Assembly: GCA_030428565.1 (NCBI GenBank)
Contig: JAUIDR010000034.1
Coordinates: 1 to 36,697 of the forward strand
Length of the DNA: 36,697 bases
Direction: 5' to 3'
Origin: Alphaproteobacteria bacterium
GTDB taxonomy: Bacteria; Pseudomonadota; Alphaproteobacteria; UBA7985; JAUIBT01
The notes under the pieces are model-generated. The model was not told where the DNA came from and ran no database searches. It worked only from the letters and a program-made list of their open reading frames with translations. Positions 1 through 36,697 of the stretch are shown here, piece after piece; the first letter of the stretch is position 1, and every line of letters begins with the position of its first letter. The translations under genes were made by a program, and so were the position numbers.

Positions 1-256
1 CAGGTTCTGCGACCGGCTCTTCAACCGGTTCGACGGCGGCGACTTGCGGCTCGGGCTCTGCGACCGGCTCTTCGACCGGTGCGACGACAGCGACCTGCGG
101 CGCGGGCACTGCGACCGGCTCCTCGACCGGTGCGACGACAGCAACCTGCGGCGCGGGCTCTGCGACGGGTTCTTCAACCGGCGCAACGGCGGCGACTTGC
201 GGCTCAGGCTCTGCGACCGGCTCCTCGACCGGTTCGACGACAGCAATTTGTGGCTC
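1..256 (-). repeat. 51-bp in-frame tandem repeat encoding 17-residue Pro/Glu/Val units
   Basis: Contiguous 51-bp units, each containing a gaccggctc(t/c)tc(g/a)accggt core, repeat about five times without spacers and keep the reading frame of the minus-strand gene. Units differ mainly at codons alternating Glu and Ala. The array continues past the window start, so copy number is unknown. The lack of spacers and the conserved frame exclude a CRISPR array. Confidence 0.85.
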
Positions 257-919
257 GGGCTCCTCGACCGGTTCCATTGAAGGCTCTTCTACCGGCGTGA
301 CCGCGACCACCAACGGCGCTGGGGCTAGGGGCAGCGCGGGCTCCTCCGTCGGCTCTGCTCCTGGCAACCCAGAGTCTGGCAACCCAGAGTCTGGCAACCC
401 AGAGTCTGGCGCATCGGTGCTAGCGACCTCGGTTTTCGTTTCAGGCGGTGGCGCCGCGCGCTTTTTGCTTGCAGATTTGCTTTTCGGCTTTCGGGTCGCG
501 GTCTTCGTCGGCGCGGCCACGACAGTCTCTTCTTCGCTCTCGATCTTCAAATAGAGGTTTGAATTCGAGGACTTCTTTTTGGTGACGACCGTTTGCGTTT
601 CAGGCGGCTCCGCGGCTGTTTTCTCGGCGGCCCGTTCTTCGCGCCGTTCCTCGACACGATCTGACAGCCGACCGAACAACGTGAACAAAAAGAAGGGTTT
701 GGGCTTGTGCTGCTCCACCGTCGCCGTGTCGGGCGTGCGCTTCAAAACGGTGCCTGACTGCGCCCAGCCTTCGCCTGGCAGCGCGACCGCCGCGCCCAGG
801 CTGAGCGCGAAGGCCACAGCGATGGCCGGGGCCATGGCGGATCGGCCGCCGCTAACAGGCTTTGACTGGCGCGCTCCACGCGCAGCAAGACCGCCAAAAA
901 CAAAGGTTGAGCAAGGCAT
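1..919 (-). CDS. Secreted Pro/Glu/Val-rich tandem-repeat protein, C-terminus cut by window edge
   Basis: An open minus-strand frame starts at ATG 919 and runs off the window, giving about 306 visible residues with no stop. The start is backed by AGGAG seven bases upstream. Residues 29-55 look like a signal peptide (hydrophobic stretch ending GEGWAQ), so the protein is probably exported. A charged linker follows, rich in Lys, Glu and Arg (residues 70-165). Next come three exact DSGLP pentapeptides (361-410), then about five copies of a 17-residue unit of the type APVEEPVAEPAPQVAVV (1 to about 256), the first one shortened. No catalytic domain is visible. Pro/Glu/Val repeats of this kind usually form extended periplasm-spanning or surface spacers, so a TonB-like or wall-anchoring role is possible but unproven; any functional domain would lie outside the window. 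I do not recognise the family. Confidence 0.75.
   Translation of the reverse strand, partial: MPCSTFVFGGLAARGARQSKPVSGGRSAMAPAIAVAFALSLGAAVALPGEGWAQSGTVLKRTPDTATVEQHKPKPFFLFTLFGRLSDRVEERREERAAEKTAAEPPETQTVVTKKKSSNSNLYLKIESEEETVVAAPTKTATRKPKSKSASKKRAAPPPETKTEVASTDAPDSGLPDSGLPDSGLPGAEPTEEPALPLAPAPLVVAVTPVEEPSMEPVEEPEPQIAVVEPVEEPVAEPEPQVAAVAPVEEPVAEPAPQVAVVAPVEEPVAVPAPQVAVVAPVEEPVAEPEPQVAAVEPVEEPVAEP
361..410 (-). repeat. 15-bp tandem repeat, three copies, encoding DSGLP
   Basis: The unit ctggcaacccagagt occurs three times exactly (361-375, 376-390, 391-405), followed by a partial fourth copy. It lies in frame within the secreted repeat protein and gives three DSGLP pentapeptides. Exact identity suggests recent duplication. 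Confidence 0.9.
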
Positions 920-1257
920 GCAGCCACTCCTGAAAGGGATGGCGCCGGGACCAGGCAAGGCATGGGCTTGCGGGCGGCGTCCATGAAACGGAAACGGGGG
1001 ACTCGCCTGCCCGCGGCGCAATGGCTAGCAAGGCTGCCGGTTCGGCGATTTTGGCTCGCGTTCTATAGGGTGAACCGACGACAAGACCTATTGGGCTTCA
1101 CGGCTAAACGATTTCGAATCGCATGCCAATAAGGCAGCGCTGGACCGGGCCTTAACGGGCCATAATTTCATCGCCCTGTCATGTTGCTAATACAGCCAAT
1201 TTAACACATTAAATTTGTTAACGCCGTCCTCAATAAACGTCAATTTACGTCGGGAAA
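920..1257. other. Intergenic region between two minus-strand genes, AT-rich inverted repeat
   Basis: This 338-bp gap should hold the end of the CAP lipoprotein transcript and the promoter of the repeat protein. The clearest structure is a perfect inverted repeat, AATTTAA-CACA-TTAAATT, at 1198-1215. It has no T-run on the minus side, so it reads more like an operator than a terminator. A second, smaller palindrome (CGATT-TCG-AATCG) is near 1109-1121. I see no gene here. Confidence 0.4.
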
Positions 1258-2010
1258 CTAGCCGCCCATTTGCGGTTTTGCGAACAGCGCCACCCAGTAG
1301 GTCAGATGCGGATCTTCACGCAAACTGAGCTTAGATCGCAAGTAAGCGACGCCAAGCTGTTCGGGGTGGTCACTCAGCAAAGCGGCACGATGTGGGGGTG
1401 AGTCGAGCCAATCTTGTACTACTTCTGCGGGGGTGAGCTGACCGGCAGCCAAATTTTCAGCGACATACTTCCATTGATAGCCGCGCTCTTCAACGCGCCC
1501 ATCGGGCCCCCGGCCCTGCGCGTCCTTGTGATCCAAGCGGTGACGCTGGGCCAATTGGCGTGCATAGGCAGCCGCCGTCTGGGTCAAGATTTCGTTGTCG
1601 ATCAAGGTCTCTTTGCCAAATTGGCGTCGGATCTTGTTGATTTCAGCAATCAGCGCAGCCTGCTTTAGGATCTCGTCGTGGGTGAATTCGATTATCGGCA
1701 GGCCCCGGCGCGCAAACAAGCGTTGCATTAGGGCTGGTTGGTTTGCGGCCTGCGTCCAAGCCGCTGATGGCGGCGCACTTGAAACACCCGGCGTTTGCGC
1801 CATTTGCGCTTGCTGGCTCCAGACTTGTGCCCCCTGCGAGACACGCGGATAAACGGCTTGACTGGTTTGCGGCGCGGAGGGCTTGAACATCGGCGGCGAG
1901 TTCAAGACCCGGCGCGCAGGGTCCGGCACCGGCTTCACGCAGCCACTAAGCCCTAAAACTAAGGCGAATACGCCCAGAATCAACGTGCGCCCAAAAGACT
2001 GGTGGGTCAT
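1258..2010 (-). CDS. CAP-domain (SCP/PR1, YkwD-like) lipoprotein
   Basis: This 250-residue protein begins with a hydrophobic segment ending in a lipobox (LSGC, Cys24), so it is probably a lipoprotein of the cell envelope. The C-terminal half (about 120-245) is a CAP domain. It has a HRLDH segment, then ENLAAG, then EVVQDWLDSPPHRAALL, matching the usual GxENLAxG...W..S..HR pattern of bacterial YkwD-like proteins. The middle (30-110) is Pro/Gln-rich and low in complexity. Bacterial CAP proteins are mostly of unknown function; binding or cleavage of envelope components has been suggested for the superfamily. Its neighbours are a repeat-rich exported protein and an L,D-transpeptidase, consistent with an envelope role. 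A 12-bp palindrome lies about 40 bp upstream of the start. Confidence 0.85.
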   Translation of the reverse strand: MTHQSFGRTLILGVFALVLGLSGCVKPVPDPARRVLNSPPMFKPSAPQTSQAVYPRVSQGAQVWSQQAQMAQTPGVSSAPPSAAWTQAANQPALMQRLFARRGLPIIEFTHDEILKQAALIAEINKIRRQFGKETLIDNEILTQTAAAYARQLAQRHRLDHKDAQGRGPDGRVEERGYQWKYVAENLAAGQLTPAEVVQDWLDSPPHRAALLSDHPEQLGVAYLRSKLSLREDPHLTYWVALFAKPQMGG

Positions 2011-2397
2011 AAATGTCTAAATCCGCAGTCTGAATAAAATACCTACCTCAGGGCTATAGCCCCGATGAATGGCAAGCCCAAGGCGTCAATTGGGTCACAA
2101 TTGCGACGATAAGGCCGGTCTATACACAAGAAGCGGTGAAATCCTGCACTTGGGACTTTTCTTGACCGATGATTCAGGATAGGCACGCTGTGATGGCGAG
2201 AGGTCAAAAAGTTTCAGGCTTCGCAGGTGACAGGATCCAGGTTCGGCCCACGGGGGCTGGGCGGCTCTGATGCCCGAGCAATAGAAACGACCGGATAAGG
2301 CAAAGCCGCATCGCCGACCGTTAAAGATTTCCGCCGACGCTTTGGCCCCTTTGTTTGGTCAGCGGCGCTCGGGCGGCCGACAACTAGGAATGAATAT
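2011..2397. promoter_or_regulatory. Divergent intergenic region with 12-bp palindrome
   Basis: The 387-bp gap separates the minus-strand CAP lipoprotein from the plus-strand small lipoprotein, so it should carry both promoters. A perfect palindrome, GGGCTATAGCCC (2051-2062), sits about 40-50 bp upstream of the CAP gene start, where an operator would be expected. I could not assign a convincing -35/-10 pair on either strand. There is no supported gene in the gap. Confidence 0.35.
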
Positions 2398-2631
2398 ATG
2401 TTGAAGTTTGCTTCTCTGTTCTGCGCGCTTGCAACGGTTCTCGCGCTTTCAGGCTGCTTGAAGACCTTGGAGAGCGCGTCTGCCACCCCAGCGGCGACCC
2501 CGGCTCCGGCGACCAACGCACAGGGCTATGCCACCAATCAGGGCGCGCCGAAAATGGTCAACGGCTACGATTGTAGCGTTGTTCCACGCAGCAAGTCAGA
2601 GATCGCTGAATACCGCGAAAAGTGCCTCTAA
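2398..2631 (+). CDS. Small lipoprotein of unknown function
   Basis: A 77-residue protein starts at ATG 2398 with AGGAA seven bases upstream. Residues 1-20 form a classic lipoprotein signal with the lipobox LSGC (Cys20). An Ala/Thr/Pro linker (about 27-45) follows, then a short C-terminal part with two cysteines (YDCSVVPRSK and EKCL) that could form a disulfide in the periplasm. The gene is monocistronic and ends before a strong intrinsic terminator. Its own signal, ribosome site and terminator argue it is real despite its size. I do not recognise the family. Small entericidin-like or envelope-stress lipoproteins look similar in build, but no homology is claimed. Confidence 0.7.
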   Translation: MLKFASLFCALATVLALSGCLKTLESASATPAATPAPATNAQGYATNQGAPKMVNGYDCSVVPRSKSEIAEYREKCL

Positions 2632-2688
2632 GCACCGCCGCGCGCTAGCCAGCAAGTCCAACCGGCTTCGGTGCTAGCCCCACTTGCG

Positions 2689-2728
2689 AAAAGACCCCAC
2701 GGCCATCGGGCTGCGGGGTCTTTTTTTT
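2689..2728 (+). terminator. Rho-independent terminator of the small lipoprotein gene
   Basis: Inverted repeat AAAAGACCCC (2689-2698) and GGGGTCTTTT (from 2715) with a GC-rich loop that can pair further (acgg/ccat/cggg), followed by eight T residues at 2721-2728. This is a textbook intrinsic terminator on the plus strand, about 60 bp after the stop codon. Confidence 0.9.
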
Positions 2729-2842
2729 GCGCGTGGCAGATACCGGACTGCCCAGGTTGCTGGATTGCCGAGGGCGCAAGATTGCCCTGGGCGCTGCGTT
2801 ACATCGCACACCCGGCTTACCCTGGGCGCCGGGGGCCTTGCT

Positions 2843-4375
2843 TTAGGGGCTCAATTCCTCAGCCACGCCCTCCGCGGTCTCCGCGGCCTGCGCGGGCACG
2901 AAGGGGTGTTCTGGCGGGGCGCCAAAGTCGATACGCTCGCCCAGCTCTTTGTCCAATCCGTAGACATCCATGCCATAACGTACCTTGCCGCCCGGTCCGA
3001 CCCAGGCAGTAAAATAGTTCATGGTCACAGGCATAGGCCGGCGCAAGGCCTGAATAGTGGTCCGCCCAGAGGTCATATGGGCTCTGATCTGTTCAGGCGA
3101 CCAGCCCTCATCCTTCAGCAGCCAATGGGCCAGCTCGGCGGCCTCACCAACGCGAATACAGCCCGATGACAGCGCACGATTGCGACGACGGAACTTGGAA
3201 CGGTCGGGCGAATCGTGCAGGTAGATATCATAGGGGTTGGTCAGCGAGAATCGGACCCCACCCAGCGCCGCATCCGGGCCCGGGGGCTGGCGGAAGTGGT
3301 AGGAGTTGTTGACCGGGTCCACTTTCGACCAATCCACGCTCATCACGTCCACGACGCGATTGCCGCGCAAAGCCTGCAGGTTCATTTTTTCGAACAGCTC
3401 AGGGCGGGCTTTGAGAATAGGAATGATGTCTTCGGCCTCAATGGTAGGCGGCACGCCCCAGTCGGGTGAAAACTTCAAATTGACAATGCGGTCCTCGGTC
3501 AAGATGGGGGTCTTGCGCGCCTCCTTACCAATCACGACCGGCATGTGCAGCTCGGGGTGGCCAAGACGGCGACATTCCAGATGGAAAGTCGGCAGGTTAA
3601 CCATGACATCAATTTCCTGGTTCGCGGGCTCCAGGCGCCGCCAACGTTCCATGTTGATCGCCACCAGCGTGCGCCGCTTGTCCAAGCGACGGAGCGTGTC
3701 CAGCTCGTCTCGCAGACCAAGGTATTGGGGATTGCGCGGGATTATCGTGTTGATATAGCCGCCGATATCCGGCGAACGCATGGCCAAATCGAACAGGTGC
3801 AAGCCGTCACTGCGCGGCAATTGCGGGTCACGGCCCTCACTCAGATCGCGCAGATAGCGCAGCAGGCCGTCGGTCAAAATAACGTCGGTTTGCGCGATGG
3901 TCGCCCGATCCCGGCCTGGGCGGTCCTCTATGCCTTGCGGCAACTGGGTATAGCCCACAGGCAGATAGTCGGTGACTAGCAGGCCTTCTTTGTCGGCGTT
4001 GATCAAGTAATAGAAGACCGTCTGCCCGCGTGGGGTCCACTGGCGCCCATCAAACCATAGCGGCAGGTATCCCGAGCGCGAATAGATCGAACCAACACTG
4101 GCCACCTGCTCTGGGCGTAGATGCGGCGGCTGCAAGAAGGCCTGGATTTGTGCGTCCATCGGCAAGGGCGGCAGGCTGGGATCAGCGGGCTCGGGTGTCG
4201 CCAAAGGCTCGCCTTGTGAGGCGTCGGATACACAGCCGGTCAGGCCGATCAAGGCCGAACTGGCGGCCGCACCGGCGAGCAAACGACGTCGGCTTAGCTT
4301 GGGTAACGATCCTTGCGAGGTGGGGCTTTGGTCTGCGGCTTCCAGGTGACGGGAAGGCAAAAGGTGGGCTGTCAT
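2843..4375 (-). CDS. L,D-transpeptidase (YkuD domain, LdtD/YcbB-like), Tat-type lipoprotein signal
   Basis: The product makes or remodels 3-3 cross-links in peptidoglycan, or attaches proteins to it, in the periplasm. From ATG 4375 it has 510 residues. SRRRLLAG (28-35) is a twin-arginine motif and LTGC (45-48) a lipobox, suggesting a Tat-exported lipoprotein. A peptidoglycan-binding-like region (about 75-190) precedes the YkuD domain. That domain ends with the active-site pattern HDSPDRSKF...SSGCIR, with His387 and catalytic Cys406. The architecture matches LdtD/YcbB; that enzyme is usually about 100 residues longer. An upstream TTG at 4417 would add 14 residues but lacks a well-spaced ribosome site, so I chose the ATG. 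It is divergent from the lipoprotein aminopeptidase. Confidence 0.88.
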   Translation of the reverse strand: MTAHLLPSRHLEAADQSPTSQGSLPKLSRRRLLAGAAASSALIGLTGCVSDASQGEPLATPEPADPSLPPLPMDAQIQAFLQPPHLRPEQVASVGSIYSRSGYLPLWFDGRQWTPRGQTVFYYLINADKEGLLVTDYLPVGYTQLPQGIEDRPGRDRATIAQTDVILTDGLLRYLRDLSEGRDPQLPRSDGLHLFDLAMRSPDIGGYINTIIPRNPQYLGLRDELDTLRRLDKRRTLVAINMERWRRLEPANQEIDVMVNLPTFHLECRRLGHPELHMPVVIGKEARKTPILTEDRIVNLKFSPDWGVPPTIEAEDIIPILKARPELFEKMNLQALRGNRVVDVMSVDWSKVDPVNNSYHFRQPPGPDAALGGVRFSLTNPYDIYLHDSPDRSKFRRRNRALSSGCIRVGEAAELAHWLLKDEGWSPEQIRAHMTSGRTTIQALRRPMPVTMNYFTAWVGPGGKVRYGMDVYGLDKELGERIDFGAPPEHPFVPAQAAETAEGVAEELSP

Positions 4376-4666
4376 GAAACGCGTATGGACCCGGTTTAGG
4401 AGTGACGAATTGGGCAAGTCCCCACAGGATGATCCTTTTGGGGTCGGCAGAGCAAGCTCTGCGGCAGCCCAGCCTGCTTAACAGGACGTTGCGCAACTAG
4501 GCCTTGCGCAACTGGGCTTGCAGCCGCTGGCCGCTTTGCGCAGACTAAAGCAATACAATCTTGACCAAATCTTGAGTAAATCACTTTCTGCTGATCTTAT
4601 CCCACGAGCCACACACTCAAGAGTCCGCCGGCGCTGTCTTGCCCGCCTGGCTATAAAGGAAATGCC
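4376..4666. promoter_or_regulatory. Divergent promoter region with hairpin and 15-bp tandem repeat
   Basis: This gap lies between the L,D-transpeptidase (minus) and the aminopeptidase (plus). It contains a perfect hairpin GCAGAGC-AA-GCTCTGC (4447-4462) and a tandem 15-bp repeat TTGCGCAACTAGGCC / TTGCGCAACTGGGCT (4489-4518), two mismatches apart. A possible plus-strand promoter is TTGAGT, 17 bp, TCTTAT near 4572-4600, but it fits the consensus poorly. Confidence 0.35.
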
Positions 4667-5797
4667 TTGAACGCGCTGTATGACATTTGTCGCTGTTGGC
4701 GGTCTATTTTAGCTCGCTTGGAACCACGCCGGATACTTGCGAAGCCCGGCCTGCGGGCAGCCGCCTTGGTCTTTATACTCGGACCCAGTTTGAGCGGTTG
4801 CTTTGGTTTTTACGGCCAGGCGGCGCGTGGGCAGAGCGAGATTCTGCTCAAGCAGCGCTCGCTGGTCGCGGCGGCCAATGATCCATCCACCAGTGCCAAG
4901 ACCCGCGAAAAACTGCGGCAAGTACAGCGCATTCGCATTTTCGCCGACCGCCGCTTAGCCCTGGAAGTTGGCGATAATTATGGCTCCTATGCCGATTTAG
5001 AACGCGAATCGGTAGTCTGGAATGTCATGGCCGCGCCCGAGTTCTCCCTCAAGCCCAAGACCTGGTGCTACCCGATTGCGGGCTGCGTCGGTTATCGCGG
5101 TTTCTTCAGCGAGGGCGATGCGGATCGCTTGGTCGCCCAGCTGCAAGCCCAGGGCTACGACGTCTATTCGGGCGGTGTCGATGCCTATTCAACGCTGGGC
5201 TTCCTCAAAGACCCGGTGCTCAACACCTTCTTGGATAAGAGCGATGTCGAGTTGGCCAGTCTGCTGTTCCATGAACTGGCCCATGCGCGCTTCTACCTGA
5301 AGGGTGACACCGCGTTTAATGAGAGCTATGCCACCGCCGTTGAATACGCGGGCCTCAAACTTTGGTTGCAAGAGCGCGGTGACGGCACGACTTTCGCGCG
5401 CTATCAACAGTACGAGGAAGCCATAGCGCAATTTCGCGCGCTGGTGCGCCAGACCCGGGCCGAGCTTGCCCAACTCTATCGCCAGCCGCTACCAACCCAG
5501 GATATGCGCGCGCGCAAGCAGGCCATCATTTCATCCCTGCGGGACCGCTATCAACGGGCCAAACCGGGCCTGCATGGGGTCTCGTTCGATAAGTGGTTCT
5601 TTTCGGACATCAACAATGCCAAGCTGAATTCAGTCGCCACCTATGAGGACCTGGTGCCGGGCTTTACGACAATGCTGGCGCGCTGCAACCAGGACTTCCC
5701 CTGCTTCTATGCAGCGGTCGAGCGCCTATCCAGGCGCCCCAAATCAGAACGCGACGCCTTGCTGCGCAACTTGGGTCAGGCCGTGACCCGCGACTAG
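4667..5797 (+). CDS. Lipoprotein zinc aminopeptidase (PF10023 / COG4324 family)
   Basis: This 376-residue protein is a predicted envelope aminopeptidase. A hydrophobic segment (29-44) ends in the lipobox LSGC (Cys45). The metal site is HELAH (202-206) with the downstream NESYATAVE (218-226), whose Glu is the likely third zinc ligand. The surrounding KTWCYPIAGCVGYRGFF block (131-147) is typical of the family. Translation most likely starts at TTG 4667, six bases after AAGGA. The nearer ATG at 4662 reads only two codons before TGA and overlaps the TTG. The frame has no other good start before the signal segment. Substrates are unknown; peptide turnover in the envelope is an inference from the fold and location. 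Confidence 0.85.
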   Translation: MNALYDICRCWRSILARLEPRRILAKPGLRAAALVFILGPSLSGCFGFYGQAARGQSEILLKQRSLVAAANDPSTSAKTREKLRQVQRIRIFADRRLALEVGDNYGSYADLERESVVWNVMAAPEFSLKPKTWCYPIAGCVGYRGFFSEGDADRLVAQLQAQGYDVYSGGVDAYSTLGFLKDPVLNTFLDKSDVELASLLFHELAHARFYLKGDTAFNESYATAVEYAGLKLWLQERGDGTTFARYQQYEEAIAQFRALVRQTRAELAQLYRQPLPTQDMRARKQAIISSLRDRYQRAKPGLHGVSFDKWFFSDINNAKLNSVATYEDLVPGFTTMLARCNQDFPCFYAAVERLSRRPKSERDALLRNLGQAVTRD

Positions 5798-5905
5798 AGC
5801 ATGCCTGTTGCTTTCAATTCGACACAACCTGCGCAAGTCCTAGCGGAGCGACAGCCAGCCTGACCGGACGCGAGCGGCCCCATTCAACTAGTCGGCCTCT
5901 AGGCC
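5798..5905. other. Spacer after aminopeptidase gene
   Basis: Short convergent spacer between the aminopeptidase stop and the 49-bp repeats. No U-tracted hairpin is obvious and no gene is supported. Confidence 0.4.
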
Positions 5906-6015
5906 CTCGGGTTTGCTGTTGTTGTCTCCGCAAATCCACCTTCGGCCTCATGGCCTCGGGTTTGCTGTTGTTGTCTCCGCAAATCCACCTTCGGCCTCAT
6001 GGCCTCGGGGTTTGC
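5906..6015. repeat. 49-bp tandem repeat, two full copies plus partial third
   Basis: A 49-bp unit beginning ctcgggtttgctgttgttg occurs at 5906-5954 and 5955-6003, essentially identical. A third copy starts at 6004 and breaks off after about 12 bp, just before the cobQ stop. Each unit can fold because GGATTTGC and GCAAACCC (minus-strand reading) pair across a 13-base loop. It lies between the converging aminopeptidase and cobQ genes, where tandem hairpins could slow transcription from either side; no U-tract is present, so a classical terminator is not supported. Confidence 0.85.
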
Positions 6016-6016
6016 G

Positions 6017-7474
6017 TTAGCGCGCAGCGGCCAACAGACCGTCCAGATCCAACTGGGCCTCCAGGTGATCAGCCAGACCCTCTAAGCCCGCCTCAACGCC
6101 CGCCTCAAACTCATAGTGCTGCGCTTTGACGCCAAGACCCTGCAAATAGGCCGCCCGAAAAGCGTCGTCGCCAAAAAGGCCGTGCAGATAGCAGCCTGCG
6201 ACCTGGCCGCTGGCATCGTGAGCGCCATCCGGGCCACCTTCGAGCACCAAAAAGGGCCGCCCGCAATCGGGGCCCTGGCTGCGGCCAATATGGATTTCAT
6301 AACCTGCCACCTTCTGTCCGCTGGGCACATGACGGCCCTTGGTACGCACCAATCGCTTCTCAGGCGTGAGGCTAGTCTTGATATCCAGCAGTCCAAGGCC
6401 CGCTACCAAGCCCGCGCTACCCTCGATGCCGTCGGGGTCGCTGATGGTGTTGCCAAGCATTTGATAGCCACCGCAAATCCCCAGGACGCGCCCGCCCCGC
6501 CGCAAATAGGCCGCAAGCTCCGCCTCCCAGCCCGCCGCTCGCAGCGCGCCAAGGTCGGCGATGGTGGTCTTGCTGCCGGGCAAGATGACCAAAGCAGCCT
6601 CCAGCGGCAGGGGTTGATCCAAGGTCACGTAGGCCAGCCGAATGCTGGGGTCCTGCGCCAGGGGGTCGAAATCGTCGAAATTAGCGATGTGGGGCAGCTT
6701 CACCACCACCACCAGCGGCTTGTCGCCCGCCTCTGAGCGCGGCTTATCCAGCGCGACGGCGTCCTCAGCGGGCAACCTTGCAGCGTCGGGGAAATAGGGC
6801 ACCAGGCCCCAAGACTTGAGCCCCGTCGCCTGGCTGATGATGTCAAGGCCGCTGTCGAACAAGCGCGCATCGCCGCGAAATTTGTTGATGATATAGCCCG
6901 CCAGCAAGTCGCGCTCTTCTTCGGGCAACAGCGCGTACGTACCGACCAGCGAGGCAATGACCCCGCCGCGATCAATATCGCCGATCAAGACAACCGGGGT
7001 CTGACTGGCCAGGGCAAAGCCCATATTGGCGATATCACCAGCGCGCAAATTGACCTCGGCGGCCGAACCCGCGCCCTCGACCAAGACCAAATCGGCATTG
7101 GACTTAAGACGCTCGTAACTCTCCAGCACTTTGGGCAGCAGTCGCGGTTTCAAGCTTTGGTATTCGCGCGCCGCAGCAGAGCGCCAGACCTGGCCCTGCA
7201 CCACGATCTGCGAGCCCACCAAAGTCTGGGGCTTGAGCAAGACCGGGTTCATATCGCTGTGCGGCTCAAGACCCGCTGCACGGGCTTGCAGCGCCTGCGC
7301 ACGACCAATCTCGCCGCCATCGGCTGTGACCGCCGCGTTGTTGGACATGTTCTGAGGTTTGAAGGGCGCCACCTTCAGGCCCCGGCGGCGATAGGCGCGC
7401 GCCAGGCCAGCCACCAGCAAAGACTTGCCGACATCAGAGCCCGTGCCTTGAAACATGATCGTTTTGGCCGGCAT
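6017..7474 (-). CDS. cobQ: Cobyric acid synthase (adenosylcobyrinate a,c-diamide amidotransferase)
   Basis: CobQ uses glutamine and ATP to amidate four carboxylates of adenosylcobyrinic a,c-diamide, a late step of cobalamin synthesis in the cytoplasm. The 485-residue length is usual. The N-terminal synthetase domain starts [12 protein letters not shown] (7-18), a P-loop-like ATP site, followed by [11 protein letters not shown]. The C-terminal glutamine amidotransferase domain has [11 protein letters not shown] with nucleophile Cys334 and YLHGLF with His431. It is last in a minus-strand run after murI (9-bp gap). No other cobalamin gene and no cobalamin riboswitch is visible here, so the rest of the pathway must lie elsewhere or the gene acts in salvage. 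Confidence 0.95.
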
Positions 7475-7483
7475 CTGCGCTCC

Positions 7484-8296
7484 TCAACTCATGGTCTGTT
7501 GGATGGCCATATAGGGCAGCCCCAACGCAACCAGCGCCGTCGGCGCGATGGGCTGGGTGCGCGCAGGATCGGTGAACAGCATCCAGTGTTGACCGCGCTC
7601 GACACGGCGGACATTGATGGTATTGCGGCCCAAAAGCTGAGCCGCGCGCCGGGCGATAGCCTCACCGGAATCAATCCAGTGCAAGGTCGGAGCCATAGCG
7701 ATCAGCTCAGGGCGCAGAATCGGAAAGTGGGTGCAGCCTAAGACGGCCACGTCCATTTGATCGCCCTTGGGACGCCTGAAAAGTGGCTCGACCGTGGCCA
7801 ACAGTTCTTCTGGACTAGGTTGGCTGCCGCGCAGTTTTTGCTCCGCCAGCGCCACCAGCTCGACGGTGCCGTGAAGCAAGACTTCGACGTCGCCCGCGTG
7901 TTCTTTCATGTAATCGTGGAAGAAAGCGCCCTGCACCGTGGCCGGTGTCGCCAGCACCCCCACAACGCCGGTTAGGCTGGCGCGCGCTGCCGGTTTGACC
8001 GACGGAATCGTGCCAATCACGGGCAAATCCAGCGCCTGGCGCACGGCTTGCAGAGCATAGACCGTAGCGGTGTTGCAGGCCAGGATCAGCACGTCCGGTT
8101 GGTGCTCTTTGACCAGGCTCGTCGCCAGACCAGCAACGCGCTCGCGGATCTGCTCGGCGGTCTTGTTGCCGTAGGGGAAAAAGGCGCTATCGGCCACCAT
8201 GATAAGGTCGGCATCGGGCAGGCGACGGGAGATGGAAGCGCAGATGGTCAGACCACCAACGCCCGAATCGATCAAAAGAATCTTGGGAGCCGCCAC
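7484..8296 (-). CDS. murI: Glutamate racemase
   Basis: MurI interconverts L- and D-glutamate to supply D-Glu for peptidoglycan precursors in the cytoplasm. The 270 residues carry the substrate motif DSGVGG (10-15), the first catalytic cysteine in ACNTATVY (Cys74) and the second in GCTHFP (Cys188, with His190). The start is GTG 8296, preceded by AAGGAAGG at good spacing. It follows the Yej peptide importer by 51 bp and precedes cobQ by 9 bp on the same strand, so all may share a transcript. The placement beside a peptide importer fits a role in supplying or recycling cell-wall peptides (inference). Confidence 0.95.
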   Translation of the reverse strand: MAAPKILLIDSGVGGLTICASISRRLPDADLIMVADSAFFPYGNKTAEQIRERVAGLATSLVKEHQPDVLILACNTATVYALQAVRQALDLPVIGTIPSVKPAARASLTGVVGVLATPATVQGAFFHDYMKEHAGDVEVLLHGTVELVALAEQKLRGSQPSPEELLATVEPLFRRPKGDQMDVAVLGCTHFPILRPELIAMAPTLHWIDSGEAIARRAAQLLGRNTINVRRVERGQHWMLFTDPARTQPIAPTALVALGLPYMAIQQTMS

Positions 8297-8347
8297 AGCA
8301 GCCTTCCTTCTGGATGAGAGCCTCAGTTTGTGAGCCGCTGGTCGCTA

Positions 8348-10000
8348 TCACTGGCTCATTTGCGGGTGACTGCGGGCATTGAGAGCAAAGGCCGCGTCCA
8401 ACAGCGCCTTGGTATAATCCGTCTTGGGCGCGGTGAACAAGGTGTCAGCATCGCCCACTTCGACGATTTTGGCGTTCTGCATGACCATCACCCGGTGCGA
8501 CAGCGCTTTGACAACGCGCAAGTCGTGCGACACGAACAGATAGGAGAGGTTGAGACGCGCTTGCAGGTCGCGCAACAACTCGACAATCTGCGCCTGTACC
8601 GACACATCAAGCGCTGAAGTCGGCTCATCCAAAACCAGCAGCTTGGGGTTCAAAATCAGAGCGCGGGCAATAGCGATACGCTGGCGCTGGCCGCCCGAAA
8701 ATTCGTGCGGGTAGCGGTAGCGATCGGCCGGATCAAGCTGCACCAACTTGAGCATGTCGATGATACGCTGTTCGCGCGCCTCTGCCGACAGCCCGCGATC
8801 ATGCGCGCCCAGCCCTTCACCGATGATCTCGCTGACCGATAGGCGCGGCGACAGTGAGCCGTAGGGGTCTTGAAAAACGATCTGCATACGCGAACGCAGA
8901 GGTTTGAGGCGTCGTTGATCCAGTGCCTGCACTTCTTGGCCAGCAAAGCGGATCGGGCCGCGCGATTCGATCAAACGAAGCAGGCCCAGCGCCAAGGTGG
9001 TCTTGCCCGAGCCCGACTCGCCGACAACGCCCAAGGTCTCGCCCTGGCGCAGGCTGAGATCAACGCCGTCGACCGCCTTAACGTGGCCAACAACGCGCTT
9101 GAGCAGCCCCTGTTTGATCGGAAAATAGACCTTGAAATCATCGGCCGCTAGCAACTCGGGCGCGTCTTCGGGCACCGGTCGCGGCGCGCCTTGCGGCTCG
9201 GCGTCCAGCAGCATGCGGGTATAGGCGTGCTGCGGATCGTCAAAGACCTGGGCGGTTGGCCCCGATTCGACAATTTCGCCTTGGGTCATGACGTTCACAC
9301 GGTCGGCCATCTTGCGCACCACGCCAAGATCGTGGCTGATGAACAGGATCGACATACCCAGATCGCGCTGCAATTCCTGCAACAGCTCCAAGATTTGCGC
9401 CTGAATGGTCACGTCGAGCGCGGTTGTCGGTTCGTCGGCGATCAGCATGTCCGGCTCGTTGGCCAGAGCCATAGCGATCATGACACGCTGGCGTTGGCCG
9501 CCTGACAGCTCATGCGGATAGACATCCAGCTTAGCCCGCGCATCACGGATGCCGACTTGCTCCAACAGCTCCAGCGCCCGCGCGCGGGCTTTGGTGCTGC
9601 TCATGCCTTGGTGGACCTTCAGAACTTCGGTGATCTGCTTGGAGACCCGGTGCAGCGGGTTCAGCGAGGTCATGGGCTCTTGGAAGATCATCGACACGCG
9701 GTTGCCGCGCAATTGCCGCAGCTTGCGGTCGCTCAGGCTCAGCACATCTTGATCGAAAAGCTTCACCTTGCCTGTGGGGTAGCGTGTGCCGATCTCCGGT
9801 AACAGCTTGAGCGTGGTCAGCGCAGAAATCGACTTGCCCGAACCCGACTCGCCCACCAAGGCGACGGTCTCGCCGCGCTTGATATCAAAGGAGATATTGG
9901 AGACCGCGCGCTGCCATCCGCGCGGGGTGTTGAATTCGATCGACAGATCTTCGACCGTCAAAATCGTCTCGCGCGAAGCCTTGGCGTCCTGTTGGGTCAT
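8348..10000 (-). CDS. yejF: Peptide ABC transporter, fused dual ATPase subunit
   Basis: This subunit powers import of oligopeptides and microcin-C-like compounds through the YejBE channel on the cytoplasmic face. From ATG 10000 it has 550 residues containing two complete ABC ATPase domains. The first has Walker A GESGSGKS (50-57), LSGGQ (165-169) and DEPTTALD. The second has GESGSGKT (327-334), FSGGQ (434-438) and DEPTSALD. This tandem layout is that of YejF, whereas Opp/Dpp systems use two separate ATPases. GGAGG precedes ATG 10000. A longer frame from 10057 would overlap yejE and is less likely. It lies 10 bp after yejE. Confidence 0.93.
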
Positions 10001-10010
10001 GGCCACCTCC

Positions 10011-11096
10011 CTAGCGCAGCTGTTTGCGCGGATCGAAGGCATCGCGGATACCCTCACCGACGAAGATCAGCAACAACAACAGACCACCCAAGACGCCAAA
10101 GGCGGTAAAGGCCAGCCAATAGGCATCCAGGTTTTGGCGCGCTTGCAAAGAAAGTTCGCCCAAGGAGGCGGATGTCGGCGGCAGGCCGAAGCCCAAGTAG
10201 TCCAGCGAGGATAGGGCTGTGACCGAACCCGCCAAGCTGAAGGGCAAGAAGGTCATGGTCGCAACCAAGGCGTTGGGCAGCACGTGCTTAAAAATGATGG
10301 TGGGTTCACGTAGGCCCAGCGCCCGCGCCGCGCGCACATAATCCAAATTTCGGGCACGGAAGAACTCGATACGCACGACCCCCATGCCGCCGTACCAGCT
10401 AAAAACGATAAACAGCAACAGCAGCATCCAAAAGCCCGGCGTGCGGATCGAAGCCAGGATGATCAGAACGTAAAGGGTCGGAATAGAGCTGTAGATCTCT
10501 AGCACGCGCTGGAAGATCAGATCGGTCCAGCCGCCATAATAGCCCGAAATCGCGCCGGCAATGATGGAAGTAAAGGTGGTAACGATGGTCAAGATGAAGC
10601 CAAAGGCCAAGCTGACCCGCAAACCATAGATGACCCGCGCCAAGACATCGCGCGCTTTGGCATCAACGCCCAAGGGGTGTTCCATGCTGGGCGGATAGGG
10701 GGCAAAGGGCACACCGTCGCCCGCATCCAGCGGCGTATCGAAGGAATAGGGGATGAGAAGAGGGTCTAAGATCCAGCCCTTCTCATTGATGAGGGCCCGG
10801 ATTTCTTCAGAGCGGTAGTCAACTTGGATCGGTAAGAAGCCACCAAAATCGATCTCAAGGTAGGTGTTGAACAAGGGAAAGAAGGGCTGGCCATCGTACC
10901 AAATGAAGATGGGCTGCGTGTTGGCCAACAGCTCGGCAGGTAGCGTGAATAGCGCGATGAGCAGCAACAAAATCGCGGCGCCCAACGCCAGACGGTTTTG
11001 CTTGAAGACCTGCCAGCGGCGCCAATTCATCGGCGAGACCCGCAAGAAGCCCAGGATTTTATACGACGGCAGCGCCAGGTTAATCGGCTCGATCAT
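10011..11096 (-). CDS. yejE: Peptide ABC transporter permease
   Basis: This is an inner-membrane permease of the Yej importer, pairing with YejB. From ATG 11096 it has 361 residues. The first membrane helix (about 37-58) is followed by a long periplasmic insert (about 60-150) containing the GQPFFPLFNTY segment typical of YejE. Several helices follow, and the cytoplasmic coupling loop AARALGLREPTIIFKHVLPN contacts the ATPase. GGGAGG lies seven bases before the ATG, and the gene starts two bases after the yejB stop. A TTG at 11102 would overlap yejB but adds only two residues. Confidence 0.93.
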   Translation of the reverse strand: MIEPINLALPSYKILGFLRVSPMNWRRWQVFKQNRLALGAAILLLLIALFTLPAELLANTQPIFIWYDGQPFFPLFNTYLEIDFGGFLPIQVDYRSEEIRALINEKGWILDPLLIPYSFDTPLDAGDGVPFAPYPPSMEHPLGVDAKARDVLARVIYGLRVSLAFGFILTIVTTFTSIIAGAISGYYGGWTDLIFQRVLEIYSSIPTLYVLIILASIRTPGFWMLLLLFIVFSWYGGMGVVRIEFFRARNLDYVRAARALGLREPTIIFKHVLPNALVATMTFLPFSLAGSVTALSSLDYLGFGLPPTSASLGELSLQARQNLDAYWLAFTAFGVLGGLLLLLIFVGEGIRDAFDPRKQLR

Positions 11097-11098
11097 GC

Positions 11099-12226
11099 TC
11101 AAACCTCCCGGCTCTCAAAGTCGATGCGCGGATCGACCACGGTCAGCATAAAGTCGGAAAAAATGCCCATCAAAAGACCGAACAGGGTGAAGAAATAGAG
11201 GGTGGAGAAGATGATGCCGTAGTCACGCTTGATGACCGCCTCATAGCCCAGCTTGCCCAGACCATCGAGCCCGAAAATCACCTCGATCAACAGCGAGCTG
11301 GAGAACAAGATGCCCAACAAAGCCGCCGGAAAGCCGGAAATGATGAGGATCATGGCATTGCGGAACACATGGCCATATAGAATGCGCGTGTTGGTCAGGC
11401 CCTTGGCTCGGGCGGTCAACACGTATTGCTGGCGGATTTGATCGAGAAACGAGTTCTTGGTCAGCAGGGTCAGGGTGGCAAAAGCGCCCAACATCATCGA
11501 GACCAACGGTAACGCCAGGTGCCAGAAATAGTCCAAGACCTTTTGCAGAGCGCTGAGGTCGTCGAAATTGACCGACACAAGCCCGCGATTGGGAAAGATG
11601 TTCCAAAACTGGCCGCCTGCAAACAAGGTCAGCAGCAAGATAGCCACCAAGAAACTGGGCAGCGCATAGCCAACGATAATTACAAAGCTGGTGGCCAGGT
11701 CAAAGCTGGTCCCGTCGTACAAGGCTTTGCGAATGCCCAACGGGATCGAGATGAGGTAGGTGAGCAGCGTCGTCCAGATCCCCAGCGAAATGGAGACCGG
11801 CATCTTTTCTAAGATGATGTTGAGCACCAACTCGTCACGGAAGGTGGCCTCGCCGAAGTCAAAAGTGGCATAGCGCGCCAGCATGGAGCCCAAACGCTCA
11901 TACCAAGGCTTATCAAATCCAAAGCGCTCGCGAATAATTTCGACCTGGTATTCGCTGAGGCCGAGGCGCGTTGCGGTCTCGCTGACATTGCTATTGCCGC
12001 TGCCCAGATTACCACCGCTGGCCTGGCCGCCACCGGCCTGACTGCCCGCGTCCTCACCGCCGCTTTGCAGACGGGTCAGCGCGGCATTGTGCGCGCCAAA
12101 GGTCTGGCTCAAGATTTGGTCGATCGGGCCGCCGGGGGCCGATTCGATAATCAAGAAGTTGATCAGCATGACGCCGAGCAAGGTCGGCACCACCAACAGC
12201 AAGCGGCGTATCAAGTAGGTCAGCAT
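11099..12226 (-). CDS. yejB: Peptide ABC transporter permease
   Basis: This is an inner-membrane permease of the Yej importer. From ATG 12226 it has 375 residues and begins MLTYLIRRLLLVVPTLLGV, the normal YejB N-terminus with its first helix. A Gly/Ser/Asn-rich periplasmic stretch (about 55-80) precedes the GFDKPWYERL block. This low-complexity insert is also present in E. coli YejB, so it is not an anomaly. The coupling loop YVLTARAKGLTNTRILYGHVFRNA and the C-terminal VDPRIDFESR are diagnostic. The frame stays open upstream to 12352, but those residues look non-coding. A 13-bp tandem duplication sits 7-32 bp before the start. Confidence 0.93.
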   Translation of the reverse strand: MLTYLIRRLLLVVPTLLGVMLINFLIIESAPGGPIDQILSQTFGAHNAALTRLQSGGEDAGSQAGGGQASGGNLGSGNSNVSETATRLGLSEYQVEIIRERFGFDKPWYERLGSMLARYATFDFGEATFRDELVLNIILEKMPVSISLGIWTTLLTYLISIPLGIRKALYDGTSFDLATSFVIIVGYALPSFLVAILLLTLFAGGQFWNIFPNRGLVSVNFDDLSALQKVLDYFWHLALPLVSMMLGAFATLTLLTKNSFLDQIRQQYVLTARAKGLTNTRILYGHVFRNAMILIISGFPAALLGILFSSSLLIEVIFGLDGLGKLGYEAVIKRDYGIIFSTLYFFTLFGLLMGIFSDFMLTVVDPRIDFESREV

Positions 12227-12232
12227 GGGCGT

Positions 12233-12258
12233 GATGGGCCTTGGAGATGGGCCTTGGA
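12233..12258. repeat. 13-bp perfect tandem duplication upstream of yejB
   Basis: gatgggccttgga occurs twice in direct succession (12233-12245, 12246-12258), immediately upstream of the yejB start within the 178-bp yejA-yejB gap. It could alter leader folding or ribosome access for yejB; this is inference. Confidence 0.85.
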
Positions 12259-12404
12259 AGGGAAAACGGCGGTCCTTGGGTTTGGTCAGGGCACAACCAG
12301 AGCCGAACGGGCCGAGTGCAAGGCAGCTGCCGGGACGTTGGCACTTGGCCACACCGCCCCCGTTTGCAGGCGCACTTGCACCGAACCCGTCAGGACGATG
12401 GGGG

Positions 12405-14327
12405 CTACTTATAGTAACCCGCGGCTTCTACGCGTGCGTGGCGTTCGGGGTCAAACCACCAAGCGCTGAGGCCCAAGCCATAGGTGGGCTTGGTATCGGG
12501 TTTGCCGAAGCGATCCCAGTACAAGAAGCGGTCGATATCGATGTACCACTCAAACAGGCCCGGATAATCCCATTTCAGGACGTAATCCAAAGCGCGGGCA
12601 TGCGCGCTCAGCTCTTCATAGGTCTCAGCCTTGAGCAGGTCGGCAATGATGCCGTCTACGACCGGGTTCTTCATGGCGGTCAGGTTCCAAGACAGCGGTA
12701 CATCGGCAAACTCGCTGCCCCAACGCCGACGCTGCTCTTCGCCCGGGTAGAAGGAGTTTGAGTAAGAAATCGAGGTAATATCGAAATTGCGGTCGCGCAC
12801 ACGCGACAGCCAAGACTGGGTGTCGATCCGCTTCAAGGCCGCATCCACGCCCAGGCGTTGCAGGTCTTGGACCAAGGGCCCCAGGATGGAATCGAAGTTA
12901 TCGGAATAGAAGACGAACTCCATGGCCAGGCGCTCGCCGGTCTCTTTGTGAATCAACTGGCCGCGCTTATCGCCGCTGCGCATAATCTCATAACCCGCAG
13001 CTTGGAAGTCTTCCAACGCCAGCTTGAGACTGGCCGAGTTGTTCTGGCTGCCATCGGTCTTGGGCAGTTCCCAAACCTCGGTAAAGATCAGCGGATTGAG
13101 CTGGTCTTTGTATTGGTTCAAGATCGCAAGGGTGCGGCCACTGGGCAGGCCTTCGGCGCGCAAATCGCTGGTGTTGGTGAACAGCGAGTCTGCCCGGGTG
13201 TAGGCATCAAAGAACAGGGTCTTGTTGGTCCATTCGAAATTGAACAGGCGGTTGACCGCGCGACGCACGCGCCAATCTTGGAGCTGCGGGCGGTTAAAAT
13301 TAAAGACCATGGTCTGAAAGGTCTGCGGCTGATTGTCGGGCGAGGGCGCTTTGACCATATAGCCTTCGTCCAGCGGCTTGAGCTGGCCGGGTTCATATTC
13401 GGTCGCCCAGGCTTTGGAGCGGTTTTCCACCCAGTAATCAAACTCACCTGCTTTAAAGGCAATCCGCATGACCGTAGCGTCGCTGTAATATTCGTCGCGC
13501 TGGACGTCAAAGTTGTTCAGACCCACGTTGATCGGCAAGTCTTTGCCCCAATAGTCGGGATCGCGTTCCCACTTGACGAAGCGATTGGCTTCAAAATCGG
13601 TGATTAGGTAGGGGCCCGAGCCCAGCGGCACTTCCAACGAGGTTGCCAGGAAATCGCGTCCTTCCCACCAGTGTTTGGGTAGGATGGGTAAACTGGCCGC
13701 CACCAGGGGAAACTCGCGATTGGTCTCGCCTTCTTTGATACGGAAGGTCACGGTGTGATCGTCGATCTTTTCAACCGCGCCGACCTGCTCATAGGAGGTG
13801 GCATAGATGGGGGCCGCCTTGCTGGTCATGGCCTCATAGCTAAAAATCACATCATCGGCGGTAATGGGGGTGCCGTCGGAAAACTTAGCTTCCGGGCGCA
13901 TATAGAAGGTGATCCACGATCGGTCCTCGGGCCATTCCATCGTGTGGGCGATCAAGCCGTAGTAGGTGCCCTTTTCATCAGCCGATCCCGTCATGAGGGT
14001 CTCAGTGATGCCGGAGATGCCCGCGGCCATGTCACCCTTGTCGGTCCATGAATTGAGGTTGTCGAAACCTCCCAACCGCGAAATGCGGATCGTGCCGCCC
14101 TTGGGTGCATCCGGATTGACCCAATCGAAGTGCTGGAAATCAGCCGGATATTTCGGCTCTTCAAACAGCGTAAAAGCGTGGCTTTTGTGGATGACCTGTT
14201 CGTCTGCCAAGGCTGCATTGGCTCCAATGGCCATCGGCAAGATCAAACCCATCATCAAAGCGCGAAGGCGGCGGTGACGTGTAAAGCCCTGTTGAGATCG
14301 CTTGAGCGTGCTGAATAAAGATCGCAT
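12405..14327 (-). CDS. yejA: Periplasmic oligopeptide-binding protein of the Yej importer
   Basis: YejA delivers peptides to the YejBEF transporter. Established work in other bacteria links it to microcin C uptake and, in alphaproteobacteria, to cell-wall peptides. The 640-residue protein has a signal peptide with a hydrophobic core (23-36) and a likely cleavage after ANAALA (41). A family-5 solute-binding fold follows: HAFTLFEEPKYPADFQHFDWVNPDAPKGG (split blocks at 50-78) and later SGPYLITDFEANRFVKWERDPDYWG are typical. AAGGAG lies six bases before ATG 14327, a strong site fitting a highly expressed binding protein. It is first in yejABEF-murI-cobQ. Confidence 0.93.
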   Translation of the reverse strand: MRSLFSTLKRSQQGFTRHRRLRALMMGLILPMAIGANAALADEQVIHKSHAFTLFEEPKYPADFQHFDWVNPDAPKGGTIRISRLGGFDNLNSWTDKGDMAAGISGITETLMTGSADEKGTYYGLIAHTMEWPEDRSWITFYMRPEAKFSDGTPITADDVIFSYEAMTSKAAPIYATSYEQVGAVEKIDDHTVTFRIKEGETNREFPLVAASLPILPKHWWEGRDFLATSLEVPLGSGPYLITDFEANRFVKWERDPDYWGKDLPINVGLNNFDVQRDEYYSDATVMRIAFKAGEFDYWVENRSKAWATEYEPGQLKPLDEGYMVKAPSPDNQPQTFQTMVFNFNRPQLQDWRVRRAVNRLFNFEWTNKTLFFDAYTRADSLFTNTSDLRAEGLPSGRTLAILNQYKDQLNPLIFTEVWELPKTDGSQNNSASLKLALEDFQAAGYEIMRSGDKRGQLIHKETGERLAMEFVFYSDNFDSILGPLVQDLQRLGVDAALKRIDTQSWLSRVRDRNFDITSISYSNSFYPGEEQRRRWGSEFADVPLSWNLTAMKNPVVDGIIADLLKAETYEELSAHARALDYVLKWDYPGLFEWYIDIDRFLYWDRFGKPDTKPTYGLGLSAWWFDPERHARVEAAGYYK

Positions 14328-14353
14328 GGCAAGCTCCTTTCCTTTTTGTTTGA

Positions 14354-14384
14354 CTTATATTGAAGGAATGCGGGGCGATGACAA
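14354..14384 (-). promoter_or_regulatory. Candidate promoter of yejABEF
   Basis: On the minus strand, TTGTCA (14384-14379) and TATAAG (14359-14354) resemble -35 and -10 boxes with a 19-bp spacer, slightly long. It would give a leader of roughly 20 bases before the yejA start and lies just downstream of the cytochrome gene's terminator. Confidence 0.35.
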
Positions 14385-14399
14385 CACGACAATCGTGGC

Positions 14400-14438
14400 A
14401 AAAATAAAAAAGCGCCGCCCCGAACAGGGCAGCGCCTT
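14400..14438 (-). terminator. Rho-independent terminator of the cytochrome c gene
   Basis: Read on the minus strand, GGCGCTGCCC and GGGGCGGCGC form a stem of about nine pairs with one G-U and a short TGTTC loop. The run TTTTTTATTTT follows. It lies about 65 bp after the cytochrome stop and insulates the yej operon. Confidence 0.85.
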
Positions 14439-14502
14439 TGAATGTGAGTGGCCGCGAGCGTCCAACGAAGGGCTCTAACGCGACCGAAAGCTTGCTAGCA
14501 AG

Positions 14503-15126
14503 TTAGTTGGTGCTGGTCTCTTCACTTGCCATGTCACCACCTTCAGCCGCCGCTTCTTCGCTGGCTGGGGCCTCGGCTGCTGGCAAGGGCAGCGGCGCAT
14601 CTGACAGGGTGCGCAGATAAGCGATGACGTTGGCACGGTCCTTATCCTTGACACCTGCAAAGGCCATGCTGGTGCCAGAGACATAGCCCTTGGGCTTGTT
14701 CAAGAAGAGGTTTAGCTCTTCGTAGCTCCACGCAACATCGGCGCGGTCCTTGAAGGCCTTTGAATACTTGGGGAAGTCGGTTGATGCGGCGTTGCGACCG
14801 ACGACGCCCCAAAGGTTGGGCGCGGACTTCAGCTTGGCGCCGGGCTCGTTGACGTGGCACGCGGTACACTTCTTGCTGAAGTAAGCTTCACCGGCAGCGA
14901 CATCGGCGCTGGCCAACTGAGGGCCAATGGGCTCGGGACCGCTGGGGGCCTCAGCGACTTCGACGCCGCCTTCCGCGCCGCCCTCAGCGACGGGATAGTG
15001 AGCGGCGGCTTCGAAATGGCCGTGCTCGCCGAACAGAAAATCACTGGTGACAATGTTGGCGGTTACAAATACGGTGCCGCCAAGCAACAGGGCGGCTAGA
15101 ATCTTGTTGCCTTCTAATGAAGCCAT
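14503..15126 (-). CDS. Membrane-anchored c-type cytochrome (CycM-like)
   Basis: This 207-residue protein carries electrons in the periplasm while tethered to the inner membrane. An uncleaved N-terminal helix (about 9-27) acts as anchor. An acidic Ala/Glu/Gly linker (38-72) follows, then a class I cytochrome c domain (about 75-175). It has heme-attachment motif CTACH (87-91), PNLWGVVGR, and an axial methionine in SGTSMAFAG (Met154). The acidic tail (180-207) is low complexity. The build matches alphaproteobacterial CycM (cytochrome c552), which connects the bc1 complex to aa3 oxidase. It is divergent from pheA, a neighbour pair common in alphaproteobacteria, and ends at a strong terminator. 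Confidence 0.88.
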   Translation of the reverse strand: MASLEGNKILAALLLGGTVFVTANIVTSDFLFGEHGHFEAAAHYPVAEGGAEGGVEVAEAPSGPEPIGPQLASADVAAGEAYFSKKCTACHVNEPGAKLKSAPNLWGVVGRNAASTDFPKYSKAFKDRADVAWSYEELNLFLNKPKGYVSGTSMAFAGVKDKDRANVIAYLRTLSDAPLPLPAAEAPASEEAAAEGGDMASEETSTN

Positions 15127-15220
15127 TGTGCATCTCTCTCTTTGATCCGGTTGCGATGGTTCTGGTTGCCGTGCAAACCCGGCCCCTCAACATAAAAGTT
15201 GTGCTGATAGGACATAGGCC

Positions 15221-15254
15221 CTTGTAATAGGTTCAGGACTTGTGGCTTTACAAG
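15221..15254. promoter_or_regulatory. Inverted repeat between the divergent cytochrome and pheA genes
   Basis: CTTGTAA (15221-15227) and TTACAAG (15248-15254) form a 7-bp inverted repeat with a 20-bp spacer, in the 186-bp divergent promoter region. The half-site spacing of 27 bp centre to centre is compatible with a dimeric regulator, but no known operator is recognised. Confidence 0.3.
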
Positions 15255-15312
15255 CCTTGAATGGCCACTAGGCGTCTGGCTGAAGAATTTGCCGCAGGAG
15301 TAACCCCCGAAA

Positions 15313-16194
15313 ATGAACCCCTTTGCACGATCTGACGGAAAAATCGCCTTCCAAGGGCGTCCCGGAGCCAACTCTGACATGGCGTGTCGCCGATTCTTAC
15401 CGCAGTGGGAGCCGGTGCCGTGCCAGTATTTTGAAGACGCTTTCGAGGCTCTGAAATCTGGCAAGACCGATTTGGCGATGATTCCGATTGATAATTCCAC
15501 CGCGGGCCGGGTGGCGGGCATCCACTCCTTGTTGCCCGATTCGGGTTTTCAGATCGTGGGCGAGTACTTCTTGCCCATCGAACACCAGCTGCTGGGGCTC
15601 AAAGGCGCGAGCGTTAAGGACGTCAAGCTGGTGCTGAGCCACGAACAAGCGCTGTCGCAGTGCAAGAAGACTATGAACCGGCTGGGCCTGGAGACGCAGA
15701 TTTTTTCCGATACCGCTGCGGCAGCCGAAGAAGTAGCCCGGCGCGGCGATCCAAGCTATGCCGCCGTCGCCCCGGCGCTGGCCGCCGACCTCTATGACCT
15801 GGATATCATTGAAAGGGATGTGTTTGACCGGCGCGGCAACACCACCCGCTTTATCGTGTTGAGCCGCGAGCATTTCATTCCGGACCGCGACGGACGCGCC
15901 ACTATGAGCAGTTTCGTCTTTCGCACCCATTCGACCCCAGCCTCGCTCTATAAAGCGCTGGGCGGCTTTGCCACCAACGGCATCAACATTACCAAGCTGG
16001 AGTCCTACATTCTCGACGAGCGCTTTACCCAGGCACAGTTCTACATCGACGTGGAGGGCCACTTGGAGGACAGCTCTATGCGCAACGCCCTGTTGGAGCT
16101 GGGGTATTTTTCCAGCGTGACTTTCTTGGGCACCTACGTCGCCGACCCTTTCCGCCTCAGCGGCTCGCGGGCCAGTGAACATACCGCGCGTTAG
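15313..16194 (+). CDS. pheA: Prephenate dehydratase
   Basis: PheA converts prephenate to phenylpyruvate in phenylalanine synthesis. The 293 residues hold a catalytic domain (10-185) with IAFQGRPGANS, NSTAGRV (61-67) and the essential TRF motif within GNTTRFIVL (178-180). A C-terminal ACT domain (about 198-275) with NITKLESYI senses phenylalanine, so feedback control is expected. It is a stand-alone dehydratase without the chorismate mutase domain seen in E. coli, as usual for this group. The start ATG 15313 has GGAG about 12 bases upstream, a rather long spacing. It is followed by the SRP RNA gene. Confidence 0.93.
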   Translation: MNPFARSDGKIAFQGRPGANSDMACRRFLPQWEPVPCQYFEDAFEALKSGKTDLAMIPIDNSTAGRVAGIHSLLPDSGFQIVGEYFLPIEHQLLGLKGASVKDVKLVLSHEQALSQCKKTMNRLGLETQIFSDTAAAAEEVARRGDPSYAAVAPALAADLYDLDIIERDVFDRRGNTTRFIVLSREHFIPDRDGRATMSSFVFRTHSTPASLYKALGGFATNGINITKLESYILDERFTQAQFYIDVEGHLEDSSMRNALLELGYFSSVTFLGTYVADPFRLSGSRASEHTAR

Positions 16195-16258
16195 CGCCGC
16201 GTTGACGCAACACGGATTGGGGCTTGCATTCGGACGCGCCGGACGCGATATAAGGGGC

Positions 16259-16350
16259 GGAAGGCTGGAGCGGACGGCTCCCTCGCCAACCCGGTCAGGT
16301 CCGAAAGGAAGCAGCCGTAACGAGTTCGATCCGGGTCGAGCCAGTCTTCC
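16259..16350 (+). ncRNA. ffs: Signal recognition particle RNA, small bacterial type (4.5S)
   Basis: The conserved domain IV core is visible: ggtcaggtccgaaaggaa (16293-16310) followed by gcagcc. It includes the tetraloop region and the asymmetric bulge that bind Ffh. The outer ends pair as GGAAGGCTGG (16259-16268) with CCAGTCTTCC (16341-16350), ten pairs with one G-U, which sets the boundaries at about 92 nt. The small form lacks an Alu domain, as in Gram-negative bacteria. Placement just upstream of dnaX is a common alphaproteobacterial arrangement. The exact 5' and 3' ends could shift by a few bases. Confidence 0.95.
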
Positions 16351-16682
16351 ACCGTTTGCCTTTGCCCCCAGCGCCAAGATTGGCACCGCAGCGGCAAGCC
16401 CAAGGCGGTAGGCGCCGCCAGCGCCCAGCGCCCAAAACAAGCGCCAAAATGAGGCCCCCTATAAAGGTCAGGGCTATGCTTGGGACAACCCCCGGTGGGG
16501 TGGCGCGGCATTTTTCCAAGTTAAAAGTAGTTTTAGGCGAGGCGCGCGCGTCCTGGCTCGTCGATCGCATGGCATGGCGGCCGTTTGCTCAGCCGCGTGA
16601 GGCCCCTAGATCAAGGCTGGCTACAGCGCCCGGCGACGCGATGAAGCTTGCCCAACCGCGCCCAGCGTTTTAGACCCAGCAC
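16351..16682. other. Intergenic region between SRP RNA and dnaX
   Basis: 332 bp without a supported gene. There is no strong U-tracted hairpin after the SRP RNA; a weak ACCCCC-GG-TGGGGT hairpin near 16487-16502 is followed by gcggcattttt. The dnaX promoter is presumably here but I could not define it. Confidence 0.4.
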
Positions 16683-18800
16683 ATGTCCGACGCATCCACT
16701 CCCGATTCTTCAGCCCCTAGCGCGAACGAGACCAGCTTGTTTGCCGATGCAGCGCCCCAGGCCCAGGGCTCGGGCGCCTTCCAGGTCTCAGCGCGCAAAT
16801 ACCGCCCGCAAGGCTTCGAGGAAATGATCGGCCAAGATGTCTTGGTGCGCACCCTGCAGAACGCCATCCGCTCGGGCCGCGTTGCTCACGCCTTCATCAT
16901 GACCGGCGAGCGCGGCACAGGGAAGACCACCACAGCCCGCATTATTGCCCGCGCGCTCAACTGCTTAGCCGGCGACGGCCCCCAGCTCAGTCCTTGTGGG
17001 CACTGCGAGAACTGTAAGGCCATCGCCCAGTCGTCCCACGTCGATGTGCTGGAGATCGACGCGGCCTCGCGCACCGGGGTCGATGATATGCGCGAAGTCA
17101 TCGACTCGGTGGCCTATCGACCGGTACAGGCGCGCTATAAGGTCTATATCATTGACGAAGTGCACATGCTATCCAAGAGCGCCTTCAACGCGCTGTTAAA
17201 GACGCTGGAAGAGCCGCCCGAGCATGTGAAATTCATTTTTGCCACCACCGAAATCAACAAGGTGCCGATCACGGTGCTGTCGCGCTGTCAGAGGTTTGAC
17301 CTGCGCCGTGTTTCAAGCGATCTCTTGGCCCAGCACTTTGCTAAGATCTGTGAGAGCGAAGCCCTGAGCGCCGACCCGGAAGCCCTGGCCTTGATTGCCC
17401 GCGCCGCCGATGGCTCGGTCCGCGACGGCCTGTCCTTGCTGGACCAAGCCATAGCCCAGAGCGATCCGGCTGGTGAGCCACGGTTACAGACGCAAGCCGT
17501 CACGCTGATGCTGGGTAGCGCCGACAGTGCTGCCGTCATCGACCTGGCCGAGCTGGCCTTGAGCGGACAAATCGCAGTCGCGCTCGATCGTTTTGATGAT
17601 CTCTACGCCAAGGGCGCCCAGCCCAAGCTGGTGCTGCGCGATTTGGCCAGCCGCTTGCATTTGGCGAGCCGCATCAAGGTTGCCCCCGAGGCGGGCCGCG
17701 ATCCCAGTCTGAGCAGCGAGGCCCAAGGGCGCCTCGCCAGCCTGGCCGAGCGTTTGAGCCTGCCCGCCCTCATGCGGGCTTGGCAGATTGTCAGCCAGGG
17801 CTTGGAGGCCTTTGGCAGCCGCAGCGATGCCAAGCAATTGGCCGATATGGTCTTGATTAAGCTGGGTTATGCCGCCGACTTGCCCGACCCAAAGGCGCTG
17901 GTCGAGAGCTTGACCGGTCCCGCTGCCGCGCCCGCTCAAGCGGCCAGCCCGATAGCTAGCCCGATAGCTAGCCCGGCAGCAAATGCTCGTGCTAAGGCCC
18001 CCTCGCCCGGCGCGGCCATGGATAGCGCACCAGCGCGCCCAGAAACAGAGCGCCCGGAAACAGAGCGCCAGGCACCGAATTTAAGACCAGACACCAGCCT
18101 CGATTGGACGCAATCCGTTGAGCCCGACGGCGGCACTCTGGCCAGGACGGCGACCGACCGCCAAACGGTTGGGGCCGAATCGTCCAACTCACTGGGATCA
18201 AACTCACTGGGATCAAACTCTCTGGGATCAATCGAACAGGCGCGCGTGCCCGATGCGCCAAATTCCAGGGCTCCAAATTCCGGGGCGCTCAACGCCGCTG
18301 CCCCACAATCCCCGATCCCAAACACCCCGGACATGGCGATTGCTTTGCCAAGCGCCGAGGTGCCGCTCTCAGCCGAGTCCCCGTCCATGCCCACGCCCAT
18401 GCCCGCGCCCATGCCAGGCGATTTTGTGGCACTGGTCGCGCTGTTCGAGGCCAAACGCAAGGCCCGCGAGACCTCAGATTTGCGCCGCAAAGTGGCGCTG
18501 GTCGACATGCAGCCGGGTCAATTGCGCTTGGTAGCCAAGGCCGATATTGCCCGCGATTTCCCTCGCACGCTGGCCAGCTACCTTGAAGACTGGACCGGCC
18601 AGTCTTGGCAGGTCGATGTCATCCAACCCGCGCCAGGTCAAGACCTGCCACTCAGCTTGGCCGAGCAGGAACAAGCACGCGACGAACAGGACCGCCAAAC
18701 CGCCCTGGCGCACCCTGACGTACAGCGCGTCATGGCGACTTTTCCCAACGCCACCCTGTCCGAGGTCACGCGCCTGGCCACAAAGCCGCTTGCCCCCTGA
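16683..18800 (+). CDS. dnaX: DNA polymerase III subunit tau/gamma (clamp-loader ATPase)
   Basis: DnaX is the motor of the clamp loader and, as tau, bridges polymerases at the fork. The 705 residues contain an AAA+ module (about 35-400) with Walker A GERGTGKT (75-82), zinc ligands Cys94, Cys105, Cys108 and Cys111, DEVH (158-161) and the SRC sensor. A Pro/Ala/Ser-rich linker (about 415-590) follows. It is built of short tandem repeats (SNSLG three times, SPIA, MP-rich), then the tau-specific C-terminal domain (about 590-705). I see no obvious slippery heptamer with a stem for a programmed frameshift. It starts the dnaX-ybaB-recR series, a classic replication/repair cluster. Confidence 0.95.
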   Translation: MSDASTPDSSAPSANETSLFADAAPQAQGSGAFQVSARKYRPQGFEEMIGQDVLVRTLQNAIRSGRVAHAFIMTGERGTGKTTTARIIARALNCLAGDGPQLSPCGHCENCKAIAQSSHVDVLEIDAASRTGVDDMREVIDSVAYRPVQARYKVYIIDEVHMLSKSAFNALLKTLEEPPEHVKFIFATTEINKVPITVLSRCQRFDLRRVSSDLLAQHFAKICESEALSADPEALALIARAADGSVRDGLSLLDQAIAQSDPAGEPRLQTQAVTLMLGSADSAAVIDLAELALSGQIAVALDRFDDLYAKGAQPKLVLRDLASRLHLASRIKVAPEAGRDPSLSSEAQGRLASLAERLSLPALMRAWQIVSQGLEAFGSRSDAKQLADMVLIKLGYAADLPDPKALVESLTGPAAAPAQAASPIASPIASPAANARAKAPSPGAAMDSAPARPETERPETERQAPNLRPDTSLDWTQSVEPDGGTLARTATDRQTVGAESSNSLGSNSLGSNSLGSIEQARVPDAPNSRAPNSGALNAAAPQSPIPNTPDMAIALPSAEVPLSAESPSMPTPMPAPMPGDFVALVALFEAKRKARETSDLRRKVALVDMQPGQLRLVAKADIARDFPRTLASYLEDWTGQSWQVDVIQPAPGQDLPLSLAEQEQARDEQDRQTALAHPDVQRVMATFPNATLSEVTRLATKPLAP
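18186..18230 (+). repeat. 15-bp tandem repeat in the dnaX linker
   Basis: aactcactgggatca occurs three times in a row (18186-18200, 18201-18215, 18216-18230), the last with one mismatch, coding the SNSLG pentapeptides. It lies in the disordered linker between the AAA+ module and the tau domain, where length changes are tolerated. Confidence 0.9.
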
Positions 18801-18896
18801 GCGTCCAATGCTTAAGTAGGGCAAAAGTCGCGCCGACGGAGTGGGTTTCAACTCCGGCCCAAGCCTCGATCCCCGCCAGCTAAGGAAGTGCAAGCC

Positions 18897-19220
18897 ATGA
18901 AGAATATCGCCGGTCTGATGAAGCAAGCCCAGCAGATGCAACAGAAAATGCAAGATCTGCAGGCTGACGTCGAAGCCACCGAAGTTGAAGGACAAGCTGG
19001 GGGCGGTCTGGTCAAAGCCGTGTTGACCGGTAAGGGCAGCGCTGTATCGCTGTCGATCGATCCGTCGATCATGGAAGATGGCGATTTGGAAATGGTCGAA
19101 GATCTAGCCGTTGCCGCCTTTAACGACGCGAAAGCCAAGGCCGACGCTTTGATGCAAGAAAAGATGAAAGATGTCACCGGCGGCATGAACTTGCCCGCAG
19201 GCATGAAGCTGCCATTCTAG
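18897..19220 (+). CDS. ybaB: YbaB/EbfC-family nucleoid-associated protein
   Basis: This small dimeric DNA-binding protein binds without strict sequence specificity and helps organise the nucleoid. From ATG 18897 it has 107 residues beginning MKNIAGLMKQAQQMQQKMQ, the standard family N-terminus, a helix rich in Gln and Met. The central strand region VEGQAGGGLVKAVLTGKGSAVSLSIDPSIM and the C-terminal helix are also typical. AAGGA lies about ten bases upstream. The earlier GTG 18888 adds three residues but sits directly on the ribosome site, so I rejected it. It lies between dnaX and recR, its usual place. Confidence 0.93.
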   Translation: MKNIAGLMKQAQQMQQKMQDLQADVEATEVEGQAGGGLVKAVLTGKGSAVSLSIDPSIMEDGDLEMVEDLAVAAFNDAKAKADALMQEKMKDVTGGMNLPAGMKLPF

Positions 19221-19378
19221 GAAAAGTCGCGCGCTACAGCCAACGCGCGCAAAACTGGCCCGGCTTTGGAAGCCATGCGGTGGCGTGCCCTTGGTCTTAT
19301 CGAATGGGCGATTTCTATTAAGTCACCCCCGCGCCCGCACCGGCCATTTCTCCCTTATAGAACCAGGCAAGCGCCGCT

Positions 19379-19990
19379 ATGATCACCGACGTTGAGCGTC
19401 TCATCCAGCTAATGGCCAAACTCCCCGGTCTGGGGCCGCGCTCGGCGCGGCGGGCGGTGCTGGACATGATCAAGCGGCCCGAGGCCAATATGCGTCCCCT
19501 GGCGCGCGCCTTGTTGGATGTCGCCGACCGCATCAAGCCCTGCGAAATCTGCAACAATATTGACACCCACAGCCCCTGCAGCCTCTGCCAAGATCCGCGC
19601 CGACAGGCAGATGCGCTCTGTGTGGTGGCCGACGTCGCCGACCTATGGGCGTTGGAGCGTGCGCGGGCGTTTCGGGGTCGCTATCACGTGTTGGGCGGCA
19701 CTCTGTCGGCCATGGAAGGGCGCGGGCCGGAGCAACTCAACATCGACAGCCTGTTGCGCCGTCTGCAGGCCGATGCGCAAGATCGCCCCGTTCGCGAAGT
19801 GATTTTGGCGCTCGGGGCGACCGTCGATGGCCAAACCACGGTCCATTATCTACAAGATCGTTTGCAGGGCTTCGATCTAGAGGTCAGCGTGCTGGCCCAG
19901 GGCTTACCTGTGGGTGGCGAGCTGGATTATTTGGACGATGGGACGCTGACCTTAGCCCTGCAGGCCCGCCGCCGATTTGGTCAAAATTAA
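19379..19990 (+). CDS. recR: Recombination protein RecR
   Basis: RecR works with RecF and RecO to load RecA onto gapped DNA. The 203 residues show a helix-hairpin-helix ([17 protein letters not shown], 15-31), a four-cysteine zinc finger (Cys55, Cys58, Cys67, Cys70), and a Toprim domain (about 79-175) with [18 protein letters not shown]. The C-terminal [26 protein letters not shown] is conserved. Length and start are normal for the family. It closes the dnaX-ybaB-recR run and converges on parB. Confidence 0.95.
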
Positions 19991-20005
19991 GATAATATAT
20001 TTTTC

Positions 20006-20020
20006 AATATCAATACGTTA
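20006..20020. promoter_or_regulatory. IHF-like site in recR/parB convergent gap (15-bp repeat copy 1)
   Basis: AATATCAATACGTTA contains a perfect match to the IHF consensus WATCAANNNNTTR (20008-20020), in an AT-rich patch of an otherwise GC-rich 100-bp gap. The identical 15-mer recurs upstream of rho (27616-27630). Confidence 0.5.
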
Positions 20021-20090
20021 GGCCTATTTGGCGACCAGGTAGCGGGAGGGGTTACCAGGTGGCTGTAGCGCCACAAAGCGAGCCCACACA

Positions 20091-20981
20091 CTATGACCCC
20101 AATTTCGCCAGCAAGGCTTGAAATTGATCGCCGTCATTGAACAAAATGCTGACCTTTCCGCGACCGTTTTTGTGGCGCAGCTCCACCTTTAGCCCCAAAT
20201 AGTCCTCAAGCGAACGCCGCACCGCTTCGGTATCCGGGTCCAGCGGCTTATTCGCCCGAGTGGCGGCCTCGCTTGTTCGCCCGGCTTTGCGCGCCGCGAT
20301 CAACGCCTCGGTCTGGCGAACACTCAACCCCTGCTCAATGACCTGTTCGGCCAGTGCCAGCGCGTCGGGCTGGCCGATCAAGGCTCGGGCGTGACCCGCC
20401 GACAAGCTGCCCCCCGCCACCAATTGCTGTACCTCGCTGGGTAGCTCGAGCAAGCGTAAGGTGTTGGCGATGTGCGGGCGGCTCTTACCCAATTGATCGG
20501 CCAAACGCGTCTGCGAATAACCAAAATCGCGCACCAATTGCCCATAGGCCGTCGCCTCGTCGATGGCGTTGAGATCCTCTCGTTGGGTGTTTTCAATCAG
20601 ACCTGCTTCCAGGCATTCCTGATCACTGAGGGCCAGGATACGCACCGGCACGCTGTGCACCGCCACCCGCTGTGCCGCGCGCCAGCGTCGTTCCCCCGCG
20701 ATGATCTGGTATCGATCCGGAGCGTTGGGGTTGGCCCGCACCACCAGAGGCTGGATCACGCCCGAACTTTGAATCGATTGCGCCAATTCTCGCAAACTGG
20801 CCTCGGGGAAGTCGCGACGCGCTTGGAAGGGAGAAGGCTCCAAGCGATCAATCGCGATCTCAGACTGTTTTTCGGACTCGCCCACCGTTACTTTGGGCGC
20901 GGCACCCGCCGCCTCAACGGCAAAGTCCTCGGATAACAGCGAGGCCAGCCCGCGTCCTAAGCGTTTTTTGGAACTCGACAT
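20091..20981 (-). CDS. parB: Chromosome partitioning protein ParB
   Basis: ParB binds parS centromeres, spreads as a CTP-dependent clamp and recruits ParA to segregate origins. The 296 residues show the N-terminal LGRGLASLL segment (8-16, ParA contact). The CTP-binding region has GVIQPLVVR (74-82), GERRWRA (96-102) and ENTQREDLNAI (130-140). The helix-turn-helix QTRLADQLGKSRPHIANTLRLL (157-178) reads parS, and a C-terminal dimerisation domain ends the protein. GAGGT lies nine bases before ATG 20981. It is downstream of parA on the same strand with a 150-bp gap, and two parS sites lie in this cluster. Confidence 0.96.
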   Translation of the reverse strand: MSSSKKRLGRGLASLLSEDFAVEAAGAAPKVTVGESEKQSEIAIDRLEPSPFQARRDFPEASLRELAQSIQSSGVIQPLVVRANPNAPDRYQIIAGERRWRAAQRVAVHSVPVRILALSDQECLEAGLIENTQREDLNAIDEATAYGQLVRDFGYSQTRLADQLGKSRPHIANTLRLLELPSEVQQLVAGGSLSAGHARALIGQPDALALAEQVIEQGLSVRQTEALIAARKAGRTSEAATRANKPLDPDTEAVRRSLEDYLGLKVELRHKNGRGKVSILFNDGDQFQALLAKLGS

Positions 20982-21131
20982 ATCGCAAAGACCTCGCGAA
21001 GCTAAGTTAGAGCCTGTGCCCGTGACGGGACTGCCTTTAGACCAACGGCTCTAAGTCGTTGATTTACCCTTATATGCGTCTCGGTTTTGGCCTGACCGCT
21101 CCAAGGGTGCGAACGGTTGCCTGACGCATCC

Positions 21132-21938
21132 CTAGTCCTGTTCGCGCGCTTTGGGCGACAAGCCTTCTTTGGCCAAGATTTCGGCCGCCAGCGCAAGATA
21201 GGCTTTAGCGCCGCTAGCAGAACGATCATACATAATTATGGGCTTGCCGTGCGATGGTGCCTCAGCCAGCTTAATGTTGCGCGGAATTTCAGCTTCGAAT
21301 ACCGCGGCGCCGAAGGTCGCGCGCACATCTTCACTGACCTGTTTGGACAGATTGGTATGGTCAACCATGGTCAGCAAGATGCCATAGAGGCTCAAATCGG
21401 GATTACGACTGCGCTTGATGTCCAACAAAAAGTCATACATGCGTGACAGGCCTTCCAGAGCGAAATATTCGGTCTGCAAGGGCACCAAAACGCCATCCGC
21501 CGCGACCAAAGCATTGAGTGGCAGCAGCGACAATGAGGGCTGGCAGTCGATCAGAATAAAGTCGTAGTTGCCTTTGGCGCTTTGCAGAACCCGCCGCAAG
21601 CGGTCGATCGAGTCCTTATCGCTCGACAGATCGATTTGCGCCGAAGCCAGGGCAGAACGGGACGGCGCAAGCTGCAGCCCGGGCACCGCTGTCTGCACGA
21701 TGCAATCTTTGAGTTCCGCGTCGCCCTGTAAGACTTCGTACAGCGAAATCCCTACTTCGCGCTGCTCAATCCCCAGACCCGAGGTCGCATTGGCTTGCGG
21801 ATCCAGATCAACCAAAAGGCACTCAAAACCGCAGGCGGCAAAGGCGGTCGCCAAATTGACGGCGGTCGTCGTCTTGGCCACCCCGCCCTTTTGGTTGGCA
21901 ATAGCCAGGGTACGCGACAAGCGTGAAGATTCGGACAT
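21132..21938 (-). CDS. parA: Chromosome partitioning ATPase ParA
   Basis: ParA forms an ATP-dependent gradient on the nucleoid that pulls ParB-parS complexes apart. From ATG 21938 it has 268 residues with the deviant Walker A KGGVAKTT (17-24), DLDPQANATSGLG, and IDCQPSLSLLPLNAL (Walker B). The frame can extend to a TTG at 22001 that overlaps the rsmG stop. However, ParA proteins normally begin about ten residues before the IANQKGG motif, which favours the ATG. The ribosome site is weak, with only AGGAT upstream. The order rsmG-parA-parB is standard. Confidence 0.93.
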   Translation of the reverse strand: MSESSRLSRTLAIANQKGGVAKTTTAVNLATAFAACGFECLLVDLDPQANATSGLGIEQREVGISLYEVLQGDAELKDCIVQTAVPGLQLAPSRSALASAQIDLSSDKDSIDRLRRVLQSAKGNYDFILIDCQPSLSLLPLNALVAADGVLVPLQTEYFALEGLSRMYDFLLDIKRSRNPDLSLYGILLTMVDHTNLSKQVSEDVRATFGAAVFEAEIPRNIKLAEAPSHGKPIIMYDRSASGAKAYLALAAEILAKEGLSPKAREQD

Positions 21939-21997
21939 AAAGGATACAATCCTAGATTTGGAGGCGGCCAGTTCGGACAAAAGTGCCGTTTTCGGCC

Positions 21998-22630
21998 TCA
22001 AACGGCAGGGCTGACGTCCTTGATTTCAATGATCGCAGCCGCCTCATGCGTGCTACTCTGATATGCGCGATATGAAAAGCGGTAATCCAGAAGTGCCTGC
22101 TCGATTTCCTCTCGCCACTGGGCGCCTTTTAGCAGCACAAACCGGGTCTGGGGCTGGCTTACGCCCTGGGACCAAGCCAACAGACGCGCGAGCGGGGCAA
22201 AAGCGCGCGCTGTAATGGTACTGGCTTTGGGGGCCTCTAGCGACTCTAGGCGTTGGCTAAGCACCGTCAGATCCAGTGCCAGTTTGCGGGACACCTCGCG
22301 CAAAAATGCGGCTTTGCGCTTATCGGATTCGATTAGGGTCAAGCGGTGCGGCCAGCCCAGAGCTTTAAAGGCAATCGCCAAGGGCACCGCCGGCATCCCC
22401 CCTCCAGAGCCCAGATCCAGCACCTCTTCGACCGGTTCAGCCGCAAAGAGGCCCAGGAGTTGCAGCGAATCGCTGACGTGGCGCACTAGCGCATCGCTTT
22501 GGGTCGAGCGGGCGATGAGATTGATACGGGCCTGCCATTTTAGCAACAGGTCCAAATAGTCCTGAAACGCGCCCTCGGCGGCCAGCAAGGCTTGTGTTTC
22601 ACGTGAAACACTCGGAATTGCAGTCAGCAC
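21998..22630 (-). CDS. rsmG: 16S rRNA (guanine-527-N7) methyltransferase
   Basis: RsmG (GidB) methylates G527 of 16S rRNA with S-adenosylmethionine. The 210 residues show the SAM-binding glycine motif VLDLGSGGGMPAVPLAI (about 70-86), LIESDKRKAAFL and ARAFAPLARLL. The start is GTG 22630, four bases after AGGGGG. The N-terminal SVSRET is encoded by a parS centromere site, so these codons are constrained by ParB binding as well as by protein function. It starts eight bases after the mnmG stop and is followed by parA. Confidence 0.95.
   Translation of the reverse strand: MLTAIPSVSRETQALLAAEGAFQDYLDLLLKWQARINLIARSTQSDALVRHVSDSLQLLGLFAAEPVEEVLDLGSGGGMPAVPLAIAFKALGWPHRLTLIESDKRKAAFLREVSRKLALDLTVLSQRLESLEAPKASTITARAFAPLARLLAWSQGVSQPQTRFVLLKGAQWREEIEQALLDYRFSYRAYQSSTHEAAAIIEIKDVSPAV
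22595..22610. promoter_or_regulatory. parS centromere site 1 (inside rsmG)
   Basis: TGTTTCACGTGAAACA is a perfect 16-bp palindrome identical to the canonical bacterial parS. It lies within the first codons of rsmG, about 1.6 kb from parB and about 8 kb from the presumed origin. It should load ParB. Confidence 0.95.
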
Positions 22631-22638
22631 GACGCCCC

Positions 22639-24546
22639 CTAGGCCCGCTTTAAATGGCGCATAATCGCGATCAGTGCATGGGGCGTTACGCCCGGAATAC
22701 GCGAGGCTTGACTCAAGTTTTGCGGCCGGATGCTGGTCAGGAGTTCCAATTCCTCACCCGATAGCGAGCCCACTTCGGAATAGGGAAAATCAGGGGGCAG
22801 TTTTATTTTGGCTTCGCTCTCCAAAATGCGGATATCGCTGGTCTGACGCTTGATGTAACCCGCGTAGAGCGCATCGATTTTTATCTGTTCCAATATCGCA
22901 TCGTCATAGCATTCAAGCGCGGGCAGAGCCTGCTTTAATTGGGCAATCGAGTGGGTCTCAACGCTTGCCATATCGGCGATTGAACGCCGCTGGCCATCCA
23001 GCTTGGTCTCGAAGCCCAGGGCTTGCCAAGCCTGCGGTGTCAACCGTTGGCTCTCGCAAAAGTGGCGCGCATCCTGCAGAGCCGCGGCTTTTGCACTCCA
23101 GGCCCGGCAGCGGGTCTCCGAGGCAAGGCCGAGAGCCACAGCCTTAGCGGTCAGGCGCTGATCGGCGTTGTCCGGGCGTAGGCTGAGTCGAAACTCGGCG
23201 CGCGAGGTAAACATGCGATAGGGCTCGGGGGCCCCGCGCGTAATCAAGTCGTCGATCATGACGCCGATGTACGACTCATGGCGCGCCAGCGTGAAGCGGC
23301 GCGCCAGCCCTTCGGCGAGCAAAGCGGCATTTGCACCCGCCAACAGCCCCTGACCACCAGCTTCTTCGTACCCCGTTGTGCCGTTGATTTGGCCCGCCAA
23401 AAACAACCCCTGACAGGCTTTCAGGCTCAGATCATCGTTGAGCGCGCGCGGGTCGATGTAGTCATATTCCACCGCGTAGCCGTATTCTTCGATCTCGACT
23501 TGCTCCAGGCCCACGATCGAGCGGATGTAGGCCAGTTGCACGTCGCGTGGCAGTGAGGTCGAGATCCCGTTCGGATAGACCGTATCGACGTCCAGGCCTT
23601 CGGGTTCAAGGAAGACCTGGTGGCGATCCTTGTCCGCAAAACGGGTCACCTTATCCTCAATTGAAGGGCAATAGCGCGGCCCCTTGGAAGCAATTTGCCC
23701 CGAATAAATAGCCGATAAGTGTTTGTTATTCTGGATTATTTTATGGGTATGCGGATTGGTATAAGTAATTCCGCAAGCAATTTGTGGGACACGAATTCGA
23801 TCGGTCAGATATGAGAAGGGAAGCGGGTTCTCGTCGGCGGCTTGCATTTCCAGCTGTGACCAATTGATGGTCTTGCCGTTCAAGCGCGCCGGCGTCCCCG
23901 TCTTAAGGCGGCCGATTGGCAAGTCCAAAGAGCGCAAAAAGCGAGCTAGATTCTGCGATGCGGCTTCGCCCACCCGACCGGCGGCTTCCACCTCGGCGCC
24001 AACGTGGATCGTACCGCCCAAAAAAGTCCCCGTCGTCAAGACAACCGACTTGGCACGCAGCCGCTGACCATCTGCCAGCACCACACCCGCAACGCTTTGC
24101 CGTTCCAAAACGCCGTTGGCATAGCGAACCGTATCTGAGGTCGCGGGACCACGCTCTTTCAAAATCAGGCCAACGACCTCACCGGCAAGACAGCTCAAGT
24201 TGCTTTGTTCGGCCAACAAGCGCTGCACAGCGACGCGATAGAGCTTGCGATCGGCTTGCGCGCGCGGCCCGCGCACCGCAGGGCCCTTGCTGGCATTTAA
24301 GACCCGAAATTGAATGCCAGCCTGATCGATCGCCCGGCCCATTATGCCATCTAGGGCATCGATTTCCCGCACAAGGTGCCCCTTGCCGACACCACCAATC
24401 GCTGGATTGCAGGACATGACGCCGATCTTATCAAGATCAAAGGTCACCAGGGCGGTCGACGCACCCAGACGCGCCGCGGCAGCGGCCGCTTCAACGCCTG
24501 CGTGGCCGCCTCCGATGACAATCACATCAAAATCATTGCTTTTCAA
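22639..24546 (-). CDS. mnmG: tRNA uridine-5-carboxymethylaminomethyl modification enzyme, FAD subunit
   Basis: MnmG (GidA), with MnmE, installs the cmnm5 group on U34 of certain tRNAs, using FAD, NADH and methylenetetrahydrofolate. The 635 residues begin with the dinucleotide-binding motif IGGGHAGVEAA (11-21). They contain the conserved CNPAIGGVGKGHLVREIDALDG block, GTPARLNGKTINW and, near the C-terminus, SYIGVMIDDLITRG and the YAGYIKRQ segment. The start is TTG 24546 with AGAGGT eight bases upstream; no in-frame ATG fits the N-terminus. It is flanked on both sides by parS sites. Confidence 0.95.
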   Translation of the reverse strand: MKSNDFDVIVIGGGHAGVEAAAAAARLGASTALVTFDLDKIGVMSCNPAIGGVGKGHLVREIDALDGIMGRAIDQAGIQFRVLNASKGPAVRGPRAQADRKLYRVAVQRLLAEQSNLSCLAGEVVGLILKERGPATSDTVRYANGVLERQSVAGVVLADGQRLRAKSVVLTTGTFLGGTIHVGAEVEAAGRVGEAASQNLARFLRSLDLPIGRLKTGTPARLNGKTINWSQLEMQAADENPLPFSYLTDRIRVPQIACGITYTNPHTHKIIQNNKHLSAIYSGQIASKGPRYCPSIEDKVTRFADKDRHQVFLEPEGLDVDTVYPNGISTSLPRDVQLAYIRSIVGLEQVEIEEYGYAVEYDYIDPRALNDDLSLKACQGLFLAGQINGTTGYEEAGGQGLLAGANAALLAEGLARRFTLARHESYIGVMIDDLITRGAPEPYRMFTSRAEFRLSLRPDNADQRLTAKAVALGLASETRCRAWSAKAAALQDARHFCESQRLTPQAWQALGFETKLDGQRRSIADMASVETHSIAQLKQALPALECYDDAILEQIKIDALYAGYIKRQTSDIRILESEAKIKLPPDFPYSEVGSLSGEELELLTSIRPQNLSQASRIPGVTPHALIAIMRHLKRA

Positions 24547-24682
24547 AAGCTTAACCTCTTAGTCTTAAGAGAATTGCAGAAGACGATCCCGCTGCCATCT
24601 CTTGGCGGTCGCTTGCGTTGGCCAACTTGGCCACGCGCCGCAAGGCTTGCTGCAACCCCAAGCCCCCCGAACGTGCGCGGCT

Positions 24683-24698
24683 CGTTTCACGTGAAACA
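24683..24698. promoter_or_regulatory. parS centromere site 2 (mnmE-mnmG gap)
   Basis: CGTTTCACGTGAAACA matches parS in 15 of 16 positions, keeping the inner 14-bp palindrome intact. It abuts the mnmE stop codon, 2.09 kb from the site in rsmG. Two clustered parS sites near the origin is the usual arrangement. Confidence 0.93.
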
Positions 24699-26063
24699 CT
24701 ATTTGCCGATGCAGAAATTCTCAAACAGTGCATCCAACATTTCTTCGACATCGTAGTCGCCGAGCAACAAGGATAGCGCATTGATGCCTTGGGTCAAATG
24801 CAGCGCCTGCAGTTCGATTGGCGTGTCTCGATCGATACCCTCGAGCACCAACAAGCAGTCCTGTGCCAAGCGATTTTGCCGCTGACTGGTCAGCGCCTGC
24901 GCCAGCCCTTGGCTTTGGATACGAGCGCGCACCCGCTGCTCCAGCGCGGCGCGCAGACCATCGAGCCCCAACCCCGTCATGTTATCAATCTGGAGCCAAG
25001 GGCGCTGAATTTGCGTCTCCGACAACCCTGGCGCGTCCCGGTTCTGCCTCTCTTGAGCTTCGCTCTCTTGGGTTTGCCTCTCTTGGGCCGCCCCGAAGGT
25101 CTCCACCACCAGATCGGCATCGGGCAACACGTCCTGACCGGGCTTAATTGCGCAAACGCGGATATCGGCCTGCTGCCAAAGGGCCCGCGCCCGCTCGACC
25201 CCCATTGTCTCGACCGCGCCGACGTCGCGCCGCAGACCGGCAGTATCCACCAGGGTCAACGGCACCCCCGCCACCACCATTGTCGCCTCAATCGCGTCGC
25301 GGGTTGTGCCCGCACTGTCATGGACCAGAGCGACATCACGGCCAACGAGATTATTGATAAGGCTTGATTTTCCGACGTTTGGCTGGCCGGCGATGACACA
25401 CAGTAAACCGCCGCGGTGTTGCTCCAACCAATGGCTGGCACGCAACGAGGCCCGCAATTCGCCCAGCAATTCGGCCAAAACCGGCATCCAAGGTTGCGCA
25501 GCCAGTTCGCTCAAATCTTCGTCGGCAAAATCGATGCTCGCCTCAACGTCCGCCAGCATTTGGAGCATGCGGGTGCGCCATCCGCGCACCATGACTTCTT
25601 GGCCAGTCACCCGCGCCCGCGATGCCGACTCCTTTTGCCAAGGCGTTTGCGCCTCCAAGAGCGCACCCAAAGCCTCGACCTCTAGCACCGACATTTTGCC
25701 ATTCAGCAAGGCACGACGACTGAATTCGCCCGCCTTGGCGGCGCGTACGTCGGGCAGCGCCTCCAGGCAGTCCAAGATCTCGTCGACGATCAAGGGGCTG
25801 CCGTGACATTGAATCTCCGCCACCGCCTCGCCGGTAAAAGAGCGCTGCTCTTCGAACAGCAGCAGCAATGCCTCATCTAACAAGGCGCCGCTGTCCGGGT
25901 GGTGAAGGGCGCGCAAGACGGCTGTGCGCGGCGCCGGCAAACGCCCTTTCACAAGGGCTGCCACCGCGTTCCAAGCTTGAGGTCCGGACAAGCGGATCAC
26001 GGCCACGCCCGCCCGGCCCGCTCCGGACGCCAAGGCGGCGATGGTAGCGCGCTGTTCAGACAT
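24699..26063 (-). CDS. mnmE: tRNA modification GTPase MnmE with divergent G4/G5 region
   Basis: MnmE partners MnmG in U34 modification of tRNA. The 454 residues (same length as E. coli) show the N-terminal tetrahydrofolate-binding domain (1-118), the helical domain, and an inserted G domain with G1 GQPNVGKS (226-233), G2 AGTTRD (251-256) and G3 DTAG (273-276). The C-terminal CIGK (451-454) carries the catalytic-site cysteine. The canonical G4 NKxD motif is not visible. In its place lies AQERQTQESEAQERQ (326-340), and the G5 region reads IDNMTGLGL instead of SAxTGxG. GGAG lies seven bases before ATG 26063. It starts 15 bp after the rho stop. Confidence 0.93.
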   Translation of the reverse strand: MSEQRATIAALASGAGRAGVAVIRLSGPQAWNAVAALVKGRLPAPRTAVLRALHHPDSGALLDEALLLLFEEQRSFTGEAVAEIQCHGSPLIVDEILDCLEALPDVRAAKAGEFSRRALLNGKMSVLEVEALGALLEAQTPWQKESASRARVTGQEVMVRGWRTRMLQMLADVEASIDFADEDLSELAAQPWMPVLAELLGELRASLRASHWLEQHRGGLLCVIAGQPNVGKSSLINNLVGRDVALVHDSAGTTRDAIEATMVVAGVPLTLVDTAGLRRDVGAVETMGVERARALWQQADIRVCAIKPGQDVLPDADLVVETFGAAQERQTQESEAQERQNRDAPGLSETQIQRPWLQIDNMTGLGLDGLRAALEQRVRARIQSQGLAQALTSQRQNRLAQDCLLVLEGIDRDTPIELQALHLTQGINALSLLLGDYDVEEMLDALFENFCIGK

Positions 26064-26078
26064 AGCCCGCTCCGGCCC

Positions 26079-27335
26079 TTACTGGTTCATTGATTGGAAG
26101 AAATCGGCGTTGGACTTGGTCTCGCGCAGTTTGCCGAGCAAGAATTCCATCGCCTCGGTCGCGCCCATCGGCATGAGAACGCGGCGCAAGACCCACATCT
26201 TCTGCAGCACGTCTTTGGCCACCAACAGTTCTTCCTTACGCGTACCGGATTTGCCGATATCGATCGCCGGGAAGGTCCGCTTATCAGCCAGTTTTCGATC
26301 CAGAACCAATTCCGAGTTACCGGTACCCTTGAACTCCTCGAAAATGACTTCGTCCATTTTGGAGCCGGTATCGACCAGCGCCGTCCCGATAATGGTCAGC
26401 GAGCCACCTTCTTCGATATTGCGCGCCGCACCGAAAAAACGCTTGGGGCGCTGCAGCGCGTTGGCATCGACACCACCGGTCAGGACTTTACCCGAGGAGG
26501 GCACGACCGTGTTGTAGGCCCGCGCCAAACGGGTAATCGAGTCGAGCAATATCACCACATCGTGCTTATGTTCGACCAGGCGCTTGGCTTTTTCGATCAC
26601 CATCTCGGCGACCTGGACGTGCCGCGAGGCGGGTTCGTCAAAGGTCGAGCTCACGACCTCGCCGCGCACCGAGCGCTGCATGTCGGTCACTTCTTCCGGG
26701 CGTTCGTCGATCAACAGGACCAACAGATAGGCCTCGGGATGATTGGCGGCGACCGATTTAGCAATATTCTGCAAAATCATAGTCTTACCAGAGCGCGGTG
26801 GCGCCACAACCAAGGCGCGCTGTCCCTTACCCACCGGAGCCACCAGGTCGATGATACGACCGGTATAGTCCTTTTTGGTCGGGTCTTCGGTCTCCAGATT
26901 GAGGCGCTGATCGGGGTAGAGCGGTGTTAGGTTGTCAAAATTGACCCGCAGACGCGCTTGCTCGGGGTCAGAGTGATTGACCTTCGTAACCTTGGTTAAG
27001 GAGAAATAGCGCTCGTTTTCCTTCGGCGCTTTGATTTCACCCTCGACCGTATCGCCGGTGCGCAAAGAAAAGCGGCGGATCAAATTGGGACTAATATAGA
27101 TGTCGTCTGGACCTGGAAGATAGTTTTCTTCCTTCGAGCGCAGATAGCCAAAGCCGTCTTGCAGCACTTCCAGAGTGCCGTCGCCGAACAGCGCTTCGTC
27201 GTTATCTGCGGTTTGCTTCAAAATGGCAAACATCAGCTCCTGACGGCGCAGGTTGCCGGGATCTTCGAGCTCGAGTTCTTCGGCCAAATCCAGAAGGTCG
27301 GCAGGACTCTTCTGCTTGAGTTCAGATAAATGCAT
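26079..27335 (-). CDS. rho: Transcription termination factor Rho
   Basis: Rho is a hexameric RNA translocase that ends untranslated transcripts. The 418 residues include the N-terminal helical domain (1-45), the cold-shock-like RNA-binding domain with GFGYLRS (61-67), and the ATPase with Walker A APPRSGKT (178-185), [13 protein letters not shown] (Walker B and Q-loop partner) and [15 protein letters not shown]. The C-terminal [10 protein letters not shown] is typical. The order hemJ-rho-mnmE is conserved in alphaproteobacteria. A 335-bp leader upstream contains repeats and an IHF-like site; Rho genes are often autoregulated through their leader, which may apply here. Confidence 0.96.
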
Positions 27336-27397
27336 GGACCAACAATGTTTAGGGGAGAAAAAGGAGGCCGCCGTTATTCGGTCTAGGCTCTACTCGC

Positions 27398-27425
27398 TGC
27401 CAAAGGCAGGACGGTGCCAAAGGCA
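27398..27425. repeat. Paired 11-bp inverted-repeat element in the rho leader
   Basis: TGCCAAAGGCA occurs exactly twice with starts 17 bp apart. Each copy is itself an inverted repeat (TGCC/GGCA around AAA). The pair lies about 65-90 bp upstream of the rho start and could be tandem operator half-sites or paired leader hairpins. Confidence 0.6.
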
Positions 27426-27615
27426 AGCGTGCACTAGCTCCGATCAAAGGGCGCCATACCCTTTCAATAGGAGCTCCGTTTCTACGCTGATATCTAGCGC
27501 GCGTCAATCGTCATCATTCGCAAGACGCGCTTATGGGCGTAACAAGGCCAACGCGCGTTCTGCCGCCGAGGTCTTGCCGCCAGTGCGAATTTGCGAAACC
27601 GAATTTTTACTTTTA

Positions 27616-27630
27616 AATATCAATACGTTA
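27616..27630. promoter_or_regulatory. IHF-like site upstream of rho (15-bp repeat copy 2)
   Basis: AATATCAATACGTTA is identical to the sequence at 20006-20020 and is also preceded by TTTT plus one variable base. It holds a perfect WATCAANNNNTTR (27618-27630). It lies in an AT-rich pocket about 40 bp from the hemJ stop and about 285 bp upstream of rho. Confidence 0.5.
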
Positions 27631-27670
27631 TATATCATAGACGCTGGTCAGCGCCCCTGACAACACTCGC

Positions 27671-28120
27671 CTAGAACGGCCGCACTACAGCCAGCGCGAC
27701 GATGACGATCATCGCCAAGGTCGGCACTTCGTTCATAAAACGATAAAACCGCGCCGAGTGCTGATTCTCATCGCGGGCAAAAGCCTTGAGCCAGCGGGTG
27801 CAGTACCCATGAAAGCCCATCAGCACGCCTAGGAAGACCACTTTGCCCCAGAACCAGAGCGAACCCCAGATGGCCTGACCGCCCAAAATGGCCAAGACCA
27901 CGCCTGCTGCCAGCGCTGCCAACATGGCCGGGTTCATAATCAGGCGATAGAGGCGATCTTCCATGCCCTTTAGCAGCTCCGAAGCCTCGGAACCGGTCTC
28001 AAGACCAGCGTGATTCACGAACAAGCGCGGTAGATAGAGCATGGCCGCCATCCACGAAATGACCGCCAAAATATGAAAGGCCTTGATCCAAGGCTGCGCC
28101 ATCAACAGCACGTCACCCAT
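27671..28120 (-). CDS. hemJ: Protoporphyrinogen IX oxidase, HemJ type
   Basis: HemJ oxidises protoporphyrinogen IX to protoporphyrin IX, the step before iron insertion, in the inner membrane. The 149-residue protein has about four membrane helices. It shows the family N-terminus WIKAFHILAVISWMAAMLYLPR (11-32, His16), a NPAMLAALAAG helix, LWFWGKVVFL (Lys93) and FYRFMNEVPTLAMI near the end. AAGGAGG lies six bases before ATG 28120, a near-perfect ribosome site. It lies next to hemH and hemE, giving three late heme genes on one strand. Confidence 0.93.
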   Translation of the reverse strand: MGDVLLMAQPWIKAFHILAVISWMAAMLYLPRLFVNHAGLETGSEASELLKGMEDRLYRLIMNPAMLAALAAGVVLAILGGQAIWGSLWFWGKVVFLGVLMGFHGYCTRWLKAFARDENQHSARFYRFMNEVPTLAMIVIVALAVVRPF

Positions 28121-28261
28121 GCCTGTCCTCCTTGCTGCTCGCTTCGATTCGATTTCGAACCTGGTTTATTCTTCTTACAAATCTGGCCCCAACTTGCGTT
28201 GCGCTCGATCAAAATCGATAGACCAGCGCCGCTATCCGATTGGTTGCGGCCATCCTTTTGA

Positions 28262-29422
28262 TTATTGCAGGTTTTCCCCCCAGCCTTGTACCGCAGGTGC
28301 CATTGAAGCTGCAGGCTCAAGCTGGCAGGGACAGCGGCTGCGATCACCGCTGCAAATCCGGCTGCCTTTGTAGGACGAAACGCCGGTCCTGCGGTTGAGG
28401 CTTGCACGCACTTGTTCTGCCAAAGCGTCGATGTAGGTCATGCGCGCGTTGATTGTCGGCACGCGCTCATAGGCCGGAACGCCGGCTGCTTCGGCCACTT
28501 CGCCGTATTCTTCATCAAGCTCAACCAGGGTCTCCGAGTGTTCAGAGACGAAAGCAATCGGCACCAACACGACCGGCACCTTGTCGTGACCGGCTTGCTC
28601 AATTTCTTTTTCGGTATCGGGCTCTAGCCACTTCAACGGGCCCACCTTGGACTGAAAACAGATGCGCCAATCAGCGTCTTTGAGGCCCATCTCTTTCATC
28701 ACCAGATGGCAAGATTGTTCGATTTGGGCTTGATAGGGATCGCCTTTGCGGATCATCGCAACCGGCAGACCGTGCGCCGAGAACAAGATGCGCGGCTTGC
28801 CAGCCTTTGACGCGCGCTCGTAGGCGTCATTCGTCAAACGCGCCATACCTTGAATGAAACCCGGCTCATCGGGGTAACAACAAATCAAGTGGGTCGGCAC
28901 CTCAAGCCCGATTTTTTCCGCCGCCGCCTGCCAGACGCGATAGGATGAACCGGTGGTCGCGCGCGCATACTGAGGATAGAGCGGCAGCAGCACGATGCGA
29001 TCGGGCTGCCAGTCTTGGACCTGGCGCACCGCTTCATCACTCATCGGATGCCAATAGCGCATCGAGATAAAGGTTTTGACCTCACCAAGACCGAACTGGT
29101 CGGACGAAAGCACGTCTTGCAGCTCTTCAGCTTGGCTCTTGGTGTAGCCCAAAATCGTCGATCCGCCGCCCATTTCGGCATAGATTTTCTTGGCTGTCGG
29201 CGCCCGCCATCGCGACAAGAAATGCGCTAAGGCATAGCGCACCGGCCCCGGAGCTTCGACAATGTAAGGATCGTTGAACAGATTGAATAAGAAGGGCTGC
29301 ACCGAGTCTTGATCGTCTGGTCCACCGTATTGCAGCAGCACGACGGCGATGCGTTCTTTTGAAAAATCAATATCTTGCATAGCGTTCTGCGTTTCCAGGG
29401 AATTGCTTTGATCTAAGCTCAC
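28262..29422 (-). CDS. hemH: Ferrochelatase with C-terminal iron-sulfur cysteine motif
   Basis: HemH inserts Fe(II) into protoporphyrin IX to make heme. The 386 residues carry LLPLYPQYARATTGSSYRVW (145-164 in two blocks), the catalytic His217 in FSAHGLP and Glu294 in FVSEHSETL. The C-terminal tail has cysteines 357, 364 and 366 (C-x6-C-x-C), plus Cys181/182 in LICCYP. This spacing equals that of the [2Fe-2S] ligands known in Caulobacter ferrochelatase. GTG 29422 is preceded by GAGG at good spacing; an in-frame ATG at 29380 is the alternative. Beyond the cysteines a 20-residue tail is not conserved. Confidence 0.93.
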   Translation of the reverse strand: MSLDQSNSLETQNAMQDIDFSKERIAVVLLQYGGPDDQDSVQPFLFNLFNDPYIVEAPGPVRYALAHFLSRWRAPTAKKIYAEMGGGSTILGYTKSQAEELQDVLSSDQFGLGEVKTFISMRYWHPMSDEAVRQVQDWQPDRIVLLPLYPQYARATTGSSYRVWQAAAEKIGLEVPTHLICCYPDEPGFIQGMARLTNDAYERASKAGKPRILFSAHGLPVAMIRKGDPYQAQIEQSCHLVMKEMGLKDADWRICFQSKVGPLKWLEPDTEKEIEQAGHDKVPVVLVPIAFVSEHSETLVELDEEYGEVAEAAGVPAYERVPTINARMTYIDALAEQVRASLNRRTGVSSYKGSRICSGDRSRCPCQLEPAASMAPAVQGWGENLQ

Positions 29423-29557
29423 GCGGGCCTCTAATTTTGAGCGCTAGCTGGCCGGAAAGTGGCTCAGCTCTGCGCCATTTGGTTCTGGCAAATACAAGCA
29501 GGCGGAACGGCACTAGACTTGGCCGAACCGCATTTGGCCTTGATAAGATACCGCCGA

Positions 29558-30595
29558 TCAGGCCTGAAGCAAGCGACGCGACAATTGGTCAACGTGAGCC
29601 ACCGGCGTTGGCGGAATGAGGCCGTGCGACAGGTTGAAAATGAAAGGACCATCGCGCCAGGCTTCGCGAATTTCATCGGCGGCACGCAGCATGGCATCCC
29701 CGCCGGTGACGACCATCAGTGGATCTAAGTTGCCCTGCAGACAGACATGCGGCTGCAACTGCTCGCGCGCAAATGACAGGCTGACCGTATGATCCAAAGA
29801 CAGGGCGTCAAAGCAACCCATCTTGGCCAATTTCAAGGTGTTGCATCCCACTTGGCGGGCAAAGGCGATAATGGGCACCTTGGGGTAGCGTTGCTTGAGC
29901 GTCTGCGCGATCTCGGCCATAGGCGCAAATGACCAGCGTTCTTGACCAGCCTCGTCCAGAGCGCCCGCCCAGGAATCAAACAATTGCACCGCCTCGGCGC
30001 CCGCCTCGATCTGGGCGGACAAGTAGTCGATCGTGGCTTCCACCAAGCGATCAATCAGACGTCCGAAACCGGCAGGATCACCATAGGCCCACTGTTTGAC
30101 GTTCTCGTAATTGCGTGAGGAACGGCCCTCGACCATGTAAGTCGCCACGGTCCAAGGTGCGCCCGCAAATCCGATCAATGCGGTGTTCTCGAACTCATCC
30201 GCCAAGTCCTTCGAGAGACGAGCCACCACATCAAAAATCACCGACAAGCGCTGTTTGAGCGCTGAAGCATCATAGGCTTCAAGATCATCGACGCTGGCAA
30301 TGGGCTCCAGCCTTGGGCCTTCGCCTTCTTCGAACCAGACCTTCTGGCCCAGGCCCAAAGGCACCACTAGGATGTCAGAGAACAAAATCGCTGCATCCAT
30401 GCCAAAGGCTCTTAACGGCTGCTTGGTCACTTCCACTGCTTTATCGGCATTGAAGCAAAGATCTAGGAAGCCGCCCGCATCGGCTCTCACCGCGCGGTAT
30501 TCGGGCATATAACGGCCCGCTTGGCGCATGAACCAGAAGGGAGGCCGTTCGACAGGTTGGCGCTTAAGGGCGCGAAGCAAAGGTTTATCGATCAT
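29558..30595 (-). CDS. hemE: Uroporphyrinogen decarboxylase
   Basis: HemE removes four carboxyl groups from uroporphyrinogen III to give coproporphyrinogen III in the cytoplasm. The 345 residues start with the conserved PPFWFMRQAGRYMPEYR block (18-34) and show FSDILVVPLGLG, GFAGAPWTVATYMVEG and FNLSHGLIPPTPV near the end. Length is normal. Its ATG at 30595 borders the presumed replication origin, the same position hemE holds in Caulobacter. The ribosome site is weak. Confidence 0.95.
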   Translation of the reverse strand: MIDKPLLRALKRQPVERPPFWFMRQAGRYMPEYRAVRADAGGFLDLCFNADKAVEVTKQPLRAFGMDAAILFSDILVVPLGLGQKVWFEEGEGPRLEPIASVDDLEAYDASALKQRLSVIFDVVARLSKDLADEFENTALIGFAGAPWTVATYMVEGRSSRNYENVKQWAYGDPAGFGRLIDRLVEATIDYLSAQIEAGAEAVQLFDSWAGALDEAGQERWSFAPMAEIAQTLKQRYPKVPIIAFARQVGCNTLKLAKMGCFDALSLDHTVSLSFAREQLQPHVCLQGNLDPLMVVTGGDAMLRAADEIREAWRDGPFIFNLSHGLIPPTPVAHVDQLSRRLLQA

Positions 30596-31129
30596 GCCTA
30601 ACCAACTAGAAAGATTCTAAAAAATAAGAAAGGGTAGTTTTGGTAGGGCGGCAACATAACTTGCATAACTCGCCTTATCCGAACGCTGTATTCCTTTCTG
30701 CGTGCGGGGCAATTTTTTGCTTGGGTTTTGAATCTAAACCAAAACTTTTCGCGGTTTTCGCACATTGCAGGGTGGCTTCGCGAAGCGGCAACCGCTTTTG
30801 CACAAGCGTATAGTTTGTGTGGGAATCGACCGCTTACTACCGGCTTGTGCACAGCTGCCCAGGCCCATGCAGGGCAGGCTGTATGAACTGTGCATAAAAC
30901 CAGCACTTGCACACAGGCTAGGCGCGTTTTACCCTGATTTTTCCGCACCGCTTCTTGGCTTTTCGTCGGACTTTTTTTCTGGTTAGAGGCCTTGACACCC
31001 AACCCTTGCGCCCTGCGAGCTTGGTGACTGCGACCTAAGATAATGCTTGCAGCGATCTGGCTGCGGTCTTGGGGTCGAATCGCTGGCTTTGTCGCCGCGC
31101 TCTAGCCTTCGAGTCTCTGCGATAGCCCC
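30596..31129. other. Probable chromosomal replication origin (oriC)
   Basis: This 534-bp gene-free gap separates hemE (minus) from ppsR (plus). DnaA-box matches to TTWTNCACA: TTTTGCACA (30796-30804) and TTATGCACA (minus, 30889-30897) are perfect; TTGTGCACA (30845-30853) and TTTCGCACA (30756-30764) have one mismatch; TTATCCGAA (30675-30683) is weaker. An AT-rich run at about 30610-30632 could be the unwinding element. A one-mismatch IHF-like site (30824-30836) lies between boxes. Gene context (hemE on one side, maf/aroE/coaE/dnaQ on the other, parS nearby) matches known alphaproteobacterial origins. The promoters of hemE and ppsR should also be here. I found no TTAA-N7-TTAA CtrA site. Confidence 0.75.
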
Positions 31130-32044
31130 ATGACGCTGCCCTTTCATATGCATTTGGTCTCAGATTCTACAGGCGAGACCATCAATACCGTTGCGCGGGC
31201 GTGTTTGGCGCAATTCGAAGGCGTGCAGGTCGAGCTGCACGTCTGGTCGCTCATTAAATCGCCGACCCAGCTCAATGCGGTGATCGAAGCAATTCGCGTT
31301 CTGCCCGGCCCAGTCCTTTATACGGTGGTTGATGAAGGTCTGCGCCAAGACCTGGAGAGCGCCTGTCGTGCCATGGGCACGCCGTCGGTTCCCATCTTGG
31401 ACCGGCCGATCGCTATGCTGTCGGCCTTCTTTGGCGTGGAGACTGTCGGCAAACCCGGACGCCAGCATGAACTGAGCCCAGAATACTTTAAGCGTATCGC
31501 GGCGATGGACTTTGCTATGCGCTGTGACGATGGCCAGAGCGAAGAATACTACCGCGAGGCTGATATCATTTTGGTCGGGGTCTCGCGCACCTCCAAAACG
31601 CCGACCTCGGTGATTTTGGCCCAACGCGGGATCAAGGCGGCGAATATCCCACTGGTGCCGGGCCGTCCTTTTAATGAGAGCCTAACAAGCCTGAAAAAGC
31701 CGCTGTTCGTGGGCCTGATCAACGATCCGCGCAAGCTGTCGGAAGTGCGCCGCTCGCGGCTGGAGCATTTGGGGCAAATCCCTTCGACCGATTATGTGGA
31801 TGTCGAAGCGATCCGCGAGGAGATCCGCAATGCGCGCCGCCTCTATACTAAGTACCGTTGGCCGGTGATTGATGTCTCGCGTCGTTCAATCGAGGAGACC
31901 GCCGCCCAGGTCATGATACTCTATAATCGACGCCAGGCTGAACTCGCCGCCGAAACTGCAGCTGAAACCTCTCCTGACTCCTCTTCAGAGATTTCAATTC
32001 CGGAGGCATCTTCATCTAATTCAGCGGCTAAGACCAGTGCGTGA
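31130..32044 (+). CDS. ppsR: PEP synthase / PPDK regulatory kinase-phosphorylase (DUF299)
   Basis: Members phosphorylate a threonine of pyruvate phosphate dikinase or PEP synthase with ADP and remove it with phosphate, switching the enzyme off and on. The 304 residues begin FHMHLVSDSTGETINTVARA, the standard start. They contain the P-loop-like GVSRTSKTPTS (150-160), PLVPGRPFNESL and LINDPRKLSEVRRSRL. The last 35 residues are Ser/Ala/Glu-rich and look disordered. No dikinase or PEP synthase gene is nearby, so which target it controls cannot be told. It is first in the plus-strand run after the origin. Confidence 0.92.
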   Translation: MTLPFHMHLVSDSTGETINTVARACLAQFEGVQVELHVWSLIKSPTQLNAVIEAIRVLPGPVLYTVVDEGLRQDLESACRAMGTPSVPILDRPIAMLSAFFGVETVGKPGRQHELSPEYFKRIAAMDFAMRCDDGQSEEYYREADIILVGVSRTSKTPTSVILAQRGIKAANIPLVPGRPFNESLTSLKKPLFVGLINDPRKLSEVRRSRLEHLGQIPSTDYVDVEAIREEIRNARRLYTKYRWPVIDVSRRSIEETAAQVMILYNRRQAELAAETAAETSPDSSSEISIPEASSSNSAAKTSA

Positions 32045-32133
32045 CGGCAACTGGCGCATTGAGCGTTGCCGGTCGCCCTTGAACCCAATCCCGGCTTACC
32101 GCTAATATCCACCAATAATGAGGCCTTCGCTTC

Positions 32134-32799
32134 GTGAGCCCGCAATCTGCCGTCTTCGCCCAATCTCCTTATTCTGCGTCGGGCTTGTCCTTGTCTTCTG
32201 ACAGTCCGCCCTTGGTGCTGGCTTCAGGCTCGGCCATCCGTCGCCAGCTCTTGGTCAATGCTGGCCTGAATTTTATCGTCGAGCCGGCGCACGTTGACGA
32301 AGCCTTGGTCAAGCAAGACCTGGCCCGTGAAGGTGCCAGCGCTGAGGCCTTGGCCGAGACCCTGGCCGAGCTCAAAGCCCGGCAGGTCGCGCTGCGCCAT
32401 AGCGAAGCGCTGGTCCTGGGCTGCGATCAAGTGCTGGCTTGTGGCTCGATGTTGTTTGATAAACCCGCCGATCTGGATCACGTGGCCTGCCATTTGCGCG
32501 CCTTGTCAGGTAAGACCCACAGCCTCTACGTTTCGGCGGTCATACAACAAGGCGATCGGCGTATTTGGCACGTCAATCGCCGCGCCGATCTGACGATGCG
32601 CGAGCTCTCTGACGCTTATATCGCCGATTACGTCGCTGCGGTGGGGCAAGAGGTCATGGCCTCGGTCGGGGCCTATCAGCTTGAAGGGCTGGGCGCGCAA
32701 CTGTTTTCGCGTATCGAGGGCGATTACTTCACCATCCTAGGGCTGCCCCTGTTGGATATTCTAGGGTTTTTGCGTTTGCGAGGAGATCTGAAAGCATGA
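32134..32799 (+). CDS. maf: Maf-family nucleotide pyrophosphatase
   Basis: Maf proteins hydrolyse non-canonical nucleoside triphosphates and are tied to septum regulation. The family motif appears as LVLASGSAIRRQLL (27-40), variant from the usual SxSPRR with Ala-Ile in the middle. Conserved blocks VLGCDQVLAC and LEGLGAQLFSRIEGDYFTILGLPL follow. The called GTG start 32134 leaves about 26 residues before the motif, longer than usual; in-frame TTG codons at 32185 and 32191 are alternatives. The stop overlaps the aroE start by four bases (ATGA), so the two are translationally coupled. Confidence 0.88.
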   Translation: MSPQSAVFAQSPYSASGLSLSSDSPPLVLASGSAIRRQLLVNAGLNFIVEPAHVDEALVKQDLAREGASAEALAETLAELKARQVALRHSEALVLGCDQVLACGSMLFDKPADLDHVACHLRALSGKTHSLYVSAVIQQGDRRIWHVNRRADLTMRELSDAYIADYVAAVGQEVMASVGAYQLEGLGAQLFSRIEGDYFTILGLPLLDILGFLRLRGDLKA

Positions 32800-33656
32800 T
32801 GACGGGCAAAGCTGTTTGCGCAGGGGTCATGGGTTGGCCGGTGGCGCACTCCAAATCCCCGCAACTACACGGCCATTGGCTCAGGCGTTATGGCATCGAC
32901 GGCGCCTATATTCCCTTGCCCGTTGCACCAGACGGTTTGGCTGAAGCGGTCGCGGGCCTAAAAGCGCTGGGTTTTGCCGGTTGGAACGTTACCATTCCGC
33001 ACAAGCAAGCCATGCTGGACCACGTTGACGAACTAACCCCAGAAGCGCGGGCCATCGCTGCGGTCAATACGGTCATTCGACAAGACGACGGCCGCTACTT
33101 GGGGCACAATACCGATGCCTACGGTTTTATGGAAAACCTACGCCAAACACGACCGGACTTTGAATTTCAAGGCAAGTCGGCTTTGCTGTTGGGCGCGGGC
33201 GGCGCCAGTCGCGCGGTGGTGCAAGGCCTGCTAGCGGCGGGTGTAACGCAGCTCACTATCGCAAACCGCAGCTTCGAACGCGCTGAGACGCTGGCCGGTG
33301 AGTTTCGTCAGACCTTCAGCCAAGTTCCAAGCCTGGTGTGCCGCGCCGTGGCCTGGGAGGAAGTGCCCAAAGCTGCCGGCGATGTGCAGCTCCTCGTCAA
33401 TGCCACCAGCCTTGGCATGCAAGGCAAGCCCGCGCTGGATCTGAAGCTAGACGCGCTGCCGGGAACGGCCTTGGTGACCGATTTGGTCTACAACCCTTTG
33501 CAAACCGACTTACTGGCTTGGGCCAGCCAGCGCGGTAACGCGACCGTTGACGGGCTCGGCATGTTGTTGCACCAGGCGCGCGCGGGCTTTGAAGCTTGGT
33601 TCAAGACGCCGGTGGTGGTCGATGATGACCTGCGCCAAGCCGTGTTGGCCAGCTAG
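32796..33656 (+). CDS. aroE: Shikimate dehydrogenase
   Basis: AroE reduces 3-dehydroshikimate to shikimate with NADPH in aromatic amino-acid synthesis. The 286 residues contain the substrate site HSKSPQLHG (18-26), NVTIPHK (64-70, catalytic Lys70), HNTDAYGF (Asp107) and the nucleotide motif LGAGGASRAV (132-141). The C-terminal VDGLGMLLHQARAGFEAWF is typical. A double ATG at 32796/32799 overlaps the maf stop, indicating coupled translation. It is followed by coaE after 11 bp. Confidence 0.95.
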   Translation: MMTGKAVCAGVMGWPVAHSKSPQLHGHWLRRYGIDGAYIPLPVAPDGLAEAVAGLKALGFAGWNVTIPHKQAMLDHVDELTPEARAIAAVNTVIRQDDGRYLGHNTDAYGFMENLRQTRPDFEFQGKSALLLGAGGASRAVVQGLLAAGVTQLTIANRSFERAETLAGEFRQTFSQVPSLVCRAVAWEEVPKAAGDVQLLVNATSLGMQGKPALDLKLDALPGTALVTDLVYNPLQTDLLAWASQRGNATVDGLGMLLHQARAGFEAWFKTPVVVDDDLRQAVLAS

Positions 33657-33667
33657 CCGGAGCGTCT

Positions 33668-34348
33668 ATGAAAATCATCGGCGTTACCGGTTCTATCGCG
33701 ATGGGCAAGTCCACGGCGGCGGCCATGCTGGCGCGTATGGGCTGCCCGGTTCATAACGCTGATGCGGTGGTTCACCGCCTCATGGGCCGGGGCGGGGCGG
33801 CGGTCGAAGCGGTCGCCGCTTTGTTCCCCGGCACCTTGCAAGAAGGCGCCATCCATCGCCCAACGCTGGGCCAAGCCGTCTTCGGCCAGCCCGAACGATT
33901 GGCACAGTTGGAGGCCGTCTTGCACCCCATGGTGCATCGTGCCTTGAAGCGGTTTTTGTTGGATCATCAACGCGTTGGCCGTCCTGCTGTGGTGATCGAC
34001 GTGCCGCTGTTGTTCGAGGTCAAGGCAGATCGGCGCTGTGATATGGTGCTGGTGGTGGATTGCTCGCCCGCCCTGCAACAGCAGCGCTTTTTACGGCGTC
34101 CGGGTGCCAAGTTGGAAAAATTGCGCGCCATACGAGCCCATCAGATGCCGCAAGCCGAAAAGCGCCGTCTTGCGGACCGCATCATTCCGACCGGCGCGGG
34201 AAAAGCCGCCACCTGGCAGGCGCTGGCCGCTGCGCATCGTCAACTTTTGGCACCGGATTGGGCCAAGCCGCCGGTCTGGCCGATAGATGCCTACAAGAAC
34301 CCGTCGTTTCGAGGGGCCTTGCATACCCCCCGCTTGAAGGGGCTATAA
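33668..34348 (+). CDS. coaE: Dephospho-CoA kinase
   Basis: CoaE phosphorylates dephospho-CoA at the ribose 3' hydroxyl, the last step of coenzyme A synthesis. The P-loop reads GSIAMGKS (8-15). DADxx-like NADAVVHRLM (29-38), the LEAVLHPMVH block and VIDVPLLFEVKADRRCDMVLVV are family features. The 226 residues run slightly longer than E. coli CoaE because of a C-terminal tail of about 25 residues without clear function. GGAG lies five bases upstream of ATG 33668. Its place between aroE and dnaQ is conserved in alphaproteobacteria. Confidence 0.94.
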   Translation: MKIIGVTGSIAMGKSTAAAMLARMGCPVHNADAVVHRLMGRGGAAVEAVAALFPGTLQEGAIHRPTLGQAVFGQPERLAQLEAVLHPMVHRALKRFLLDHQRVGRPAVVIDVPLLFEVKADRRCDMVLVVDCSPALQQQRFLRRPGAKLEKLRAIRAHQMPQAEKRRLADRIIPTGAGKAATWQALAAAHRQLLAPDWAKPPVWPIDAYKNPSFRGALHTPRLKGL

Positions 34349-34402
34349 CAGAGGCCCGCACAACTTTTCCACGCCTCGTATGGCCCGTTAATATGGCCCC
34401 GC

Positions 34403-34428
34403 AAAGTGACCCCGTAAAGTGACCCCGT
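34403..34428. repeat. 13-bp perfect tandem duplication upstream of dnaQ
   Basis: aaagtgaccccgt occurs twice in direct succession (34403-34415, 34416-34428), ending 15 bp before the dnaQ start, in the 95-bp coaE-dnaQ gap. It lies just upstream of the ribosome site region (aagga). Confidence 0.85.
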
Positions 34429-34443
34429 AAGGATGTCCGCCGC

Positions 34444-35199
34444 ATGATCCGTGAAATCGTTCTGGATACTGAGACCACCGGTTTTGAACCCAGCGAAGGC
34501 CATCGCATTGTTGAGATTGGCTGTATCGAACTGGTCAATCACGTCTCGACGCGCCAGAGTTTCCACGTCTACCTGGACCCCGAGCGTGACATGCCCGAAG
34601 ACGCCGCCCGCGTTCACGGCCTGACGATGGATTTTCTGGCTGGTAAGCCGAAGTTCCGGGACAAGGCTCAGGAGTTCCTGGATTTCATCCAAGATTCGCG
34701 CCTGATCATCCACAACGCCAAGTTCGACATGCGCTTTTTGAACGCCGAGCTGATCGCGGCGGACTTTGAGCCCTTGCCCATGGATCGAGCTCTGGACACC
34801 CTAGAGATCGCGCGACGGAAGTTCCCGGGTGCGCAAGCCAGTTTGGATGCCCTGTGTCGGCGCTTTGAGGTTGATAACTCGGGCCGCGACCTGCACGGCG
34901 CTTTGTTGGACTCCGAATTGCTGGCCGAGGTCTATTTGCACCTGATCGGTGGACGTCAGCCCGAGCTGATGGGCGGCTTAAATCCGGCTCCAGACGCGAC
35001 CGCCACGACCAGCGCAGGGGCCAAGACCCCCGGCGCCGCAGACTTTTCCAGCCTTGTCGGCCAAAGGGCCTCCGGCGAAAAGCGGCCGCCGCGCGCGTTC
35101 CCAGCGAGCGCCGAAGAGCGGGCCGCGCACCGTGCTTTCCTTGATGAAATCAAAGACCCTATTTGGCACAAGATCTGGGAAGAGAGCGGCAAAGGATAG
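34444..35199 (+). CDS. dnaQ: DNA polymerase III epsilon subunit (3'-5' proofreading exonuclease)
   Basis: DnaQ proofreads for the replicative polymerase. The 251 residues carry the DEDDh exonuclease: [10 protein letters not shown] (7-16, Asp8 and Glu10), [11 protein letters not shown] (about 97-107, ExoII Asp) and [15 protein letters not shown] (ExoIII His and Asp). The C-terminal part after residue 178 is Pro/Ala/Gly-rich and holds the probable polymerase-alpha contact. It is the last gene of the conserved post-origin run; the accessory patch begins right after it. Confidence 0.95.
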
Positions 35200-35373
35200 C
35201 GCGCCACCGCCTCTGTGATCGCTCGCCAGGCCAAAATCAGGGGTGGGTGCCAGGAACAATACATAAACAATTAACAAGTGATAAAAGCAATTGCCATCAT
35301 ATTGCGCATACCATAGAACTAATCACGAACAAACAGCTTGGCAATCGCCTAGCTTCCTGATAGGAGTAACTCT
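35200..35373. other. Junction between conserved core and accessory patch
   Basis: Base composition drops from GC-rich to AT-rich across this 174-bp gap, around 35250. It should carry the promoter for the glycine-zipper gene, but I could not assign confident -35 and -10 boxes. No direct repeats marking an insertion site are seen. Confidence 0.4.
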
Positions 35374-35907
35374 ATGGCAAACACCTTTTACCCTAATCCG
35401 CTTTTGGCGCGCGCCTCGGTCACGCCCTATGGTGCGAAGCCCTCGTTGCGCCCGCAACCTTTCAACCCAGCCTTGCGCGGCGAAGCCCTGAAACGGTTCT
35501 TGTATCCACCTGTCAAAGTGCGGTCACGCACCTGGCGTTCAAAACACTTTGAGCAGCCCATCGCACCGCCTGTAAAGCCGGGCAAGATCACCTACGTGGA
35601 CCGCAGGGATGACGGCATCAGGCCGCTACCTGGATACTTGGTTCGCCGAAAACGTGGTGAACCTAGAGCTCTTGAGGGCAGAATAGCCAAGCAAGTATGC
35701 GCTCTTACAATTGGAGGTTTGGGCGCGATGCATGGATCAAAAGCTGGCCCATGGGGCACCCTTGCAGGCGGCGTCCTTGGCGGCGTCTTGGGTGAGATCG
35801 GCTGTGATCAGGCGGGCGAATTCAGTCTCCCCAGTATTCAGCCAGGCATTCCAAGTCCAAATGGCAGGATAGACCACAACGGCAATACGATTAACCCTCA
35901 CCTCTAA
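35374..35907 (+). CDS. Basic glycine-zipper protein, bacteriocin-like, family unknown
   Basis: A 177-residue protein starts at ATG 35374, seven bases after AGGAG. Residues 1-105 are rich in Pro, Arg and Lys and probably unfolded; RRKRGEPR (91-98) is strongly basic. Residues 112-144 form one glycine-zipper membrane segment with glycines at 117, 121, 125 and at 128, 132, 136, 140, that is, GxxxG repeated without a break. Cys109 and Cys144 bracket it and could form a disulfide. The tail (145-177) is polar with Asn and Gly. There is no signal peptide and no GG leader. Glycine zippers occur in pore-forming bacteriocins and in 17-kDa-antigen-like envelope proteins; I cannot choose. A small membrane protein follows. 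Confidence 0.7.
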   Translation: MANTFYPNPLLARASVTPYGAKPSLRPQPFNPALRGEALKRFLYPPVKVRSRTWRSKHFEQPIAPPVKPGKITYVDRRDDGIRPLPGYLVRRKRGEPRALEGRIAKQVCALTIGGLGAMHGSKAGPWGTLAGGVLGGVLGEIGCDQAGEFSLPSIQPGIPSPNGRIDHNGNTINPHL

Positions 35908-35917
35908 ATAAGGCTTA

Positions 35918-35955
35918 CGCAATGGGAGTGACTTAGCAATCACTCCCTTATTGCG
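35918..35955. terminator. Long inverted repeat after the glycine-zipper gene, probable terminator
   Basis: CGCAAT-GGGAGTGA (35918-35931) pairs with TCACTCCC (35940-35947) and ATTGCG (35950-35955), a 14-bp stem with a two-base bulge and an 8-base loop. Only a short T-run (TTATT) follows the inner stem, so it may be a weak terminator. It could also be a bidirectional structure or protein site between the two accessory genes. Confidence 0.6.
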
Positions 35956-35974
35956 ATATGCGGATAGAATCCAT

Positions 35975-36133
35975 ATGTCAAAAACCACTCATTTTACTAT
36001 TATATTTATTATAATGCTTTTAGCAAATATAATAAGAGAAGTTTATGACATTAGCTTTTCTTTATATCTTGTTGCAATTGGAGCTTCTGCCTTTATGATA
36101 GGAGAGATATATAAACAAACAAATGAAAAATAA
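35975..36133 (+). CDS. Small two-helix membrane protein, immunity-like
   Basis: A 52-residue protein from ATG 35975 (an in-frame TTG at 35951 would add eight residues). Two hydrophobic helices (about 6-20 and 27-44) flank a short charged hinge REVYD (21-25). The tail is charged (GEIYKQTNEK). Codons are strongly A/T-ending, unlike the GC-rich core, which suggests acquisition by transfer. It lies 67 bp downstream of the glycine-zipper gene in the same direction, the position and build typical of bacteriocin immunity proteins, but no homology is known to me. The ribosome site is weak, which lowers confidence. Confidence 0.5.
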   Translation: MSKTTHFTIIFIIMLLANIIREVYDISFSLYLVAIGASAFMIGEIYKQTNEK

Positions 36134-36535
36134 ATCAAGTAAATTATACAAATAATTATCATGTAATATGAACGATTAAACTATCACACACTTGTAAATA
36201 TAAAAACAATTTTGTTATGTATTACACTCGAATGTACATAGCAATTACAGCCGTTGTTATATCTATTTTTCGCGAATATATGCTTACCGTTGCATGCATC
36301 TAATATAATTGTTTGTAAAAACATTTAATGAATGCGTCTGTCAATTTCTTGAGTTAATTACAAATATGACGTTGTTAGTTACTATAAACTAATTTCATCA
36401 AATCTGATATGTTGATATCATTTAAATTACATCTAGTTAGCAATATATATTATGAATAAAAAAAATCTAAAAATAAGCCTAAGATATGCAATTTTGACGA
36501 CTGTAATGTGGGAAATTGTTATGTCTATTATAGCT
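36134..36535. other. Very AT-rich accessory stretch
   Basis: About 400 bp of very AT-rich sequence with two hydrophobic micro-ORFs (36217-36303 and 36452-36550), an inverted repeat TTAGTT-N6-AACTAA (36375-36392) and a TGATATCA palindrome near 36414-36421. No strong ribosome sites are visible. Composition differs sharply from flanks on both sides. Confidence 0.5.
36217..36303 (+). CDS. Hydrophobic 28-residue micro-ORF
   Basis: ATG 36217 to TAA 36303 encodes a 28-residue peptide with one hydrophobic helix (MYIAITAVVISIF) followed by Arg-Glu. This helix-then-RE layout resembles the 52-residue membrane protein upstream (LLANIIREV). No ribosome site is visible, so it may be a decayed remnant of a related gene rather than an expressed one. 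Confidence 0.2.
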   Translation: MYYTRMYIAITAVVISIFREYMLTVACI

Positions 36536-36550
36536 GGACACCCGCATTAA
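36452..36550 (+). CDS. Hydrophobic 32-residue micro-ORF at the edge of the IS region
   Basis: ATG 36452 to TAA 36550 encodes 32 residues: a Lys/Asn-rich start, then a hydrophobic helix (AILTTVMWEIVMSIIAG). TVMWEIV sits where NIIREVY and SIFREYM sit in the two upstream peptides. Its last codons run into the IS-proximal GC-rich sequence, so the original C-terminus may have been cut by the insertion. No ribosome site is visible. Confidence 0.2.
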   Translation: MNKKNLKISLRYAILTTVMWEIVMSIIAGHPH

Positions 36551-36697
36551 CCTTGCGGGATTGAGGTCGTCGTGATTCACTTGGGTGAAGGAGAAGCCTA
36601 TGCCCGTGATCAAGCAAGAGCCGTCGCTGTTCGGTATGTCGGACCATCTGAGGAGTCTAAGCGAAAGCGGCGATCCCCTGGCCGTGCTGGAGCGGAC
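36541..36697 (+). mobile_element. Left part of an IS5-like insertion sequence, cut by window edge
   Basis: Composition jumps from AT-rich to GC-rich at about 36535-36541. A hairpin CCCGCA-TTAACCT-TGCGGG (36541-36559) precedes the transposase start, as often seen near IS ends where it blocks read-through. The exact end cannot be fixed because the right terminal repeat and the target duplication lie outside the window. Confidence 0.6.
36600..36697 (+). CDS. IS5-family transposase, N-terminal fragment
   Basis: From ATG 36600, seven bases after GGAG, the first 32 residues are visible. They include SLFGMSDHLRSLSESGDPLAVL, split here as SLFGMSDHL and LSESGDPLAVL, which matches the common N-terminus of IS5-family DDE transposases (SLF..hLs.LS..GDPL..L). 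The catalytic DDE domain lies beyond the window. Whether the gene is intact cannot be judged. Confidence 0.7.
   Translation, partial: MPVIKQEPSLFGMSDHLRSLSESGDPLAVLER

Follow-up and report, generated by a model that had tools for sequence, protein, structure and literature searches.

A gene pair near the end of the window (the whole stretch of 36,697 nucleotides analysed here, contig C19 of genome G000) is quite probably a chromosomal, SOS-induced, polymorphic bacteriocin-immunity pair, since its larger protein belongs to a family with exchangeable arms and heads, an SOS box precedes the gene, and spare two-TM genes and decayed (pseudogene) toxin copies are present in the family loci. The SOS-boxed pair seems to belong to a bacterial weapon family that was previously unnamed; the kind that it resembles, polymorphic bacteriocin-immunity systems, is known, and no paper describing the putative toxin family was found in the open-access literature. 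What the sequences show directly is the family itself, its modularity, the pairing of genes, the SOS boxes, the recombination and the decay. The variable head is probably membrane-damaging, and the small membrane ORF probably protects the producer. Both ORFs that the original prediction had described, encoding proteins of 177 and 52 aa, lie on the forward strand where it had placed them (Table 1).

Table 1. Features of the window, members of the family and SOS-boxed endolysin-like genes.
Feature	Location	Strand	Remarks
LexA/SOS operator	35316..35330	+	GAACtaatcacGAAC; ~43 bp 5' of the putative toxin start
Putative toxin ORF	35374-35907	+	encodes 177 aa
N-terminal arm module, codons 1-66	35374..35571	+	basic, Pro/Arg-rich; motif TWRSKHFEQPIAPP
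C-terminal head module	35572..35907	+	linker, helical Gly-rich segment between Cys109 and Cys144, then conserved tail ..DHNGNTINPHL
Cys-bracketed glycine-rich segment, residues 109-144	35698..35805	+	
Stem-loop	35918..35955	+	GGGAGTGA-N8-TCACTCCC with lower stem; lies between the 177-aa and 52-aa genes
52-aa membrane ORF	35975..36133	+	predicted cognate immunity protein; two hydrophobic segments
5' part of second small two-TM gene	36452..36535	+	spare immunity candidate; IS-interrupted
Insertion sequence end	36536..36697	+	terminal repeat GGACACCCGCATTAA and target duplication AGCT, both read from the letters
Relatives in G000	C15 (Z2), C10 (Z3), C21, C82		Z2, reading frame broken; Z3, frameshifted; C21, stop-containing; C82, intact
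Relatives in G001	C142 twice (Z1, Z2), C71 (Z3)		
Relatives in G002	C33 twice (D1, D2), C33 mutY locus (Z3), C13 (D3)		D1 and D2 beside dnaQ; also remnants
Endolysin-like gene, G000 (L120)	C88 1050-1481	-	
Endolysin-like gene, G001 (L065)	C4 341-772	+	
Endolysin-like gene, G002 (L098)	C28 1447-1878	+	

The surroundings of the pair agreed with the earlier description of an AT-rich patch between dnaQ and an IS: dnaQ is located upstream of the 177-aa gene, the GC content of the patch holding the 52-aa gene is ~28-38% versus ~52-66% in the remaining window, and an IS end runs from 36536. What that description overlooked was the SOS box, the intergenic stem-loop and a third membrane ORF, in which the IS begins and which it breaks. 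The stem-loop (MFE -25.3 kcal/mol, z -5.3) is a candidate terminator or attenuator. An intact two-TM ORF in G001 is the counterpart of the broken one, as both pieces match it separately, and the other half opens contig C15 of G000 (matching from position 124). Since the ORF broken at 36535/36536 continues at the start of C15, the two contigs are probably neighbours in the genome. A related IS end adjoins toxin D3 in G002. IS ends akin to that of the window (L062 8-127; L004 1-127) were also seen beside toxin/immunity genes in G000 and G002, and several family-bearing contigs terminate near such genes. No phage genes were recognised among the ORFs neighbouring the putative toxin gene.

The 177-aa protein was originally singled out for seven glycines in unbroken GxxxG register. 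The positions were correct but the register is not unbroken, as the glycines form one run of three (117, 121 and 125) and one of four (128, 132, 136 and 140). Two other features held as described: Cys109 and Cys144, which bracket the glycines, are the only cysteines of the protein, and the long Pro/Arg-rich arm is basic (21 K+R versus 6 D+E among residues 1-100). When the sequence was shuffled at its own composition, the count of six GxxxG pairs over the full length gave p ~0.04, and the register within residues 101-150 gave p ~0.07-0.13. Since the register is only marginal against composition, the glycine zipper by itself is weak evidence; what appears to count is the conservation across the family of a Cys-bracketed, usually Gly/Ala-rich segment. 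AlphaFold, at low confidence (mean pLDDT 49), placed head helices at residues 97-124 and 126-147 (pLDDT ~58-65 there). Searches of Pfam, NCBIfam, PHROGs, PADLOC and PDB sequences returned nothing above threshold for either the toxin or the small protein. No structural or envelope family claimed the 177-aa protein: its only Pfam match, to Rick_17kDa_Anti (E 0.28), scored 11.6 bits against a cut-off of 24.2, related Gly-zipper models likewise fell under their cut-offs, an internal-virion-protein profile matched weakly (E 0.08), and NCBIfam and PADLOC gave no match. Colicin killing and translocation domains had no Pfam or NCBIfam match over cut-off and nothing convincing among PDB sequences, and profile support for a pore-forming head was nil (Pfam, NCBIfam, PHROGs). 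As predicted, no known leader or signal was seen, i.e., neither lipobox nor signal peptide in the 177-aa sequence and no double-glycine leader in the family sequences.

About ten related genes or remnants, encoding proteins of 154-205 aa, were found across three genomes of one alphaproteobacterial genus, namely that of the window and the congeneric G001 and G002. Outside the genus, no convincing relative was found in 385 genomes of the class, 398 genomes of the phylum or the rest of the order, and none in plasmids, phages or viral contigs. Weak matches in ten genomes (G052, G080, G136, G163, G208, G312, G693, G745, G003 and G007) were judged to be chance because of marginal E-values; mostly they covered part of the profile, and some were inspected individually. 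The two-cysteine bracket was present in eight of the nine members listed, and the ninth, Z2 of G001, ends at a stop codon in the position of the second cysteine of the G000 copy. Heads are usually Gly/Ala-rich, with an extended GxxxG run in the hydrophobic region in most members. Since the head of C82 is Ala-rich and almost without glycine, the glycine zipper appears to be usual but neither universal nor family-defining. Some of the frameshifts may be artefacts of MAG-quality assemblies. Downstream of D2 on contig C33 of G002 (L061, 13000-20000; ~4774-4990) there is also an armless toxin-head remnant with one internal stop (match C33:17773-17985), and after it a small membrane ORF that is broken (~5100-5370); together they look like a displaced head/immunity module. 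On contig C7 of G002 (L072 1840-2466, + strand), an ORF with a Pro-rich start and an Ala-rich helical end lies a few hundred bp 3' of a GAAC-N7-GAAC site and is possibly another toxin-like gene.

Members of the family share a disordered, basic, Pro-rich arm (codons 1 to ~65), in which alignments show a recurring PHSWRS-type motif, fused to a variable, usually Cys-bracketed head; in several members a second motif, RRGPGYPExGPTPATAY, follows the arm. D1 and D2, which are adjacent to each other after dnaQ in G002, have 406 identical nucleotides that comprise the upstream DNA and the first 195 coding nucleotides, with no detectable similarity beyond, while D3, which lies on a different contig, matches at 97-99% identity along the corresponding stretch and then differs. 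In the window gene, codons 1-66 were 92% identical at the nucleotide level to the arm of the G001 paralogue Z2 versus 75% to the gene's own orthologue, Z1, and codons 67-178 were ~97% identical to Z1 versus 51-58% to Z2. Since the arm is closest to Z2 and the head closest to Z1, the window gene appears to be a chimera with its junction at codon 65-66, the same place as the break between D1 and D2. The hallmarks of a polymorphic system, i.e., a conserved N-terminal part, a swapped C-terminal head and a changing partner, were thereby found in D1/D2/D3 and in the window gene.

The cassette is less diverged than genes upstream of it. Comparison of G000 with G001 gave dS values of 1.42 for aroE and 1.00 for coaE; within the cassette, dS was 0.28 for Z1, 0.07 for the 52-aa gene, and 0.07 and 0 for two further small genes, the small-gene values being rough since they rest on few sites. 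The partner of Z3 gave 0.28. Identity between the two genomes rose gradually along dnaQ and reached 96-98% in the Z1 head. These patterns fit recombination of the cassette between species, as is usual for bacteriocins, and because identity rises without a sharp edge, the limits of the transfer do not appear cleanly delimited.

A small membrane ORF followed on the same strand at 11 of 11 loci checked, compared to ~1 of 130 genes in a control set from which one family member had been removed, and no homologue without a partner was found. Together with the modularity, the SOS box and the spare genes, this co-occurrence favours the pairing of effector and protector proposed originally. Partner ORFs encode ~52-78 aa, begin at most about 160 bp past the toxin stop and have two hydrophobic segments; C82 is instead followed by ORFs with three. 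The 52-aa protein, 88% identical in G001 at the amino acid level, was originally called a two-helix protein, and its two hydrophobic stretches (residues 7-23 and 26-42) were borne out, but AlphaFold, given a single sequence, drew one continuous helix. The predicted hairpin is based on hydropathy and a central charged stretch, IREVYDIS. The partners of D1, D2 and D3 are mutually 17-28% identical, compared to shuffle maxima of 26-29%, and since they are about as unlike as shuffled sequences, the partner appears to change along with the head. Homology among the small membrane proteins, which was considered, was dropped, as mean column identity was 21% and pairwise values were within or barely above those of shuffles. 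Stem-loops with unrelated stem sequences lie between the genes at loci of the Z1 and Z3 types (z -5.3 to -2.5; Z3-locus stems, z -4.8 and -2.7), while that at D1 was not significant (z -1.1); such a structure would permit separate expression of the small gene. G001 has two extra two-TM ORFs with no toxin of their own between Z1 and Z2, and the first of these ORFs is the one broken by the IS in the window.

The only exact GAAC-N7-GAAC in the window is the operator upstream of the 177-aa gene. The same element occurs 42-48 bp before the start of Z1, Z2, Z3 and C82 across genomes and is the best-conserved element in the aligned upstream regions; the D1-D3 promoters of G002 carry AAAC-N7-GAAC, i.e., one mismatch. 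G000 has 73 exact sites in 3.5 Mb, and its own lexA (box 89 bp upstream) and ssb bear the element; the exact lexA-box sequence was found again in both sister genomes. The LexA motif of alphaproteobacteria is GTTC-N7-GTTC (PMC3323433; PMC9578287), and it is from the motif that LexA control is assigned to the family.

An exact SOS box also lies 20-21 bp before a TIGR02594/CHAP endolysin-like gene in all three genomes (Table 1; the family was assigned on the G001 copy). Behind this gene lies an SNase-like ORF, joined in G000 and G001 by a hydrophobic ORF of 114-115 aa, and the group is a candidate conserved SOS lysis cassette. Searches for the T6SS sheath VipB (PF05943) and the C39 peptidase (PF03412) gave matches in control genomes (for C39, including Caulobacter) but none in the three genomes, and no type I exporter genes were recognised among the neighbouring ORFs. 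Delivery by a T6SS was rejected, as no VipB was found in these three genomes. Since SOS-boxed endolysin genes are present and neither VipB nor C39 peptidase was found, release by lysis, as for colicins, is suggested as the preferred route; a non-C39 type I exporter may conceivably provide another.

The weak Rick_17kDa_Anti and internal-virion-protein matches might point to a glycine-zipper protein of the envelope, or one derived from phage, that is unrelated to conflict and has an incidental small ORF beside it. However, these matches lie below cut-off, there is no lipobox or signal peptide, and polymorphic heads, a consistent partner ORF, an SOS box and the lack of recognised phage genes nearby all oppose this very improbable reading, which the pattern of pairing and swapping appears largely to refute. 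It is also quite unlikely that the pair serves a self-directed SOS programme, in which a holin- or TisB-like toxin would act on the cell's own membrane (lysis or dormancy) with the small protein as antiholin or antitoxin. Such a programme would suit the SOS box upstream of the 177-aa gene, the membrane-type segments of both proteins and the lack of an exporter of the tested types (T6SS sheath, C39), but it does not readily account for head swapping on a conserved 65-aa arm, for the dissimilar partners beside identical arms or for the spare protectors. To our knowledge, holins and TisB-type peptides have no long basic arm, which also counts against it.

The bacteriocin-immunity reading invites comparison with several known systems. 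Pore-forming colicins and S-type bacteriocins are under LexA control, combine an N-terminal reception/translocation part with a C-terminal killing module, have cognate membrane immunity proteins and swap modules. The family described here resembles them in LexA control by motif and, by analogy only, in module roles, cognate immunity and swapping; it differs in being far smaller (154-205 aa), with no sequence match to colicin domains, in carrying its small ORF on the toxin's strand, with a stem-loop in between at several loci, and in forming chromosomal arrays. Class II microcins (e.g., microcin V) are small membrane-active peptides rich in glycine, each with a small TM immunity protein, and the family differs from these in having no double-glycine leader or C39 exporter, about twice the length and an SOS box. 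A further alternative, which we consider unlikely, is a Cdz-like glycine-zipper bacteriocin, dependent on contact or secreted by a type I system, that is displayed on living cells and not released by lysis; in its favour, a glycine zipper and a small membrane immunity protein occur together in an alphaproteobacterium, as in Cdz (PMC5380434). However, CdzC and CdzD of Caulobacter crescentus form a two-protein toxin of 84-86 aa with a leader, exported through a type I system by the adjacent cdzAB and induced in stationary phase, and CdzI has three TM segments (PMC5380434). The present family, in contrast, consists of single proteins of 154-205 aa with a long, conserved 65-aa arm and no T1SS leader, has no exporter alongside and no C39 domain in three genomes, carries an SOS box, and has mostly 52-69-aa two-TM partners and many polymorphic copies; the extended GxxxG run of Cdz is shared by most members, though not by C82, and in the window protein it only marginally exceeds what shuffles give. 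CDI ionophores (CdiA-CT/CdiI) have Gly-zipper heads and very hydrophobic, two-helix immunity proteins of 72-100 aa with extreme sequence variation (PMC11630599), and are the closest precedent for the head/immunity design, as Cdz is for an alphaproteobacterial glycine-zipper toxin. The genes of the present family, unlike these, are separate, stand-alone and SOS-boxed, with no CdiA filament and no profile match. Since the defining features of both systems were tested and not found, the family appears to belong to neither.

For the bacteriocin-immunity pair, we infer killing, membrane depolarisation, immunity, the release route and the role of the arm along the following lines. DNA damage would lead to cleavage of LexA and synthesis of the 177-aa protein, which, since it has no recognisable export signal, would most likely exit by lysis of a fraction of the cells, perhaps aided by the SOS-boxed CHAP/TIGR02594 cassette. 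The disordered basic arm would act as the reception and translocation part for entry into related cells, and the Cys-stapled, Gly-rich head would insert into the target inner membrane and depolarise it. In the producer, the 52-aa two-TM protein would reside in the inner membrane and neutralise only the cognate head, and spare two-TM genes would give cross-protection. Recombination at codon 65-66 would place new head and immunity modules behind the resident promoter and arm. The chances are about even that the family constitutes a new class of bacteriocins that follow a delivery logic of their own (a short, disordered 65-aa arm with a PHSWRS-type motif, small disulfide-stapled membrane heads, lysis, spare two-TM arrays and LexA), in which the arm takes any of many heads out of lysed cells and through the outer membrane of relatives, and arms and heads are shuffled at one fixed junction.

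Few protein bacteriocins have been described from Alphaproteobacteria; Cdz and a tailocin were those met in the literature searched. If the present reading is true, the family would represent a compact, chromosomal system of colicin logic, 154-205 aa in size, offering a ready-made set of different heads on the same arm. Two questions would thereby open to direct experiment: the shortest sequence that suffices to bring a toxin through the outer membrane of a Gram-negative cell, and the way in which glycine-rich membrane toxins are recognised by two-helix immunity proteins.

The SOS box is also a handle for finding further members of the family. Indeed, C82 was found via sites with AT-rich cores, in a survey of site contexts at individually retrieved loci, and later matched the A2 profile (E 7e-5). 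A family of 321-324 aa (start MFG.K...) is likewise preceded by an SOS box (L141, G000:C49 128-1090, - strand; L099, G002:C54 1209-2180, - strand); it had no Pfam family over cut-off, is followed by membrane ORFs in G002, and is possibly another SOS-controlled effector family. A TIGR00282 metallophosphoesterase gene, assigned on the G000 copy, has an AT-rich GAAC-N7-GAAC upstream in all three genomes (L103 in G000, L094 in G001 and L097 in G002).
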